NCBI GenBank assembly: GCA_901457705.2
Contig: LR590083.2
Location: 2,170,597-2,234,596 of the forward strand
Source: Beijerinckiaceae bacterium RH AL1
GTDB taxonomy: Bacteria; Pseudomonadota; Alphaproteobacteria; Rhizobiales; Beijerinckiaceae
Direction of reading: 5' to 3'
Length of the DNA stretch: 64,000 nt
A program made the translations under genes and the position numbers. Below, piece by piece: positions 1-64,000 of the stretch. Every line of letters begins with the position of its first letter. The first letter of the stretch is position 1. A model generated the notes under the pieces. That model was not told where the DNA came from and ran no database searches. It saw nothing but the letters and a program-made list of their open reading frames with translations.

Positions 1-54
1 CCCTGACGCCGAGCGTGTTGCGGCGCCGCGGACAATCCGAGAGAAGGTCGCGGC

Positions 55-738
55 ATGTACAAGCGCGTCCTTCACGTCGTCACGAACCGAGCCCATTACG
101 CCAGCCCCGATCAGCCGACCGGGCTGTGGCTGTCCGAGCTTGCGCATGCCTATGACGTGTTCGCATCGCGCGGCTACGAGCAGCGCCTCGTGAGCCCGAA
201 GGGCGGCCCAACGCCGCTCGAGCCGCGGTCGCTCAAGTGGCCTTATCTCGACAGCGCGACGAAGGCCTGGTGGCGGAAGCCGTCGCGCGAGAAGCTGCTC
301 GCGGAGACCGCGCGCCCCGACGAGGTCGATGCGTCAGATTACGACGCGATCTACTTCACCGGCGGCCATGCTGTGATGTGGGATTTTCCGGACGATGCTG
401 GCTTGCAGGCGCTCACCCGCGCGATCTTCGAGCGCAACGGCGTGGTGGCGTCCGTCTGTCACGGCTACTGCGGCCTTTCGAACACGCGGCTCTCCGACGG
501 CCGTCTGCTCGTCGAAGGGCGCCGCCTGACCGGTTACTCGTGGGCAGAAGAGATGCTGGCCGGGGTGGCCAAGAAGGTGCCCTACAATGCCGAGGCCGAG
601 ATGCGACGGCGCGGGGCGCGGTACGAGAAGGGCTGGCTGCCGTTCATGTCGAACGTCGTCGTCGATGGACGCTTGGTGACCGGGCAGAACCCGGCGTCGG
701 CGCAGGCGACCGCGACTGCGGTCGTGAACCTGCTCTGA
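55..738 (+). CDS. DJ-1/PfpI family protein (Hsp31-like, type 1 glutamine amidotransferase fold)
   Basis: The 227-residue protein has a class I glutamine amidotransferase-like fold of the DJ-1/PfpI group. The nucleophile elbow VCHGYCG puts the reactive Cys at about residue 135, followed by His136. The conserved acidic residue is probably Glu28 in GLWLSEL, and FTGGHAVMWDF (about 101-111) is the usual loop. Length and the GLWLSE/GGH motifs fit Hsp31-like proteins, whose members act as glyoxalase III, deglycase or stress chaperone; which applies cannot be read from sequence. There is no signal peptide, so it is cytosolic. The ATG at 55 is preceded by a GAGAAGG ribosome site. It stands alone, convergent with the small gene downstream. 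Confidence 0.85.
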   Translation: MYKRVLHVVTNRAHYASPDQPTGLWLSELAHAYDVFASRGYEQRLVSPKGGPTPLEPRSLKWPYLDSATKAWWRKPSREKLLAETARPDEVDASDYDAIYFTGGHAVMWDFPDDAGLQALTRAIFERNGVVASVCHGYCGLSNTRLSDGRLLVEGRRLTGYSWAEEMLAGVAKKVPYNAEAEMRRRGARYEKGWLPFMSNVVVDGRLVTGQNPASAQATATAVVNLL

Positions 739-751
739 GCCGTCTACACCA

Positions 752-997
752 CTAGTTTTCGTCGAAGCAGCCGCTGAACGAGACGCTGGAGGCGCCGTCG
801 GCGCGGGCATGGCATTCGTTGTCGTACGGGACGAGCCGGTCGCCGCCCATCGACGCGCAGACCGGCGTGACGTGATCGCAGGTGCCGGGCTGCACCGCCA
901 CGCTCCGCCCCGTCACGAGAGCGGCGTCGTCCTCGGCATTGGCGGCGCCGGCAATCAGCATGCCAGCCGTCAAAACGATCGCGCCGAGAACCTTCAT
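752..997 (-). CDS. small secreted Kazal-like protein
   Basis: This 81-residue protein starts with a clear signal peptide (MKVLGAIVLTAGMLIAGAANA, cleavage after ANA). The mature part has four cysteines in the order C-x6-PVCA, then YDNECHARADG and a last Cys near the end. PVC followed by Y-x-N-x-C-x-A resembles the core of Kazal-type serine protease inhibitor domains, although the spacing is irregular and one disulfide pair is missing. The ATG at 997 was chosen because AGGGGAT lies a few bases upstream and the signal peptide begins there; an in-frame GTG at 1015 is possible. It presumably acts in the periplasm or outside the cell. The inhibitor function is an inference. Confidence 0.6.
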   Translation of the reverse strand: MKVLGAIVLTAGMLIAGAANAEDDAALVTGRSVAVQPGTCDHVTPVCASMGGDRLVPYDNECHARADGASSVSFSGCFDEN

Positions 998-1025
998 GAC
1001 ATCCCCTACAGTCACACCGCGTTAA

Positions 1026-1658
1026 TCAAACATTCATCGTGCCCTTCGGTTCCGCGCGCTCGCCCAACGCCACCTCGACGCGCCCCTCGTCCCGCGCCGC
1101 CTCGAAGACCTCCCAAGCGGCACTTGCATTCAAGGCCGCGATGGCTAGTCCCACGACGAGGTCGGGCCAGGGCGAACGGGTCGCGGCGGTCAGCGGCGCA
1201 GCTGCGATGATCGCGATGTTGGCGAGCACGTCGTTGCGCGCCGAGAGGAAGGCCGCCCTGACGAGGCTGCCACCCTCGGCGCGCTGCGCGGCAAGCAGCC
1301 AGGCGCATGCCGCGTTGACGACAAGCGCCCCGAGGCCGGCGAGCCCGAGGGCGACGGGCTGCGGCGGCGTCCCGCTCGACCAGCGCACCCACGCCATGAC
1401 GAGGGTCGCGAGGCTCGGCACGAGGATGATGCCCGCGAGCGCCATGCCCAGCCGCGCCCGGGCCGGCGCCGACCACGAGAGGCCGACGAGCAGCAGGATG
1501 CCGATCGACGCGTCCTCGAGAAAATCGATGCTGTCGGCAAAGAGCGACACCGAGCCGATCGCCAGCGCGACCGCGATCTCGATGACGAAATAGCCGAGGT
1601 TGAGCGCTGCGACCCAGCGCGCCGCGCGCCGCAGGGAACCCTCGACCGCAACGTTCAC
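1026..1658 (-). CDS. cation diffusion facilitator-like membrane protein, transmembrane domain only
   Basis: This 210-residue protein has about six hydrophobic segments and matches the transmembrane half of cation diffusion facilitators. ADSIDFLED (about 41-49) corresponds to the metal-binding TM2 motif and RNDVLAN to the TM5 motif, where an Asn stands for the more usual His. The C-terminal cytoplasmic metal-sensing domain (roughly 80-100 residues in typical members) is absent; the protein ends shortly after the last helix. The start is GTG at 1658, supported by GGGAGGAC upstream. The likely role is export of a divalent metal or cation across the inner membrane. Substrate is unknown. Neighbours give no hint. 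Confidence 0.75.
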   Translation of the reverse strand: MNVAVEGSLRRAARWVAALNLGYFVIEIAVALAIGSVSLFADSIDFLEDASIGILLLVGLSWSAPARARLGMALAGIILVPSLATLVMAWVRWSSGTPPQPVALGLAGLGALVVNAACAWLLAAQRAEGGSLVRAAFLSARNDVLANIAIIAAAPLTAATRSPWPDLVVGLAIAALNASAAWEVFEAARDEGRVEVALGERAEPKGTMNV

Positions 1659-1847
1659 GAGCGTCCTCCCGTTACCACCAACAAGCTCTTAATCACGTTC
1701 GCGAATTGCCACTCAAAAGCCGCGGGTTTGGATCGCGCTGTGTCGGCCCCGCACTAGGCGAGGAGCGGTGACGCACGTAACACGACGGCACCGGCAAGCG
1801 CGCCGGCGGACGAGCAACCCTCTCGAAACAGACCGGGGCAGATTGAA

Positions 1848-2069
1848 GTGGCCGAGAACACGCTGAGCTTGAACAAGACCCTGATGCTTTTCGGGCTTGC
1901 CGCGCTTGCGATGATCGCTGTCGCCGTCTTCGCGACGATGCCGTCGGCGGGGCAGCTCGAGGCGCGCGAGCGCACCACCCATACGCCATGCCACACCGAG
2001 CAGGTCGCCCTCGACCAGGGTTACGGCGTGAGCCGCATGGTCGAGCGTCGCGTCTGCGACGACTACTGA
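1848..2069 (+). CDS. small single-pass membrane protein, unknown function
   Basis: This 73-residue product begins at GTG 1848 and holds one strong hydrophobic helix (LMLFGLAALAMIAVAVFA, about residues 13-30). A short polar tail follows with two cysteines (PCHTEQ and RRVCDDY), probably on the periplasmic side and able to form a disulfide. I do not recognise the family. The Shine-Dalgarno before the GTG is weak, and a start at the internal ATG 1884 is possible. It lies divergently from the CDF-like gene and convergently with recO. Confidence 0.5.
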   Translation: MAENTLSLNKTLMLFGLAALAMIAVAVFATMPSAGQLEARERTTHTPCHTEQVALDQGYGVSRMVERRVCDDY

Positions 2070-2075
2070 GATTAG

Positions 2076-2792
2076 TTACCGCGCGAGGCTCGCGATGAAG
2101 GCCTCGCGCGACGCCGGCAACGTCTTGCCATGCGGGGCGTAGAGGTCCCGGTCGAGAAAATATCCCGTCAGGAGGAAGCCGGCGCCGACATCGGCGGCGG
2201 CTGCCTCCGCCTCGCCGGTGCGCAGAAACGCAGGCAGCGCCAGCATCCGGTCGTGATAGGGCGTGCCCGCCCCACGCGAGACGGCTCGGCCCGACTTCGG
2301 CGAGACGTAGACGAGATCGTCCCGCGCGCCCGTCGCCGCGCAGGAGTCCAAGTCGAGGCCGAAGCCGCTTTCCGCCAGGATCGCCGCCTCGAGCAGCACG
2401 AAATGCGGCGCCGCCACCTGCGGCTCCTCCAGCAGCGCGACGATCGTGAGCGCCGCCTCGAAAAGCGGCTCGCTCGGCTCGCGTTCGGCCAACTGCCGCA
2501 TCAGCTCGCCGAGAAAGTTGAGCCCGTGCAGGCTGGCTGGTCGCTCCATCAGCGCCGCCGCGCGCTGGTGCGTCGTCTCGACGGCGTAATAGCCGAGATG
2601 CTCGTCGAGCCGGGCGCGCCAGGTGACCTCGACCTCGTTGCCGGGCTGCAGCAGCGGCGCCATCCGCTTGCTGCGGCCGCCGCGCACAAGGCCGAGATGG
2701 CGACCATGGCCGCGCGTCATCACCTCGAGGATAACGCTCGATTCGCCATGCCGGCGGCCACCGATGATGAGACCCTCGTCGCGCCATTCCAT
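2076..2792 (-). CDS. recO: DNA repair protein RecO
   Basis: RecO assists RecF and RecR in loading RecA onto SSB-coated single-stranded DNA during recombinational gap repair. The N-terminal OB-fold begins MEWRDEGLIIGGRRHGESS and contains GHGRHLGLVRGGRSKR. The C-terminal part is the helical RecO domain (SLHGLNFLGELMRQL onward). The MEW start at 2792 was chosen by family similarity; in-frame starts 12 or 33 bases upstream are possible, and the ATG at 2804 has GGAAG before it. In many alphaproteobacteria recO follows era; here era is about 45 kb away. It is transcribed divergently from ilvB. Confidence 0.92.
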   Translation of the reverse strand: MEWRDEGLIIGGRRHGESSVILEVMTRGHGRHLGLVRGGRSKRMAPLLQPGNEVEVTWRARLDEHLGYYAVETTHQRAAALMERPASLHGLNFLGELMRQLAEREPSEPLFEAALTIVALLEEPQVAAPHFVLLEAAILAESGFGLDLDSCAATGARDDLVYVSPKSGRAVSRGAGTPYHDRMLALPAFLRTGEAEAAAADVGAGFLLTGYFLDRDLYAPHGKTLPASREAFIASLAR

Positions 2793-2883
2793 GCCGAGCG
2801 GCATAGCACGATGCTTCCGATTCACGGTTGATTCCGGTCCGGAAAAGGACTACCGACGCAACTTCACGAGGTTACACGTACCG

Positions 2884-2934
2884 ATGGCGCAGAGCCTTAT
2901 CGTAGATCGAGCGTCACCGACGGGACGAAGCTAA
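2884..2934 (+). CDS. putative ilvB leader peptide (Leu-Ile-Val codons)
   Basis: A 16-codon frame reads MAQSLIVDRASPTGRS, with adjacent Leu (CTT), Ile (ATC) and Val (GTA) codons at 2896-2904, the three end products of the pathway encoded downstream. The stop codon lies at the 5' arm of an inverted repeat (2932-2938 pairs with 2958-2964), and a strong intrinsic terminator follows before ilvB. A weak GAGGT ribosome site ends 11 bases upstream of the ATG. This is the layout of a translational attenuation leader. Ribosome-mediated attenuation of ilv operons is known in enterobacteria and has been reported for Caulobacter ilvBN. The peptide itself is a prediction. Confidence 0.6.
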   Translation: MAQSLIVDRASPTGRS

Positions 2935-2967
2935 GCGCTTCGACGAGCCCGCCGCTGGCGCTTACCC

Positions 2968-2989
2968 AAGGCCCTCAGGGGCCTTTTTT
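2968..2989 (+). terminator. intrinsic terminator upstream of ilvB (probable attenuator)
   Basis: AAGGCCC (2968-2974) pairs perfectly with GGGCCTT (2979-2985) across a TCAG loop, and six Ts run from 2984 to 2989. It faces the plus strand, yet the only upstream plus-strand candidate is the 16-codon leader peptide; recO lies on the other strand. It ends 38 bases before the ilvB start. A terminator in this position makes sense as an attenuator. I could not define an unambiguous antiterminator: GCCTT at 2894-2898 can pair with AAGGC at 2968-2972, but that lies in the leader codons. Confidence 0.75.
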
Positions 2990-3027
2990 GTTGCCCGGAA
3001 AACCACCAACAACCCGAGATCGCAATC

Positions 3028-4812
3028 ATGTCCGAGACCGCCGAGACCAAGCCCCGCGAGATGACCGGCGCGCAGATGGTCGTCCAGGCTCTGAAGGACC
3101 AGGGCGTCACCACCCTCTTCGGCTATCCCGGCGGCGCGGTGCTCCCGATCTACGATTCGCTCTACGGGCAGAACGACATCAAGCACGTGCTGGTCCGCCA
3201 CGAGCAGGGCGCGGCGCACGCGGCCGAGGGGTACGCGCGCTCCTCCGGCAAGGTCGGCGTGCTGCTGGTGACGTCGGGCCCCGGCGCGACAAACGCGATC
3301 ACCGGGCTGACCGATGCGCTGCTCGACTCGATCCCGCTCGTCTGCATCACCGGCCAGGTGCCGACGCACCTCATCGGCTCGGACGCCTTCCAGGAATGCG
3401 ACACGGTCGGCATCACCCGCCACTGCACCAAGCACAACTACTTGGTCCGCTCGGTCAAGGACTTGCCGCGTATTCTTCATGAGGCGTTCTATGTTGCGAG
3501 CCACGGGCGCCCCGGCCCGGTCGTCGTCGACATCCCGAAGGACGTGCAGTTCGCGCGCGGCGCCTACGACGCAACCGTGACGACCGAGCACAAGACCTAT
3601 CGCCCGCAGCTCGAGGCCGACCCCGTCCGCATCGAGCAGGCGGTGGCGATGATGGCCGCCGCCCGCAGGCCCGTCCTCTACACCGGCGGCGGCGTCATCA
3701 ACTCGGGCCCGGAAGCCTCGAAGCTGCTCCGCGAGCTGGTCGAGCTGACCGGCTTCCCGATCACCTCGACGCTGATGGGCCTCGGCGCCTATCCCGCGAC
3801 GGGCAAGAACTGGCTCGGCATGCTCGGCATGCACGGCACCTACGAAGCCAATCACGCGATGCACGATTGCGACGTGATGGTCTGCATCGGCGCGCGCTTC
3901 GACGACCGCATTACCGGCCGGCTCGACGCCTTCTCGCCCGGCTCGCGCAAGATCCACATCGACATCGACCCCTCCTCGATCAACAAGATCGTCAAGGCGG
4001 ACGTGCCGATCATCGCCGACTGCGCGCACGCGTTGCGGGCGATGATCGAGACATGGAAGGTGCGCAAGGCGAAGGTCGACGCGTCGAGCCTGCGCGACTG
4101 GTGGCGTGCGATCGAGACGTGGCGCGGCCGCAAGTCGCTGGGGTTCAAGCCGTCCAAGGACACGATCAAGCCGCAGCACGCCGTGCAGCGCCTCTACGAG
4201 CTGACCAAGGACCGCGACACCTACATCACGACCGAGGTCGGCCAGCACCAGATGTGGGCGGCGCAGCACTACGGCTTCGACGAGCCGAACCGCTGGATGA
4301 CGTCGGGCGGCCTCGGCACGATGGGCTACGGCCTGCCGGCGGCGATCGGCGTGCAGATGGCGCATCCCGATGCGCTGGTCATCGATGTCGCCGGCGAGGG
4401 CTCGATCCTGATGAACATGCAGGAGATGTCGACGGCGGCGCAGTACCGTCTGCCGATCAAGATCTTCATCTTGAACAACGAGTATCTCGGGATGGTCCGC
4501 CAGTGGCAGGAGCTGCTGCACGAGAAGCGCTACTCGGAGAGCTACTCGCACTCCCTGCCCGACTTCGTGAAGCTCGCCGAGGCCTACGGCGCCCACGGCA
4601 TCCGCGTGTCAGACCCAGCCGACCTCGACACGGCGATCAAGGCGATGATCGACCATCCCGGCGCGGTGATCGTCGACTGCCTCGTCGACAAGATGGAGAA
4701 CTGCTTCCCGATGATCCCGTCGGGCAAGGCCCACAACGAGATGATCCTTGCGGACGACGCCGACCTCGAGCTCGAGGCCGTCATCGACGCCAAGGGCCGC
4801 GAGCTGGTGTAG
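3028..4812 (+). CDS. ilvB: acetolactate synthase large (catalytic) subunit
   Basis: This 594-residue ThDP enzyme condenses two pyruvates to acetolactate, or pyruvate with 2-oxobutyrate, the first common step of valine, leucine and isoleucine synthesis. FGYPGGAVLPIYD (about 31-43) and RHEQGAAHAAEGYAR, with the ThDP-activating Glu59, mark the N-terminal pyrimidine-binding domain. The C-terminal pyrophosphate-binding motif runs from GEGSILMNMQEMSTA to ILNN; it has Glu where many ThDP enzymes have Asp (GDG). MVRQWQELLH is the usual C-terminal signature. It needs the small subunit IlvN, encoded 173 bases downstream across a palindromic repeat. Probable attenuation control lies upstream (2884-2989). 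Confidence 0.97.
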   Translation: MSETAETKPREMTGAQMVVQALKDQGVTTLFGYPGGAVLPIYDSLYGQNDIKHVLVRHEQGAAHAAEGYARSSGKVGVLLVTSGPGATNAITGLTDALLDSIPLVCITGQVPTHLIGSDAFQECDTVGITRHCTKHNYLVRSVKDLPRILHEAFYVASHGRPGPVVVDIPKDVQFARGAYDATVTTEHKTYRPQLEADPVRIEQAVAMMAAARRPVLYTGGGVINSGPEASKLLRELVELTGFPITSTLMGLGAYPATGKNWLGMLGMHGTYEANHAMHDCDVMVCIGARFDDRITGRLDAFSPGSRKIHIDIDPSSINKIVKADVPIIADCAHALRAMIETWKVRKAKVDASSLRDWWRAIETWRGRKSLGFKPSKDTIKPQHAVQRLYELTKDRDTYITTEVGQHQMWAAQHYGFDEPNRWMTSGGLGTMGYGLPAAIGVQMAHPDALVIDVAGEGSILMNMQEMSTAAQYRLPIKIFILNNEYLGMVRQWQELLHEKRYSESYSHSLPDFVKLAEAYGAHGIRVSDPADLDTAIKAMIDHPGAVIVDCLVDKMENCFPMIPSGKAHNEMILADDADLELEAVIDAKGRELV

Positions 4813-4818
4813 CGCTTT

Positions 4819-4964
4819 CCTTCTCCCGCTTGCGGGAGAAGGTGGCCCCGCAAAGCGGGGCCGGATGAGGGTCTCGCCGCCTCTAGTCCGACAAACGAGC
4901 AAGCGGCGAGGCCCTCATCCGACCCGACTTCGTCGGGCCACCTTCTCCCGCAAGCAGGAGAAGG
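4819..4964 (+). repeat. palindromic REP/MITE-like intergenic element between ilvB and ilvN
   Basis: About 146 bases form nested inverted repeats. The outer arms CCTTCTCCCGC...GGGAGAAGG (4819-4842) recur at 4941-4964. Inside, a GC-rich hairpin (ggccccgcaaagcggggcc, about 4843-4862) faces its counterpart near 4921-4940. The innermost GGATGAGGGTCTCGCCGC is mirrored by GCGGCGAGGCCCTCATCC, so the whole unit can fold back on itself. CTTCTCCCGC / GGATGAGGG elements are, from memory, widespread intergenic repeats in Hyphomicrobiales. A degraded fragment may remain at 17289-17310. Inserted inside an operon, it may affect ilvN expression or mRNA stability. Confidence 0.8.
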
Positions 4965-4985
4965 GTTCAACCGAGCATCGACCCC

Positions 4986-5543
4986 ATGAACGCCCCCAGC
5001 CCGCAGCCGCCCTCCCCGTACACCGCGCCGCCTAAAGAGCGCGCGCAGGTCACCCACACGCTTTCCGTCCTCGTCGACAACGAGCCCGGCGTCCTTGCCC
5101 GGGTCGTCGGCCTCTACTCGGGGCGGGGCTACAACATCGCGAGCCTTACGGTCGCCGAGGTGGCGCATGCCGATCACCTCTCGCGGATCACGATCGTCAC
5201 GTCGGGCACGCTCGAGGACATCGAGCAGATCACGCTGCAGCTCGACCGGCTCGTCCCGGTGCATTCGGTCACCGACCTGACGCTGCGCGGCGACTCCGTC
5301 GAGCGCGAGCTGGCGATGATCAAGGTCGCGGGTCGCGGGGAGGACCGGCAGGAAGCGCTGCGTCTCGCGGAGGCGTTCCGCGGCCGCGTCGTCGACGCCT
5401 CGACCGACAGCTTCATCTTCGAGATGACCGGCGCGGCCTCGAAGATCGATCATTTCGTCGATCTCATGCGACCGATCGGGCTCGTCGAGGTGTCGCGCAC
5501 CGGCGTCGCCGCGATCACGCGCGGCCCGGCGAAGATGCCGTAG
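4986..5543 (+). CDS. ilvN: acetolactate synthase small (regulatory) subunit
   Basis: This 185-residue protein is the regulatory partner of IlvB, raising its activity and giving feedback inhibition by valine. An N-terminal ACT domain starts at about residue 23 (HTLSVLVDNEPGVLARVVGLYSGRGYNI). A second regulatory domain follows, with KVAGRGEDRQEALRLAEAFRGRVVD and a C-terminal IGLVEVSRTGVAAITRG. There is a 20-residue Pro-rich N-terminal tail typical of Hyphomicrobiales proteins. The ATG at 4986 has no strong ribosome site. It is cotranscribed with ilvB if transcription passes the palindromic repeat. A terminator-like hairpin follows at 5553. Confidence 0.95.
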   Translation: MNAPSPQPPSPYTAPPKERAQVTHTLSVLVDNEPGVLARVVGLYSGRGYNIASLTVAEVAHADHLSRITIVTSGTLEDIEQITLQLDRLVPVHSVTDLTLRGDSVERELAMIKVAGRGEDRQEALRLAEAFRGRVVDASTDSFIFEMTGAASKIDHFVDLMRPIGLVEVSRTGVAAITRGPAKMP

Positions 5544-5552
5544 AAACAAGGA

Positions 5553-5583
5553 GGCGCGCGCAGATGCGGCGCCTCTTCTTTGC
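5553..5583 (+). terminator. intrinsic terminator after ilvN
   Basis: GAGGCGC (5553-5559) pairs with GCGCCTC (5571-5577), with an 11-base loop and a short T-rich tail (TTCTTT). It begins 9 bases after the ilvN stop codon. It would separate ilvBN transcription from the acyltransferase gene. Confidence 0.6.
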
Positions 5584-5699
5584 TCATTTCCAAGTCGCGT
5601 GTCTGTAGCGGGCGCCCTCCTCTTGCCGCCACGCACACGCCACCGCACTAGTTCCGTTATTTTAGTTCTAGTATGAAAAGCTCTCCGCCTAAGCTCATA

Positions 5700-5739
5700 C
5701 GACCAAAGTCTTAAATACTCGACGAAAGTCGTGATTACT
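5700..5739 (+). repeat. two tandem 20-bp direct repeats in an AT-rich promoter region
   Basis: CGACCAAAGTCTTAAATACT (5700-5719) is followed directly by CGACGAAAGTCGTGATTACT (5720-5739); 16 of 20 positions agree. The spacing is two helical turns, as expected for adjacent binding sites of one regulator on one DNA face. They lie in the AT-rich 5650-5760 stretch between ilvN and the acyltransferase, about 65 bases before its likely start. Which protein binds is unknown. Confidence 0.4.
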
Positions 5740-5803
5740 TGCAGCGCCTGCGCCGCTCGTGGATATTGCAGATCCTTATGACATAGTGATTTTTGGGATC
5801 TGC

Positions 5804-6688
5804 ATGAAGGATATTGGGCTGGCGTCAGGAGATCGCGAGTCCATAGGCGGTTTGGAAGCCAACCCTTCCGCCAAGACGCCGTTTCAACTTGATCGACAGG
5901 CTGCGCTCGCTTCCGCGAGCAAATCGATCGCCCGGCGGTCTCACCGGCTGTTGCGTCTTTACGGCGCCTTCTGCAGGCGCGACTTGTCCGCCCACTTCCA
6001 CCGCATCCGCCTCCTCGGGCGACTGCCCGAGATCGACGGGCCGATCGTCCTCTGCCTTAACCACCCGTCGTGGTGGGACGTCGAAGTCTACGGCTGGATG
6101 GGGACGACGATCTTCGCCGACCGCTTCTGTTTCGCGCCGATGGATGCGCCGAATCTCACGCGCTACAGCATCCTCGAGCGGTTCGGCGCCTTCGCGGTGC
6201 ATCCCAACAGCAATGCCGGCGCCTACGCCTTCCTCTCGATGGCGGAGCTCGTGCTGCAGAACCCGAAAGGGCTGCTGATGATCGCGGTCGAGGGGCGCTA
6301 CCGCGACGTGCGGGAGCGGCCCGTCCAGCCGCGGCCGGGGCTCGCTCACCTGGCGAGGCGTGCGCCCGGGGCGATGTTCGTGCCGCTCGCGCTGGAATAC
6401 GCGTTTTGGAGCGAGCGCCGCCCGAACCTGCTGATGAGCTTCGGCGAGCCGATCAGCGGCAGCGAGCTCGCCGCCTGCAAGCCGGCTGCGGCGACCGCGC
6501 GGATCGCCGAGGCGCTCGAGACCACCATGACGGCGCTCGCCGAGGCTGGCCGCTCGCGGGACCCGGCGCGGTTCTCGATCCTCCTCAAGGGTCGCGACGG
6601 CATGAGCGGGGTGATCGATCTGTGGCGCCGCGTGAACGCCCTGGCCAGCGGGTCGCGCTTCCAGAAGGCTCATCGGCACGACGCCTAG
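5804..6688 (+). CDS. lysophospholipid acyltransferase family protein (PlsC-like)
   Basis: The protein carries the PlsC acyltransferase core: NHPSWWD is the catalytic H-x4-D motif, VEGRYRD takes the place of the EGTRS-type substrate motif, and VPLALEY is the later block. Members move acyl chains onto lysophospholipids or ornithine-type lipids at the inner membrane. Substrate cannot be told here, and the absence of a clear TM anchor leaves a peripheral protein. I prefer the ATG at 5804; an upstream GTG at 5759 gives 15 more residues without a ribosome site. It sits between ilvN and ilvC without an obvious pathway link. Tandem 20-bp repeats lie upstream. Confidence 0.85.
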   Translation: MKDIGLASGDRESIGGLEANPSAKTPFQLDRQAALASASKSIARRSHRLLRLYGAFCRRDLSAHFHRIRLLGRLPEIDGPIVLCLNHPSWWDVEVYGWMGTTIFADRFCFAPMDAPNLTRYSILERFGAFAVHPNSNAGAYAFLSMAELVLQNPKGLLMIAVEGRYRDVRERPVQPRPGLAHLARRAPGAMFVPLALEYAFWSERRPNLLMSFGEPISGSELAACKPAAATARIAEALETTMTALAEAGRSRDPARFSILLKGRDGMSGVIDLWRRVNALASGSRFQKAHRHDA

Positions 6689-6792
6689 CTGGATCGGGCC
6701 GGTCGGCGGCCCGGACAGGGCTGGGCGGCAGCTGCTGCCCGCGTGAGCGGACGGCCATGGCGTCGCAAGCGCGATCGACGACAGCCCCGTGA

Positions 6793-7890
<1,098 letters not shown>

Positions 7891-7897
7891 GCGCGTC

Positions 7898-8452
7898 TCA
7901 GGGGAAGAGAGCGTCGATCTCGACGCTCATTCCCGGCGGCTCCAGTCGCAACTGGCCGGCCGAGCAGATCGTCGTCTCGATCCGCTCGTCCCCAGCACGC
8001 CGATGGTGGACGACGTTTTGCTGATCCGGCATCACGATCAAGTAGTGCGCGATCGCCGGATTGCGGAAATAGCGCGTGAGCTTGAGCAGCGCGTCGACCC
8101 GCTGCGTCGAAGGCGACGCCACCTCGACGACGATCAGCGGATCGACGATCAGCAGCGTATCTCCCGGCAGCGGCTCGCCGCATCTCACGAAGGCGTCCGG
8201 CTCGAAGACGGTCCCCTCTTCGACACGCACCGCCATTCCATCGACGAAGGCCTCGCAGGGCAGCTTCGCGTCCGTGATCGCCCGCGCCAGCGCATTGGCC
8301 ACAGCGAGCTTCGTCTTGGTGTGGATCAATCGTTCCGCGGCCATCGCGACGATGACGCCGTCGAGCAGCTCGTGACGGTGGTTCTGCCGCTCGCTCCACT
8401 CCGCGAAGGCGCGGGCGCTCATGAACTCTTCGGAGCTGGGCTTCACGCTCAT
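7898..8452 (-). CDS. Uma2 family protein (DUF820, PD-(D/E)XK-like fold)
   Basis: The protein belongs to the Uma2/DUF820 family, restriction endonuclease-like proteins of unknown role. Visible core elements are HELLDGVIVAMAAE with the conserved Glu, EPDAFVRCG (the D of the PD motif), and IVVEVASPSTQRVDALLKLTRYF (E-x-S-PST...K-Y). Length of about 184 residues is normal. I chose the MSVKPSS start at 8452, preceded by GAAGG; an ATG 30 bases upstream is possible. Uma2 proteins are abundant in cyanobacteria and scattered elsewhere. It is a single gene here, convergent with ilvC, with no partner that suggests a toxin or defence role. Confidence 0.8.
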   Translation of the reverse strand: MSVKPSSEEFMSARAFAEWSERQNHRHELLDGVIVAMAAERLIHTKTKLAVANALARAITDAKLPCEAFVDGMAVRVEEGTVFEPDAFVRCGEPLPGDTLLIVDPLIVVEVASPSTQRVDALLKLTRYFRNPAIAHYLIVMPDQQNVVHHRRAGDERIETTICSAGQLRLEPPGMSVEIDALFP

Positions 8453-8511
8453 CGTCGACCGCCTTCGGTGGGACGATGTCATGGTCGCAGGGCGTTGGCA
8501 AAGCGGACCGC

Positions 8512-9699
8512 TCAGGCCGCGTCAGCGCCCCGCCGCGCCAGGATCGGCCGCAGACGCCCGGCAAGCCGCTTCGCCGCCTCGCGGCCCCAGCCGAGCCATA
8601 GCTGGCGATAGGCATAGCCGCCGAGCGTGCGCGCGACGACATAGTCGGCGACGCCGACCGTCGTCTGCGTCCATTCCATCTTGTAGTCGTCGGCCGGCGC
8701 CAGCAGGTCGATCTCGGCCCAGCCCTGCTCGAGGGCGCTGACGATCGTCGCCTCGGCGAGCACGCCGCCGACGCCGAAGTCCGCAAGCGCGGGGTTCGGC
8801 GCCAGGATGTGGCCGCAAAGCTTTCCCTTCGCGCCCACCGAGATCTCGATGCCGGCGATCTCGTCGCCGCTGCGCAGGACCGACAGGCGCATCTCGGGCG
8901 CGTCGGCTCCCGCTCGACAGGCGTCGACGAAGGTCTGCTCGAAGCGGTGATCGCGCAGAGCCGGCGCGGTGACGCCGGCGCGCCGAGCCCACTCACGCTT
9001 GAAGGCGAACGCCATCTCGACCAGCGACGCAGTCTCCGGACTCGCGCCGTGGCGCACGAAGGAGATCGCGCCGCGCTCCTCGAGCCGGCGGCGCCGCCGC
9101 CGACGGTTGGAGCGCACCTTGCCGGGAAACCGCGCCTCGAACGCCGCCGCATCCGGCGTCCCGGCGAACGCGACGATCGGTGCCTCCTGCCGGTTCGACG
9201 GACGCACGGCGCGACGACGCAGCGGCGCGGCAAGCGCCGCGTCGTCGCGGACGCGGCGCAAGGCGACGACGTCGACCGGCAGCATCAGCGCATAGCGGAT
9301 CGCCGCGTCGACGTCCGCCGGATCGACGTCGAGTGCGACCTCCGCGTCGGCGTATTGGGCGAAGGGGAGCCCCATGCCCTCCAGCACGCGCAGTCCGCAG
9401 ATGCGGCGGATCACAAGCGGCCACGCGACGACGAGGCGGCCGTCTATGCGCCCGGTAACGATCGCCAGGCGGTTCTGCCGGCCCGTGTAAAGGCGCGCCC
9501 AGATCACCAGCCATTCGAACCGCTGGAAGGCTTGGTGCGGCAGTCCGGCGGTCTCGAACAGGGCGATCCATTCGTCCCGCAAGGCTTCGAAGGCCGCGAG
9601 GTCGCGGATCGTCGTGAGATCGACGCGCGCGCGCCGGGTCGCAGCAGGCACTGTACGCGCGGCTTTCAGGGCACTCAGGCCCGGCGAGACGAGGTCCAT
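8512..9699 (-). CDS. FemAB/BioF2-like GNAT acetyltransferase (CelD/BcsL type)
   Basis: This 395-residue protein belongs to the CelD/BcsL acetyltransferases. The N-terminal region reads WIALFETAGLPHQAFQRFEWLVIWARLYTG, the typical opening. A second GNAT-like half has RLSVLRSGDEIAGIEISVGAKGKLCGHILAPNPALADFGVG, and the C-terminal part ends with EIDLLAPADDYKMEWTQT. Relatives act in exopolysaccharide or cellulose-related clusters or attach acyl or aminoacyl groups. The true substrate is unknown and no polysaccharide genes are nearby. It follows the DUF6875-like gene by 5 bases, so the two are almost certainly one transcript. Confidence 0.8.
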   Translation of the reverse strand: MDLVSPGLSALKAARTVPAATRRARVDLTTIRDLAAFEALRDEWIALFETAGLPHQAFQRFEWLVIWARLYTGRQNRLAIVTGRIDGRLVVAWPLVIRRICGLRVLEGMGLPFAQYADAEVALDVDPADVDAAIRYALMLPVDVVALRRVRDDAALAAPLRRRAVRPSNRQEAPIVAFAGTPDAAAFEARFPGKVRSNRRRRRRRLEERGAISFVRHGASPETASLVEMAFAFKREWARRAGVTAPALRDHRFEQTFVDACRAGADAPEMRLSVLRSGDEIAGIEISVGAKGKLCGHILAPNPALADFGVGGVLAEATIVSALEQGWAEIDLLAPADDYKMEWTQTTVGVADYVVARTLGGYAYRQLWLGWGREAAKRLAGRLRPILARRGADAA

Positions 9700-9704
9700 C
9701 GGGC

Positions 9705-10358
9705 CTAGGCCGCCGCGGGTCGCCGCAACGCGGCGTCGATGAGACGGCGGGTACCGGCGATCGGGAACTTCGCCAGGTAGATCGGTGCCAGCAGCGGGTT
9801 GCGCAGCACGAACGGCGCGTCCTGCTCGACCAGCATGCGGATCGCTAGCGCCGGGACGGGGGCGCGCAGCGGGCGGAAGGCCGGATTGATGAGGCCGGCA
9901 GCCTCTGACGCCGGCTCGAACAGGCCGATCATCCGCGCCCGCACGATCGAGTGGTGGCGCATGGCGTTTTGGACCCCGTGCAGCGCCGCGATCCCCGCAG
10001 CGTCGTCACAGCGCGGGAAGGCGACGATCACCGTCCGGAAGATTCGCGCGGCCGCCGAGCACGGCATCGCGTCGAAGACGCGCATCGCCTCGCGCATCGT
10101 CGCGAGGATCGCCGGTCCGTCGACGGCAGTCAGCTGGCTGGCGCCGATACGGATGAGCGACAGGCGCGCCGCCTGCGCGGTGAAGGGGCAGACGTGCCCG
10201 GTGCGACCGAGATCGGGATGCGGGCGCATGAGGAAGCCGCGCACCCAGCTGGCGATGGCGCGCGACGCCGAATCGGCCGACGGCGCCTCGGCGGCGGAGA
10301 GCGTCGACAGCTGCAGGGCGTCCCGCGCAGCGCCGCGGGCGACGACACCCTGCGGCAT
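9705..10358 (-). CDS. DUF6875-like protein of unknown function
   Basis: The conserved block is PHPDLGRTGHVCPFT near residue 45-60, which I associate with DUF6875; the assignment is from memory. Later blocks include FDAMPC, HGVQNAMR and VRARMIGLFEPASEAAGLINPAF. There is no signal peptide and no clear membrane helix. The ATG at 10358 was preferred; an in-frame TTG at 10397 would add 13 residues, but neither has a good ribosome site. It is upstream of and nearly touching the FemAB-like acetyltransferase gene, which suggests joint function. No catalytic motif is recognisable beyond the single conserved Cys. Confidence 0.6.
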   Translation of the reverse strand: MPQGVVARGAARDALQLSTLSAAEAPSADSASRAIASWVRGFLMRPHPDLGRTGHVCPFTAQAARLSLIRIGASQLTAVDGPAILATMREAMRVFDAMPCSAAARIFRTVIVAFPRCDDAAGIAALHGVQNAMRHHSIVRARMIGLFEPASEAAGLINPAFRPLRAPVPALAIRMLVEQDAPFVLRNPLLAPIYLAKFPIAGTRRLIDAALRRPAAA

Positions 10359-10547
10359 GACGATCGTGTCCGCTTCCACCGGCTGCCCCGTTCCCAAGCG
10401 TCAGCAGGCTAGCAACGAAAGGTAAATGGAGGCTGGCGCCGATCGCAGAAAGCGCGCGGCTTCCATGCCCGGCTGCACGCACGGGACGTGGACGCCGAGC
10501 CCCCAGCGTTCTAAGTCACGGCTTCCTTCAAGCCTGCGAAGGCATCC

Positions 10548-12836
10548 ATGGCCGATCCGATCACCGCCGAGCTCGCCACCGCCGCGCTCGCCTTCCACCG
10601 CCAGCCGCGTCCCGGCAAGCTCGAGATCCAGGCGACGAAGCCCCTCGCCACGCAGCGCGATCTCGCCCTCGCCTACTCGCCCGGCGTCGCAGCCGCCTGC
10701 CTCGCCATCGCCGGCGACCCTGCCGAGGCGGACGAGATGACGATCCGCCAGAACCTTGTCGCGGTGCTCTCGAACGGCACCGCCGTGCTCGGCCTCGGCG
10801 ACATCGGCCCGCTGGCCTCGAAGCCGGTGATGGAGGGCAAGGCCGTCCTCTTCAAGAAGTTCGCCGGCATCGACGTCTTCGACATCGAGGTCGACGCCAA
10901 GGACCCGCTGAAGCTCATCGAGGTCGTCGCGGCGCTTGAGCCCACCTTCGGCGGCATTAATCTCGAGGACATCAAGGCGCCCGAGTGCTTCGAGGTCGAG
11001 CGCACGCTGCGCGAGCGGATGAAGATCCCGGTCTTCCACGACGACCAGCACGGGACGGCCATCATCGTCGCCGCGGCGGTGACGAACGCCCTGACGCTCG
11101 GTGGCAAGCAGCTCGCGCAGGCGAAGATCGTCGCCTCAGGCGCCGGCGCCGCTGCACTCGCCTGCCTCGACCTCCTGGTGACGCTCGGCGCACGGCACGA
11201 GAACATCACGGTCACCGACATCGAGGGCGTCGTCTACGCCGGCCGCACCACGCTCATGGACCCGCGCAAGGCGATCTACGCCCGCGACACGCACGCCCGC
11301 ACGCTTGGCGAGGTGATCGAAGGTGCCGACGTCTTCCTCGGCCTGTCGGCCGGCGGCGTCCTGAAGCGCGAGATGCTGGCCAAGATGGCCGACAAGCCGC
11401 TGATCATGGCGCTCGCCAACCCCTATCCGGAGATCGAGCCGGCGGAGGCGATCGAGGCGCGCCCCGACGCGATGATCTGCACGGGGCGCTCGGATTACCC
11501 GAACCAGGTCAACAACGTCATCTGCTTCCCCTACATCTTCCGCGGCGCTCTCGACGTCTCGGCCTCGGCGATCAACGAGGAGATGAAGCTCGCGGCCGTT
11601 CACGCCATCGCCAGCCTCGCGCAGGAGCCGCCGTCCGATGTCGTCGCCAAGGCCTACGGCGGCCAGTCGCGGCTCTACGGCAAGGACAGCCTGATCCCCT
11701 CGCCCTTCGACCCGCGGCTCATCCTGCGCATCGCGCCGGCGGTGGCGAAGGCCGCGATGGACTCCGGCGTCGCGCGCAAGCCGATCACCGATTTCGCGGC
11801 CTACCGCGACCGTCTCTCGCGCTTCGTCTTCCGCTCGGGCTTCATCATGAAGCCCCTGATGGAGGCGGCGCGGAAGGACCCGAAGCGCGTCATCTACGCC
11901 GACGGCGAGGACGAGCGCGTGCTGTCGGCGATCCAGACGATGCGCGACGAGAAGATCGCTTTTCCGATCGTCATCGGCCGCCCCGACGTCATCCGCACGC
12001 GCCTGCAGCGCTACGGGCTCACCATCAAGGCCGGCGAGGATTTCGAGATCGTCGATCCTGAGGACGATCCGCGGTACCGCGACTACGTCACGACCTACGT
12101 GCAGGCGGCAGGCCGCAGCGGCATCACGCCCGATTCGGCGCGCCTGCTGGTGCGCACCAACCCGACCATCATCGGCGCCATCGCGCTCCGCCGCGGCGAT
12201 GCCGATGCGCTGATCTGCGGCATCATCGGCGGCTTCCACAAGCGGCTGCGCTCGATCCGCGAGATTATCGGGCTGATGCCGAACGCGTCCGACTTCTCGG
12301 CGATGAGCATGCTCATCACCAACAAGGGGCCGCTGTTCATCACCGACACGCAGGTGCGCCACGATCCCTCGGCCAAGGATATCGCCGAGATGGCGCAGAT
12401 GTCGGCGCGCCACGTGCGCCGCTTCGGAATCGAGCCGAAGATCGCGCTCGTCTCTCACTCCGATTTTGGCACCGACGATTCGCCGGCCGCCCGCAAGATG
12501 CGCGATGCGCTCGAGCTGATCCGCATCGCGGCGCCCGAGCTCGAGGTCGACGGCGAGATGCAGGCCGACACCGCCCTCTCCCAGGTCGTGCGCGACCGCA
12601 TCCTGCCCGGCTCGACGCTGAAGGGCGAGGCGAACATACTTGTCATGCCGAACATCGATGCCGCCAACATCGCCTACCAGCTGACCAAGGTGATGGCCGA
12701 CGCACTCCCCGTCGGGCCGATCCTCATCGGCGCCGCCCAGCCCGCGCATATCCTCACGCCGGCCGTGACCGCTCGCGGCGTCCTCAACATGACAGCGCTG
12801 GCCGTCCGCGAGGCGCAGTCGCGCGCGGCCTCGTAA
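10548..12836 (+). CDS. maeB: NADP-dependent malic enzyme with phosphotransacetylase-like domain
   Basis: The enzyme oxidatively decarboxylates malate to pyruvate and CO2, making NADPH and feeding gluconeogenesis. The N-terminal malic enzyme half includes [33 protein letters not shown], the metal-binding [17 protein letters not shown] and [12 protein letters not shown], and an NAD(P)-binding [15 protein letters not shown]. From about residue 430 a phosphate acetyltransferase-like domain follows ([15 protein letters not shown] to the C-terminus), which in this family is regulatory and not catalytic. At 762 residues it has the full multidomain MaeB length. With ppdK nearby it fits a pyruvate-PEP-malate node. 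Confidence 0.95.
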
Positions 12837-12849
12837 ATCTCGCGGCCGT

Positions 12850-13614
12850 CTACCAGGACAATGCCCCCTCGCCGCGGTGGAGCCGCTCGGCCTCCGGCGT
12901 GAAGCGGCCGTCGGCCTGGTGCAGCACGAGCGCGGGGGCGATGCGCAGCGGCGCGCGGCTGCCCCTGGCGAGACGCAGCAGAACCCGGCTCGCATCGCCC
13001 CCGGCGCGAGGGTAGACGGGCAGCAGGGTCACGCCGGCGGTCGGGGTGCCAAGAGCCTCGAGGAGCGTCAGCGTCGCGTCCGCCCTGTGGATGAGGACGA
13101 GCGTGCCCCTTGGCGCGAGCAAGTCGAGGCAGGCCGCGACCCAGCCGGCGAGGCCGCCCTCTCCGATCACATGCGCCGCGCGCCGCCGCGCGTCCGGCGA
13201 CTGGCGGAACGATGCGGGATCGAGGAACGGCGGATTGGTGACGACCAGATCCGCGCGCTCCGTGTCGATGGCAGCGCGCCGCGCGGCTGGCGAGAGAATG
13301 TCGAGCTCGAGCACGCGGGCGCGGGACGGCAGGTTCGCGGCCGCATTCTCGGCGGCGAGCGCGGCGCTCGTCGGGTCGTTCTCGATCAAGCGCACCCGGG
13401 CGTCGGCGCAGCGAAGGGCCAGCGCGAGGCCTGCCGTGCCGACGCCGGCGCCGACATCGTCGACGAGGCCGGCGAAGCTTGGCGGCACGCAGGCCGACAG
13501 CAGCATGGCATCCGTGCCGGCGCGATGCCCGTGCGCCGGCTGCCGCAGCATCAGGCGGCCGCCGCAGAACGCATTGAGGGTGGTTTGGCCACCGCTCGCG
13601 GCGGTGTCAGCCAC
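12850..13614 (-). CDS. class I SAM-dependent methyltransferase, tRNA1(Val) adenine-N6 type (TrmN6/YfiC-like)
   Basis: This 254-residue methyltransferase has the SAM motif VDDVGAGVGTAGLALA (about 51-66) and the amino-methylating NPPF motif at 127-130, typical of N6-adenine methylation. The opening TTLNAFCGGRLMLRQPAHGHRAGTDAMLLSA matches YfiC/TrmN6 proteins, which methylate A37 of tRNA1(Val). Its start overlaps the end of the upstream DUF2007 gene by 8 bases, so the two are coupled. The trio with the divergent polyprenyl synthase is a conserved alphaproteobacterial arrangement. The exact tRNA target is inferred. Confidence 0.82.
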   Translation of the reverse strand: MADTAASGGQTTLNAFCGGRLMLRQPAHGHRAGTDAMLLSACVPPSFAGLVDDVGAGVGTAGLALALRCADARVRLIENDPTSAALAAENAAANLPSRARVLELDILSPAARRAAIDTERADLVVTNPPFLDPASFRQSPDARRRAAHVIGEGGLAGWVAACLDLLAPRGTLVLIHRADATLTLLEALGTPTAGVTLLPVYPRAGGDASRVLLRLARGSRAPLRIAPALVLHQADGRFTPEAERLHRGEGALSW

Positions 13615-13831
13615 GCTTCAGCTCGCCGAGCAGGCCCGCCCCATGCAGCGCCATGCGGGCGCGCGGCAGGTCGTCGGCATCGATGAGCATGCGCCGCGGC
13701 AGGAAGCCGGAGGAGCCCTCGAGGACGCTCATGTGCTGGTCGGCCACGAGAATGCCGATCTCGTGCTCCGCCATCAGCGCCTCGATGCGCGAGATCAGGA
13801 CGATGTCGTTGGTACGCAGAAGCTCGATCAT
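13607..13831 (-). CDS. DUF2007 domain protein
   Basis: This small protein of 74 residues begins MIELLRTNDIVLISRIEALMAEHEIGI and continues with VADQHMSVLEGSSGFLPRRMLIDADDLPRAR. It matches the DUF2007 family (putative signal-transducing / PII-like small domain) in length and in the DQ-x-MS...R...V/I segment. The start at ATG 13831 was chosen by family length; longer frames upstream lack support. It is the first gene of a two-gene unit with the tRNA methyltransferase and is divergent from the polyprenyl synthase. Function is unknown. Confidence 0.8.
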   Translation of the reverse strand: MIELLRTNDIVLISRIEALMAEHEIGILVADQHMSVLEGSSGFLPRRMLIDADDLPRARMALHGAGLLGELKRG

Positions 13832-13950
13832 GCCTGGATGCCTGGCGGCCGGACCGCGGCATCTTGCACGCGCCCCAAGCCCTCGCAAGGCGCGCGGTTG
13901 CCGTTCATGACGCCGCGTTCTAAGTAGCCTCCGACACGCGGAGTAAGCCT

Positions 13951-14964
13951 TTGGGCCTGGTGGTTCCCCTCGAAGAGAAGACGGCCGACTCCGGAATACG
14001 CGCGCTGACCGACCTTGTCGCGGACGGCATGTCGCGGGTCGACGAGACGATTCTCTCGCGTGCGGCCTCCCACGTCTCGATGATCCCCGACGTCGCCCGC
14101 CACCTCATCGCGTCGGGCGGCAAGCGCCTGCGGCCGATGCTGACGCTCGCGACGGCCTCCATGTGCGGCTACGAGGGGGCTGGACACGTCAAGCTCGCCG
14201 CGGCTGTCGAGTTCATGCACACCGCGACCCTGCTCCACGACGACGTCGTCGACGAGAGCGACATGCGGCGCGGCAAGCTCGCAGCGCGCATGCTGTGGGG
14301 CAACGAGGCGAGCGTGCTGGTCGGGGACTTTCTCCTCGGCCAGGCCTTCAAGATGATGGTCGAGGTCGGCTCCCTGGCCTGCCTCGACGTCTTGTCGTCG
14401 GCCGCCGTGGTGATCGCCGAGGGCGAGGTGATGCAGCTCTCCGCCGCCAAGGACACGCAGACGAGCGAGGCGGACTATCTCGCCGTGATCAGCGCCAAGA
14501 CGGCGGCGCTGTTCGGTGCGGCCTGCGAGGTCGGCGCCATCCTCGGCGACCGCGCCGAGGCGGAGGCCGAAGCCTGCCGCAACTACGGCCTCAACCTCGG
14601 GATCGCCTTTCAGCTCATCGACGATGCCCTCGATTACGGCGGGACCGCTGCCACCCTCGGCAAGAACGTCGGCGACGATTTTCGCGAGGGCAAGATCACG
14701 CTCCCGGTCGTTCTCGCCTTCCGCCGCGGATCGGAGCCCGAGAAGGCGTTCTGGCGCCGTGCCCTTGAGGAGGGAGCGCGCGACGACGACGACCTCGCGA
14801 CGGCGATTGCCGCCCTGCGCCGCCACGGCGCCCTGCAGGAGACGGTGGCGCGGGCGCGCGACTACGGCGCAAAGGCCTGCCAGGCGCTGGACGTCTTCCC
14901 CGATTCGCGGTGGAAGCGTGCCCTGATCGACGTCGTCGAGTTCTGCATCGACCGCACGCACTGA
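13951..14964 (+). CDS. polyprenyl diphosphate synthase (octaprenyl/decaprenyl type)
   Basis: This 337-residue trans-prenyltransferase extends FPP/GPP with IPP to build the ubiquinone side chain. GGKRLRPML (about 57-65) binds IPP. The first Asp-rich motif is HDDVVDESDMRRG (Asp97, 98, 101) and the second is LIDDALDYGG (Asp224, 225, 228). Residues before the first motif are large, consistent with a long-chain product (C40-C50). The start is TTG at 13951, with GGAG eight bases upstream, an uncommon start codon in this window. The dxs product earlier in the isoprenoid pathway is encoded 7 kb away. Confidence 0.93.
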   Translation: MGLVVPLEEKTADSGIRALTDLVADGMSRVDETILSRAASHVSMIPDVARHLIASGGKRLRPMLTLATASMCGYEGAGHVKLAAAVEFMHTATLLHDDVVDESDMRRGKLAARMLWGNEASVLVGDFLLGQAFKMMVEVGSLACLDVLSSAAVVIAEGEVMQLSAAKDTQTSEADYLAVISAKTAALFGAACEVGAILGDRAEAEAEACRNYGLNLGIAFQLIDDALDYGGTAATLGKNVGDDFREGKITLPVVLAFRRGSEPEKAFWRRALEEGARDDDDLATAIAALRRHGALQETVARARDYGAKACQALDVFPDSRWKRALIDVVEFCIDRTH

Positions 14965-15101
14965 GCAGCCTCGCCTCTCGGCACCTGGCGTGACGCTGTT
15001 GCGCGTCCGCGCCTCGAAACTTACATCAGTGGAACAGGAATTGGCGTTGAAGCGGTGAGTTGCGCCCGTTGAGCTTACGCCGGCCGTCCGAGAGAAACCG
15101 T

Positions 15102-15413
15102 ATGGCTGCGTCGTCCTCCGTCCTCTCCCACAACGGCAGCGTCACCATCCGCAAGGTGAGGAGTGAGTCAGCTGCCGACGACGGCGCCGTCAAGCTCACG
15201 CTCTTTCGCGCCGGCAACGACGATGCCTGCGGCTGGTTCATAGGCCCTGTCTCGGTCAAGTCCGAGGGGATCTCGATGCCCTACCTGCCCGCATCGGAGG
15301 CGACCATGGCGTCCGTGGCCGTCGTGCGCGCCGTTCGCGCGGCCGAGGATGCCGGCGCGAGCCTCTGCCTCATCGACCCCGACGACCTGTGGGCCGCCGC
15401 CTGGCAGCGCTGA
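15102..15413 (+). CDS. conserved hypothetical protein
   Basis: I do not recognise this 103-residue protein. It is soluble and mixed alpha/beta in character, with a GWFIGPVSVKSEGISMPYLP segment and an acidic C-terminus ending DPDDLWAAAWQR. No signal peptide, membrane helix or metal motif is visible. The ATG at 15102, with GAGAGAA upstream, is preferred over an in-frame start at 15060. Its stop codon is immediately followed by the stop of the convergent SleB gene, with no base between them. Codon use resembles that of its neighbours, so it is probably real. Confidence 0.5.
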   Translation: MAASSSVLSHNGSVTIRKVRSESAADDGAVKLTLFRAGNDDACGWFIGPVSVKSEGISMPYLPASEATMASVAVVRAVRAAEDAGASLCLIDPDDLWAAAWQR

Positions 15414-16643
15414 TCAGGTCTGGCCGGCCCTCAGCTTGTAGAAGATGTGATGGCCGATGACGTCCATCTTGACGAGTCGTCGCGCCCAGCCCGGCCTGAC
15501 GTAGTTCGCGTGGTAGTGGGTCGCCCCACCGACATCCGAGAGGTAGGTGCGGCCCTCGACGACGGCGTCGGCGATGCTGACCGCCTTGCGCCATGACGTC
15601 TGCTCGGTGATGCGCAGCGACTTGCCCTCGCAGGCGAACGAGAACTGGCACGCCTTGTAGTGGGTGCGGTTCTGGTAGACGACGCCGCAGATCGAGGCCG
15701 GGTAGAGCCCGGAGGTTGCGCGGTTCAGCACCACCTGCGCGACGGCGGCCTGTCCTTCGTCGGGCTCGCTGCGGGCCTCGAAATAGACTGCCTCGGCCAG
15801 GCACTTGCGCTCGCGCGCGCCGTGCTCGCCGGTGAGCAGCGCCGCGTAGTTCGGATGGTCCGGCGCAGCGCGCGGCACGATCGAGGCGTCGGCCAGCGGC
15901 TTGACGTGGCCTAGCCCGAAGGTCGCGACGATCGGAGCGCCGTCGGCCGGCGCGGGCGTCGTCGAGGAGAGCGCTTCGGCGCGCGAAACGGGCGGGGTCG
16001 CGCCCTGCGCGAGGCGCTCCTTGAGCGCCGCCGGCTGCATGACGATGATGCGGCCGGCATGCGGCGTCTCGTCGATGTCGAGCGCCTGCTGCGGGTTCTC
16101 GCCCTCGCCCCAGGCCTCGAAGCTCTGCGAGCCGTCGAGCGGGTCGCCCTCGTCCTGCAGGGAGAAGCCGGCAGCGGGCATGGCGTCGTCGTGCGGGCCG
16201 ATGAGCAGCCGCTTCTGCAGGCGGGCGAGATCGCCGGGGTGGCGCAGCTCGCTGTCGAAGGTCGGGCGCAAGCCGATCGCCGGGTCGCCCTTGTGGGTGC
16301 GATCGACCACTGGAAAGGCGCCGGGATGCGGCTTCAGCACGGTGCGCGGCTCGATCTCGTCGGCCGCCGCCTTGAAGTCGTCGGGGCGGCCGGGATCGAA
16401 GCTGATCGGTGTCGCGCGCACCGTGTCATGCATGCCATAGTCGCCGAAATTGCCGGTGAGCGCGAGCGATTGCAGGGGCACGAGGTCGTCGGGCTGGACG
16501 GCGGCGTGCGCCGAAAGGGCCGCCAGCGACCCGCCGAGCGAGCCGTTCTGGCCGGCATCGGCGGTGATGGAGATCAACAGCCCCAGGCCGAGACACCAGG
16601 GGGCGATGGCCCCTATCGCCCAACGCATCCGCGAACGCCGCAT
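15414..16643 (-). CDS. cell wall hydrolase, SleB family
   Basis: The last 130 residues form the Hydrolase_2 (SleB) domain, a peptidoglycan lytic enzyme. CLAEAVYFEARSE carries the expected catalytic Glu, followed by VAQVVLNRATS, SICGVVYQN and ACQFSFACEGK, with GATHYHANYVRPGWARR at the end. The N-terminus has a signal or anchor helix (WAIGAIAPWCLGLGLLISITA), and a long low-complexity linker separates it from the domain, so the enzyme acts in the periplasm. In this group it remodels peptidoglycan and has nothing to do with spores. The ATG at 16643 follows GAGGGGTG; a GTG lies one codon upstream. Confidence 0.9.
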   Translation of the reverse strand: MRRSRMRWAIGAIAPWCLGLGLLISITADAGQNGSLGGSLAALSAHAAVQPDDLVPLQSLALTGNFGDYGMHDTVRATPISFDPGRPDDFKAAADEIEPRTVLKPHPGAFPVVDRTHKGDPAIGLRPTFDSELRHPGDLARLQKRLLIGPHDDAMPAAGFSLQDEGDPLDGSQSFEAWGEGENPQQALDIDETPHAGRIIVMQPAALKERLAQGATPPVSRAEALSSTTPAPADGAPIVATFGLGHVKPLADASIVPRAAPDHPNYAALLTGEHGARERKCLAEAVYFEARSEPDEGQAAVAQVVLNRATSGLYPASICGVVYQNRTHYKACQFSFACEGKSLRITEQTSWRKAVSIADAVVEGRTYLSDVGGATHYHANYVRPGWARRLVKMDVIGHHIFYKLRAGQT

Positions 16644-16814
16644 CACCCCTCGGGCCCCCGAGTCCCACCGGACACACAGAGGCGTTATCGCGGCGCAAGC
16701 TTAGGGGAGCCTTACCCAGCGTTTGGACGACTTGTACCGAAACGGGACGGACGCGTCGGATTTGCCGGATCGGCGTAAGCTTTGCTACGTGGTCACGGTC
16801 AAGGAGCCGATGCG

Positions 16815-17285
16815 ATGAGCGAGAGCCGACCGCCCTTCCCGCCCTACGACGCCGAGACGGCCGCCAAGAAGGCGCGTGGCGCGGAGGACGCCTGGAACTC
16901 GCGCGATCCGATCAAGGTGTCGCTGGCCTACACGGAGGATTCGCAGTGGCGCAACCGCTCCGAGTTCTTCACCGGGCGCGCCGCGATCGTCGAGTTCCTG
17001 ACCCGCAAGTGGGCGACGGAGCACGCCTACAAGCTCATCAAGGAAGTCTGGGCCTTCCACGGCAACCACATCGCCGCGCGCTTCTGCTACGAGTGGCACG
17101 ACGAAGCCGGCCAATGGTACCGCTCCTACGGCAACGAGCAGTGGGAGTTCGCCGACAACGGCCTGATGCAGCGCCGCCAGGCCTCGATCAACGACGTGAA
17201 GATCGCCGAGAGCGACCGTAAGTTCACCTGGGAGGGCGATCGCCGTCCCGACGACTTTCCGGGCCTGAGCGAGCTGGGGCTGTAG
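16815..17285 (+). CDS. DUF1348 (nuclear transport factor 2-like fold) protein
   Basis: This 156-residue protein has the SnoaL/NTF2-like fold of DUF1348: [26 protein letters not shown] followed by [20 protein letters not shown], then [23 protein letters not shown] and a C-terminal RRQASINDV. Such small cone-shaped proteins are often enzymes or binding proteins, but no function is known for this family. AAGGAG lies eight bases before the ATG at 16815. It is a single gene diverging from the SleB gene. Confidence 0.88.
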
Positions 17286-17318
17286 CGAGATCTTCTCCCG
17301 CTCGCAGGCAAAGGCGCC

Positions 17319-17636
17319 CTACAGGTTGCCGCCGTGCAGCGGCCCGAAGATGCGGGCGAGGCCCAAGCCCATCGCGAGAAGGCCCGCTCCGGCTGCCCCG
17401 ACGTGCTCGATCGAGCGGAGATCGAACTCGCCGACTCGGCAGATGAGCAGGTAGGCGACGACGAGGTTGAACGAGCCCCACAGCATGTTCACCGTAGCGG
17501 ACGACAGCCCCTTGCCCGGCGGCTTGGCGAAGGGCGACTGGAACGGCTCGCCTCTTACGCCGGACACGAGATGCGGCACCGCGTTGATGAGCACCGCGCC
17601 GCCGCAGAAGTAGGAGAGGTCGTGGAGCCAGGCCAT
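17319..17636 (-). CDS. small inner-membrane protein, unknown
   Basis: This 105-residue protein has hydrophobic stretches at about 9-25 (YFCGGAVLINAVPHLV), 48-66 (VNMLWGSFNLVVAYLLICRV) and 80-97 (GAAGAGLLAMGLGLARIFG), giving probably three helices. A conserved-looking loop GEPFQSPFAKPPGKGLSS follows the first helix. I do not recognise a named family. The MAWLHDL start at 17636 lies 10 bases after the ppdK stop codon, so it may be cotranscribed with ppdK. Longer upstream frames would run into ppdK and look non-coding. Confidence 0.6.
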   Translation of the reverse strand: MAWLHDLSYFCGGAVLINAVPHLVSGVRGEPFQSPFAKPPGKGLSSATVNMLWGSFNLVVAYLLICRVGEFDLRSIEHVGAAGAGLLAMGLGLARIFGPLHGGNL

Positions 17637-17646
17637 CGCCGCCACG

Positions 17647-20349
<2,703 letters not shown>

Positions 20350-20383
20350 GACAATCCTGCCTCAAAATCCGAGCAGGCGCATA

Positions 20384-20956
20384 TCACGCGTGGTTCTTCA
20401 ATCTCAATCCGAAGCCGACCCACATCATGCCTGTAAAAAGCAGGTCGATGCCGAGCAGCGTTCCCAGGATCGCATAGGAGTTGTTCGGCCAGCCCAGGAT
20501 GATGAGGAGGCCGACCAGCGACGTCACGACACCGCCGACGATGACGAGCGAGCGGGCATGCGAATGCATGTGCGTGCCGATGTAGATGCGGACGATGCCT
20601 GCGGTGAGCAGGGACGCGCCGAGCATGAGGGTCAGCACGATCGCCGCCTTGATCGGCTGGGCGAGCGCGAACGAGCCACCGACGATGTAGAGGAGCCCGG
20701 CCAGCACCATCAGGAAGAAGCGGCCCCAGGTGCGGCTGCCGACCCCGACCATGATCTCGGTGCCACCGGCGATGATCATGAAGACGGCGATGATGTAGAC
20801 CGTGGTGATCGTCGCGTGCACGTCCATGACCAGGGCCACGGCCCCGAAGACCATGGCCAGGACGCCGAGGCCGACGAACCAGCCCCAGCGATGCTTGAGG
20901 TTTTCCATTGCCGTGCCGAGCGACGGCACTTTCCGCTGGGGGAGCGTCGAAGGCAT
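20384..20956 (-). CDS. HdeD family membrane protein
   Basis: This 190-residue protein has six predicted membrane helices arranged as three repeated pairs, as in HdeD (DUF308) proteins linked to acid resistance. The first is WFVGLGVLAMVFGAVALVMD and the second begins TTVYIIAVFMIIAGGTEI. Later pairs include MVLAGLLYIVGGSFALAQP and RSLVIVGGVVTSLVGLLIILGWP. The start MPSTLPQR at 20956 was preferred; MENLKHRW (20908) is a possible shorter start. It lies 34 bases upstream of ppdK on the same strand and may share its transcript. Function beyond the family name is unknown. Confidence 0.82.
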   Translation of the reverse strand: MPSTLPQRKVPSLGTAMENLKHRWGWFVGLGVLAMVFGAVALVMDVHATITTVYIIAVFMIIAGGTEIMVGVGSRTWGRFFLMVLAGLLYIVGGSFALAQPIKAAIVLTLMLGASLLTAGIVRIYIGTHMHSHARSLVIVGGVVTSLVGLLIILGWPNNSYAILGTLLGIDLLFTGMMWVGFGLRLKNHA

Positions 20957-21271
20957 AGGACCATCCCAGGCTTGCGCGCGGCGCGCGAGGGTTGTTAAAG
21001 GGGCGCCTGCTCGCCGGCGTGCGGGAACCTCGCGCCGGCCGTCTTTGGCATGGATCGAGGCGCCGGGCACGACAAATTCCGAGGGCCGCAAGGCCGTGTG
21101 GCGGGGAAGCCGCACCAAGGGACGCGTGATCCGGCTCGCGTTGCCGCTCAAGTCGAAACTGGATAATCAGAGCTTTGGCCTGCCAACACGTTCTTGGCCG
21201 AAGCAACGTTGTTTCCTAAGCCGCCTGCGAGGCGGCAGCGGTGACGGCGCGGACCGATCGAAAGAGGCGAG
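20957..21271. promoter_or_regulatory. divergent intergenic region between the HdeD-like gene and dxs
   Basis: About 315 bases separate two divergently transcribed genes. I see GC-rich short palindromes (for example gcgcgcggcgcgcg near 20974) and an AT-richer patch at 21150-21215, but no convincing coding frame, riboswitch or terminator. Promoters for both genes are expected here. GAGGCGAG just before 21272 is the dxs ribosome site. Confidence 0.5.
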
Positions 21272-23205
21272 ATGACGGAAGAATCGAAGACACCCCTCCT
21301 CGACACGATCGTCACGCCAGCCGACCTCCGCAAGCTCCAGGAAAACCAGCTCCACCAGGTCGCCGACGAGCTGCGCACCGAGACTATCGATGCGGTCTCC
21401 GTCACCGGCGGCCACCTCGGCGCCGGCCTCGGCGTCGTCGAGCTGACGACCGCCCTGCACTACGTCTTCGACACGCCGTCCGACCGCATCATCTGGGACG
21501 TCGGTCACCAGGCCTATCCGCACAAGATCCTGACCGGACGCCGCGAGCGCATCCGCACCCTGCGCAAGGGTGGCGGCCTCTCCGGCTTCACCAACCGCAC
21601 CGAGAGCGAGTACGACCCCTTCGGCGCCGGCCATTCGTCGACCTCGATCTCGGCCGGCCTCGGCATGGCCGTCGCCAACAAGTTTTCGGGCAAGGACAAG
21701 GCCAACGTCATCGCCGTGATCGGCGACGGCGCCATGTCGGCCGGCATGGCCTATGAGGCGATGAACAACGCCGGCGCGATGCACGCTCGCCTGATCGTCA
21801 TCTTGAACGACAACGAGATGTCGATCGCCCCGCCCGCCGGCGCGCTGTCGTCCTACCTCGCCCGCCTCGTCTCGGGCGGCACGTACCGCACGGTGCGCGA
21901 GGCGGCCAAGCAGCTCGGCAAGCACCTGCCGAAGTTCGTCTACGACGCGCCCGCAAGACGGAGGAGTTCGCCCGCAACTTCTGGTCGGGCGGCACGATGT
22001 TCGAGGAGCTCGGCTTCTATTATGTCGGCCCGATCGACGGCCATAACCTCGACCACCTGCTCCCGGTCTTGAAGAACGTCCGCGACGCCGAGACGGGTCC
22101 GATCCTCGTCCACGTCGTAACCAAGAAGGGCAAGGGCTACGCGCCGGCCGAGGAGAGCTACGAGAAGGGCCACGCCGTCGTGCCCTTCGACGTGATAACG
22201 GGCACGCAGAACAAGCCGAAGGCGAATGCGCCGTCCTACACCAAGGTGTTCGCAGAAGCGCTGATCGCCGAGGCCAAGACGGACACCAAGATCGTCGCGG
22301 TGACCGCCGCGATGCCGAACGGCACCGGCCTCGACCTGTTCGACAAGGCCTATCCCGAGCGCACCTTCGACGTCGGCATCGCCGAGCAGCACGCGGTGAC
22401 CTTCTGCGCCGGCCTAGCCACCGAGGGCTACAAGCCGTTCTGCGCGATCTACTCGACCTTCCTGCAGCGCGCCTACGACCAGATCGTCCACGACGTGGCG
22501 ATCCAGAACCTGCCGGTCCGCTTCGCGATCGACCGGGCCGGCTACGTCGGCGCGGATGGTGCCACGCACTGCGGCACGTTCGACACGTCCTACCTCGGCA
22601 TCCTGCCGAACATGGTTGTGATGGCCGCTGCCGACGAGGCGGAGCTCGTCCACATGGTCGCGACCGCCGCGGCCTACGACAAGGGCCCGATCGCCTTCCG
22701 TTACCCGCGCGGCGAGGGCAACGGCGTCGACATGCCGGTGAAGGGCCAGGTGCTCGAGATCGGCAAAGGCCGCATGATCCGCGAGGGCAAGCAGGTCGCC
22801 CTTCTCTCCTTCGGCACGCGCCTGAAAGAGGTGCAGCTCGCGGCCGAAGACCTCGAGAAGCACGGCATCTCGGCGACGATTGCCGACGCCCGCTTCGCCA
22901 AGCCGCTCGATATGGACCTGATCCGCAAGCTCGTCGCCACGCACCAGGTGCTGATCACCATCGAGGAAGGCTCGGTCGGCGGCTTCGGCTCGTTCGTGCA
23001 GCAGGCGCTGCTCGAGGAGGGCGCTTTCGACATGGGCACCCTGAAGTTCCGCTCGATGGTCATGCCCGACCACTTTTACGAGCACGACAAGCCCGAGAAG
23101 CTCTACGCCAACGTCGGCCTCGACGCGAAGGGCATCGTCAAGAAGGTGCTCGACACCCTCGGCCAGGGCGAGGTGCGCTCGCCGGTCCGGAGCCTGAGCG
23201 CGTAG
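21272..23205 (+). pseudogene. dxs: 1-deoxy-D-xylulose-5-phosphate synthase, interrupted by a one-base frameshift
   Basis: DXS condenses pyruvate and glyceraldehyde 3-phosphate, the first step of the MEP isoprenoid pathway. The first frame (to about 21949) has [32 protein letters not shown] and the ThDP motif [18 protein letters not shown]. The second frame resumes with [32 protein letters not shown] and carries [18 protein letters not shown] and the C-terminal domain. Between TACGACGCG (21941-21949) and CGCAAGACG (21952-21960) only two bases lie where three are needed, so one base is missing. The rest is full length and uncorrupted. The enzyme is normally essential in this group, so a sequence error is likely. 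Confidence 0.9.
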
Positions 23206-23214
23206 CGTCTCGGC

Positions 23215-23709
23215 TCACGGACCGTCGTCGGCCGCCCTCAACAACGCCTCGAGATCGAGCCTGTCGTTCACCATCGCCAGGCTCCCGTCGGCGTCGCGCG
23301 GCCACTCCGCCTGCGGCTTGTCCCAGGTCAGCTCGACGCCGTTGCCGTCGGGATCGCGCAGGTAGAGCGCTTCGCTGACGCCGTGGTCTGCGGCGCCGTC
23401 GAGCGGGATGCCGGCGGCCCGCACGCGGCGCAGCGCGTCGCCGAGTGCCGCACGGGTCGGGTACAGGAAGGCGGCGTGGTAGAGGCCCGTCGAGCCCGGC
23501 GCCGGCGGATGGCCGCCGAGGCTCTCCCAGGTGTTGAGGCCGATGTGGTGGTGATAGCCGCCGGCCGACAGGAAGGCGGCGCGGGACCCGAACTTCTGCG
23601 TCAGCTCGAAGCCCAGCACGTCGCGGTAGAAGCCGATCGCCCGATCGAGATCGGCGACCTTGAGGTGGATGTGGCCGACGCGCACGCCGGCATCGATTGG
23701 TTCGCTCAT
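23215..23709 (-). CDS. VOC family protein (glyoxalase/extradiol dioxygenase fold)
   Basis: This 164-residue vicinal oxygen chelate protein begins VGHIHLKVADLDRAIGFYRDVLGFEL, giving the first metal-ligand His. GGYHHHIGLNTWES and LYHAAFLYP carry further His residues, and LYLRDPDGNGVELTWD gives the last Glu ligand. The pattern resembles catechol 2,3-dioxygenase-like CatE proteins. The substrate is unknown. The ATG at 23709 follows GAGGGG. It is 10 bases downstream of the SEC-C protein gene on the same strand and probably cotranscribed with it. Confidence 0.85.
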   Translation of the reverse strand: MSEPIDAGVRVGHIHLKVADLDRAIGFYRDVLGFELTQKFGSRAAFLSAGGYHHHIGLNTWESLGGHPPAPGSTGLYHAAFLYPTRAALGDALRRVRAAGIPLDGAADHGVSEALYLRDPDGNGVELTWDKPQAEWPRDADGSLAMVNDRLDLEALLRAADDGP

Positions 23710-23719
23710 GCGACGCCCC

Positions 23720-24652
23720 TCATCCGGTGGCGAGACAGCATTTCTTGGCCTTCTTGCCGCTGCCGCAGGGGCACGGGTCGTTGCGGCCAACATTGCGGAA
23801 CGGATTGACCGCGGGGGTTGGCTGCTCCCATCCAGCTTCCTCCTCGCCGGCGTTGCTGCCGTCGTCGGTCTCCCAATGCCGGGTCCATTCCAGCTCGGCG
23901 ACGACATCGTCGATCGAGCCGACGGCGAGATGCTCGAAGCGGCGCTCGTCGTCGTAGGCGGTGCGGGCCCGCGCCAGGTCTTTCCCGAAGTCGCTCCACT
24001 CTTGAAAGGTGCGGTCGATCCGGCCGGCTTTCCAGGCCTTCTCGACCATCGGCACGAGGTCGCGGAAATCGAGAAGGGCGACGGCCTGCATCCACGAGCG
24101 CCAGACCGGCGCCTCGTCCACCGCCGGACGCCGGCTGGCGAACGCGACGAGGAAGCGATGCATCTCCTCGCGATCGAGGCGTCGCTGCCAGGTGAGATAG
24201 ATCGCGGCGTCGAGCAGGGCACTGCGCACGATCTCATGGGCCTTCGGCTCCGCGACGAGAGCGAGAAGCGCGTCCGAATCGCCGTCGAACAGGCTGATCA
24301 CGAGGCGATGCACGCTGACGTCCAGGGCATCGCCGAGCAGATCTTCCACCTCGTCCGGCGACCGGCGCAGCAGCCGGAGCAAGGACGCAAAGGACTCGGC
24401 ATCGCGTGCGGCGGCGAGAATGTGGAGGCCGCGAAAGAAGCTTAGCCATTCCGGATCGGTCAGAGCCTTGCCGGCCGCTGCCCTGTCGAGCAGCGACCGC
24501 AGCGGCCGGCGCGCCTCGTCGAAGCGAGCGACGCAGGCGCGCAACGCCGCATCGGGAAACGGACGCCCCGCCAAGGCCGCGAGATGGGCGTCGATCGGCG
24601 CGCTCTCCGTCTCGTCGCGTGTGGACACGATCACGTCCGATCCCCCGGTCAT
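23720..24652 (-). CDS. SEC-C motif protein (DUF1186-like)
   Basis: About 310 residues. Most of the protein is an alpha-helical region (PDAALRACVARFDEARRPLRSLL through FGKDLARARTAYDDERRF) resembling DUF1186. The C-terminus is a zinc-binding SEC-C motif, VGRNDPCPCGSGKKAKKCC, the module found at the end of SecA and many proteins of unknown role. No catalytic residues are evident, and the role is unknown. A start at 24667 is also open; 24652 (MTGGSD) has AGGT upstream. It lies just beyond the rpmF terminator, so transcription likely begins in the short gap or by read-through. Confidence 0.75.
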   Translation of the reverse strand: MTGGSDVIVSTRDETESAPIDAHLAALAGRPFPDAALRACVARFDEARRPLRSLLDRAAAGKALTDPEWLSFFRGLHILAAARDAESFASLLRLLRRSPDEVEDLLGDALDVSVHRLVISLFDGDSDALLALVAEPKAHEIVRSALLDAAIYLTWQRRLDREEMHRFLVAFASRRPAVDEAPVWRSWMQAVALLDFRDLVPMVEKAWKAGRIDRTFQEWSDFGKDLARARTAYDDERRFEHLAVGSIDDVVAELEWTRHWETDDGSNAGEEEAGWEQPTPAVNPFRNVGRNDPCPCGSGKKAKKCCLATG

Positions 24653-24669
24653 CGACCTGTGCACCAACG

Positions 24670-24693
24670 AAAAAGGCCCGCCGAAGCGGGCCT
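24670..24693 (-). terminator. intrinsic terminator of rpmF
   Basis: In the minus-strand transcript AGGCCCGC pairs with GCGGGCCT (plus 24674-24681 with 24686-24693) around a stable UUCG tetraloop, then a run of Ts (plus A24670-24674). It lies about 25 bases after the rpmF stop codon. It is a textbook rho-independent terminator. Confidence 0.85.
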
Positions 24694-24716
24694 GTTTCTC
24701 GTGGAAAAGCCTCGGC

Positions 24717-24908
24717 TTACGCCTCGGCGCTCTTCTTCGGCGCGAGGACCTGGCGGCCCTTGTACATGCCGGTCTTCAGGTCGATGTGGTGCGGGCGACG
24801 CAACTCGCCGGAGTCCTTGTCCTCGACGTAGGTCGGGGCCTTGAGGGCATCGGCGGAGCGGCGGAAGCCGCGCTTCATCGGGGAGGTTTTGCGCTTCGGG
24901 ACGGCCAT
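24717..24908 (-). CDS. rpmF: 50S ribosomal protein L32
   Basis: This 63-residue protein begins [18 protein letters not shown] and continues [36 protein letters not shown]. Both the basic N-terminus and the [18 protein letters not shown] block are diagnostic of alphaproteobacterial L32. This form has no zinc-binding Cys pairs, as usual for the group. The start at 24908 is fixed by family alignment, with GAAGAG upstream. It is followed by a strong terminator. L32 sits near the peptidyl transferase region of the large subunit. Confidence 0.96.
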
Positions 24909-25024
24909 GATGTTCGCTCTTCTGGGACGCTTCCCAAAAGGGAAAGCTGCGTTCGGGGCGCCAGCGCGCCCTGAGGATCTCGGGAAAGCGCGCTGATACA
25001 CAAACATCGGCGGTTTGGCTACCC

Positions 25025-25444
25025 CTAGGCGGGGCGGTGGTCGTCGTGATCGACCGCTGCGCCGGCGCTATGGGCGACCTCGCCGTTCTCGGCCATGAAG
25101 CGCTCGAAGGTCTGGCGGTCCTTGGCGCGCTTCAGCTTGTCGACGAAGCCCTCGAACGCCGCAAGGCGGCTTTCGAGCGCCTGTCGCTGCGCCTCGATCT
25201 TCGCCAGCTCGCCGTCGCGCCAATCGTCGAAGGCGGTGTTGCCGGAGGAGCGGGTGGCCGGCGCCGTCGTCGCGGTGAACCAGCTTGGCGCCGGCGCCGT
25301 GCCGCGGGCGAGCGGCCATTTCATGTCGAGGGCGGAGAGGCGAAGGTCAAAGCGGTTCGCCATCCTCCAGGCGAACAGCGCGAGCCCGGCGAACAGGCCG
25401 AGCCAGAAGGCATCGTGAAGGAAGGGCATCATCGGGGGCAGCAT
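25025..25444 (-). CDS. DUF2852 domain membrane-anchored protein
   Basis: This 139-residue protein has one N-terminal membrane helix ([17 protein letters not shown]) and a cytoplasmic part. The segment [50 protein letters not shown] is the conserved core of DUF2852, likely a coiled coil. Function is unknown. AAGGAG is nine bases upstream of the ATG at 25444. It lies between leuB and rpmF on the same strand, but with gaps of over 90 bases on each side. Confidence 0.85.
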
Positions 25445-25535
25445 GGGGCTTCGCTCCTTGGGGGACGATGCCGGAGAGCCTAGGATGCCGGCCGAAATCC
25501 GCGCTGAACGGCGCGGTTCAGGCTGGGTTCAGCCC

Positions 25536-26639
25536 CTACGACCGCAGCGCCGCGACGATCGCGTCGCCCATCTCGCCCGTCGACAGGTGGGAGGGCGCGT
25601 CGCCCTGGATGTCCGCCGTCCGCAGGCCCTTCGCCAGCACGGCCGAGATTGCGGCCTCGATGCGGTCGGCGAGGTCGGCGCGAGCGAACGTGTAGCGCAT
25701 CGCCATGGCAAGCGAGCCGATCATCGCGATCGGGTTGGCGAGCCCCTGCCCCGCGATGTCGGGCGCCGAGCCGTGCACCGGCTCGTAGAGCGCCTTGCGC
25801 CGCCCGGTCTTGGCGTCGATGTCGCCGAGCGAGGCCGACGGCAGCATGCCGATCGAGCCGGTCAGCATGGCGGCGACATCCGACAGCATGTCGCCGAACA
25901 GGTTGTCGGTGACGATGACGTCGAAGCGCTTCGGCTGGCGCACGAGGCTCATGCCGAGCGCATCGGCGAGCTGGTGATCGAGCTTCACGTCGGCATAGTC
26001 GCGCTTGTGCAGAGCCGAGATCACCTCGTGCCACAGCACGCCCGACTTCATGACGTTGCGCTTCTCGGAGGAGGTGACGCGACCGCCGCGCTGGCGCGCC
26101 AGCTCGAAGGCGACGCGGCCGATCCGCTCGATCTCATAGGTGTCGTAGACCTGGGTGTCGATGCCGCGCTTCTGGCCGTTGCCGAGGTCGATGATCTCCT
26201 TCGGCTCGCCGAAATAGACGCCGCCCGTCAGCTCGCGCACGATCATGATGTCGAGCCCGTCGACCAGCTCGCGCTTGAGCGAGGACGCATCCGCCAGCGC
26301 CGGGTAGCAGATCGCGGGGCGGAGGTTCGCGTAGAGCTGCATGTCCTTGCGCAGCCGCAGGAGGCCGGACTCGGGGCGCACCTCGTAGGGCACGCCGTCC
26401 CACTTCGGGCCGCCCACGGCCGCGAGCAGCACGGCGTCGGCGGCTTGCGCCTTCGCCATGTCCTGGTCGGAGATCGCCACCTTGTAGGCATCGTAAGCCG
26501 CGCCGCCGACGAGGCCGCGGTCGATCTCGAAGTCCGCCGCGCCCTCGGCCTGAAGCGCCGCGATCACCTTCTCGACCTCGGCCATCACCTCGGGGCCGAT
26601 GCCGTCGCCGGGGAGGAGGAAGAGGGAGTAGGTCGCCAT
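25536..26639 (-). CDS. leuB: 3-isopropylmalate dehydrogenase
   Basis: LeuB oxidises and decarboxylates 3-isopropylmalate to 2-oxoisocaproate in leucine synthesis, with NAD and Mg. This 367-residue protein opens [24 protein letters not shown]. Substrate-binding Args are in [19 protein letters not shown], the Tyr/Lys region is [17 protein letters not shown], and the NAD and metal segment [27 protein letters not shown] is followed by [18 protein letters not shown]. The start MATYS is fixed by the family. It is separate from ilvBNC in this window. Confidence 0.97.
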
Positions 26640-26711
26640 GGGTCGGGTCCGGTAAGGGGCTAAGGCGCCGTGGTGAAGCACAGGGCGGAGGCTTTGACCA
26701 GCCGAGGTGCG

Positions 26712-27089
26712 CTACCCCGCCTCTCGCAGCTGCTGCTCGATCGACTTCGTGCGCGGCGTCACCACATCGCCGGTGTGCTGGGTCGTCACGGTCTCGATGA
26801 GCACGATCCAGCACTCATCGTCAGCAACCGGGTTGTGCATGACGCCCTTCGGCACGACGCAGAACTCACCCTCGTTCAGCACGACGTCCCTGCCGCCCTC
26901 GAACTCGATGCGCAGACGGCCGCGCACGACCTGGAACAGCTCGTCCTCCGCGTCGTGCTTGTGCCAGGCGAGCTGGCCCTTCACCTTGGCGACCTTCACA
27001 TACTGATCGTTGACGCGCGCCACCACCCGCGGCGACCAGTGGTCGGTCACGCCGTCGAAGGCTGCTTCCAGATTGATCGCGCCGATCAT
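26712..27089 (-). CDS. cupin domain protein
   Basis: This 125-residue single-domain cupin has motif 1 in WHKHDAEDELFQVVRGRLRIEF (two His and a Glu as metal ligands) and motif 2 in FCVVPKGVMHNPVADDE with the last His. It therefore probably binds a divalent metal. The family covers isomerases, dioxygenases and binding proteins, and nothing here shows the substrate. It lies 62 bases after parC on the same strand and about 70 bases before leuB. Confidence 0.85.
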   Translation of the reverse strand: MIGAINLEAAFDGVTDHWSPRVVARVNDQYVKVAKVKGQLAWHKHDAEDELFQVVRGRLRIEFEGGRDVVLNEGEFCVVPKGVMHNPVADDECWIVLIETVTTQHTGDVVTPRTKSIEQQLREAG

Positions 27090-27151
27090 CGCCGTCTCCC
27101 GTGCCTAGAGTACTCCGTCCGCATGAGCCGTCGGTCGTAAAAGCGCGCCGC

Positions 27152-29434
27152 TTACGTGAACCTGTTTGCCTTCGGGAAACCCTTCGGCGGCAAACGGCCG
27201 GCTTCGGCGCGGTTGCCAATCCAGTCGCGCAGCTCGGGCTTCTTGACGACGTAAGTGCGGCCCGCCGTGTCCTGCCAGGAGAGGCCATCCTCGACCTTGA
27301 AGATGCGGATGTCGGCGATGCCGCCGTCGCGATAGCGCTGCAGCCGCACGCCCTTCCCTCTCGTCATCTCCGGCACCTGGTCGAGCGGGAACACGAGGAG
27401 CCGCCGGTTCTCGCCGATCACCGCGACCTGGTCGCCGGAGGCCGGCACCAGCAGGACGGCTTCGGCGGGCTTCTCAACGTTGAGGACCTGTCGGCCCTTG
27501 CGCGTCTCGCCGATCATCTCGTCCTGGCTGACGCGGAAGCCGCGCCCGTCGGTCGAGGCGATCAGCATCCTGGTGCCGGGCACGTAGGGCATCACGGCCA
27601 CGATGTCCTCGCCCTCGCCGAGGTCGGCCATCACGCGGATCGGCTCGCCCTGCCCGCGGCCGCCCGGCAGCTTGGATCCGTCGAGCGTGAACACGCGACC
27701 GTCGGTCGCCAGCACGAGGATGCGCGTCGTCGTCTCGGCGAGGAAGCTCGTCTTCAGCTTGTCGTCGCCCTTGAACTGCAGGCCCGTCAGATCGGCGACA
27801 TGGCCCTTAAGCGCGCGGATCCAGCCCTTTTCCGACACCACGACCGTGATCGGCTCGCGCTCGACCAGAGCCGCGGAAGCCCGCTCGACGTCGGCGGCCG
27901 CGGGCGCCTCGGCGAAGGTCGTGCGACGCCGCCCGAGCTGCGTCTCCGGCCCGTACTTCTTCCGCAGCTCCTTGATCTGCGCGGCCACGGTCTTCCACTG
28001 CTTGCCATCGTCGGCGAGCAGCGACTCGACCTCGGCCTTTTCCTTCACAAGCGCGTCGTTCTCGCGCTTCAGCTCCATCTCCTCGAGACGACGCAGGCTG
28101 CGCAGCCGCGTGTCGAGGATGTAGTTGACCTGCACCTCGGAGAGCTTGAAGGTTTGGGCCAGGACTTCCTTCGGCTCGTCTTCCTCGCGGATGATGCGGA
28201 TCACCTCGTCGAGATTGAGGAAGACGACGAGCATGCCCGCCAGCACCTCGAGGCGGTGCTCGATCTTGGCGAGCCGATGGCGTGAGCGGCGGACCAGCAC
28301 GTTGCGGCGATGGTCGAGCCACTGCCGCAGCGCTTCCTTTAGCGACACCACCTTCGGGATCACGCCGTCGACGAGCACGTTCATGTTCATCGCGAAGCGG
28401 GTCTCGAGCTCGCTGGCGCGGAACAGCTGCTCCATCATGACGGCAGGCTCGACCGCGCGGCTCTTCGGCTCGATGACGATGCGGATGTCCTCGGCCGATT
28501 CGTCGCGCACGTCGGCGACGAGCGGCAGCTTCTTCTCGCCCAGAAGCTCCGCGAGCTTCTCGATCAGCCGCGACTTCTGGACCATGTAGGGGATCTCGGT
28601 GACCACCACTTGCCAGACGCCGCGCGCGCCCTCCTCCTTGCTCCAGCGCGCGCGCAGCCGGAACGCGCCGCGCCCGGTGCGGTAGGCTTCGGCGATCGAC
28701 GCCGCCGGCTCGACGATGATGCCGCCGGTCGGAAAGTCCGGCCCGTGCACGAACTGCAAGAGGTCGTCGGTCTCGGCGCCCGGCTTGCCGGACTTGCCCG
28801 CCTCCGCCGGCGGATGCGCGATCATGTAGAGCGCCGCATCGCACAGCTCGGCGACGTTGTGCGGCGGGATCGACGTCGCCATGCCGACCGCGATGCCCTG
28901 CGCGCCGTTGGCCAGCATGTTCGGAAAAGCCGACGGCAGCACGATGGGCTCGCGCTCGGTCCCCGCGTAGTTGTCGCGGAAGTCGATCGCGTCCTCGTCG
29001 ATGCCCTCGAGCAGCAGGCGCGCGACCTCGGTCATGCGCGCCTCGGTGTAGCGGTAGGCGGCTGCGCCATCGCCGTCGATGTTGCCGAAGTTGCCCTGCC
29101 CGTCGACCAGCGGGTAGCGCGAGGAGAAGTCCTGCGCCAAACGAACCAGCGCGTCGTAGATCGCCTGGTCGCCGTGCGGATGGAACGAGCCCATCACGTC
29201 GCCGACGATCTTCGCGCACTTGCGGAAGGCGGTGCCGGGATCGAGCCGCAGCACCTGCATCCCGTAGAGGATGCGCCGATGCACCGGCTTCAGGCCGTCG
29301 CGGGCGTCCGGCAGCGCGCGCCCGGTGATCGTCGAGAGCGCATAGGCGAGGTAGCGCTCCTCCAACGCCTCGTGGAGCGACACGGGATCGATCGAGCCGC
29401 CGTTCGGCGGCGGGGGCGCGGGAGACTTGGCCAT
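27152..29434 (-). CDS. parC: DNA topoisomerase IV subunit A
   Basis: ParC is the DNA-breaking subunit of topoisomerase IV, which unlinks daughter chromosomes with ParE. At 760 residues it has the quinolone-region segment [20 protein letters not shown] and the catalytic Tyr129 in [10 protein letters not shown], preceded by [19 protein letters not shown]. The C-terminal half has the shorter beta-pinwheel typical of ParC (GYLRALK-like [13 protein letters not shown] and [14 protein letters not shown]) without the GyrA-box, which separates it from GyrA. It is divergent from the small secreted gene at 29606. Confidence 0.94.
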
Positions 29435-29605
29435 GGACGAGGGCTAAGCGAAGCCGCGGGAGTCGGCAAGTTCCCCTTTCGTTCGCAGCTTAGAGCCTCG
29501 TGTCATTTGCTTTACGAGACAGTCCGTCGCAGGCGCTCCCAGGAACATGCATCTCCCGTCCTTGTTGGCGCGGTCCCAAGGACAAAACGGTATCGGGAGA
29601 GAAGA

Positions 29606-29863
29606 ATGTCACGCATCCTCATCGCGTTTGCGACGCTTGGCCTGGCGATCGGCGCCGCCCACGCGCAAGGCGACAATTCGATGAACAACGCCAAGGCGCC
29701 CGGCACGACCGGCGCCATGAAGACGCCGACCGCGCCCGGCGTCGCCACCGACCCGCAGCAGGTGCAGGCCCAGCAGGGCGACGCGGCCAAGAGCTCGGCC
29801 GGCACGGTCGGCGCGGCGCCGGGCGCCGACACGCAGTCGCAGAAGCCGGCTGACAAAAAGTAA
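29606..29863 (+). CDS. small secreted Ala/Pro-rich protein
   Basis: The 85-residue product has a clear signal peptide (MSRILIAFATLGLAIGAAHAQG, cut after AHA). The mature part is disordered and rich in Ala, Pro, Thr, Gln and Gly (KAPGTTGAMKTPTAPGVATDP, AGTVGAAPGADTQSQ) with a Lys-rich end. GGGAGAGAAG lies before the ATG. A strong terminator begins 7 bases after the stop codon, so it is a complete single-gene unit. I do not know its function; similar short secreted proteins are common in Hyphomicrobiales. Confidence 0.7.
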   Translation: MSRILIAFATLGLAIGAAHAQGDNSMNNAKAPGTTGAMKTPTAPGVATDPQQVQAQQGDAAKSSAGTVGAAPGADTQSQKPADKK

Positions 29864-29870
29864 GCGGATT

Positions 29871-29902
29871 GAGCCGCGGCGACTTGCGCCGCGGCTCTTT
29901 CT
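29871..29902 (+). terminator. intrinsic terminator after the small secreted gene
   Basis: GAGCCGCGGCG (29871-29881) pairs perfectly over 11 bases with CGCCGCGGCTC (29887-29897) around an ACTTG loop, followed by TTTCTT. It can also protect against read-through into the opposing marR gene. Confidence 0.85.
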
Positions 29903-29934
29903 TCAAAGCGGCATCGTCGGGAGCTACAATACCG

Positions 29935-30381
29935 TCAGGCTCGCGAGCCATCGAGAACGCGAAGATCGCTTCGCACGCGGTCACCGTCTAATGCTGCCTC
30001 GATCTCTGCATGCGTCCGCTCCCAGAGCGGCACGGCTTCGGCAAGCACGGCGCGACCTTTGTCGGTGAGAGCAAGTCGCCGCGCTCGTCCGTCGTCGGGA
30101 TCGACGGACACCTCGACAAGGCCGCGACGGACCAGCGGCTTCAGTGCCGCCGTCAGCGTCGTCCGGTCCATCGACAGCAGGCGCGCCACGCCGGCGAAAG
30201 CGGCGGGCGCAGGCCTGTTCAGCGAGATGATCAGCGAGAATTGCCCGCTCGTCAGGTCGAGCGGTCGGTAGACCTCGTCGAACTTGCGCGCCAACGCGCG
30301 CGCCGCCCGCTGCGAATGCAGGCAAAGGCAGGTGTCGCGGACGTGCAGCGTCGTCTCGTAAGGCACCACCGATTTTGACAT
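29935..30381 (-). CDS. MarR family transcriptional regulator
   Basis: This 148-residue winged-helix regulator has a recognition region from SGQFSLIISLNRP through VARLLSMDRTTLTAALKPLVRRGLVEV and a wing DPDDGRARRLALTDKGRAVL. CLCLHSQRAARALARKFDE forms the N-terminal dimer helix. MarR proteins bind short palindromes as dimers and usually release DNA on ligand binding or Cys oxidation; two Cys (CLCLHS) near the N-terminus might be redox-active. It is divergent from the serine hydrolase, and the palindrome TTGATATCAA sits between them and again before the GST gene. It is probably an autoregulator of this cluster. Confidence 0.9.
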   Translation of the reverse strand: MSKSVVPYETTLHVRDTCLCLHSQRAARALARKFDEVYRPLDLTSGQFSLIISLNRPAPAAFAGVARLLSMDRTTLTAALKPLVRRGLVEVSVDPDDGRARRLALTDKGRAVLAEAVPLWERTHAEIEAALDGDRVRSDLRVLDGSRA

Positions 30382-30403
30382 GCTCGTTTTATATTGATAT
30401 CAA
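30375..30403 (+). promoter_or_regulatory. serine hydrolase promoter with MarR-type operator
   Basis: A perfect -35 TTGACA (30375-30380) is followed after 17 bases by a -10-like TATCAA (30398-30403). The 10-bp palindrome TTGATATCAA (30394-30403) overlaps that -10. It also lies 13 bases upstream of the divergent marR start. A bound dimer would block both directions. The same palindrome occurs at 31656-31665. Confidence 0.65.
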
Positions 30404-30438
30404 CCCTTTCCGTCAACGCACGGCGGGGGACAGACGCG

Positions 30439-31641
30439 ATGGATGGCCAAGCAATCCGTGCGATCCAGGCCCTGCTCGAGCACGCCGTGCGATCGGGCGA
30501 GATTGCCGGCGCAGTCGGACTTGTCGCGAACGGCGACGATGTCGGGACCTTCACGAGCGGCTTCCAGGACATCGCCGCGCGGACGCCGATGCGCCGCGAC
30601 ACGATCTTCCGCATCATGTCGATGACGAAGCCGATCCTCGCCGCGGCGGCGCTGATGCTCGTCGACGAGGGCCAGCTCGACCTGGATGCGCCCGTCGATC
30701 CCTGGCTGCCCGAACTCGCGAACCGCCGCGTGCTGCGCGACATCTGCAGCTCGCTCGGCGACACCGTGCCGGCCAAGCGCGCGATCACCTTGCGCGACCT
30801 GCTGACGATGCGCATGGGGCTCGGCATGATCATGGCGCGTCCCGGCAGCTACCCGATCCAGACGGCCATGGCGGAAGCTGGCCTCGTGCCAGGAGCCGAC
30901 CAGCTTCGTTTCGGGTCCGACGAATTCATGGCACGCCTAGGCCGCCTGCCGCTGGCGGCGCAGCCCGGCGAGCGCTGGCTCTACCACACCCCCGCCGACG
31001 TCACGGCCGTGCTAATTTCCCGTGTGGTCAGCCGACCGCTCGACGATATTTTGCGCGAGCGCATCTTCGCGCCGCTCGGCATGCATGACACGGGCTTTCA
31101 TGTCTCGGCCCACAAGATCGGCAGGCTCGCGACCGGCTACATGAGGACCGGCTACGGGCTGGCCGTCGCCGACCCTGCGGGTGGCGGGGACTACGAGACA
31201 CCGCCGGCTTTCCCGAGCGAGCTCGTCTCGACGGTGGACGACTATCTCGCCTTCGCCGCCATGCTCGCCGCCGGCGGCCGCACCAAGCACGGCCGCTTTC
31301 TCGACGAGGCCTCGGTCGCGGCGATGTTCACCGATCACATCACGCCGGAGCAGAAGGCGCTCTCGCCGTTCGCGCCTCGGTTCTGGGACGAGAATGGCTG
31401 GGGGTTCGGCGGCGCCGTGACAACCCGGATGGGCGCCTCCGGCTTCCCGCCGGGCTCCTATGGCTGGGCCGGCGGCTACGGCACGAGCTTCATGATGGAC
31501 CCGTCGAGGCCCCTGATCGCCGTGCTTCTGACTCAGCGCCTCATGACGTCGCCCGACGACATGGCTCTGGCGATCCAGTTTCAATCGCTCGCGGCGGGCG
31601 GCCACGACAGCGATCATCGTCTCGTCCCAAAGCGCAATTGA
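30439..31641 (+). CDS. serine hydrolase, class C beta-lactamase / EstB-like family
   Basis: This 400-residue protein belongs to the beta-lactamase-fold serine hydrolases. The nucleophile is in the SMTK tetrad (FRIMSMTKPILAAAALMLV), and the YHTPADV segment gives the Tyr of the Y-x-N/T motif. GWAGGYGTSFMMDP near the end matches the third motif region. It lacks a signal peptide, so it is cytosolic and more likely an esterase or amidase than a penicillinase. The ATG at 30439 (GGGGGA upstream) was chosen because an in-frame TTG at 30394 lies inside the operator. It is probably repressed by the divergent MarR. Confidence 0.87.
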   Translation: MDGQAIRAIQALLEHAVRSGEIAGAVGLVANGDDVGTFTSGFQDIAARTPMRRDTIFRIMSMTKPILAAAALMLVDEGQLDLDAPVDPWLPELANRRVLRDICSSLGDTVPAKRAITLRDLLTMRMGLGMIMARPGSYPIQTAMAEAGLVPGADQLRFGSDEFMARLGRLPLAAQPGERWLYHTPADVTAVLISRVVSRPLDDILRERIFAPLGMHDTGFHVSAHKIGRLATGYMRTGYGLAVADPAGGGDYETPPAFPSELVSTVDDYLAFAAMLAAGGRTKHGRFLDEASVAAMFTDHITPEQKALSPFAPRFWDENGWGFGGAVTTRMGASGFPPGSYGWAGGYGTSFMMDPSRPLIAVLLTQRLMTSPDDMALAIQFQSLAAGGHDSDHRLVPKRN

Positions 31642-31665
31642 CATCCCTTGTTACGTTGATATCAA
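31638..31665 (+). promoter_or_regulatory. GST gene promoter with second copy of the MarR-type operator
   Basis: TTGACA (31638-31643), 16 bases, then TATCAA (31660-31665) forms a promoter like the one upstream of the serine hydrolase. TTGATATCAA (31656-31665) overlaps the -10, extended here to the 12-bp palindrome GTTGATATCAAC (31655-31666). The -35 hexamer overlaps the last codons of the hydrolase gene. Confidence 0.65.
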
Positions 31666-31687
31666 CTTAAGCAGTCATGAGGTCGTG

Positions 31688-32386
31688 ATGGGGGCATCTG
31701 TGGTCGAGCAACAGCGCGACGGCGCACGAAGCGATCACAAGCTGACGCTCTACGCGCATCCCTTCTCCTCCTACTGCCAGAAAGTGCTGGTCGCGCTGTG
31801 GGAGAACGATGTCGCCTTCACCTACCGCCACCTCGAGCACGAGGGCGTGGCCGAGGAGCGCGCGGCGCTGTGGCCGTTCGGGACGTTTCCGGTGCTCACC
31901 GACGGAGCCGAGACGGTCGCGGAGTCGACCATCATCATCGAGCATCTCGACATCCATCACCCAGGCCCAGTGCGCTTGCTGCCGGATGATCGCGCCCAAG
32001 CCCTGGAAGTCCGGCTGCTCGATCGCGTCTTCGATCTTTGGGTGATGAACGAGGCGACGAAGCCGGTCGTGGCGACGATGAAGTCCGACAGCCGGTGCGA
32101 TGAGATCTATGCGACGGCGCGTCGAAAGCTCGAGACCGTCTATGCCTGGCTCGAGACCCGGCTCGACGGCCGCACGTGGGCGGCGGGCGACGCGTTCAGC
32201 ATGGCCGATTGCGCGGGCGCGCCTTCGCTGTTCTACGCCGACTGGGTGCACGAGATCGCACCGCGGTTCGCGAACCTGCGCGCCTATCGCTCGCGCCTCC
32301 TCGCGCGTCCGTCCTTCGCACGCGCCGTCGAGGAAGGCAGGCCCTACCGGCATTACTTTCCGCTCGGCGCGCCGGATCGTGACTGA
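31688..32386 (+). CDS. glutathione S-transferase family protein
   Basis: This 232-residue protein has an N-terminal thioredoxin-like GST domain, KLTLYAHPFSSYCQKVLVALWEND, with FPVLTDGAETVAESTIIIEHLD holding the cis-Pro and the Glu-Ser that bind glutathione. The C-terminal helical domain includes WAAGDAFSMADCAGAPSLFYAD with the conserved Asp. The Ser-Ser-Tyr-Cys stretch suggests a Ser or Cys catalytic residue. GAGGTC lies before the ATG at 31688. It is preceded by its own operator-bearing promoter and followed by a PhnB-like gene 35 bases later, suggesting detoxification of a ligand sensed by the MarR. Confidence 0.88.
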   Translation: MGASVVEQQRDGARSDHKLTLYAHPFSSYCQKVLVALWENDVAFTYRHLEHEGVAEERAALWPFGTFPVLTDGAETVAESTIIIEHLDIHHPGPVRLLPDDRAQALEVRLLDRVFDLWVMNEATKPVVATMKSDSRCDEIYATARRKLETVYAWLETRLDGRTWAAGDAFSMADCAGAPSLFYADWVHEIAPRFANLRAYRSRLLARPSFARAVEEGRPYRHYFPLGAPDRD

Positions 32387-32421
32387 GAGCTTTTTATAAC
32401 GCGATCGACGAGGAGACATCG

Positions 32422-32898
32422 ATGTCGAAGGTCACCCCCTGCCTGTGGTTCGAGCACGATGCCGAAGCGGCGGCGCGCTTCTATTGCTCGCTCCTGCCCG
32501 ACTCGCATGTCGATCACGTGCAGCGATCGGCGACGGACACGCCGAGCGGCCCCGCCGGCAGCGTGCTGATGGTCGCGTTCACGCTCGGCGGCCAGAAGAT
32601 GCAGGCGCTGAACGGCGGCCGTTCCGAGAAGCCCAGCCAGGCGATCTCGCTCTCGATCAGCCGCGCCGACCAAGCCGAGGTCGACCATGTCTGGGACGCG
32701 CTCGCCGACGGCGGCCAGCCGATCCAGTGCGGCTGGATCAAGGACCGTTGGGGCTTCTCCTGGCAGGTCGTGCCGCGCGCCATGATCGAGCTTTTCGGCG
32801 ATCCCGATCGCGCCCGCGCCGGGCGCGCGATGAAGGCGATGATGGGCATGGTGAAGCTCGATATCGCCGCGCTGCGCGCCGCGGCGGATGCGGGCTAG
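32422..32898 (+). CDS. PhnB-like VOC superfamily protein
   Basis: This 158-residue protein is of the PhnB / 3-demethylubiquinone methyltransferase-like VOC type. It opens KVTPCLWFEHDAEAAARFYCSLLPDSHVD and continues with FTLGGQKMQALNGG and KDRWGFSWQVVPRAMIELF, the usual C-terminal signature. The metal-ligand pattern is incomplete, as in most PhnB proteins, and function is unknown. GAGGAGAC precedes the ATG. It probably shares the GST transcript and thus the MarR control. It is convergent with ccrM. Confidence 0.85.
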   Translation: MSKVTPCLWFEHDAEAAARFYCSLLPDSHVDHVQRSATDTPSGPAGSVLMVAFTLGGQKMQALNGGRSEKPSQAISLSISRADQAEVDHVWDALADGGQPIQCGWIKDRWGFSWQVVPRAMIELFGDPDRARAGRAMKAMMGMVKLDIAALRAAADAG

Positions 32899-32901
32899 GC
32901 T

Positions 32902-34965
<2,064 letters not shown>

Positions 34966-35056
34966 TCAGGGCGCTAGCCGAAAGGCGCGAATCCGCAGCC
35001 TTTGAGGCTCGCGCCGCCGCTGATAGACAGAACCCCAGACTTATCAGGAGCATGCC

Positions 35057-35545
35057 ATGGACGACGAGACGCTCGAAACGGCCGCCGAGCGACCGCGCCT
35101 GCCGTCCGCCGGGATGCCGGGTCCGTCCGCCCGAACGATCGACGAGACGGCCGGGCGCGATGCGAGCGAGCGCAACGGCATCTTCAGGAGCCTCGTCTCG
35201 GACGATTCCGACATCGCCGGCCTCGTCGCCTACTCGATCTACAAGCAGAACAAGCTCGACTGGCTGGCCGCCTTCGAGGCCGCAAAGGGCCGCGTGCCGA
35301 CCGAGGCGGAGCTCGCCTCCTACATCATCGGCGAGGGCACGCCGCGCCGCATCGCGACCTACCGCCACCTCGCCGAGGCCACGCTCTCCGGCAACGGCCC
35401 AGAAGGCACCGGGCACCGCACCCGCGCGTCGCTCCGCGACAGCGGCGGCCTGACGCCGCCGGCGATCGCCGCCTACGCGGTGATCCTGCTGGTGCTCCTC
35501 GTCGGCTTCTGGATCGCCCTGCATTTCATGGTGGCGACGCACTAG
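35057..35545 (+). CDS. conserved hypothetical protein with C-terminal membrane helix
   Basis: This 162-residue protein has a soluble N-terminal part with a conserved-looking VSDDSDIAGLVAYSIYKQNKLDWLAAFEA segment. A single C-terminal helix (AIAAYAVILLVLLVGFWIALHFMV) would make it a tail-anchored inner-membrane protein. AYSIYKQ-K-W is a motif I have seen in small uncharacterised proteobacterial proteins, but I cannot name a family. AGGAG lies before the ATG. Its stop codon overlaps the end of the convergent MFS gene by 4 bases. Confidence 0.65.
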   Translation: MDDETLETAAERPRLPSAGMPGPSARTIDETAGRDASERNGIFRSLVSDDSDIAGLVAYSIYKQNKLDWLAAFEAAKGRVPTEAELASYIIGEGTPRRIATYRHLAEATLSGNGPEGTGHRTRASLRDSGGLTPPAIAAYAVILLVLLVGFWIALHFMVATH

Positions 35546-36810
35546 GCGTCGCGGCGCTCGCGCCTCGACAGCAGCCGCGCGAGCGCGAGCCCGGCGAGGA
35601 TCAGCACGCCGACGAGCGCCATCACGCCGGTCCAGCCGAAGCGCGACCAGAAGATCCCGCCGACCGAGCCGAACAGGCTCGAGCCGGCGTAGTAGGCGAA
35701 GAGGTAGAGCGAGGCCGCCGCCGCGCGGTCCGTCGCGGCGCGCCGCGACACCCAGCCCGAGGCGATCGCATGCGCGCCGAAGAAGCCGCAGGTGAGGATC
35801 GCGATGGCGAAGATGGCGACCGGCAGGCTCGGAATCGCCGTCAGCGCGAGGCCGAGCAGCTCCAGCGCCATCGAGACCATCATCATGCGTCCGAGGCCGT
35901 GGCGGCCGCCGAGCCGGCCGATCCAGGCCGAGAACGGGCCGCCGAGGCTGTAGACGAGGAAGATCGCGCCGGCCCAGGCCTGCGACAGGTCGAACGGCGG
36001 CGCGACGAGGCGGTAGCTGAGGTAATTGTAGGTGGTGACGAAGCCGCCCATCAGCACGAAGCCGACAACGAACAGCATCAGGAGCATGGGATCGCGCAGG
36101 TGGCGGGCGAAGGCGCGGCCGAGATGCGGCAGCGACAGCCCCTGCTCCGGCTCGAAGCGCCGCGACGGCGGCAGCAACGCTGCGAAGAGGCCGGCGGCGG
36201 CAATGCCGAAGGCGCCGATGACCGCGAGCGAGAGGCGCCAGGACCCGGTCGCGTCCATAAGGACGCCGATGATCACGCGTCCGGCCATGCCGCCGTAGGC
36301 GTTGCCGGCGATGTAAAGGCCCATCGCGGCGCCGAGGTCGCGCGGATGCACCTCCTCGGCGAGATAGGCCATGGCAATCGCCGGCACGCCGGAGAGCGCG
36401 ACGCCGGTGAGGGTGCGCAAGACGAGCAGCGTGGTCCAGCCCGGCACCAGGGCGCAGGCGACGGTCAGCACGCCGACGGCGAAGAGCGAGACCGTCATGA
36501 TGGGCTTGCGGCCGTAGACGTCCGACACGCGGCCGGCGATGAGCATGGCGACCGCGAGCGTGCCCGTCGTGAGCGACAGCGACAGGCTGGCGACACTGGG
36601 CGACACGCCGAGATCGGCCGAGAAGACCGGCAGCAGTGGCTGCACGCAGTAGAGCAGCGCATAGGTCGAGAAGCCCGCGGCGACGAGCGCCGCCGTGACT
36701 CTCCGGAAGGCCGGCGTTCGGGCGCGCAGGTAGAGGTCGCGCGAGCCGGCGAGCGCGAGCGTCTCCGCCTCCTCGAGCGGCGTCTCGGTTGGCTCGTCCT
36801 GTCGATCCAT
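35542..36810 (-). CDS. MFS transporter (YnfM-like drug/solute efflux)
   Basis: This 422-residue protein has about twelve membrane helices in two halves. The loop 2-3 signature is GRVSDVYGRKPIMTVSLFAVG, helix 1 is AALVAAGFSTYALLYCVQPLLP (YnfM type), and helix 5 includes GLYIAGNAYGGMAGRVIIG, a drug/proton antiporter-like motif C region. The N-terminal 25 residues are acidic and cytosolic. The substrate is unknown; family members are assigned to arabinose, bicyclomycin-like or general drug export. It stands alone, next to folA on the same strand. Confidence 0.88.
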   Translation of the reverse strand: MDRQDEPTETPLEEAETLALAGSRDLYLRARTPAFRRVTAALVAAGFSTYALLYCVQPLLPVFSADLGVSPSVASLSLSLTTGTLAVAMLIAGRVSDVYGRKPIMTVSLFAVGVLTVACALVPGWTTLLVLRTLTGVALSGVPAIAMAYLAEEVHPRDLGAAMGLYIAGNAYGGMAGRVIIGVLMDATGSWRLSLAVIGAFGIAAAGLFAALLPPSRRFEPEQGLSLPHLGRAFARHLRDPMLLMLFVVGFVLMGGFVTTYNYLSYRLVAPPFDLSQAWAGAIFLVYSLGGPFSAWIGRLGGRHGLGRMMMVSMALELLGLALTAIPSLPVAIFAIAILTCGFFGAHAIASGWVSRRAATDRAAAASLYLFAYYAGSSLFGSVGGIFWSRFGWTGVMALVGVLILAGLALARLLSRRERRDA

Positions 36811-36854
36811 GCGGCGGGGTTTAGCGGCATCGCCGCCGTCGACACAATCGCCGC

Positions 36855-37409
36855 TCAGGCGGCGACGGATATGCGAACATAGTCGACGAACGTGCAGGCC
36901 GCCTCGTCGCCGGAATGACGCTGCGGGACGATCCGCGAGACCTCCTGCCAGGCCGCCGGGTCGATTGGCGGAAAGAAGGTGTCGCCGTCGGGCGCGAGAT
37001 CGACGAAGGTCAGCGCCAGACGATCGACTCGATCCAGCAGCGCCCCGAACAAGGCCGCACCGCCGATGAGGCTCACCGACGCCGCACCCATGGCCGCCGC
37101 CCTCGTTTGCGCGAGGCGCAGCGCGTCCTCAGGGCTGGCGGAGCGCCACACGCCTTGCGGAAGGTCGAGTGAGGGATCGCGCGTGACGACGAGGCTCTCG
37201 CGGCCCGGCAGCGGACGGCCGATCGAGTCCCAGGTGCGCCGGCCCATGATCATCGGCGTCCCCATCGTCAGCGCCCGGAAGCGCGCGAGGTCGCCCGGCA
37301 TCGTGAAGGGGAGGCCGCCTGCCCGGCCGATGGCGCCGTTGCGGGCAAGCGCTGCGACGGCGACCAGCGGCACGTCGTCTGTCGCGTTTTGCGACTCGTC
37401 GCGAATCAT
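36855..37409 (-). CDS. folA: dihydrofolate reductase
   Basis: DHFR reduces dihydrofolate to tetrahydrofolate with NADPH. This 184-residue protein has VAVAALARNGAIGRAGGLPFTMPGDLARFR, where the Asp in PGDLARF is the catalytic acid, then TPMIMGRRTWDSIGRPLPGRESLVVTRD, and SVSLIGGAALFGALLDRVDRLALTFV. LPFTMPGD replaces the common LPWHLPED. Three GANTC methylation sites lie at and just upstream of the start. thyA, the usual neighbour, is not in the window. Confidence 0.95.
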   Translation of the reverse strand: MIRDESQNATDDVPLVAVAALARNGAIGRAGGLPFTMPGDLARFRALTMGTPMIMGRRTWDSIGRPLPGRESLVVTRDPSLDLPQGVWRSASPEDALRLAQTRAAAMGAASVSLIGGAALFGALLDRVDRLALTFVDLAPDGDTFFPPIDPAAWQEVSRIVPQRHSGDEAACTFVDYVRISVAA

Positions 37410-37435
37410 CGGAGCTGAGCCTTTGCGGACGAGTC
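37393..37435. promoter_or_regulatory. cluster of three GANTC (CcrM) sites at the folA start
   Basis: GACTC (37393-37397), GAATC (37403-37407) and GAGTC (37431-37435) fall within 43 bases covering the folA start codon and ribosome-site region. At this base composition one GANTC per several hundred bases is expected. Methylation state by CcrM, encoded 3 kb away, could affect folA transcription. Confidence 0.45.
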
Positions 37436-37678
37436 GTCGCAGGCGCGTGCAATATCGCCATCACGAATATGCCGTCGCGGCTGAGCTAAACGGAAAATGT
37501 CCACAGATTTCAATGCCAAGATCACCGTCTCCTCGCGCTCTGCGAGACCAATTTGCCGCACTGCGAGGACAACTTGTTCGCCCTCGCGAAACCACCTTCG
37601 AATGCGCATAGTTTATGCATCATAGTCGCCAGGTCGCTGCCACGACGCAGCCGACGGCACAAAGGAATCGGGCGGGCC

Positions 37679-39616
37679 ATGGACGATTTCCTAGACTCCT
37701 TCTCGCGTAGCTACGACGCTCGTCGGGCGACGGAGATGTCCCTCAAGGACTACCTGGAGGGCTGCCGCGACGACCCGATGATGTACGCGAGCGCGACCGA
37801 ACGCATCCTCGAGGCGATCGGCGAGCCGCAGATGGTCGACACGGCGAAGGACGCGCGCCTCGGCCGCATCTTCATGAACCGCACGATCCGCATCTATCCT
37901 GCCTTCGCCGACTTCTACGGCATGGAGGAGACGATCGAGCGGATCGTCTCGTTCTTCCGCCACGCCGCGCAGGGGCTCGAGGAGCGCAAGCAGGTGCTCT
38001 ACCTGCTCGGCCCGGTGGGCGGCGGCAAGTCCTCGCTCGCCGAGCGGCTGAAGGCGCTGATGGAGCGCTTCCCGATCTACGCGCTGAAGGCCGGCGACGA
38101 CGTCTCGCCGGTGTTCGAGAGCCCGCTCGGCCTGTTCGATCCCGAGCACTACGCCCCCGAGCTCGAGAAGCGCTACGGCATCCCGCGCCGACGGCTGAAC
38201 GGGCTGATGAGCCCCTGGTGCCTCAAGCGCCTCGACGAGTTCCACGGCGACATCACCAAGTTCAAGGTGGTGAAGCTCAACCCGTCAAGGCTGCGCCAGA
38301 TCGCGATCTCGAAGACCGAGCCCGGCGACGAGAACAACCAGGACATCTCCTCGCTCGTCGGCAAGGTCGACATCCGCAAGCTCGAGACGCTGTCCCAGAA
38401 CGACCCCGACGCGTACTCCTACTCCGGCGGCCTCAATCGCGCGAACCAGGGCATGCTCGAGTTCGTCGAGATGTTCAAGGCGCCGATCAAGATGCTGCAC
38501 CCGCTGCTGACGGCGACGCAGGAAGGCAACTACGTCGGCACCGAGAACATCGGCGCGATCCCGTTCAACGGGATCATCATGGCGCACTCCAACGAGTCGG
38601 AGTGGCAGAGCTTCCGCGGCAACAAGAACAACGAAGCCTTCATCGACCGTATCTACGTGATCAAGGTGCCCTACTGCGTGCGCGTCACGGAGGAGGAGCT
38701 GATCTACGACAAGCTCATCCAGGGCTCGGAACTGGCAGGTGCGCCCTGCGCACCGGGCACGCTGGAGATGCTGGCGCGCTTCTCCGTGCTGTCGCGCCTG
38801 CGCGAGCACGAGAACTCCAACCTCTACGCCAAGATGCGCGTCTACGACGGCGAGAGCCTGCGCGAGGTCGACCCGCGCGCCCGCTCGATGCAGGAGTACC
38901 GCGACACGGCCGGCGTCGACGAGGGGATGGACGGCATCTCGACGCGCTTTGCGTTCAAGGTGCTGGCCGCGACGTTCAACCACGACACGCTCGAGGTCGT
39001 CGCCGATCCCGTGCACCTCATGTACGTGCTGGAGCAGTCGATCCGCCGCGAGCAGCTGCCGGCCGACACCGAGAAGCGCTACCTCGAGTTCATCAAGGCC
39101 GAGCTTGCGCCGCGCTACGCCGAGTTCATCGGCCACGAGATCCAGAAGGCCTACCTCGAATCCTACCAGGACTACGGTCAGAACATGTTCGACCGCTACG
39201 TCGACTACGCCGACGCCTGGATCGAGGACCAGGACTTCAAGGACCCCGACACCGGGCAGCTCCTCAACCGCGAGCTGCTCAATCAGGAATTGACGAAGAT
39301 CGAGAAACCCGCTGGGATCGCCAATCCGAAGGATTTCCGCAACGAGGTCGTGAAGTTCTCGCTGCGGTCCCGTGCCCAGAACGCCGGCAAAAACCCGTCA
39401 TGGACGAGCTACGAGAAGATCCGCGAGGTCATCGAGCGACGCATGTTCTCGCAGGTCGAGGACTTGCTGCCGGTGATCAGCTTCACCTCGAAGCGCGACA
39501 GCGAGACGGAGAAGAAGCACACCGAGTTCGTCGAGCGCATGGTGGCGCGCGGCTATACCGAGCGTCAGGTCCGGCGGCTCGTCGAATGGTACATGCGGGC
39601 GAAGCAGGCCGGTTGA
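37679..39616 (+). CDS. prkA: PrkA family serine protein kinase / AAA+ protein
   Basis: This 645-residue protein has an N-terminal AAA-like PrkA domain with Walker A GPVGGGKSS at about 111-119, and a C-terminal PrkA kinase-like domain. Characteristic segments include MSLKDYLEGCRDDPMMYASATERIL and RIYPAFADFYGMEETIERIV. In E. coli the homologue YeaG, with YeaH, acts in stationary-phase and nitrogen-starvation responses; kinase versus protease activity is still debated for the family. It starts the three-gene unit with yeaH (22 bases downstream) and spoVR. GANTC sites at 37665 and 37694 flank the start. Confidence 0.95.
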   Translation: MDDFLDSFSRSYDARRATEMSLKDYLEGCRDDPMMYASATERILEAIGEPQMVDTAKDARLGRIFMNRTIRIYPAFADFYGMEETIERIVSFFRHAAQGLEERKQVLYLLGPVGGGKSSLAERLKALMERFPIYALKAGDDVSPVFESPLGLFDPEHYAPELEKRYGIPRRRLNGLMSPWCLKRLDEFHGDITKFKVVKLNPSRLRQIAISKTEPGDENNQDISSLVGKVDIRKLETLSQNDPDAYSYSGGLNRANQGMLEFVEMFKAPIKMLHPLLTATQEGNYVGTENIGAIPFNGIIMAHSNESEWQSFRGNKNNEAFIDRIYVIKVPYCVRVTEEELIYDKLIQGSELAGAPCAPGTLEMLARFSVLSRLREHENSNLYAKMRVYDGESLREVDPRARSMQEYRDTAGVDEGMDGISTRFAFKVLAATFNHDTLEVVADPVHLMYVLEQSIRREQLPADTEKRYLEFIKAELAPRYAEFIGHEIQKAYLESYQDYGQNMFDRYVDYADAWIEDQDFKDPDTGQLLNRELLNQELTKIEKPAGIANPKDFRNEVVKFSLRSRAQNAGKNPSWTSYEKIREVIERRMFSQVEDLLPVISFTSKRDSETEKKHTEFVERMVARGYTERQVRRLVEWYMRAKQAG

Positions 39617-39638
39617 CGACCTGCACCCGGGGGGCGGC

Positions 39639-40958
39639 ATGAATCTCATCGATCGACGTCTCAACCCCGGCGGCAAGAGCCTGGAAAACCGGCAGCGGTT
39701 CCTGCGGCGGGCTCGCGCCCTGGTGAAGCAGGCGGTGCAGTCGAATGCCAAGGACCGCTCGCTGAAGGACTTCGACCAGGGCGGTGAGGTCACGATCTCG
39801 ACCGACACGCTGCGCGAGCCGCGTTTCCACCGCGCGTCCTCGGGCGGCGTCCGCGAAGGCCTGCTGCCCGGCAACAAGAAGTACCTGCAGGGCGACCGCA
39901 TCCCGAAGGAGAAGCAGGGCTCCGGCAGCGGCTCGGAGGGGTCGGACGGCGGCAAGGGCGAGGACGACTTCCGCTTCGCCCTCTCGCAGGACGAGTACCT
40001 CGACCTCTTCTTCGAGGATCTCGAGCTGCCCGACCTCGCCAAGACGACGCTCGCCAAGACCGAGAGCTTCTCGCTGACCCGGGCCGGCTACTCGACGTCG
40101 GGCTCGCCGGCCAACCTCTCGGTCAACCGCACGATGCGCAACTCGATGTCGCGTCGCATCGCGCTGCGCCGACCGTCGGCCGACCGCATCGCAACGCTCG
40201 AGGCCGAGATCGAGGCGCTGGAGAAGAACGGCGCGACCTTCGACGAGCTGGAGGCGCTGCGCACGCATCTCGAATTGCTGACGCGCCGCTCGAAGCGCGT
40301 GCCGTTCATCGATCCGATCGACATCCGCTACCGCCGCTTCCAGCCGGTGCCGAAGCCGGTGTCGCAGGCCGTCATGTTCTGCCTGATGGACACGTCGGCC
40401 TCGATGACCGAGCACATGAAGGACGTCGCCAAGCGCTTCTTCGCCCTGCTCTACATCTTCCTGAAGCGGCGCTACCGCCACGTCGACATCGTCTTCATCC
40501 GCCACACGCACGAGGCCGAGGAAGTCGACGAGGACACGTTCTTCCACTCGCCCGAGACGGGTGGCACGCTGGTCTCCTCGGCGCTCGACGAGATGATGCG
40601 CGTCGTGCACCAGCGCTACCCGCGCGAGGACTGGAACATCTACGCGGCGCAGGCGTCGGACGGCGACAATTCCTCGCGCGACGGCGAGCGCACGCTGCAC
40701 CTGATGCGCCAGGCAATCCTGCCGATTTCGCAATATTTCGCCTATCTCGAGGTCGGATCCGAGCACGAGCGCGCTTCCGTCGGCTTCCTGTCGCGCGCCT
40801 CCGATCTCTGGCGCACCTACGAGACCTTGAAGGACGGGCACCCAAACTTCGCGATGCGGCGCGTGTCGCACCGCAACGAGATCTATCCCGTGTTCCGCGA
40901 CCTCTTCGAGCGCAAGCAGCCCGGCGGCGCCTCGACGCCGGCGAAGGAAAGCGCATGA
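39639..40958 (+). CDS. yeaH: YeaH/YhbH family protein (DUF444)
   Basis: This 439-residue protein of the DUF444 family is the constant partner of PrkA. MNLIDRRLNPGGKSLENRQRFLRRAR is the typical start, DFRFALSQDEYLDLFFEDLELPDL lies mid-protein, and the C-terminal half is a von Willebrand A-like domain with the MIDAS sequence MDTSASMTEHMKDVAKRFF. A low-complexity Ser/Gly stretch (GSGSEGSDGGKG, about 90-105) joins the parts. It probably handles or scaffolds a PrkA substrate. Its stop codon overlaps the spoVR start by 4 bases. Confidence 0.94.
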   Translation: MNLIDRRLNPGGKSLENRQRFLRRARALVKQAVQSNAKDRSLKDFDQGGEVTISTDTLREPRFHRASSGGVREGLLPGNKKYLQGDRIPKEKQGSGSGSEGSDGGKGEDDFRFALSQDEYLDLFFEDLELPDLAKTTLAKTESFSLTRAGYSTSGSPANLSVNRTMRNSMSRRIALRRPSADRIATLEAEIEALEKNGATFDELEALRTHLELLTRRSKRVPFIDPIDIRYRRFQPVPKPVSQAVMFCLMDTSASMTEHMKDVAKRFFALLYIFLKRRYRHVDIVFIRHTHEAEEVDEDTFFHSPETGGTLVSSALDEMMRVVHQRYPREDWNIYAAQASDGDNSSRDGERTLHLMRQAILPISQYFAYLEVGSEHERASVGFLSRASDLWRTYETLKDGHPNFAMRRVSHRNEIYPVFRDLFERKQPGGASTPAKESA

Positions 40959-42499
40959 CGCACGCCTCGTCCGACGGCCTGCTCTACCACGGCACCGATT
41001 GGGACTTCGCGCTGGTGCAACGCATCCACGACGCGATTGAGGAGATCGCGGTCGGCGAGTTCAAGCTCGACGTCTATCCCAACCAGATCGAGGTGATCAC
41101 CGCCGAGCAGATGCTCGACGCCTACTCCTCGATCGGCATGCCGCTGTTCTACAAGCACTGGTCGTTCGGCAAGCAGTTCGCGCATCACGAGGTCTCGTAT
41201 CGCAAGGGCATGCGCGGCCTCGCCTACGAGATCGTCATCAACTCGAACCCGTGCATCTCCTACATCATGGAGGAGAACACCGCGACGATGCAGACGCTCG
41301 TCATCGCGCATGCGGCGTTCGGGCATAACCACTTCTTCAAGAACAACTACCTGTTCAAGCAGTGGACGGATGCCGACGGCATCCTGCAGTACCTCGACTT
41401 CGCCAAGAGCTTCATCACCAAGTGCGAGGAGCGCTACGGCCACCAGTCCGTCGAGCGCCTACTAGATGCCGCGCACGCGCTGATGAGCCACGGCGTTCAC
41501 CGCTACCCGCGCAAGCGCAAGATCGACCTGCTGACCGAGGAGAAGCGCGAGAACGAGCGGCGCCGCCACGGCGAGCAGGTCTTCAACGACCTCTGGCGCA
41601 CCGTGCCCGGCAAGAAAACAAAGCGTACCGCCGACCAGGATGCGCGGCGCCGCGCCCTGCTCGAGCTGCCGCAGGAGAACGTTCTCTACTTCCTGGAGAA
41701 GACCGCGCCGCGCCTGAAGCCCTGGCAGCGCGAAATCATCCGCATCGTCCGCCTCATCGCCCAGTACTTCTACCCGCAGGGCCAGACGAAGGTGATGAAC
41801 GAGGGCTGCGCCACCTACTGCCACTACCGGATCATGCAGCGCCTCTACGAGACGCGGCAGATCACCGAGGGCGCCTACCTCGAGTTCCTGACCTCGCACA
41901 CGAACGTCGTGATGCAGCCGATGTACGACGATCCGCGCTACAGCGGCGTCAATCCCTACGCTCTCGGCTTTGCGATGATGCAGGACATCGAGCGCATCGC
42001 CACAGAGCCGACGGCGGAGGATCGCGAGTGGTTTCCCGACATCGCCGGCGTCGGCGCACCGTTCGAGGTGCTGAAAAGCTGCTGGGAGAACTTTCGCGAC
42101 GAGAGCTTCATCTCGCAATACCTGTCGCCGAACCTCATGCGACGCTGGCGGATGTTCAAGATCCTCGACGAGGGCGAGAACGCGCCGGAGATCAAGGTCG
42201 AGGCGATCCACGACGAGCGCGGCTATCGCGAGATCCGTCGCGCGTTCTCGCGCCAGTACGACGTCGCGATGCTCGATGCCGACATCCAGGTCGTGGACGT
42301 CAACCTCGAGGGCGACCGCCGGCTGAAGCTGCAGCATTCGATCCTCAACGGCATGCGCCTCGACGAGCGCGCCGCGAAGGACGTGCTGCAGCACCTCGCC
42401 GACCTGTGGAGCTACGACGTCACGCTGAGCGAGGTCGATGCCGCCGGCAACACCGTGAAGGAGCATTCGGCGAGCCCGCGCGCCGGATACCTCGCGTAG
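40955..42499 (+). CDS. spoVR: SpoVR family protein
   Basis: This 514-residue protein matches SpoVR (YcgB in E. coli): WDFALVQRIHDAIEEIAVGEFKLDVYPNQIEVIT at the start, HHEVSYRKGMRGLAYEIVINSNPCISYIMEEN, then AHAAFGHNHFFKNNYLF with several His, and MNEGCATYCHYRIMQRLYE. SpoVR was named for a spore cortex role in Bacillus, but this organism shows no sporulation genes. With prkA and yeaH it forms a conserved stress-linked operon. The clustered His/Glu/Cys suggest a metal site, which is inference. It is convergent with glnE one base away. Confidence 0.95.
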   Translation: MTHASSDGLLYHGTDWDFALVQRIHDAIEEIAVGEFKLDVYPNQIEVITAEQMLDAYSSIGMPLFYKHWSFGKQFAHHEVSYRKGMRGLAYEIVINSNPCISYIMEENTATMQTLVIAHAAFGHNHFFKNNYLFKQWTDADGILQYLDFAKSFITKCEERYGHQSVERLLDAAHALMSHGVHRYPRKRKIDLLTEEKRENERRRHGEQVFNDLWRTVPGKKTKRTADQDARRRALLELPQENVLYFLEKTAPRLKPWQREIIRIVRLIAQYFYPQGQTKVMNEGCATYCHYRIMQRLYETRQITEGAYLEFLTSHTNVVMQPMYDDPRYSGVNPYALGFAMMQDIERIATEPTAEDREWFPDIAGVGAPFEVLKSCWENFRDESFISQYLSPNLMRRWRMFKILDEGENAPEIKVEAIHDERGYREIRRAFSRQYDVAMLDADIQVVDVNLEGDRRLKLQHSILNGMRLDERAAKDVLQHLADLWSYDVTLSEVDAAGNTVKEHSASPRAGYLA

Positions 42500-42500
42500 G

Positions 42501-45407
42501 TCACCCCTCGTTGAGGACAGCCGCCTCGAAGGCCGCGCGCAGCGTTGCGCGGGCCTCAGCCAGCGCCGGCTTCAGCGCCGGCCAGCTCGCGCAGCCGCAC
42601 GCTTGTGCCAGCCGCGCCTTCAGCCCGCGCCCGGCCTCCTCGGGCGTCGCACCGGCGGGAAGCGCGAGCTTGATGATCTGGTCGGCCGCCGCCTGCAGGT
42701 CGTAGGCGGCCACCGAGCCGGACGGGACAAGGCCTTCCGCGGCGGCGCGCTCGAGCACGACCCGCGGCGCGACATCGCGCAGGTCCGGCCGCGCTAGGGA
42801 TAAGGCCTGGGCGGCGAACTCGCCGTCGACGAGGCCGCCTTCCGCTAGCTTGAGGTCCCAGAAGCCAGACGGCGGCCGCTCGCGCGCCATCAGCGCCCGC
42901 ATCTCGGCGACATCGGCCATGACCCCCTCGCGCGAGCCGCCGCCGAGCGCCTCGGCGATGGCCGCCTCGATCCGCGTCGCAAGACCCGCATCGCCGGCGA
43001 CTACGCGGGCGCGGGTCAGCGCCAGGTGCTCCCAGGTGGCGGCCGTCGTCTTCTGGTAGGCGGCGAACGCGGAGAACTTCGTCGCAAGGGGGCCCTGCCG
43101 CCCGGAGGGGCGCAGCCGCATGTCGACGTCGTAGAGCCGGCCGCGGCGGGTCGGAGCCGTCAGGTGCGTCGTCAGACGCTGCGTGAGACGCGTGACCCAG
43201 GTCGAGGCGTCGAGGGATCGCGCGCCATCCGACATCGCCTGCGCCGGCGCGTCGTAGACGACGACGAGATCGAGGTCGGACGTCGCGCTCATCTCGCGCG
43301 ATCCGAGCCGACCGAAGCCGAGCACGGCGAGGGTGAGCCCAGGCACGCGGCCGTGGTCGGCGGCCAGGGTGGCCTCCGCTCGGACGAGCAGCGCGCGGAT
43401 TGTGCCGACTGCCAGCGCCGAATAGGCCAGCGCCGCATCGCGTGGAGCGAGCGTGCCGGCGAGGAGCCGCGTGCCGATGAGGAAGTGCTCCTCGTGCTGG
43501 TAGTCGCGCGCGGCATCCAGCACGTCCTCGGTCGTGGTCGCACGCGCGAGCGCGGCGAGGACGCGGGCATCCATCGCGTCGTCGTCGAGGCTCGGCTCCG
43601 CGCCGCCGTCGATCGCGATGTCGAGGAGATGCGGGTGCACCGCCACCGCCTCGGCAAGGCGTGGCGCACCGCCCAGAATCTCGCCGAACAGGGCGCGCAG
43701 CGCGCCGCTGGCAATCAGGATCGCGAAGAGCTCGGTCGCGGTCGGCAGACGTTCCAGCGCGCGGTCGAGGCCGGCGACGGCGGCATCGGGGTCGGACCCC
43801 TTGGCGAAGCTCGCGAGCAGCGCCGGCACCAGCTCGGTGAGGCGCTCGCGGGCGCGCGGGGAGCGAACGGCGGGGCGCAGGCCGGCATGCCAGGCGCGCA
43901 CCATGGTCGAGATGGCGGCGGGATCGCGGAAGCCGAGCTTTTCCAGCGTGCGAAGGGTGCCGGGATCGTCCGAGATTCCGGTGAAGACGAGGTCGCCGGT
44001 CCCGTGTCCGAGCTTCGGCGCGTTCTCGAACAAAAGCGCGTAGTGATGCGCGACGAGCCGGCAGAAGCGCTCGAAGGTCGCCGAGAAGGCGGCCGCCGAC
44101 TCGTAGCCGGCGAAGCGCGCGAAGCGCTTGAGCGCCTCCTTGCTCGTGGGCAGATTGTGCGTCTGCTGGTCGGCGATCATCTGCAGCCGGTGCTCGATGC
44201 CGCGCAGGAAGGCGTAGGCGGTCTCGAGGTCCTCCTGCGCATGCCGCGAGATGCAGCTCTCCTGGCGCAGGCGGTGCAGCATCTCGACGGTGCGGTTGCC
44301 GCGCAGCACCGGCCGCTTGCCGCCGAAGATCAGCTGCTGCGTCTGCACGAAGAACTCGATGTCGCGGATGCCGCCGCGGCCGAGCTTGACGTTGTGGCCG
44401 GCGACCGCGATCTCCCCGCCACCCTTGGCGGCGTGGATCTGCCGCTTCATCGCGTGAATGTCGGCGATCGCCGCGAGGTCGAGATACTTGCGCCAGATGA
44501 AGGGCGCGAGCGTCGCCAGCACCTCGGCGCCGAGCGCGAGATCGCCGGCGCAGGGTCGCGCCTTGATGAGCGCGGCGCGCTCCCAGTTCTGGCCGAAGGT
44601 CTCGTAGTAGGCGAGTGTCGCCGGCACAGAGACGGCGACGGAGCGCGCCGAAGGCTCCGGCCGCAGCCGCAGGTCGACGCGCAGCACGTAGCCGTCGGCC
44701 GTCGCCTGCTGCAGCAGCCGCACGAGGTCGCGGACGATGCGGGCATAGAGCGTTTGCACGTTGGCGTGGTCGACGATCGCCGGCGCTTCGGGGTCGAAGA
44801 GGCAGACGATGTCGACGTCGCTCGAATAGTTGAGCTCGCGGCCGCCGAGCTTGCCGAGCGCCAGCACGGTGAGCCCGCAGCCGCGCGTCGGGTCGGCGGC
44901 GTCGAGACGCAGGCGTCCCGCGCGCTCGGCCTGCTTGAGCAGGAAGTTGAGGGCAGCCGCGATGAAGACGTCGGCCGCGCGCGACAAGGTCTGGACCACC
45001 GTCTCGACCACCCAGACGCCGCCGAGATCGGCCAAGCCGACGGCGAGCGCCACGATCTGGCGCGCCTGGCGCAGGCCGCGCATGACCTCGTCCTCGTCGC
45101 TCGACTCCGCGAGCGCGGGAACGGCCTCGAGCACGTCCTCGATGGTCTCGGCGGGATCTCGATCAAGAATCGCCATGAGGCGGGCGGGATCGGCTTCGAT
45201 CAGCCCCCACAGGAACGGCGAGTGGTCGGCGAGGGCGCCGAGCAGCGCGCGCACGAGCCGAGCCTCCAGGCTCGCGTGCTGAGAAGGGTCGAGGCGGGAC
45301 TCGAGATCGGCCAGGCGCCAGCGCGCCCGGCCCTTATCCGCAACTCGCGGCGACGACCTGAGCGACTGGCGGAGCGGCTTGCCGGCTGGCTTTTCGGTTC
45401 TGTTCAC
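42501..45407 (-). CDS. glnE: bifunctional glutamine synthetase adenylyltransferase/deadenylase
   Basis: GlnE adds AMP to, and removes it from, a Tyr of glutamine synthetase in response to glutamine and PII. This 968-residue protein has two nucleotidyltransferase halves: the N-terminal deadenylase site around GKLGGRELNYSSDVDIVCLFD and the C-terminal adenylylase site around GFGRLGSREMSATSDLDLVVVYD. Between them is the helical domain, with KLGRGGIRDIEFFVQTQQL and MRLRPSGRQGPLATKFSAF. Length is typical. No GS or PII gene is in the window. Confidence 0.96.
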   Translation of the reverse strand: MNRTEKPAGKPLRQSLRSSPRVADKGRARWRLADLESRLDPSQHASLEARLVRALLGALADHSPFLWGLIEADPARLMAILDRDPAETIEDVLEAVPALAESSDEDEVMRGLRQARQIVALAVGLADLGGVWVVETVVQTLSRAADVFIAAALNFLLKQAERAGRLRLDAADPTRGCGLTVLALGKLGGRELNYSSDVDIVCLFDPEAPAIVDHANVQTLYARIVRDLVRLLQQATADGYVLRVDLRLRPEPSARSVAVSVPATLAYYETFGQNWERAALIKARPCAGDLALGAEVLATLAPFIWRKYLDLAAIADIHAMKRQIHAAKGGGEIAVAGHNVKLGRGGIRDIEFFVQTQQLIFGGKRPVLRGNRTVEMLHRLRQESCISRHAQEDLETAYAFLRGIEHRLQMIADQQTHNLPTSKEALKRFARFAGYESAAAFSATFERFCRLVAHHYALLFENAPKLGHGTGDLVFTGISDDPGTLRTLEKLGFRDPAAISTMVRAWHAGLRPAVRSPRARERLTELVPALLASFAKGSDPDAAVAGLDRALERLPTATELFAILIASGALRALFGEILGGAPRLAEAVAVHPHLLDIAIDGGAEPSLDDDAMDARVLAALARATTTEDVLDAARDYQHEEHFLIGTRLLAGTLAPRDAALAYSALAVGTIRALLVRAEATLAADHGRVPGLTLAVLGFGRLGSREMSATSDLDLVVVYDAPAQAMSDGARSLDASTWVTRLTQRLTTHLTAPTRRGRLYDVDMRLRPSGRQGPLATKFSAFAAYQKTTAATWEHLALTRARVVAGDAGLATRIEAAIAEALGGGSREGVMADVAEMRALMARERPPSGFWDLKLAEGGLVDGEFAAQALSLARPDLRDVAPRVVLERAAAEGLVPSGSVAAYDLQAAADQIIKLALPAGATPEEAGRGLKARLAQACGCASWPALKPALAEARATLRAAFEAAVLNEG

Positions 45408-45763
45408 GGCGGCGATAGCAGGGCTGCGCGCCGCGTCCCGTCAAGCGCCGTGAGCAAAGCGCTTTAGCGACGTGGAAATTTTGGGCAGCGGAAGACGGCG
45501 CTGCGAAAGTGGCTCGCCCGTGCGCGGCAGCTGCGTAGTTTCGACCTCGTTGGAGGAGGATGCAGTCACGAGAGCACCGGAAACGTAGCGCCAGCTTAAA
45601 CAGAAAGAGAACAGAATACGGCGCAAAAAAGGCGTCGACACCCTGTGAGTTCGCTTGCCTGCCCAAACAAGCTGCTCACGAAATGGGCTGCGAAAACTAT
45701 CTGCTTAGCCGATTGGCAGTGTCGTGCATTGTGGTTTCAGAACAAACGAAAGGGTTCGATACC
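45408..45763. promoter_or_regulatory. intergenic region between glnE and the small gene at 45764
   Basis: About 356 bases. The glnE side is GC-rich; from 45580 the composition becomes more AT-rich. An open frame starts at ATG 45560 with GGAGGAGG upstream and joins the downstream gene in frame, but the encoded residues are basic and not protein-like. I see no terminator or RNA gene. Promoters for glnE and the small gene are expected here. Confidence 0.4.
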
Positions 45764-45970
45764 ATGGACATGCATAACGGCACTCAGGTCCGCGAGACCG
45801 CCGACCACCACGACGACGTCGTTGCCTTCGGCCGCGCCACGCCGGCCCGCAAGACCGAAGCGGCCAAGACCGTCGCCACGACCTGCGGCGAAGGCTGGTA
45901 CCACGACGCCGCCATCGCGGCCGCGGAGCAGGACGCGATCGAGGCACGCGGCAACCCCTACCACCACTGA
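45764..45970 (+). CDS. small soluble hypothetical protein
   Basis: This 68-residue product (MDMHNGTQVRETADHHDDVVAFGRATPARKT...CGEGWYHDAAIAAAEQDAIEARGNPYHH) is charged and His-rich at both ends, with one Cys. I do not recognise it. AAAGGG lies ten bases before the ATG at 45764. A much longer in-frame start at 45560 is possible but unlikely. It lies 89 bases upstream of the Rieske/FAD oxidoreductase gene on the same strand and may be cotranscribed. Confidence 0.5.
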   Translation: MDMHNGTQVRETADHHDDVVAFGRATPARKTEAAKTVATTCGEGWYHDAAIAAAEQDAIEARGNPYHH

Positions 45971-46059
45971 GCGCGACCGCGCCGCGACGCCGCGGCGCGC
46001 AAGGCAACCCACTGCCGCCTCGTCGATTGGACCCGCTCCAATTTGCGAGGAGCGCGGTC

Positions 46060-47565
46060 ATGGCGGCAGAAGCAAGAGCGATCGAAGCGGACATCCCCAT
46101 GGGGATGACCCAGATCGGCGAAGGCGACGCGAAAGTTCTGCTCGTGCGCGACGCGAACGGGCTTCGCGCCTTCCAGGCCACCTGCCCGCACTATGGCGCC
46201 CCGCTGGCCAAGGGCGAGATCTGCGGACACACGCTCTATTGTCCCTGGCACAAGGCGGCGTTCGACATCGGCGACGGTGCGCTCGTCGCGCCGCCGGCGC
46301 TCAATGCGCTCGCGCAATATCCCATCCGCACCGAAGGCGAGTCGATCGTTGTCTCGCTCGAGCCGATGGCGGCCGCAAAGCCGTCGGCGCGGGCGGACTC
46401 GCGCACCTTCGTCATCGTCGGGACCGGCGCCGCCGCCGTCGCCGCGGTGACGACGCTGCGCGACGAGGGCTTCGGCGGCAAGATCGTCGCGATCGCGCGC
46501 GAGGCGGGAGAGCCCTACGATCGTCCCAAGCTGTCGAAGAACTTCCTGGCCAAGCAGACCCCGGCGTCGGCCGTCGTGCTCGACAAGAACTTCTTCGCCG
46601 ATCACGGCGTCGAGGTCCGCATGGGGCCGGCCAAGCGGATCGATCCGAAGACGCGGACGGTGACCCTCGCCAACGGCACCGAGATCGTCGGCGACGCGCT
46701 GCTGATCGCCACCGGCAGCAAGGCCGTCGTACCGCCCTTCGCCGGCCGCGACCTGTCGAACATCTTCACCCTGCGCAGTCTCGATGACGCGGTCGCGCTT
46801 AGCGCGGCGGCGCAGCCCGGCGCAACGATCGCGGTGATCGGCGGCGGCTTCATCGGGCTCGAGGCCGCCGCCTTCCTCACCAAGCGCGGCCTCTCCGCGA
46901 CGGTCGTCTCGCCGGAGCCGCTGCCGCTGGCGACACGGTTCGGCGACGACGTCGCGGCCGCGATCAAGATCCACCACGAGGGGACGGGCGTCCGGTTCGT
47001 GCACGGCAAGGTCGCCAAGTTCGAGGGCGAGATCTCGGTCTCCGGCGTGCGACTCGAGGGGGGCGAGGTGCTCGACACCGACCTCGTGCTGATCGGCGCC
47101 GGCGCGGCGCCGGAAGTCGATGTCGTCGACGCGCCGAAACATGCGAGCGGCGGTCTCGAGGTCGACGCGATGCTGAAGCTGGCGCCGGGCGTGTGGGTCG
47201 CGGGCGACATCGCCGCCTTCCCAGAGGCGCACAGCGGCACCGTCGCGCGCATCGAGCATTGGCGGCTCGCCCAGCAGCACGGGCGTCACGCCGCGCGGGC
47301 GATGATGGGGCACGAGGCGCCGTTCCGCGAAGCGCCGTTCTTCTGGTCGAACCAGGGCGACAAGCGGCTCGACTACGCCGGCTACGCGCCGGACTGGGAG
47401 CGCATCGAGATCAAAGGCGAGACGGCCAAGCTCGACTTCATCGCCTACTACATCCGCGGCGGGAAGGCGTTGGCGGCCTGCGCCATCGGGCACAATCCGG
47501 AGATGATCCGCTATCTCGACAGGCTGGCGACCGACGGGCCGCCGACGGCAGAGATGCTCGCCTAG
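46060..47565 (+). CDS. Rieske-FAD-dependent pyridine nucleotide-disulfide oxidoreductase (AIFM3-like)
   Basis: This 501-residue protein joins an N-terminal Rieske [2Fe-2S] domain to an FAD/NAD reductase. The cluster ligands are CPHYGAPLAKGEICGHTLYCPWH (C-x-H and C-x2-H). The reductase has one FAD dinucleotide fold, VIVGTGAAAVAAVTTL (about 128-143), and one NAD fold, IAVIGGGFIGLEAAAFL. VWVAGDIAAFPEAHS is the second FAD motif and FWSNQGDKRLDYAGYA the C-terminal region. It resembles AIFM3/Nfrl and ferredoxin reductases of dioxygenase systems; the electron acceptor is unknown and no oxygenase gene is nearby. AGGAG precedes the ATG at 46060. Confidence 0.88.
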   Translation: MAAEARAIEADIPMGMTQIGEGDAKVLLVRDANGLRAFQATCPHYGAPLAKGEICGHTLYCPWHKAAFDIGDGALVAPPALNALAQYPIRTEGESIVVSLEPMAAAKPSARADSRTFVIVGTGAAAVAAVTTLRDEGFGGKIVAIAREAGEPYDRPKLSKNFLAKQTPASAVVLDKNFFADHGVEVRMGPAKRIDPKTRTVTLANGTEIVGDALLIATGSKAVVPPFAGRDLSNIFTLRSLDDAVALSAAAQPGATIAVIGGGFIGLEAAAFLTKRGLSATVVSPEPLPLATRFGDDVAAAIKIHHEGTGVRFVHGKVAKFEGEISVSGVRLEGGEVLDTDLVLIGAGAAPEVDVVDAPKHASGGLEVDAMLKLAPGVWVAGDIAAFPEAHSGTVARIEHWRLAQQHGRHAARAMMGHEAPFREAPFFWSNQGDKRLDYAGYAPDWERIEIKGETAKLDFIAYYIRGGKALAACAIGHNPEMIRYLDRLATDGPPTAEMLA

Positions 47566-47589
47566 ATCGCTGCCTGCCGCTGGAGCTGG

Positions 47590-48507
47590 CTACTTCGAAA
47601 AATCGAGCCCCATCATCCGGTAGCGCTCGGGATCGTCGCCCCAGTCGGGGCGCACCTTCACGAACAGGAAGAGGTGGATGTTGTGCTCGGCCGCCTCGAT
47701 GATCTCCTTGCGCGCGGCCGAGCCGATCGCCTTGATGGTGCGACCGCCCTCGCCGATGACGATCTTCTTGTGGCTGTCGCGCGTGACGTAGATCGTCTGC
47801 TCGACGCGCGCCGACCCGTCGGGCTGCTCCTTCCAGAGCTCGGTCTCTACGGTCGACTGGTAGGGCAGCTCGTCGTGGAGGCGCTCGAACAGCTTCTCGC
47901 GGGTGATCTCGGCGGCGAGCGAGCGCAGCGGCGCGTCCGAGACCTGGTCTTCGGGGTAGAGCCAGGGGCTTGGCGGCATCATCTCGCCGAGCCGCGCGAC
48001 GAGCTTCTTCACGCCGTAGCCCTTGAGCGCCGAGATCATGAACGTATCGCCGAACAGGCCGCCCTCGTTGAGCTTGGCGGCGACGGCGAGCAGGCTCTCG
48101 GCCGGCACGGTGTCGATCTTGTTGAGCACGAGCACCTTCGGCGCCTTCACCTTGGCGAGGCTGGCGAAAATCGCCTCGGTCTCTTCCGAGTCGGGCTTGC
48201 GCGCATCGACGAGCAGCGCGGCGACGTCGGCGTCGCCGGCGCCACCCCAGGCGGTCGCGACCATGGCGCGGTCGAGCCGGCGCTTCGGCGCGAATATGCC
48301 GGGCGTGTCGACGAAGATGATCTGCGCGTCGCCCTCGAGCGCGATGCCGCGCACCAGCGCCCGCGTCGTCTGCACCTTGCGGGAGACGATCGAGACCTTC
48401 GTGCCGACGGCCTCGTTGATCAGCGTCGACTTGCCGGCGTTCGGCGCGCCGATGAGCGCGACAAAGCCGCAGCGCCGGTCGGCTTCGCTTACCATAGGTT
48501 CGCTCAT
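47590..48507 (-). CDS. era: GTPase Era
   Basis: Era binds the 3' end of 16S rRNA and assists 30S maturation. This 305-residue protein has G1 GAPNAGKST (20-28), the switch region VSRKVQTTRALVRG, G3 DTPG (VDTPGIFAPKRRLDRAMV), G4 NKID and a C-terminal KH domain with KKIVIGEGGRTIKAIGSAARKEI. The G3-like loop DTPGIF fits Era. Its start ATG at 48507 overlaps the rnc stop codon (ATGA), so the two are translationally coupled. An ATG at 48495 is an alternative. recO is not downstream here. Confidence 0.96.
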   Translation of the reverse strand: MSEPMVSEADRRCGFVALIGAPNAGKSTLINEAVGTKVSIVSRKVQTTRALVRGIALEGDAQIIFVDTPGIFAPKRRLDRAMVATAWGGAGDADVAALLVDARKPDSEETEAIFASLAKVKAPKVLVLNKIDTVPAESLLAVAAKLNEGGLFGDTFMISALKGYGVKKLVARLGEMMPPSPWLYPEDQVSDAPLRSLAAEITREKLFERLHDELPYQSTVETELWKEQPDGSARVEQTIYVTRDSHKKIVIGEGGRTIKAIGSAARKEIIEAAEHNIHLFLFVKVRPDWGDDPERYRMMGLDFSK

Positions 48508-49241
48508 GCGCCGGCTCCGGCCAATGCGACGCCCTCGCGTGCGAGGAAGGCAGCTGCAGCGGCCTGCTCCGCGAGGCGCTTCGACGAGCCCTTCGCCTCG
48601 GCCTCGCTGTAGCCGTCGATCGCCACGGCGACCGTGAACTCCGGCGCATGCTCCGGCCCGTGGCGCGCAACCTCGCGGTAGACGGGGATCTGGCGACCGC
48701 GGGCCTGCGCCCATTCCTGCAGCGTGGTCTTGGCGTCGCGCAAGCGACGCGGCGCCCGCATGCGCCCGGCAAAGGCGCGTTGCACGAGCTCTCGCGCCGC
48801 CGCGAGACCGCCGTCGAGGTAGACCGCGCCGATGATCGCCTCGCAGACGTCGCCGAGGATCGCCTGCCGCAGCGCGGCGATCGAGCGCTCGCCGGCGGCG
48901 ACACGGATGAACGGCGCGACGCCCCACTCCTGCGCGACCTCGGCGCAGCTCTCGCGGCGCACCAGATCGGCGAGGCGGCGCGACAGGTCTCCCTCGTCGG
49001 CTTCGGGAAAGGCGGCATAGAGCATGTCGGCGACGGCGAGACCGAGCACGCGGTCGCCCAGGAACTCCAGGCGCTGATAGCTTCCCGGGCGGCTCGCGGC
49101 GGCGCCGATGTGGGTCAGCGCGGTCTTCAGCACCGCGCGATCGCTGAAGGTGTGGCCGAGCGCGGCCTCCAGCGCGGCGAGGTCGTTCGTCGTCAATGGA
49201 TCGGTCTGAACATCCGCTGCCAGCGCACGGTCCATGGCCAT
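48504..49241 (-). CDS. rnc: ribonuclease III
   Basis: RNase III cleaves double-stranded RNA in rRNA precursors and mRNAs. This protein has the signature RLEFLGDRVLGLAVADMLY with the catalytic acidic cluster, GDVCEAIIGAVYLDGG as the second acidic block, and a C-terminal double-stranded RNA-binding domain (DAKTTLQEWAQARGRQIPVYREV to SSKRLAEQAAAAAFL). The ATG at 49241 gives 245 residues and a 49-base overlap with lepB. A TTG right at the lepB stop codon (TTGA) is a credible alternative start that would trim about 15 residues. Confidence 0.94.
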   Translation of the reverse strand: MAMDRALAADVQTDPLTTNDLAALEAALGHTFSDRAVLKTALTHIGAAASRPGSYQRLEFLGDRVLGLAVADMLYAAFPEADEGDLSRRLADLVRRESCAEVAQEWGVAPFIRVAAGERSIAALRQAILGDVCEAIIGAVYLDGGLAAARELVQRAFAGRMRAPRRLRDAKTTLQEWAQARGRQIPVYREVARHGPEHAPEFTVAVAIDGYSEAEAKGSSKRLAEQAAAAAFLAREGVALAGAGA

Positions 49242-50017
49242 TCCCAGACCTTCCAGGCGGAGTCGCCCTGCTTGACGGAGAAGAAGATCACCTCGGCCCG
49301 CCCGATCAGGTTCTCGAACGGCACGTAGCCGACGCCGCCCTGGTCCGGCGGAACGCGCGAGTCGGTGGAGTTGTCGCGGTTGTCGCCCATCATGAAGTAG
49401 TGGTCCGGCGGCACCTTGAACTCTTCGGTGTTGTCGGTGAAGCCGGTGTCGCCCTGGATCTCGATGATCGTGTGCTTGACGCCGTCGGGCAGCGTCTCGG
49501 TATAGGTCGGCACGTCGGTGTCGTGACCGTAGAAGTCCTCGGTGTGCACCTTGGCGATGGGCTCGCGCGGGACGATCTTGCCGTTGATGTAGAGGCGCCC
49601 TTCCTTCATCTGGATCGTGTCGCCGGGCATGCCGATGACGCGCTTGATGTAGTCGGTCGTGTTGTCGCGCGGCAGCTTGAAGACGACGACGTCGCCCTGC
49701 TTCGGAGGCGAGGAGAGGATGCGGTCCTTGATCAGCCCTTCCCACGGGATGTGGAAGAGCGGATCGGTGTTGGGAAACGAGAACCGCGAGAAGCCGTAAG
49801 AGTACTTTGAGACGAACAGGAAATCGCCGACGAGCAGGGTCGGGATCATCGAGCCGGACGGGATGTTGAAGGGCTGGAACAGGAAGGTGCGGACGACGAG
49901 CGCGATGAGCAGCGCCTGGACCACGACCTTGATGAACTCGAAGACGCCGCCCTGCTGCTTGGTCTCCTTGGTGGCGGTCTCGGTGCCGCCGTCCTCCAGA
50001 CCTACCGGTTTGCTCAT
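49193..50017 (-). CDS. lepB: signal peptidase I
   Basis: LepB removes signal peptides from exported proteins at the inner membrane. The protein has a cytosolic N-terminus, one anchor helix (VVVQALLIALVVRTFLF) and the catalytic Ser in NIPSGSMIPTLLVGDFLFV. The general-base Lys is in DVVVFKLPRD, and conserved GMPGD and MGDNRDNSTDSR blocks follow. I prefer the ATG at 50017, with a GTG two codons upstream as alternative. It sits in the order acpS-lepB-rnc-era; its 3' end overlaps rnc. Confidence 0.96.
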   Translation of the reverse strand: MSKPVGLEDGGTETATKETKQQGGVFEFIKVVVQALLIALVVRTFLFQPFNIPSGSMIPTLLVGDFLFVSKYSYGFSRFSFPNTDPLFHIPWEGLIKDRILSSPPKQGDVVVFKLPRDNTTDYIKRVIGMPGDTIQMKEGRLYINGKIVPREPIAKVHTEDFYGHDTDVPTYTETLPDGVKHTIIEIQGDTGFTDNTEEFKVPPDHYFMMGDNRDNSTDSRVPPDQGGVGYVPFENLIGRAEVIFFSVKQGDSAWKVWEWPWTVRWQRMFRPIH

Positions 50018-50110
50018 TCCCACTTCGTCTCTGCTTGGCCGGCCGGGGCGCGGCGAAGGGGGCGTCCTACCACGCGACCTTTGTCGGGTATAGCGCCGCC
50101 GCCTTCGGCT

Positions 50111-50539
50111 TTAGGCGCCCTTTTCGGTTCGTGATTTCGCCGCCATCGGCACGGCCTCGATCACCACGAAAGCCTGCGCCAGCGGGTGCTCGTCGGTGAT
50201 CGCGAGATGAATCAAAGGCTCGTGATCCGCCGGCATGAGCGCGGCAAGGCGACGGGCAGCGCCCCCGGTCAACGCCATGGTCGGCTTGCCCGAAGGCAGG
50301 TTGACGACGCCCATGTCGCGCCACGCCACCCCGTCGCGGATGCCAGTGCCGAGCGCCTTGGCGCAGGCCTCCTTGGCCGCGAAGCGCTTGGCATAGGAGG
50401 CCGCGCGGCCGGCGCGCGCGTCCGAGCGGCGCCGCTCGACCTCGGTGAAGCAGCGGTGCACGAAGCGGTCGCCGAAGCGCTCGAGCGACTGGGCGACGCG
50501 GGTGATGTCGCAAAGATCCGTGCCGATGCCGACGATCAT
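50111..50539 (-). CDS. acpS: holo-[acyl-carrier-protein] synthase
   Basis: AcpS transfers the 4'-phosphopantetheine arm from CoA to acyl carrier protein. This 142-residue protein begins [35 protein letters not shown], with the Mg-binding Asp8, and has [26 protein letters not shown] with the second metal-ligand Glu. Its start overlaps the pdxJ stop by four bases (ATGA), so the pair is translationally coupled. The C-terminus has a short basic tail beyond the usual end. It is the downstream partner of pdxJ in a conserved proteobacterial cluster. Confidence 0.95.
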
Positions 50540-51282
50540 CGGCCGGCCCTGCCCTCATCCATGGCGGCGCGCATCGCGCGGATCGACGCCTCGAGCCCGA
50601 CGAAGATCGCCTCCCCGACGAGGAAATGGCCGATGTTCAGCTCCATGATCTCGGGCAGCGCCGAGATCGTGCGCGCGGTGTCGTAGTCGAGGCCGTGGCC
50701 GGCGTGGCACTCGATGCCGAGCGCGGCGGCCTCGCGCGCGGCGAGTCGCAGCCGCTCGAACTCGTGGGCGGCGCGCTCCGTCTCGCCATGCGCCAGCGTC
50801 TCGCACCAGGCGCCGGTATGCAGCTCGACGACGGGGGCGCCGATAGAGCGGGCGGCCTGCACGGCGTGGGCGGTCGGCTCGATGAACAGCGAGACGCGGA
50901 TGCCGACCTTCGAGAGCTCGGTCGTGGCGCGCTTGAGGTGATCGTGGCCGCCGATCACGTCGAGGCCGCCCTCCGTCGTGCGCTCGCTGCGCTTCTCCGG
51001 CACGATGCAGGAGGCGTGCGGGCGGGTGGCGATGGCGATGGCGACCATCTCGTCGGTCGCCGCCATCTCAAAGTTGAGCGGCGCGTCGATCTCGGCCTTC
51101 AGCCGCCGCATGTCGTCGTCGCGGATGTGACGGCGATCTTCGCGCAGATGCGCGGTGATGCCGTCGGCGCCCGCGGCGATCGCGAGCTTCGCGGCGCGCA
51201 CCGGATCCGGCACGAGGCCGCCGCGCGCATTGCGGACGGTCGCTACATGGTCGACGTTGATCCCGAGCCTCAGCTTAGCCAT
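50536..51282 (-). CDS. pdxJ: pyridoxine 5'-phosphate synthase
   Basis: PdxJ condenses 1-deoxyxylulose 5-phosphate with 3-amino-2-oxopropyl phosphate to make pyridoxine 5'-phosphate. The 248-residue TIM-barrel protein opens [30 protein letters not shown] and carries [33 protein letters not shown] and CHAGHGLDY with conserved His and Glu. One substrate comes from DXS, so the dxs frameshift would, if real, also starve this pathway. It overlaps the rsh end by 8 bases and the acpS start by 4. Confidence 0.96.
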
Positions 51283-53482
51283 TTACCCGCTCGACCTTGC
51301 TGACGGTCGGCCGCGCACGAAGCTGCGACACGATCGTCGAGAGATGCTTCAGATCGGTCACCTCGACATCGAGGGTGATCGACCGCTGGTCCTTGGAGAT
51401 GGGGGCCATCGTCACATTGTCGATGTTGGCGCCCATCTCGCCCATCACCGTGGCGATCGCGCCGAGCGTGCCCGGCTCGTTGATCGCGGTGATCTGCAGC
51501 TTCGCCGGAAAGAAGCGGCGCTCGCCGTCGGCGATGTCCCAGCGCACGTCGAGCCAGCGCTCGGGATGGTCGTCGAACGCCTTTAGGTCGGGCGACTGGA
51601 TGGGATAGACGGTGATCGACTCGTGGGGCGTGAAGATGCCGACGATGCGATCGCCCGGCACCGCGCCCCCGTTCGGCGCGAAACGGACCGGCAGCTCAGG
51701 GCTCAGCCCGTCCTTCGCCATGATGCGCCAGTCGACCTCCTCGCCGACACCCGGCAGGTGGAACAGAAGGTTCGGGTTGGCCTGTAGGCCGAACCAGCCG
51801 TTGTTGGGTTGCGAGCGCGGCACCACCGACTTGCGCTCCTCGGCGATCTCGGGATGCACGGCCTTCAGCACGTCGCCGGAGAAGAGCTCGCCGCGCCCGA
51901 CGGCTGCGAAGACGTCGTCGATGCTCAATCGCGCGAACCGCGGGAGCGCCGCCTTGAGCTTGTCCTCGGCGAGCGGCTTCCCGGCGCGCTCGAAGGCGCG
52001 GGTGACGATCTGCCGCCCGAGCGTCGCATATTGCGCGCGCATCGCCTCGCGGGTCGCACGGCGGATCGCCGAGCGCGCCTTGCCGGTGAGCACCATCGTT
52101 TCCCACACCGCCGGCGGGACATGGTCGGTCTGGCGGATGATCTCGACCTCGTCACCGTTCTGCAGCTCGGTGAGGAGCGGCGCGGAATGGCCGTTGATCT
52201 TGGCGCCGACCGCGGAATTGCCGACGTCGGTGTGGACGGCATACGCGAAATCGATGGTCGTGGCGCCGCGCGGCAGCGCGATCAGCCGACCGTTCGGCGT
52301 GAAGCAGAAGACCTGGTCGAGGAAGAGCTCGAGCTTGGTGTGCTCCAGGAATTCCTCCGAGGAGGCGCCCTCCGCGAGCGATTCGATGGTTCGCCGCAGC
52401 CACTGGAAGGCGCGGCTCTCGCCCGTCAGCGCAGCCCCCTCCTGCGTGCGCCCTTCCTTGTAGAAGACGTGCGCGGCGATGCCGTTCGAGGCGATCGCGT
52501 GCATCGCGTGGGTGCGCACCTGCATCTCGACGCGCTGGCGCCCCGGCCCCACGACCGTCGTGTGGATCGAGCGGTAGTCGTTCGGCTTCGGCGTCGAGAT
52601 GTAGTCCTTGAAGCGGCCCGGCACGGTCGGCCACTTCGTGTGCAGAACGCCGATCGCCCGGTAGCACTCGGCGACGGTGTCGACGATGATCCGGAAGCCG
52701 AAGATGTCGGACATCTGCTCGAACGCGATCTGCTTGCGCTCCATCTTGCGCCACACCGAGTACGGCGTCTTCTGCCGGCCCTCGACGTCGGCGTGGATGC
52801 CTTCGGCGGCGAGCGCGGCCGTCACCTCGTTCTCTATGGCCTTGATCCGCAGCCCGTTGCGCTGCCCGATGTCGTCGAGACGCGCCTGGATCGCCGCATA
52901 GGCGTCGGGCTTGAGATGACGGAATGCGAGGTCCTCGAGCTCGTCGCGCAGGCGCTGCATGCCCATGCGCCCGGCGAGCGGCGCATAGATGTCGAGCGTC
53001 TCCTCGGCGATCCGCGCTCGCTTCTCCGGCGCCATGAACTGCAGCGTGCGCATGTTGTGCAGGCGGTCGGCGAGCTTGACGAGCAGCACACGGACGTCGG
53101 CGGCAATGGCGAGCAGCAGCTTGCGGAAGTTCTCGGCCTGCACCGCGCGCTTGGAGACGAGATCCAGGCGCTTGAGCTTGGTCAGGCCTTCGACAAGCGC
53201 GCCGATCTCGTGACCGAAGAGACGATCGATCTCCTCGCGGGTGGACTCGGTGTCCTCGATGACGTCGTGCAGCACGGCAGCGACGATGGTCGCATCGTCG
53301 AGCTTCAGGTCGGTGAGGATCGCCGCGACTTCGAGCGGATGCGAGAAGAACGGGTCGCCGGACGCGCGGACCTGCGCGCCATGCGCCTTCATGGCGTAGA
53401 CGTACGCGCGGTTGAGCATGACCTCATCGGTCTGCGGGTTGTAACGGCGAACCCGCTCGACCAGCTCGTACTGACGCATCAT
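51275..53482 (-). CDS. rsh: RelA/SpoT homologue, bifunctional (p)ppGpp synthetase/hydrolase
   Basis: This long RSH protein makes and degrades (p)ppGpp, the stringent response signal. The HD hydrolase domain has [19 protein letters not shown] and LHDVIEDT (His72, Asp73) intact. The synthetase domain has [22 protein letters not shown] and [19 protein letters not shown] domain ([31 protein letters not shown]), a helical region and a C-terminal ACT domain follow. I used [11 protein letters not shown] (53482) as start, as in relatives; a frame 21 residues longer lacks a ribosome site. It is the single RSH visible in the window, downstream of rpoZ. Confidence 0.95.
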
Positions 53483-53549
53483 GGCGGTGGTCTTGTCCGC
53501 CCTTTCTGTAGGGCCGGTAGCCGGCGTGCCCCACATTTGATCCATCTGG

Positions 53550-53607
53550 CGCGCTGCCGGAATAGAGGGCAGCGCGTCACGTCGTCCAATTCACGAATAA
53601 TGGACGA
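53550..53607 (-). repeat. two adjacent hairpins between rpoZ and rsh
   Basis: CGCGCTGCC (53550-53558) pairs with GGCAGCGCG (53568-53576), and TCGTCCA (53582-53588) pairs with TGGACGA (53601-53607). Both lie in the short rpoZ-rsh gap, and neither is followed by a T run on the minus strand. They may be processing or partial termination structures that set the rpoZ-to-rsh ratio. Confidence 0.45.
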
Positions 53608-53611
53608 AGAG

Positions 53612-54007
53612 CTACTCGCCGTCGTCGTCGCTCGCCGCCGGCGGCACCAGGCCCTCGAGACCGCGCAGCAGGTCCTCTTCCGTCATGCGGTCGAACTGCA
53701 CGTCGGTCGGCGCATCGGAGACCGACACGGCGGGCGCCGACGACAGAGCCGGCACGACCTCGGCCTCGGGCTCGTCGACCTCGACCTGCTTTTGCAGCGA
53801 GTGGATGAAGTCCTCCTTGAGGTCTTCCGGCTGCTGGGTCATGTCGGCGATCTCGCGCAGCGCGACCACCGGATTCTTGTCGTTGTCGCGATCGACGGTG
53901 AGCGGCGAGCCCGACGCGATCATCCGCGCGCGATGACTGGCCACGAGCACCAGCTCGAATCGATTCTCAACCTTGTCGACGCAATCTTCAACCGTGACGC
54001 GTGCCAT
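53612..54007 (-). CDS. rpoZ: RNA polymerase omega subunit
   Basis: The omega subunit helps assemble RNA polymerase and is a ppGpp contact point in proteobacteria. The 131-residue protein begins [32 protein letters not shown] and continues [15 protein letters not shown], both diagnostic. A C-terminal acidic extension of about 60 residues ([19 protein letters not shown]...[10 protein letters not shown]) is longer than in E. coli and usual for Hyphomicrobiales. Its position directly upstream of rsh places a ppGpp target and synthetase together. Confidence 0.95.
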
Positions 54008-54320
54008 GCCGCTGTGTGTCCTATGCCGAGCTGGGGAGTTGGGAGGGTTTTAGGCCACCCGCACATGTAGACGCAAGAACTTCCAGAGTAACCTATGCGC
54101 GATAGCATCTGGCGATCACATCATTCGCGGGCAACTTAACGTGATTTAAGGTGGCTGAATTGAAGTCGTTGCGAAGCGCCGCTTGACGAGGCCAGCCAAC
54201 GGCGGCATTGCTGGCGTCTGTCAATTTGGACCGACACTGCGGATATTTTGGGTTCCGATGAGGTCTGAATTACCGTGCCTGACCGACAATAAAACAAAAG
54301 AAAGTCACGAGATCAAGAAA
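54008..54320. promoter_or_regulatory. divergent intergenic region between rpoZ and the NYN gene
   Basis: About 313 bases, clearly AT-richer than its surroundings (for example 54120-54165 and 54240-54320). It must hold promoters for rpoZ and the NYN gene. A TTGACG hexamer occurs at 54183, without a convincing -10 at proper spacing. No coding frame, terminator or known RNA is evident. Confidence 0.45.
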
Positions 54321-54935
54321 ATGGCTGAACTAGACCGCATCGCCCTCTTTATAGATGGCGCTAACCTGTATGCAACCGCGAAATCGCTCGGTTTTGACAT
54401 AGATTATAAGCGGCTGCTGAAAGAGTTCCAGAGCCGCGGCAAGCTTATCCGCGCATTCTATTACACCGCCCTCGTCGAGGACCAAGAATACTCCTCGATC
54501 CGGCCGCTGATCGACTGGCTTGATTACAACGGTTTCGCTGTCGTCACCAAGCCGACCAAAGAGTTCGTCGATGCCCTAGGCCGTCGCAAGGTGAAGGGCA
54601 ACATGGACATCGAGCTCGCCGTCGATGCCATGGAGATGGCAGATCACCTCGATCACATCGTTCTATTCTCGGGTGACGGCGACTTCCGTTCGCTCGTCGA
54701 AGCGGTACAACGGAAGGGCGTGCGCGTCACGGTCGTCTCGACCAACTCGACGCAGCCGGCAATGATCGCCGACGAGCTGCGCCGCCAAGCCGACGAGTTC
54801 CTTGATCTCGTGCATCTCGCCGGAAAGATCGGCCGCGATCCCGCCGAGCGCATGCAGCGCTACCACGATCGTCGTGCCGCGGCCGGTAGCGGTCCGGTCG
54901 GTGCCTCGGCGCACGTCGAGCCGGACGGCGAGTAA
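54321..54935 (+). CDS. NYN domain protein (LabA/DUF88 family)
   Basis: This 204-residue protein has the NYN (PIN-like) nuclease fold. Acidic residues are conserved at IDGANLY (Asp12), KGNMDIELAVDAM (Asp96) and FSGDGDF (Asp118, Asp121), matching a metal-dependent RNase site. The rest follows LabA-like proteins, with GVRVTVVSTNSTQPAMIADELRRQADEFLDL. The C-terminal tail (about 30 residues) is Ala-rich and variable. The first 100 bases of the gene are AT-richer than the rest. It is divergent from rpoZ and followed by a uracil-DNA glycosylase gene 9 bases later. Its RNA target is unknown. Confidence 0.9.
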   Translation: MAELDRIALFIDGANLYATAKSLGFDIDYKRLLKEFQSRGKLIRAFYYTALVEDQEYSSIRPLIDWLDYNGFAVVTKPTKEFVDALGRRKVKGNMDIELAVDAMEMADHLDHIVLFSGDGDFRSLVEAVQRKGVRVTVVSTNSTQPAMIADELRRQADEFLDLVHLAGKIGRDPAERMQRYHDRRAAAGSGPVGASAHVEPDGE

Positions 54936-54944
54936 TCCCGCATC

Positions 54945-55598
54945 GTGCCCGCAGACGAGCCCGGGCGCGACTGCCCGCGATGCCCGCGGCTCGTCGCCTT
55001 CCGTAACGACAACCGCGCCGCAGAGCCCGCTTGGCACAACGCACCGGTGCCGAGCTTCGGCGATGACGAGGCAAGGCTCCTCGTCGTCGGTCTCGCGCCT
55101 GGGCTGAAGGGCGCAAACCGCACCGGGCGCCCGTTCACGGGCGATTTCGCCGGCGACCTTCTCTACGCCACGCTGATCGCGACGGGCTTCGCTCGCGGCA
55201 CCTACGACAAGCGCCCCGACGACGGGCTCCGCCTCGTCGACTGCGCCATCACCAACGCCGTCCGCTGCGTGCCGCCACACAATAAGCCGCTGCCGGCCGA
55301 GATCGCGACGTGCCGGCCCTACCTGTCGGCGCGTCTCGTCGAGATGCCGAGGCTGGCCGCGATCGTCGCGCTCGGCCGGATCGCCCACGAGAGCGTGCTT
55401 CGGGCCCTCGGCGTCAAGCTCACCGCCGCCCCTTTCGGCCACGGCGCACGGCACGCGCTGTCGCGCGCAGACGGCACAGCGATCACGCTGTTCGATTCGT
55501 ACCATTGCTCGCGTTACAACACGAGCACGCGCGTCTTGACCGAGGCGATGTTCAACGACGTGTTCGTGGCCGTCCGCGCCCATATCGACGCGGCGTAA
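54945..55598 (+). CDS. uracil-DNA glycosylase, family 5 (UDGB type)
   Basis: This 217-residue Fe-S glycosylase removes uracil and other deaminated bases. The motif [22 protein letters not shown] (about 49-70) is that of family 5, which lacks the polar catalytic residue of families 1 and 4. Cys10, Cys13, Cys108 and Cys123 fit the four cluster ligands. The C-terminal motif is [14 protein letters not shown], with Cys in place of the usual Pro of HPS. The start is GTG at 54945 without a strong ribosome site. It follows the NYN gene by 9 bases and is probably cotranscribed with it. Confidence 0.88.
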
Positions 55599-55601
55599 GC
55601 C

Positions 55602-56075
55602 TCAGCCGCCCTGCTTCAGCAGGCGCCCCTTCTCGCGGTTCCAGTCGCGCTTCTTTTCCGTGTCGCGCTTGTCGTGCAGCTTCTTGCCGCGACCGAGCGC
55701 GATCTCGATCTTCGCGCGGCCCTTGTCGTTGAAGTAGATCTTCAGCGGCACGATGGTCATGCCCTCGCGCTCGACACCCTGCGCGAGCTTGGCGATCTCG
55801 CGGGCGTGCAGCAGCAGCTTCCGCGGCCGCTTCGGCTCGTGGTTGAAGCGATTGCCCTGCAGGTACTCGGGGATCGTCGCATTGACGAGAAACACCTCGC
55901 CGGACCGCTCGACGGAGGCATAGCTCTCGGCGATCGTCGCCTTGCCGGTGCGCAGCGACTTCACCTCGGTGCCGGCGAGCATCAGCCCGGCCTCGAACGT
56001 CTCGCCGATCTCGTAATTGTAGCGCGCCCGCCGATTGTCGGCGGCGATCTTGTAGCGCTCCGGCTTGGCCGCCAA
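55602..56075 (-). CDS. smpB: SsrA-binding protein SmpB
   Basis: SmpB carries tmRNA to stalled ribosomes for trans-translation. The 157-residue protein has [40 protein letters not shown], then [30 protein letters not shown], and the C-terminal helix [28 protein letters not shown], all diagnostic. It is on the same strand as dapA, 23 bases downstream, a common alphaproteobacterial order. It is convergent with the UDG gene. The tmRNA gene itself is not in this window. Confidence 0.96.
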
Positions 56076-56098
56076 TCCCTATACTCCTCGCGCCGGCC

Positions 56099-56988
56099 TC
56101 AGTTGAGCAGGCCGGCATGCACCATCGCCTCGCGCACCAAGCCGCGTGCGCTCTCGCTCGCCGGCAGCATCGGCAGGCGGGTCTCGTCCGAGATGCGGCC
56201 GAGCATCGCCAGCGCGGTCTTCGGCCGGCCGGGTTCGGCTCGGCGAACAGCGCCGCATGCAGGGGCGTCAGGCGATCCTGGATCTGCAGCGCGGTCTCGA
56301 AATCGCCCTCGAGGCAGGCCTCCTGCATCTGCGCGCAGAGCTTCGGCGCGACGTTCGAGGTGACCGAGATGCAGCCCTGGCCGCCGTGCGCCATGACGCC
56401 GAGCGCGGTCATGTCCTCGCCGGAGAGCTGGATGAAGTCCGGCCCCAGCGCCGCCCGCTGCAGGGCGGTGCGGGCGAGATTGGCCGTCGCATCCTTCACG
56501 CCGACGATGTTCTTCAGCTCGTAGAGCCGCTTCATCGTGTCGACGGACATGTCGACGACCGAGCGCGGCGGGATGTTGTAGATGATGATCGGGATGCCGA
56601 TCGCATCGTTGACCGCCTTGAAGTGCCGGTAGAGCCCCTCCTGCGAGGGCTTGTTGTAGTAGGGCGTGACGACAAGCACGCCGTCGGCGCCGACCTTCTC
56701 GGCATGGCGAGCCAGCTCGAGCGCCTCGACCGTATTGTTCGAGCCGGCGCCGGCGATCACCTTGGCGCGCCCCTTCGACTGCGCGACGCAGAGCTCGACC
56801 ACGCGCCGGTGCTCCTCATGCGTCAGGGTCGGCCCCTCGCCGGTGGTGCCGACGGGCACGAAGCCGTGCGTCCCGTTCTCGATCTGCCACTCGACGAGCG
56901 CGCGGAAGGCCTCCTCGTCGAACGCGCCTGACTTGAAAGGCGTGACCAGAGCGGTGATCGACCCCGAAAATCTCGCGCGCGACGCCAT
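56099..56988 (-). pseudogene. dapA: 4-hydroxy-tetrahydrodipicolinate synthase, frameshifted near the C-terminus
   Basis: DapA condenses pyruvate with aspartate semialdehyde, the first committed step of lysine and diaminopimelate synthesis. The intact part has [46 protein letters not shown], the catalytic Tyr in IIYNIPPRS and the Schiff-base Lys in [10 protein letters not shown]. After FAEPNPAG (56224) two bases precede AAG (56221-56219) where three are needed. Restoring one base, presumably a C giving NPAGPK, yields a normal tail, [20 protein letters not shown] through MVHAGLLN and a stop at 56099. As it stands the frame runs on into smpB. A sequence error is likely. Confidence 0.9.
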
Positions 56989-57197
56989 GTGACCCATCCC
57001 AAAGGCGCCCTTAGGGCGCCGCAATCCTCGGGCTCCTTGCCGGAGAGCCGAGGTCGAAAGCAAGCCGTCAGACATAGCGGCTCGCCGGCGGATAGCAAAG
57101 ATCGACCACGACCGATCGACCCGCCGGTGCTTTGTAAAGTTTCGGTTAACCAAAACGGACGACGCTCCGCCTATCAGGCGTGGTCCCGAGGACGCTG

Positions 57198-59504
57198 ATG
57201 AATTCTGGCTGGCGCCATCTTCCTCTTGCGGCCGCGGTCGCGCTCTGCGTGGCCGGGTGCACGCCGAAGGAGATCGCCGGTAAGCACACCGTGACCTGGG
57301 GCGACGTCGTCGCCGACATCCAGCACGGGTTCGGGCGCGCCGCCTCGAAGATCCGCAGCGCGCTGCACCTGTCTCGACCCAAGAAGCCCACCATGGTGGC
57401 GGCACAGCCGGATGCGCCCGCTTCGCCGGCGGTGAGCCCACCTGCCGGTCCCGGCGGATCTCCCGCGACGCCGGCGCCCGTCGCGCCGCCCACGCTTCCC
57501 GGCCTGACGCTGCAGAAGCCGCAGGCCGCGGAGGCAGCGGCTGCGCTCAAGCAGGCCTACGCGATCGCTATCGCCAACGAGCGCATCAAGATGCTCGGCG
57601 TCGATCCCAAGGGGATCGCCGACGCCGTCGCGGCCTACAAGACCGATAACCTCGCGGCCGGCGATGCGGCAGCCGCCACGTCGACCGACCCGCTCGCGCG
57701 GACCGCGCTCGAGTGGATGGCCCTGCACGACGTCTCCTACAAGGTCTCGCTCGGGCGGCTGAAGACCTTCCAGGCCGCGCATCCCGATTGGCCGGCGCCC
57801 GACTGGCTGCGCCATCAGGTCGAGGCGCGACTGCTGCGCCTGCAGGACCCGCGCGAGATCGAAAGCTACTTCATGGCCGATGCGCCCGACACGGCGCTCG
57901 GCAAGCTGGCGCTGGCCAAGGCTTTGAAGAGCGACGGCCGCGCCGCCGACGCGGCGCGCATCGTCCGCGCCGTCTTCCGCGAGAGCGACCTACCCGGCTC
58001 CGTCGAGGCAAAGCTCAAGACCGATTTCGGCGACGTGCTGACCAAGGGCGACTACAAGTACCGCGCCGACCGACTGCTGTATAAAGAGCAGGTCGGGCCG
58101 GCCCTGCGCGCTGCGGCCTATGCCGGCCCGGACGTCCTCGCGCTTGCCAAGGCGCGCGCCGCGATCATCGACGACCAGCCGAGCGACAAGCTGATCGCCG
58201 CGGTGCCGGCGCCGTTGCGCGAGGATCCGGGCCTCGTGCTGCAGGAGATCCAGAAGGCACGTCGCGCCGACAAGCTCGAGGACGCCGCGGTGTTGATGCG
58301 CGGCGCGACGCGCGACCCGGCCGAGCTCGTCGATGCCGACGAGTGGTGGACCGAGCGACGCGTGCTGGCCCGCGCCCTGCTCGACACCGGCAACGCGGCG
58401 GAAGCCTACGAGATCTGCGCCAACCATGCGCCGGCCTCGCGCGAGAGCGACGTCGAGGCCGAGTTCCACGCCGGCTGGATCGCGCTGCGCTACCTGAACG
58501 ACCCGGTCAAGGCGAAACCGCACTTCGACGCCGCCGCAAAGCTCGCCGAGACGCCGACTTCGATCGCGCGGATCGCCTACTGGCAGGGCCGCACCGCGGC
58601 GAACTCGCTGGCGCCGGATGCCATCCGCCAGGCCAACGCCTTCTACCGAAAGGCCGCGTCGTATGGGTCCACCTACTACGGCCAGCTGGCGCGCAAGACG
58701 CTGGGGCTTGCCGACGTCCTCGCCATGCCCGTCGCCGAGGCCAAGGGCAACGCGCGCTCCGAGGCGATCCGCGTCGTCGAGCTGCTCTACGCCGCCGGCG
58801 CGCGCGAGGCGGCGACGGCGCTTGCCATCGACGCGGCGAACTCGCTGACCGACGACGCCCAGGGCGCTGCACTCGCGACCGTCATCGCCAGCCAGCAGGA
58901 TGCCCATCTCGCGCTGACGATTGGCAAGCTAATGAGCCAGCGCGGGCTCGCCTCCGACGCGCTCGCCTTCCCGACGTTCGGCATCCCGCCCTACGAGGCG
59001 CTTCAGAACTCTGCGCCGCCGTCCGTCGTCTACTCGGTGGCGCGCCAGGAGAGCGCGTTCCAGTCCAGCGTCGTCTCGAGAGCCGGCGCCAAGGGCCTGA
59101 TGCAGATGATCGATTCCACCGCGCGACGGACCGCGACCAAGGCTGGTCTGCCCTACGACGGCAATCGCATGCTGTCGGATGCGGCCTTCAACGCGCGGCT
59201 CGGCGCCGCCCATCTCGGCGCGTTGATCGCCGAGCAAGGCGGCTCGTACATCCTGACGTTTGCCGCCTACAACGCCGGCGGCGGCCGTGTGCACGACTGG
59301 ATCGTCGCCTACGGCGATCCGCGCCAGCCGGGTGTCGACCCGGTCGACTGGGTCGAGCGCATCCCGTTCACCGAGACGCGCAACTACGTGCAGCGCGTGA
59401 TGGCGAACGTCGGGGTCTACCAGGCGATCTTCGATGCGCGCGACAGGCTTGCCGCGGAAGCCCGCGCCAAGCTGGCACGGCCCGATCGCGAGGCGCAGCT
59501 TTGA
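57198..59504 (+). CDS. lipoprotein soluble lytic murein transglycosylase (Slt70-like)
   Basis: The enzyme cleaves peptidoglycan glycan strands to 1,6-anhydro ends. The start [21 protein letters not shown] carries a lipobox (VAGC), so it is a lipoprotein. A Pro/Ala-rich linker (residues about 65-105) follows. Next comes a long alpha-superhelical U/L region, and then the C-terminal catalytic SLT domain with [25 protein letters not shown], whose Glu is the catalytic acid, and [12 protein letters not shown] 57198 was preferred over GTG 57180 because GAGGAC precedes it. It is separated from dapA by 209 bases. Confidence 0.92.
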
Positions 59505-59506
59505 AG

Positions 59507-59893
59507 TCAGTGACGCGCGTGGACGAAGGAGTCGATCAGCTCGACGACATGCGCTGCGGCATAGGGCTTGGGCACGAAGCAGCGGGCGCTCGAGCGGAAG
59601 GCGGCGTTGGGCAGCCGCCGGCCTGACGTCACCACCACGCCGATCTCCGGCCAGCGCGCCTCGACGAGCGCGGCGAGCTCGAAGCCGTCGATGCGACCCG
59701 GCATCTCGACGTCGGTGAAGACCACGCGGATGTCGGTGACGTCGGACAGGAGACGCAATGCCTCGTCGGCATTGCCGGCCTCGATGACGTCGAAGCCGGC
59801 GTCGCTCAGCAGGTCGACATTGAACATCCGCAGCAGGGGCTCATCGTCGACGACGAGAACCCTCGGATGCTCGGCCGATTGACAAGCAACCAT
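59507..59893 (-). CDS. stand-alone response regulator receiver
   Basis: About 128 residues of one CheY-like receiver: VLVVDDEPLLRMFNVDLL holds the acidic pair, the phosphorylated Asp is in VVFTDVEMPG (about Asp61), VVVTSGRR has the conserved Thr/Ser, and CFVPKPYAAAHV has the Lys-Pro. There is no output domain, so it acts by protein contact or in a phosphorelay. A Cys-rich start (MVACQSAEH) is unusual. The ATG at 59893 follows GAGGGG; an upstream start is possible. It is convergent with slt. No histidine kinase is adjacent, so its partner is unknown. Confidence 0.85.
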   Translation of the reverse strand: MVACQSAEHPRVLVVDDEPLLRMFNVDLLSDAGFDVIEAGNADEALRLLSDVTDIRVVFTDVEMPGRIDGFELAALVEARWPEIGVVVTSGRRLPNAAFRSSARCFVPKPYAAAHVVELIDSFVHARH

Positions 59894-60056
59894 TGCCGAA
59901 ACCCCTCGGTTCTTAATGACTGCGGCCAAGCTGCGCGGTTTGGCTTAAGGGAGGCTTTACGAGAGTCGCCATGCTTGCGCATGCTGAATCCTTCGTTGCC
60001 GAGGGCATCTTGATGAGCCTGTTTCGATTGAGCGTGCTTGCAATGAGCGTCTTGCC

Positions 60057-60950
60057 ATGAGCGTCGAGAGCCGTTTCTACGAGGCCGCCGACGGCCTGCG
60101 GCTGCACATGATCGACGTCGCCCCGGCCCGCGATGCCGGCCTGCTGCCGGTCGTCTGTCTCTGCGGCCTGACGCGCAATGCCAGCGACTTCGTGCCGTTG
60201 GCCGAAGCGCTCGCCGGCGACCCTGACCATCCCCGGCGGGTGGTCGCATTCGATTATCGCGGCCGCGGCCGCTCCGATCATGATCCCGACTGGCGCCACT
60301 ACGATCTCGCGACGGAGCGCGACGACATTCTGCGTGGGCTGGCAGTCTGCGGCATCACGCGCGCGCACATGATCGGGACGTCGCGCGGCGGCCTGCACAT
60401 CATGGCGATGGCGCCGGAGCATCGTGCGCTCATCGCCTCCGTTGTCTTCAATGACATCGGCCCGGTGCTCGAGCGCGCCGGTCTCGCACGCATCAAGGGC
60501 TACGTCGGCAAGCTCCCGATGCCGCCGCGCAACTACGCCGAAGCGATCAAGCTCCTGAAGCTCGGCGCCGGCGAGCATTTCGACGTGCTCGATGCCGCAG
60601 GCTGGCTGCACCACGCGCGTACGACTTTCGGTGAAGACGAGCAGCATCTCGGCCTGCAGTACGACCCCGCGCTTGCCCGCACGCTGGACGCCTTCGATCT
60701 GTCGCAACCCCTGCCCGAGATGTGGGACCTCTACGACACGCTGCGCGGACTGCCCGTCCTCGTCGTCCGCGGCGAGCGCTCCGACCTTCTGTCGGAGGCG
60801 ACCTTCGCGGCCATGCTGGCGCGATGGCCGGGCAGCGAAGGCATCGTCGTCCCGGGCCAGGGTCATGCGCCGCTGCTCGCCGACCGGCCAACGATCGACA
60901 AGATCTCGCATTTCCTCTCCGCGAGCGACCACGCGGCTGCGGCGCCGTAG
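60057..60950 (+). CDS. alpha/beta hydrolase
   Basis: This 297-residue protein has the alpha/beta hydrolase fold. The oxyanion region is VVCLCGLTRNASDF, strand 4 gives AFDYRGRGRSDHD, and the nucleophile elbow is GTSRGG (Ser109). The acid is likely the Asp in VVRGERSDLLS, and the catalytic His is in PGQGHAPLL. HGLTR-type N-termini occur in a group of alphaproteobacterial hydrolases of unknown substrate. It stands alone, divergent from the receiver gene. Confidence 0.88.
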   Translation: MSVESRFYEAADGLRLHMIDVAPARDAGLLPVVCLCGLTRNASDFVPLAEALAGDPDHPRRVVAFDYRGRGRSDHDPDWRHYDLATERDDILRGLAVCGITRAHMIGTSRGGLHIMAMAPEHRALIASVVFNDIGPVLERAGLARIKGYVGKLPMPPRNYAEAIKLLKLGAGEHFDVLDAAGWLHHARTTFGEDEQHLGLQYDPALARTLDAFDLSQPLPEMWDLYDTLRGLPVLVVRGERSDLLSEATFAAMLARWPGSEGIVVPGQGHAPLLADRPTIDKISHFLSASDHAAAAP

Positions 60951-61074
60951 ACGGCCGATCCGGCTGACAGCCCGTGACGGCGGGCCCCGTCGCGCTTGCC
61001 ATGCCGGGAGCGCTCGGGCATACCCTCGGTTGCCCCGGGCGAAGCATCTTAAATGCGTCGCTTTCGGGCCCTAC

Positions 61075-61168
61075 GGAGACGTGGCCGAGAGGCTGAAGGC
61101 GGCGGTTTGCTAAACCGTTATAGGGTTGTAAAGCCCTATCGAGGGTTCGAATCCCTCCGTCTCCGCCA
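61075..61168 (+). tRNA. tRNA-Ser (anticodon GCU)
   Basis: The acceptor GGAGACG pairs with CGTCTCC, and CCA is encoded (61166-61168). The anticodon loop reads TTTGCTAAA between GGCGG/CGG-type stem arms, giving GCU, which reads AGC/AGU serine codons. A long variable arm (TAGGGTTGTAAAGCCCTA) and the T loop GGTTCGAATCC are both present, as required for class II tRNA-Ser. No intron is seen. Confidence 0.95.
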
Positions 61169-61227
61169 ACTCGTCACGGTCATGTAGCGATTGCCGGTGT
61201 CCGGTCTTTCGCCGTTGGAGGACGACG

Positions 61228-61779
61228 ATGTTCCTGGACTCTCGCTCGGGTGCACCCAAGCTCGCCCTGGCCGCTGTCGCGGCGGCGCTACTGGCTCTGG
61301 GGTCCGGTAAAGCCCTCGCCGATCCCGTCAGCCCGAGCGGCATCTGGTACACCGACGGCAACGACTCGATCATCAAGGTTCACAGCTGCGCGACCGATGC
61401 CGAAGCCTACTGCGGCACCATCGTCTGGCTGAAGGAGCCGAAGGAGTCCGACGGCTCGGTCAAGGTCGACAAGCTGAACAAGGATCCGTCGAAGCGCAGC
61501 AAGCCGATCGTCGGCCTCGATATCCTGCTCGACATGAAGTCCGACGACGATCACTGGACGGGCAAGGCCTACAATCCCGAAGACGGCAAGCTCTACGACA
61601 TCACCTTCAAGGTGAAGACGGACAAGGAAGAGAACGACCAGGCCGACCTGCGCGGCTGCATCATGCACTTCCTCTGCAAGACCGAGACCTTCAACCGCGC
61701 CAAGGACGTGCCGGGCGGCGATCCGACCGTTGCAGCCGGTCCGAAGAAGAAGTCGAAGCACGAGGCGGCCAAGCACTGA
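61228..61779 (+). CDS. secreted DUF2147 domain protein
   Basis: This 183-residue protein has a signal peptide (LALAAVAAALLALGSGKALA). The mature DUF2147 domain has GIWYTDGNDSIIKVHSC, YCGTIVWLKEP, LNKDPSKRSKPIVGLDIL, WTGKAYNPEDGKLYDITF and RGCIMHFLCKTETFNR. Four Cys (two pairs) are conserved in the family. The domain is a lipocalin-like beta barrel of unknown function, found in the periplasm. The C-terminus is Lys-rich. GGAGG lies before the ATG. It follows tRNA-Ser and precedes another secreted protein. Confidence 0.9.
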   Translation: MFLDSRSGAPKLALAAVAAALLALGSGKALADPVSPSGIWYTDGNDSIIKVHSCATDAEAYCGTIVWLKEPKESDGSVKVDKLNKDPSKRSKPIVGLDILLDMKSDDDHWTGKAYNPEDGKLYDITFKVKTDKEENDQADLRGCIMHFLCKTETFNRAKDVPGGDPTVAAGPKKKSKHEAAKH

Positions 61780-61789
61780 TCCCGCGCCG

Positions 61790-62182
61790 ATGCGGTCCAG
61801 CTCGTTCAGCAGTCACGATTTATTAAGCCTCGCGCTCGCCGCAGCGTTGGCGTCGACGATGTCGGCGCACGCGGCCACGGCCCAGCACAAGCATCGCCCC
61901 GCCGCCGCGCCGACGACGCGGGATACCGACACCACGTCGACGGGCGGCATTCGGCCCAAGGCTCCGGAGATGACGGTGCCTGATCCCGCCGCCAAGGACG
62001 TCGGCCCTCTTCCCGCGCCCTTCCATCTGCCGACGGCATCGCGTCAGCGGATGCGGGACTGCGGCCTTAAGTGGCAGGCGATGAAGGAGTCGGGCGAGGC
62101 CGGAGAGGATATCTGGCGAGACTTCGCGACGCGTTGCCTCGCTGCTTCGAGCGGTCCGTTCGACAAGCGCTCCGAGCGATAG
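61790..62182 (+). CDS. secreted hypothetical protein
   Basis: This 130-residue protein has a signal peptide (LLSLALAAALASTMSAHA), a disordered Pro/Thr-rich region (KHRPAAAPTTRDTDTTSTGG) and a short C-terminal module RMRDCGLKWQAMKESGEAGEDIWRDFATRCLA with two Cys. C-x-x-x-W...G...W-x-x-F...C modules recur in small secreted Hyphomicrobiales proteins, but I know no function. The start at 61790 lies 10 bases after the DUF2147 stop codon, so the two are probably one operon, although no good ribosome site is visible. Confidence 0.65.
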   Translation: MRSSSFSSHDLLSLALAAALASTMSAHAATAQHKHRPAAAPTTRDTDTTSTGGIRPKAPEMTVPDPAAKDVGPLPAPFHLPTASRQRMRDCGLKWQAMKESGEAGEDIWRDFATRCLAASSGPFDKRSER

Positions 62183-62240
62183 GCGGCGGCCAAGCGAGAC
62201 CGCCGCCCATCGGCGGCAGAGGACGCAGCTCAGATCACCG

Positions 62241-62582
62241 TCAGACCGGGTCGGAAGTCACGGGAGCAGCCGGCGGCGTCGTCTTTGGCTTGCGCGGCGC
62301 GGCCTTCCTGGTGACCTTCTTCGCGGTGGTCTTCTTGACGGCCTTCTTGGTGGCCTTCTTCGCCGGCGACTTCTTCGTCGCGGTCTTCTTGGTCGCCTTC
62401 TTCGCGGCGGTCTTCTTCACGGCCTTCTTGGTGGCCTTCTTCGCCGGCGACTTCTTCGTCGCGGCCTTCTTGGTCGCCTTCTTCGCGGCGGTCTTCTTCA
62501 CGGCCTTCTTGGTGGCCTTCTTCGCCGGCGACTTCTTCGTGGCCTTCTTGGTCGCGGTCTTCCTCGTGGTAGCCTTCACCAT
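62241..62582 (-). CDS. lysine-rich histone H1-like protein with internal repeats
   Basis: This 113-residue protein is about one third Lys and otherwise mostly Ala and Thr (KKATKKSPAKKATKKAVKK...). It consists of near three copies of a 27-residue unit, mirrored by an 81-bp DNA period starting at 62340, 62421 and 62502. A Pro-rich acidic tail ends PPAAPVTSDPV. Such proteins resemble eukaryotic H1 tails, Hc1/Hc2 of Chlamydia and AlgP of Pseudomonas, and bind DNA nonspecifically in a disordered state. A 17-base inverted motif, TTGCC...GGCAA, lies 36 bases upstream of the start and may be an operator. Confidence 0.8.
   Translation of the reverse strand: MVKATTRKTATKKATKKSPAKKATKKAVKKTAAKKATKKAATKKSPAKKATKKAVKKTAAKKATKKTATKKSPAKKATKKAVKKTTAKKVTRKAAPRKPKTTPPAAPVTSDPV
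62340..62560 (-). repeat. 81-bp tandem coding repeat
   Basis: GGCCTTCTTGGTGGCCTTCT recurs at 62340, 62421 and 62502, exactly 81 bases apart, so the reading frame is kept. Copies one and two are nearly identical over their full length; the third decays toward the gene start. Such repeats change copy number readily by slippage or recombination. Confidence 0.8.
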
Positions 62583-62825
62583 CGATAGTCCCCTGTACTT
62601 GCGTCGTGCGTCCGTTGTTGCCGAATAGTGGCAATCAAAGGGTAGCGTGGACACACCCTTGTGCAAGAGGCGCCGGGGCAAGTCGCACTTCGGCGCGACA
62701 CGCAAAGGCAGCGCGGCGCCGGCAAGATGCTTCGTCTCCCAACCTTTTTACGAAGGCTCTTCAAGGTCGACGACGACGTCTCCCCTCCAGCCTGACGATA
62801 TGGGGACTTATAGGGGAAGACCACT

Positions 62826-62884
62826 CGGGCTATAGGAAATTAGCCCGTCGACGGCACGAGTCTTATGAGAAGCCGTTGTTTTTA
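62826..62884 (+). ncRNA. candidate structured RNA with two hairpins in a 556-base intergenic stretch
   Basis: The region 62583-63138 has no believable gene. It is AT-richer than average toward 62800-62960. CGGGCTA (62826-62832) pairs with TAGCCCG (62841-62847), and ACGGC (62851-62855) pairs with GCCGT (62872-62876), after which TGTTTTT follows, as at the 3' end of a small RNA. I found no clear promoter and cannot name a family. The rest of the stretch shows nothing recognisable. Confidence 0.3.
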
Positions 62885-63138
62885 CAGGTGAAAAGCGAGA
62901 AGCCAGGGCGGGAATGGCTGCAGAGGTCAGGGAGAGCTTGAGCGAATAAGGTTTGGAGAAAATCTTCTTTTGCAAGCACTGAAACCGACGATGCGGTGCC
63001 GCGCTGCAACGATGAAGAGTCGGCAATGGCAACAAGAAAGATTCATGTGAAAAAGTCGCGCCGACTCGACGCGACCTTGCCTTCACGAACGATCTGAGCC
63101 TCGAAACCGCGCGCGACGCGCGATGATTCGCAGCACGA

Positions 63139-64000
<862 letters not shown>

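Follow-up and report, generated by a model that had tools for sequence, protein, structure and literature searches.

A probable ribosome-read attenuator ahead of ilvB in Beijerinckiaceae bacterium RH AL1 and its relatives, with no shared antiterminator detectable

The RNA encoded just upstream of ilvB in Beijerinckiaceae bacterium RH AL1 is probably an attenuator of the ilvB(N) genes that is read by a translating ribosome, a reading to which we assign a probability of about 0.7, and what is new is that, as far as folding energies and covariation can predict, no shared antiterminator is detectable across 112 ilvB leaders. The features discussed below lie in a window, by which we mean the whole 64,000-nucleotide stretch of DNA that was analysed, and are the following:

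2828 to 2856, plus strand: promoter-like site, TTGATT (2828-2833), a 17 nt spacer and TACCGA (2851-2856), 8 of 12 positions
2884 to 2934, plus strand: leader ORF of 16 codons and TAA, MAQSLIVDRASPTGRS, with homologous leaders at 52 of 61 ilvB loci in 60 genomes
2896 to 2904, plus strand: control codons CTT ATC GTA (Leu Ile Val)
2909 to 2963, plus strand: three-part hairpin P1-P3, from folding and covariation
2909 to 2916 with 2956 to 2963 (P1), 2918 to 2919 with 2953 to 2954 and 2921 to 2924 with 2948 to 2951 (P2), 2926 to 2931 with 2937 to 2942 (P3), plus strand: parts of that hairpin, from the fold
2968 to 2989, plus strand: intrinsic terminator, AAGGCCC (2968-2974), loop TCAG (2975-2978), GGGCCTT (2979-2985) and T run (2984-2989)
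3028 to 4812, plus strand: ilvB, acetolactate synthase large subunit (NF006581, 1114.6 bits, cut-off 974)
4986 to 5543, plus strand: ilvN, acetolactate synthase small subunit (NF008864, 217.8 bits, cut-off 119)
6871 to 7890, plus strand: ilvC, ketol-acid reductoisomerase (NF004017, 576 bits, cut-off 336)

Upstream of the leader lies recO, which is encoded divergently on the other (minus) strand and was identified by an NCBIfam model above its cut-off, and 38 bases separate the end of the terminator from ilvB. Among the relatives listed, the closest named matches to IlvB were in an uncultured Beijerinckiaceae genome (82% identity) and, at 79% identity each, in a genome titled Rhizobium sp. and in Methylocella tundrae. 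The gap between ilvB and ilvN is largely occupied by a 62-nt inverted repeat (4819-4964; arms 4819-4880 and 4903-4964, 87% complementary), and the window contains no more than two copies of any 14-mer of 4813-4985.

The leader (2884-2934) reads ATG GCG CAG AGC CTT ATC GTA GAT CGA GCG TCA CCG ACG GGA CGA AGC TAA, which confirms the frame that a preliminary description of this DNA had proposed, with its ATG at 2884, its TAA at 2932-2934 and adjacent Leu, Ile and Val codons at 2896-2904. The same description had named conservation of these codons in relatives as a check, and they are conserved: the GTA columns are invariant in 33 aligned leaders, 109 of the 112 non-redundant leaders have GTA in frame (of the other three, L056 and L061 are of the Atu_C8 type discussed below and have GTG), and I, L and V are all present in 105/112. 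It had also regarded so compact a Leu-Ile-Val sensor as unusual, which does not hold for this lineage, where I/L/V runs of 3–6 codons (LIV, ILIV, ILVV) are common. Within a set of 127 leaders GTA makes up 156 of the 194 Val control codons and CTG only 5 of the 162 Leu control codons; at the same 30 loci, GTA accounts for 34/39 Val codons in the leaders vs 23/1272 in ilvB, and in the 27 long ORFs of the window, which served as background, GTA represents 1.1% of 928 Val codons and CTG 41% of 1285 Leu codons. The control codons of ilvB leaders are conserved and often rare, and their rarity may make the sensor slow or tRNA-specific. The part of the peptide after the I/L/V run differs widely between families, and an arrest peptide was rejected on this ground. 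A frameshift at hungry codons into the terminator was also tried and rejected; the other two frames run without a stop beyond the terminator 5' arm in 84/112 and 75/112 leaders, and mononucleotide shuffles, made for the first of these frames only (84/112), gave an expectation of 68.9, i.e., a mild excess.

IlvB was found in 60/60 genomes, that of the window included, and a leader that has an I/L/V run and is followed by hairpin and terminator precedes ilvB at 52/61 loci in 51/60 genomes, among them 36/36 genomes of the same family (own included). The nine genomes that have no such leader (L035, L040, L042, L043, L045, L046, L048, L050 and L058) gave no match to a covariance model either. This model, R1, was built from 33 leaders and hits 206/397 genomes of the order with an E-value of 0.01 or better; its single hit in the window's genome is the ilvB leader (80.9 bits, 7.8e-13, the window copy being part of the model alignment), which fits the family definition of an I/L/V run, P1-P3 around the stop codon and a terminator 0–7 nt further on. 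R1 matched 89 of the 90 loci having a leader, missing L060, though this locus was counted as leader-bearing, and 89 of 90 loci drawn from R1 hits showed a leader plus terminator, the exception, L115, having a shorter T tail. A similar rule applied to named loci identified 59/80, including Methylocella, Methylobacterium, Bosea, Sinorhizobium, Mesorhizobium and Bradyrhizobium. In other orders of the class a convincing leader was present at 1 of 68 loci (L339), four more machine hits being judged spurious by eye. In several of these orders (among loci L314-L336) ilvB comes after an apparent miaA 3' end and lacks an I/L/V leader. The 112 leaders are the non-redundant subset (similarity <0.9) of the 127, with 15 duplicate or nearly identical loci left out beforehand; many were obtained via R1 hits, so that the sample is not unbiased, and the conservation counts come partly from script output read by eye. 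One genome has two ilvB-type leaders ~2.7 kb apart (L137 and L138) with the identical peptide MLLVVLRWRTVAEVSS, and there are two matches each in three further genomes of its family (f11).

The hairpin between the control codons and the terminator is conserved, and its P1 and P2 covary. In a sequence-only alignment of 33 leaders, pairing across the ten P1 and P2 pairs stood at 94.5%, with 35 double-change cells where shuffles gave 12.9, and when slid out of register the two sides were 35–52% paired with 0–12 double-change cells. The complementarity of P1 to its own partner, compared with the partners from other genomes, had a z of 24 (0/2000 permutations), in a test whose anchors use no folding, the 5' window being placed from the end of the I/L/V run and the 3' window from the terminator. 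Over the 112 leaders P1 starts 0–6 nt (median 4) past the last control codon and ends 0–7 nt (median 4) short of the terminator, in folds made between the control codons and the terminator, outside which P1 by construction cannot fall. The leader stop codon lies within the hairpin in 112/112 leaders, in the apical loop in the case of the window, at a distance of 25–47 nt (median 33) from the terminator. The inverted repeat of the preliminary description is present as claimed, TAAGCGC (2932-2938) being perfectly complementary to GCGCTTA (2958-2964), but it is not conserved: the two stretches are fully complementary in one of the 112 leaders, that of the window, and this stem was rejected as the regulatory hairpin. 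The favoured, conserved stem is 2909-2916/2956-2963.

The perfect intrinsic terminator at 2968-2989 was likewise described correctly and has a form common to the relatives; a terminator scan found 1 vs 0.4 expected by chance. A similar promoter-like site stands 5' of the leader start in 108/112 leaders, where shuffles predict 2.8; the pattern used was picked after seeing the relatives, and a generic sigma-70 scan found no promoter at the window's leader. We found no sign of coupling of the pyrBI type, as leader ORF and terminator overlap in none of the 112 leaders and the stop stands 25–47 nt before the terminator, nor of a riboswitch or T-box, for which there was no Rfam match at gathering score, the window holding only a tRNA match.

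Comparison with Rfam links the leader to an entry labelled as a small RNA, Atu_C8 (RF02502). The window matches this model end-to-end (model positions 1-122) with 24.5 bits (E-values 0.0042–0.0074), below the gathering score of 50, and it has the same hairpin-terminator layout in the same place upstream of ilvB as the strong members. At 10/20 loci scanned, RF02502 scored at or above gathering upstream of ilvB; these included nine loci at 95–120 bits (e.g., in Rhizobium, Sinorhizobium, Mesorhizobium, Aminobacter and Aquamicrobium) and Devosia L290 at 52.2. With relaxed thresholds 8/10 loci matched, with sub-gathering scores in Microvirga (41.3), Bradyrhizobium (38.8), and Chelatococcus and L028 (36.5), while Methylocella L236 and Methylocystis L239 gave no match at an E-value of 0.5. 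The Atu_C8 consensus reads AUG AUU AUU CUU GUG GUG ... UAA (MIILVV...), i.e., GUG where the window, with CTT ATC GTA, has GUA. Based on the strong matches of the Rhizobium, Sinorhizobium and Mesorhizobium type, the intermediates, and the weak end-to-end match of the window, we conclude that the Atu_C8 entry and the ilvB leader are one family, the window copy being a divergent relative of Atu_C8.

A leader with a terminator ahead of ilvB is itself already in print for alpha-proteobacteria, to judge from passages of several papers. Corbino 2005 names an alpha-proteobacterial ilvB leader peptide as previously described, citing Vitreschak 2004 (PMC1273637), and a prediction of small RNAs in S. meliloti lists an ilvIH cis element from the same Vitreschak 2004 source (PMC2573895). 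For Caulobacter crescentus, a passage describes ilvBN attenuation with RNA-seq and ribosome profiling, citing Tarleton 1994, and this ilvBN/ilvL leader has, by that description and like the window, a coding sequence in which Ile and Val codons stand in tandem, and a terminator (PMC4117421). The word "ilv" is absent from the main text of a study that applied ribosome profiling to small proteins of S. meliloti (PMC10117765). Our literature search covered few subscription papers and met with no statement of a link between Atu_C8 and ilvB or of a missing antiterminator, which is weak evidence of novelty.

Attenuation via mutually exclusive RNA structures is the textbook model, and the E. coli thr, leu, trp, his, ilvGMEDA and phe attenuators have, as in the window, a leader ORF with codons for the product followed by an intrinsic terminator. 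Of the elements of a classical attenuator, the leader ORF and the terminator were both found in the ilvB leaders, and an antiterminator was not. Our measure in the search was the free-energy cost of holding the terminator 5' arm unpaired just before the 3' arm is synthesized, calculated with the RNA behind the ribosome's leading edge removed (fixed footprint of 13 nt) and expressed in nearest-neighbour energies, i.e., without kinetics or tertiary structure. For the window leader the cost was 3.5, 1.1 and 0.1 kcal/mol with the ribosome on Val, Ile and Leu, respectively, and 3.0 kcal/mol at the stop; the window and 111 relatives had mean costs of 1.6 stalled, 3.3 at the stop and 3.3 without a ribosome. 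The six E. coli attenuators, used as a positive control, reached at least 7 kcal/mol at 43/48 control-codon positions (maxima 8.2–15.3), unlike the ilvB leaders, which did so at only 8/445 positions, in seven of the 112 leaders, all seven on the last control codon. The trpE leaders of other families in the same order, a matched control, had a mean of 14.2 stalled vs 4.7 at the stop, and 13/13 analysable leaders were positive. These came from a widened scan (13 of 18 loci, some of the 13 being mutually close relatives) after a first pass had yielded 1/30; of the other five loci, four have leaders without a recognised terminator and one has no leader. The trpE leaders (L158, L218-L233) carry runs of 2–4 Trp codons. 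The leuA genes, considered as a second control from the lineage, had a leader and terminator at 0/30 loci.

The costs were also compared with those of dinucleotide shuffles of the upstream stretch. With the ribosome on the last control codon the ilvB leaders averaged 3.2 vs 4.3 kcal/mol in shuffles and were above them in 25/112, and on the first control codon 0.8 vs 4.3, above in 0/112, whereas the trpE leaders had 14.6 vs 7.0 on the last Trp codon, above in 13/13, and were above on the first in 12/13. In the E. coli set, where the comparison comprised the first and last control codons only, thr, trp and phe were above shuffles at both, and leu, his and ilv at the first alone, by a narrow margin in the case of his (4.7 vs 3.7). 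A scan over positions of the leading edge gave no mean above ~4.5 kcal/mol, and a covariation scan of the 112 leaders, starting 40 nt upstream of where the I/L/V run ends, identified no covarying partner of either terminator arm, nested or crossing, the best z being 2.8 among several hundred offsets, which we took as noise. One candidate, pairing of the last leader codons with the terminator 5' arm, was rejected: it beats shuffled arms, an effect we attribute to G- and C-richness, but not arms swapped between genomes (own -9.54 vs swapped -9.34 kcal/mol; 246/2000 permutations as good). Taken over the whole ilvB leader family, the predictions give no segment of the leader that would tie up the terminator 5' arm while the ribosome is stalled, and the preliminary remark that the antiterminator was not obvious can be extended to the family; P1, in these calculations, tends rather to keep the terminator arm free.

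A few leaders depart from this pattern. L029 (MRKLIIVEVRW) reached 10.8 and 7.2 kcal/mol on its last two control codons vs 1.7 at the stop, and the two Bosea leaders L243 and L247, with an almost identical peptide (MRKLILVEVRW), are similar; all three stand apart from the other leaders of the family, with 7–11 kcal/mol at both of these codons and 1.6–1.7 at the stop. The stalled mean exceeded the value at the stop by more than 2 kcal/mol in 1/112 leaders and at 3/59 named loci (L243, L247 and Bradyrhizobium L304). Individual lineages may, on these predictions, have an antiterminator. The leader of L339, from outside the order (MHRLVVIVGKWRMGR), had 8.3–9.7 kcal/mol on four of its five control codons vs 1.9 at the stop, and its hairpin directly adjoins the terminator and, as judged by eye, can be lengthened to include the first terminator bases; it is perhaps a classical relative, and as a single case it is not used here as support.

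If the RNA is such an attenuator, transcription would start upstream of 2884, and a ribosome translating the leader would sense charged Leu-, Ile- and Val-tRNA at CTT ATC GTA. With these tRNAs plentiful, the ribosome would reach the stop codon in the hairpin, the terminator would form and transcription would end before ilvB; with charged tRNA short, the ribosome would stall and the polymerase would read through into ilvB. We infer both the sign of this response to the charged-tRNA level and that the ribosome acts via the P1-P3 hairpin. For the last step we tentatively prefer an unproven explanation, in which the hairpin, left intact by a stalled ribosome, would hinder the terminator that it abuts, and would be removed once a ribosome arrives at the stop codon. 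The position of the stop codon in the loop and the contact with the terminator fit P1-P3 as the read-through form. Against this, most of the P1 5' arm lies under a ribosome positioned at the last control codon. This argues against a read-through hairpin in Val starvation, even though no control codon is better conserved than GTA, and nearest-neighbour energies show no mutual exclusion between adjacent hairpins. It is unlikely that a ribosome at the leader stop represses the terminator directly, since in the system of one study, as given in a passage of it, termination is maximal once the distance from stop to terminator exceeds ~27 nt (PMC4824070), and here it is 25–47 nt with a median of 33.

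The covered P1 arm is also the starting point of the alternative closest to the textbook, in which P1 would be the protecting helix (1:2) of classical attenuation and the strand it frees would mispair with the terminator 5' arm as a weak or degenerate antiterminator. With P1 beginning 0–6 nt past the last control codon, a ribosome there covers it, masking P1 raises the cost of the terminator arm from ~0.5–0.9 to 3–4 kcal/mol, that arm pairs best with the codons just before the stop (z up to 2.8), and seven leaders attain at least 7 kcal/mol with the ribosome on the last control codon (L142 with 13.4, L029 with 10.8), Bosea L243 and L247 behaving likewise. Yet in most of the family, once a last-codon ribosome has opened P1, there is nothing specific for the terminator arm to pair with: the last-codon mean of 3.2 kcal/mol is below that of shuffles and equals the 3.3 at the stop, where trpE leaders of the order have 14.6, the best pairing is no better than that with another genome's arm, and a stalled mean more than 2 above the stop value is confined to the 1/112 leaders and 3/59 named loci given above. 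We regard this alternative as doubtful. The retention of hairpin, spacing and terminator, with no conserved helix to the terminator arms in 112 leaders, would be consistent with a switch in which a tertiary contact, a protein or a trans-acting RNA, all invisible to our calculations, acted at the hairpin-terminator junction; we know of no candidate for such a factor, and consider this explanation unlikely.

Two further readings concern the element as such. The terminated leader could chiefly be a small RNA or a source of a trans-acting peptide, given that Rfam labels the Rhizobiaceae form (Atu_C8) an sRNA and that a Sinorhizobium Trp leader peptide acts in trans, according to a passage of PMC7298713; however, the element lies 5' of ilvB, its codons match exactly the products of that pathway, and the remaining peptide is very variable between families, and a chiefly trans-acting role seems improbable to us. 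That a chance ORF happens to precede an ordinary terminator might be entertained from the single-sequence statistics alone, which are modest (the fold of the window leader has a z of -2.44, with 4/200 shuffles equally good), but it is refuted by conservation, codon bias and covariation also speak against it, and its probability is negligible; it is because of the conservation that we hold the element to be real.

Returning to the explanation we prefer, the Hyphomicrobiales may, tentatively, possess a class of attenuator in which a ribosome-removable hairpin placed against the terminator sets read-through without a dedicated antiterminator or mutually exclusive pairing. The rare Val codon GTA is nearly fixed as a control codon in the family, and the Rfam sRNA entry Atu_C8 would be explained as a terminated ilvB leader. 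A widespread attenuator without a shared antiterminator would mean that the position of the ribosome controls intrinsic termination by another route, and the ilvB leader family would offer many natural variants for testing ribosome control of termination.
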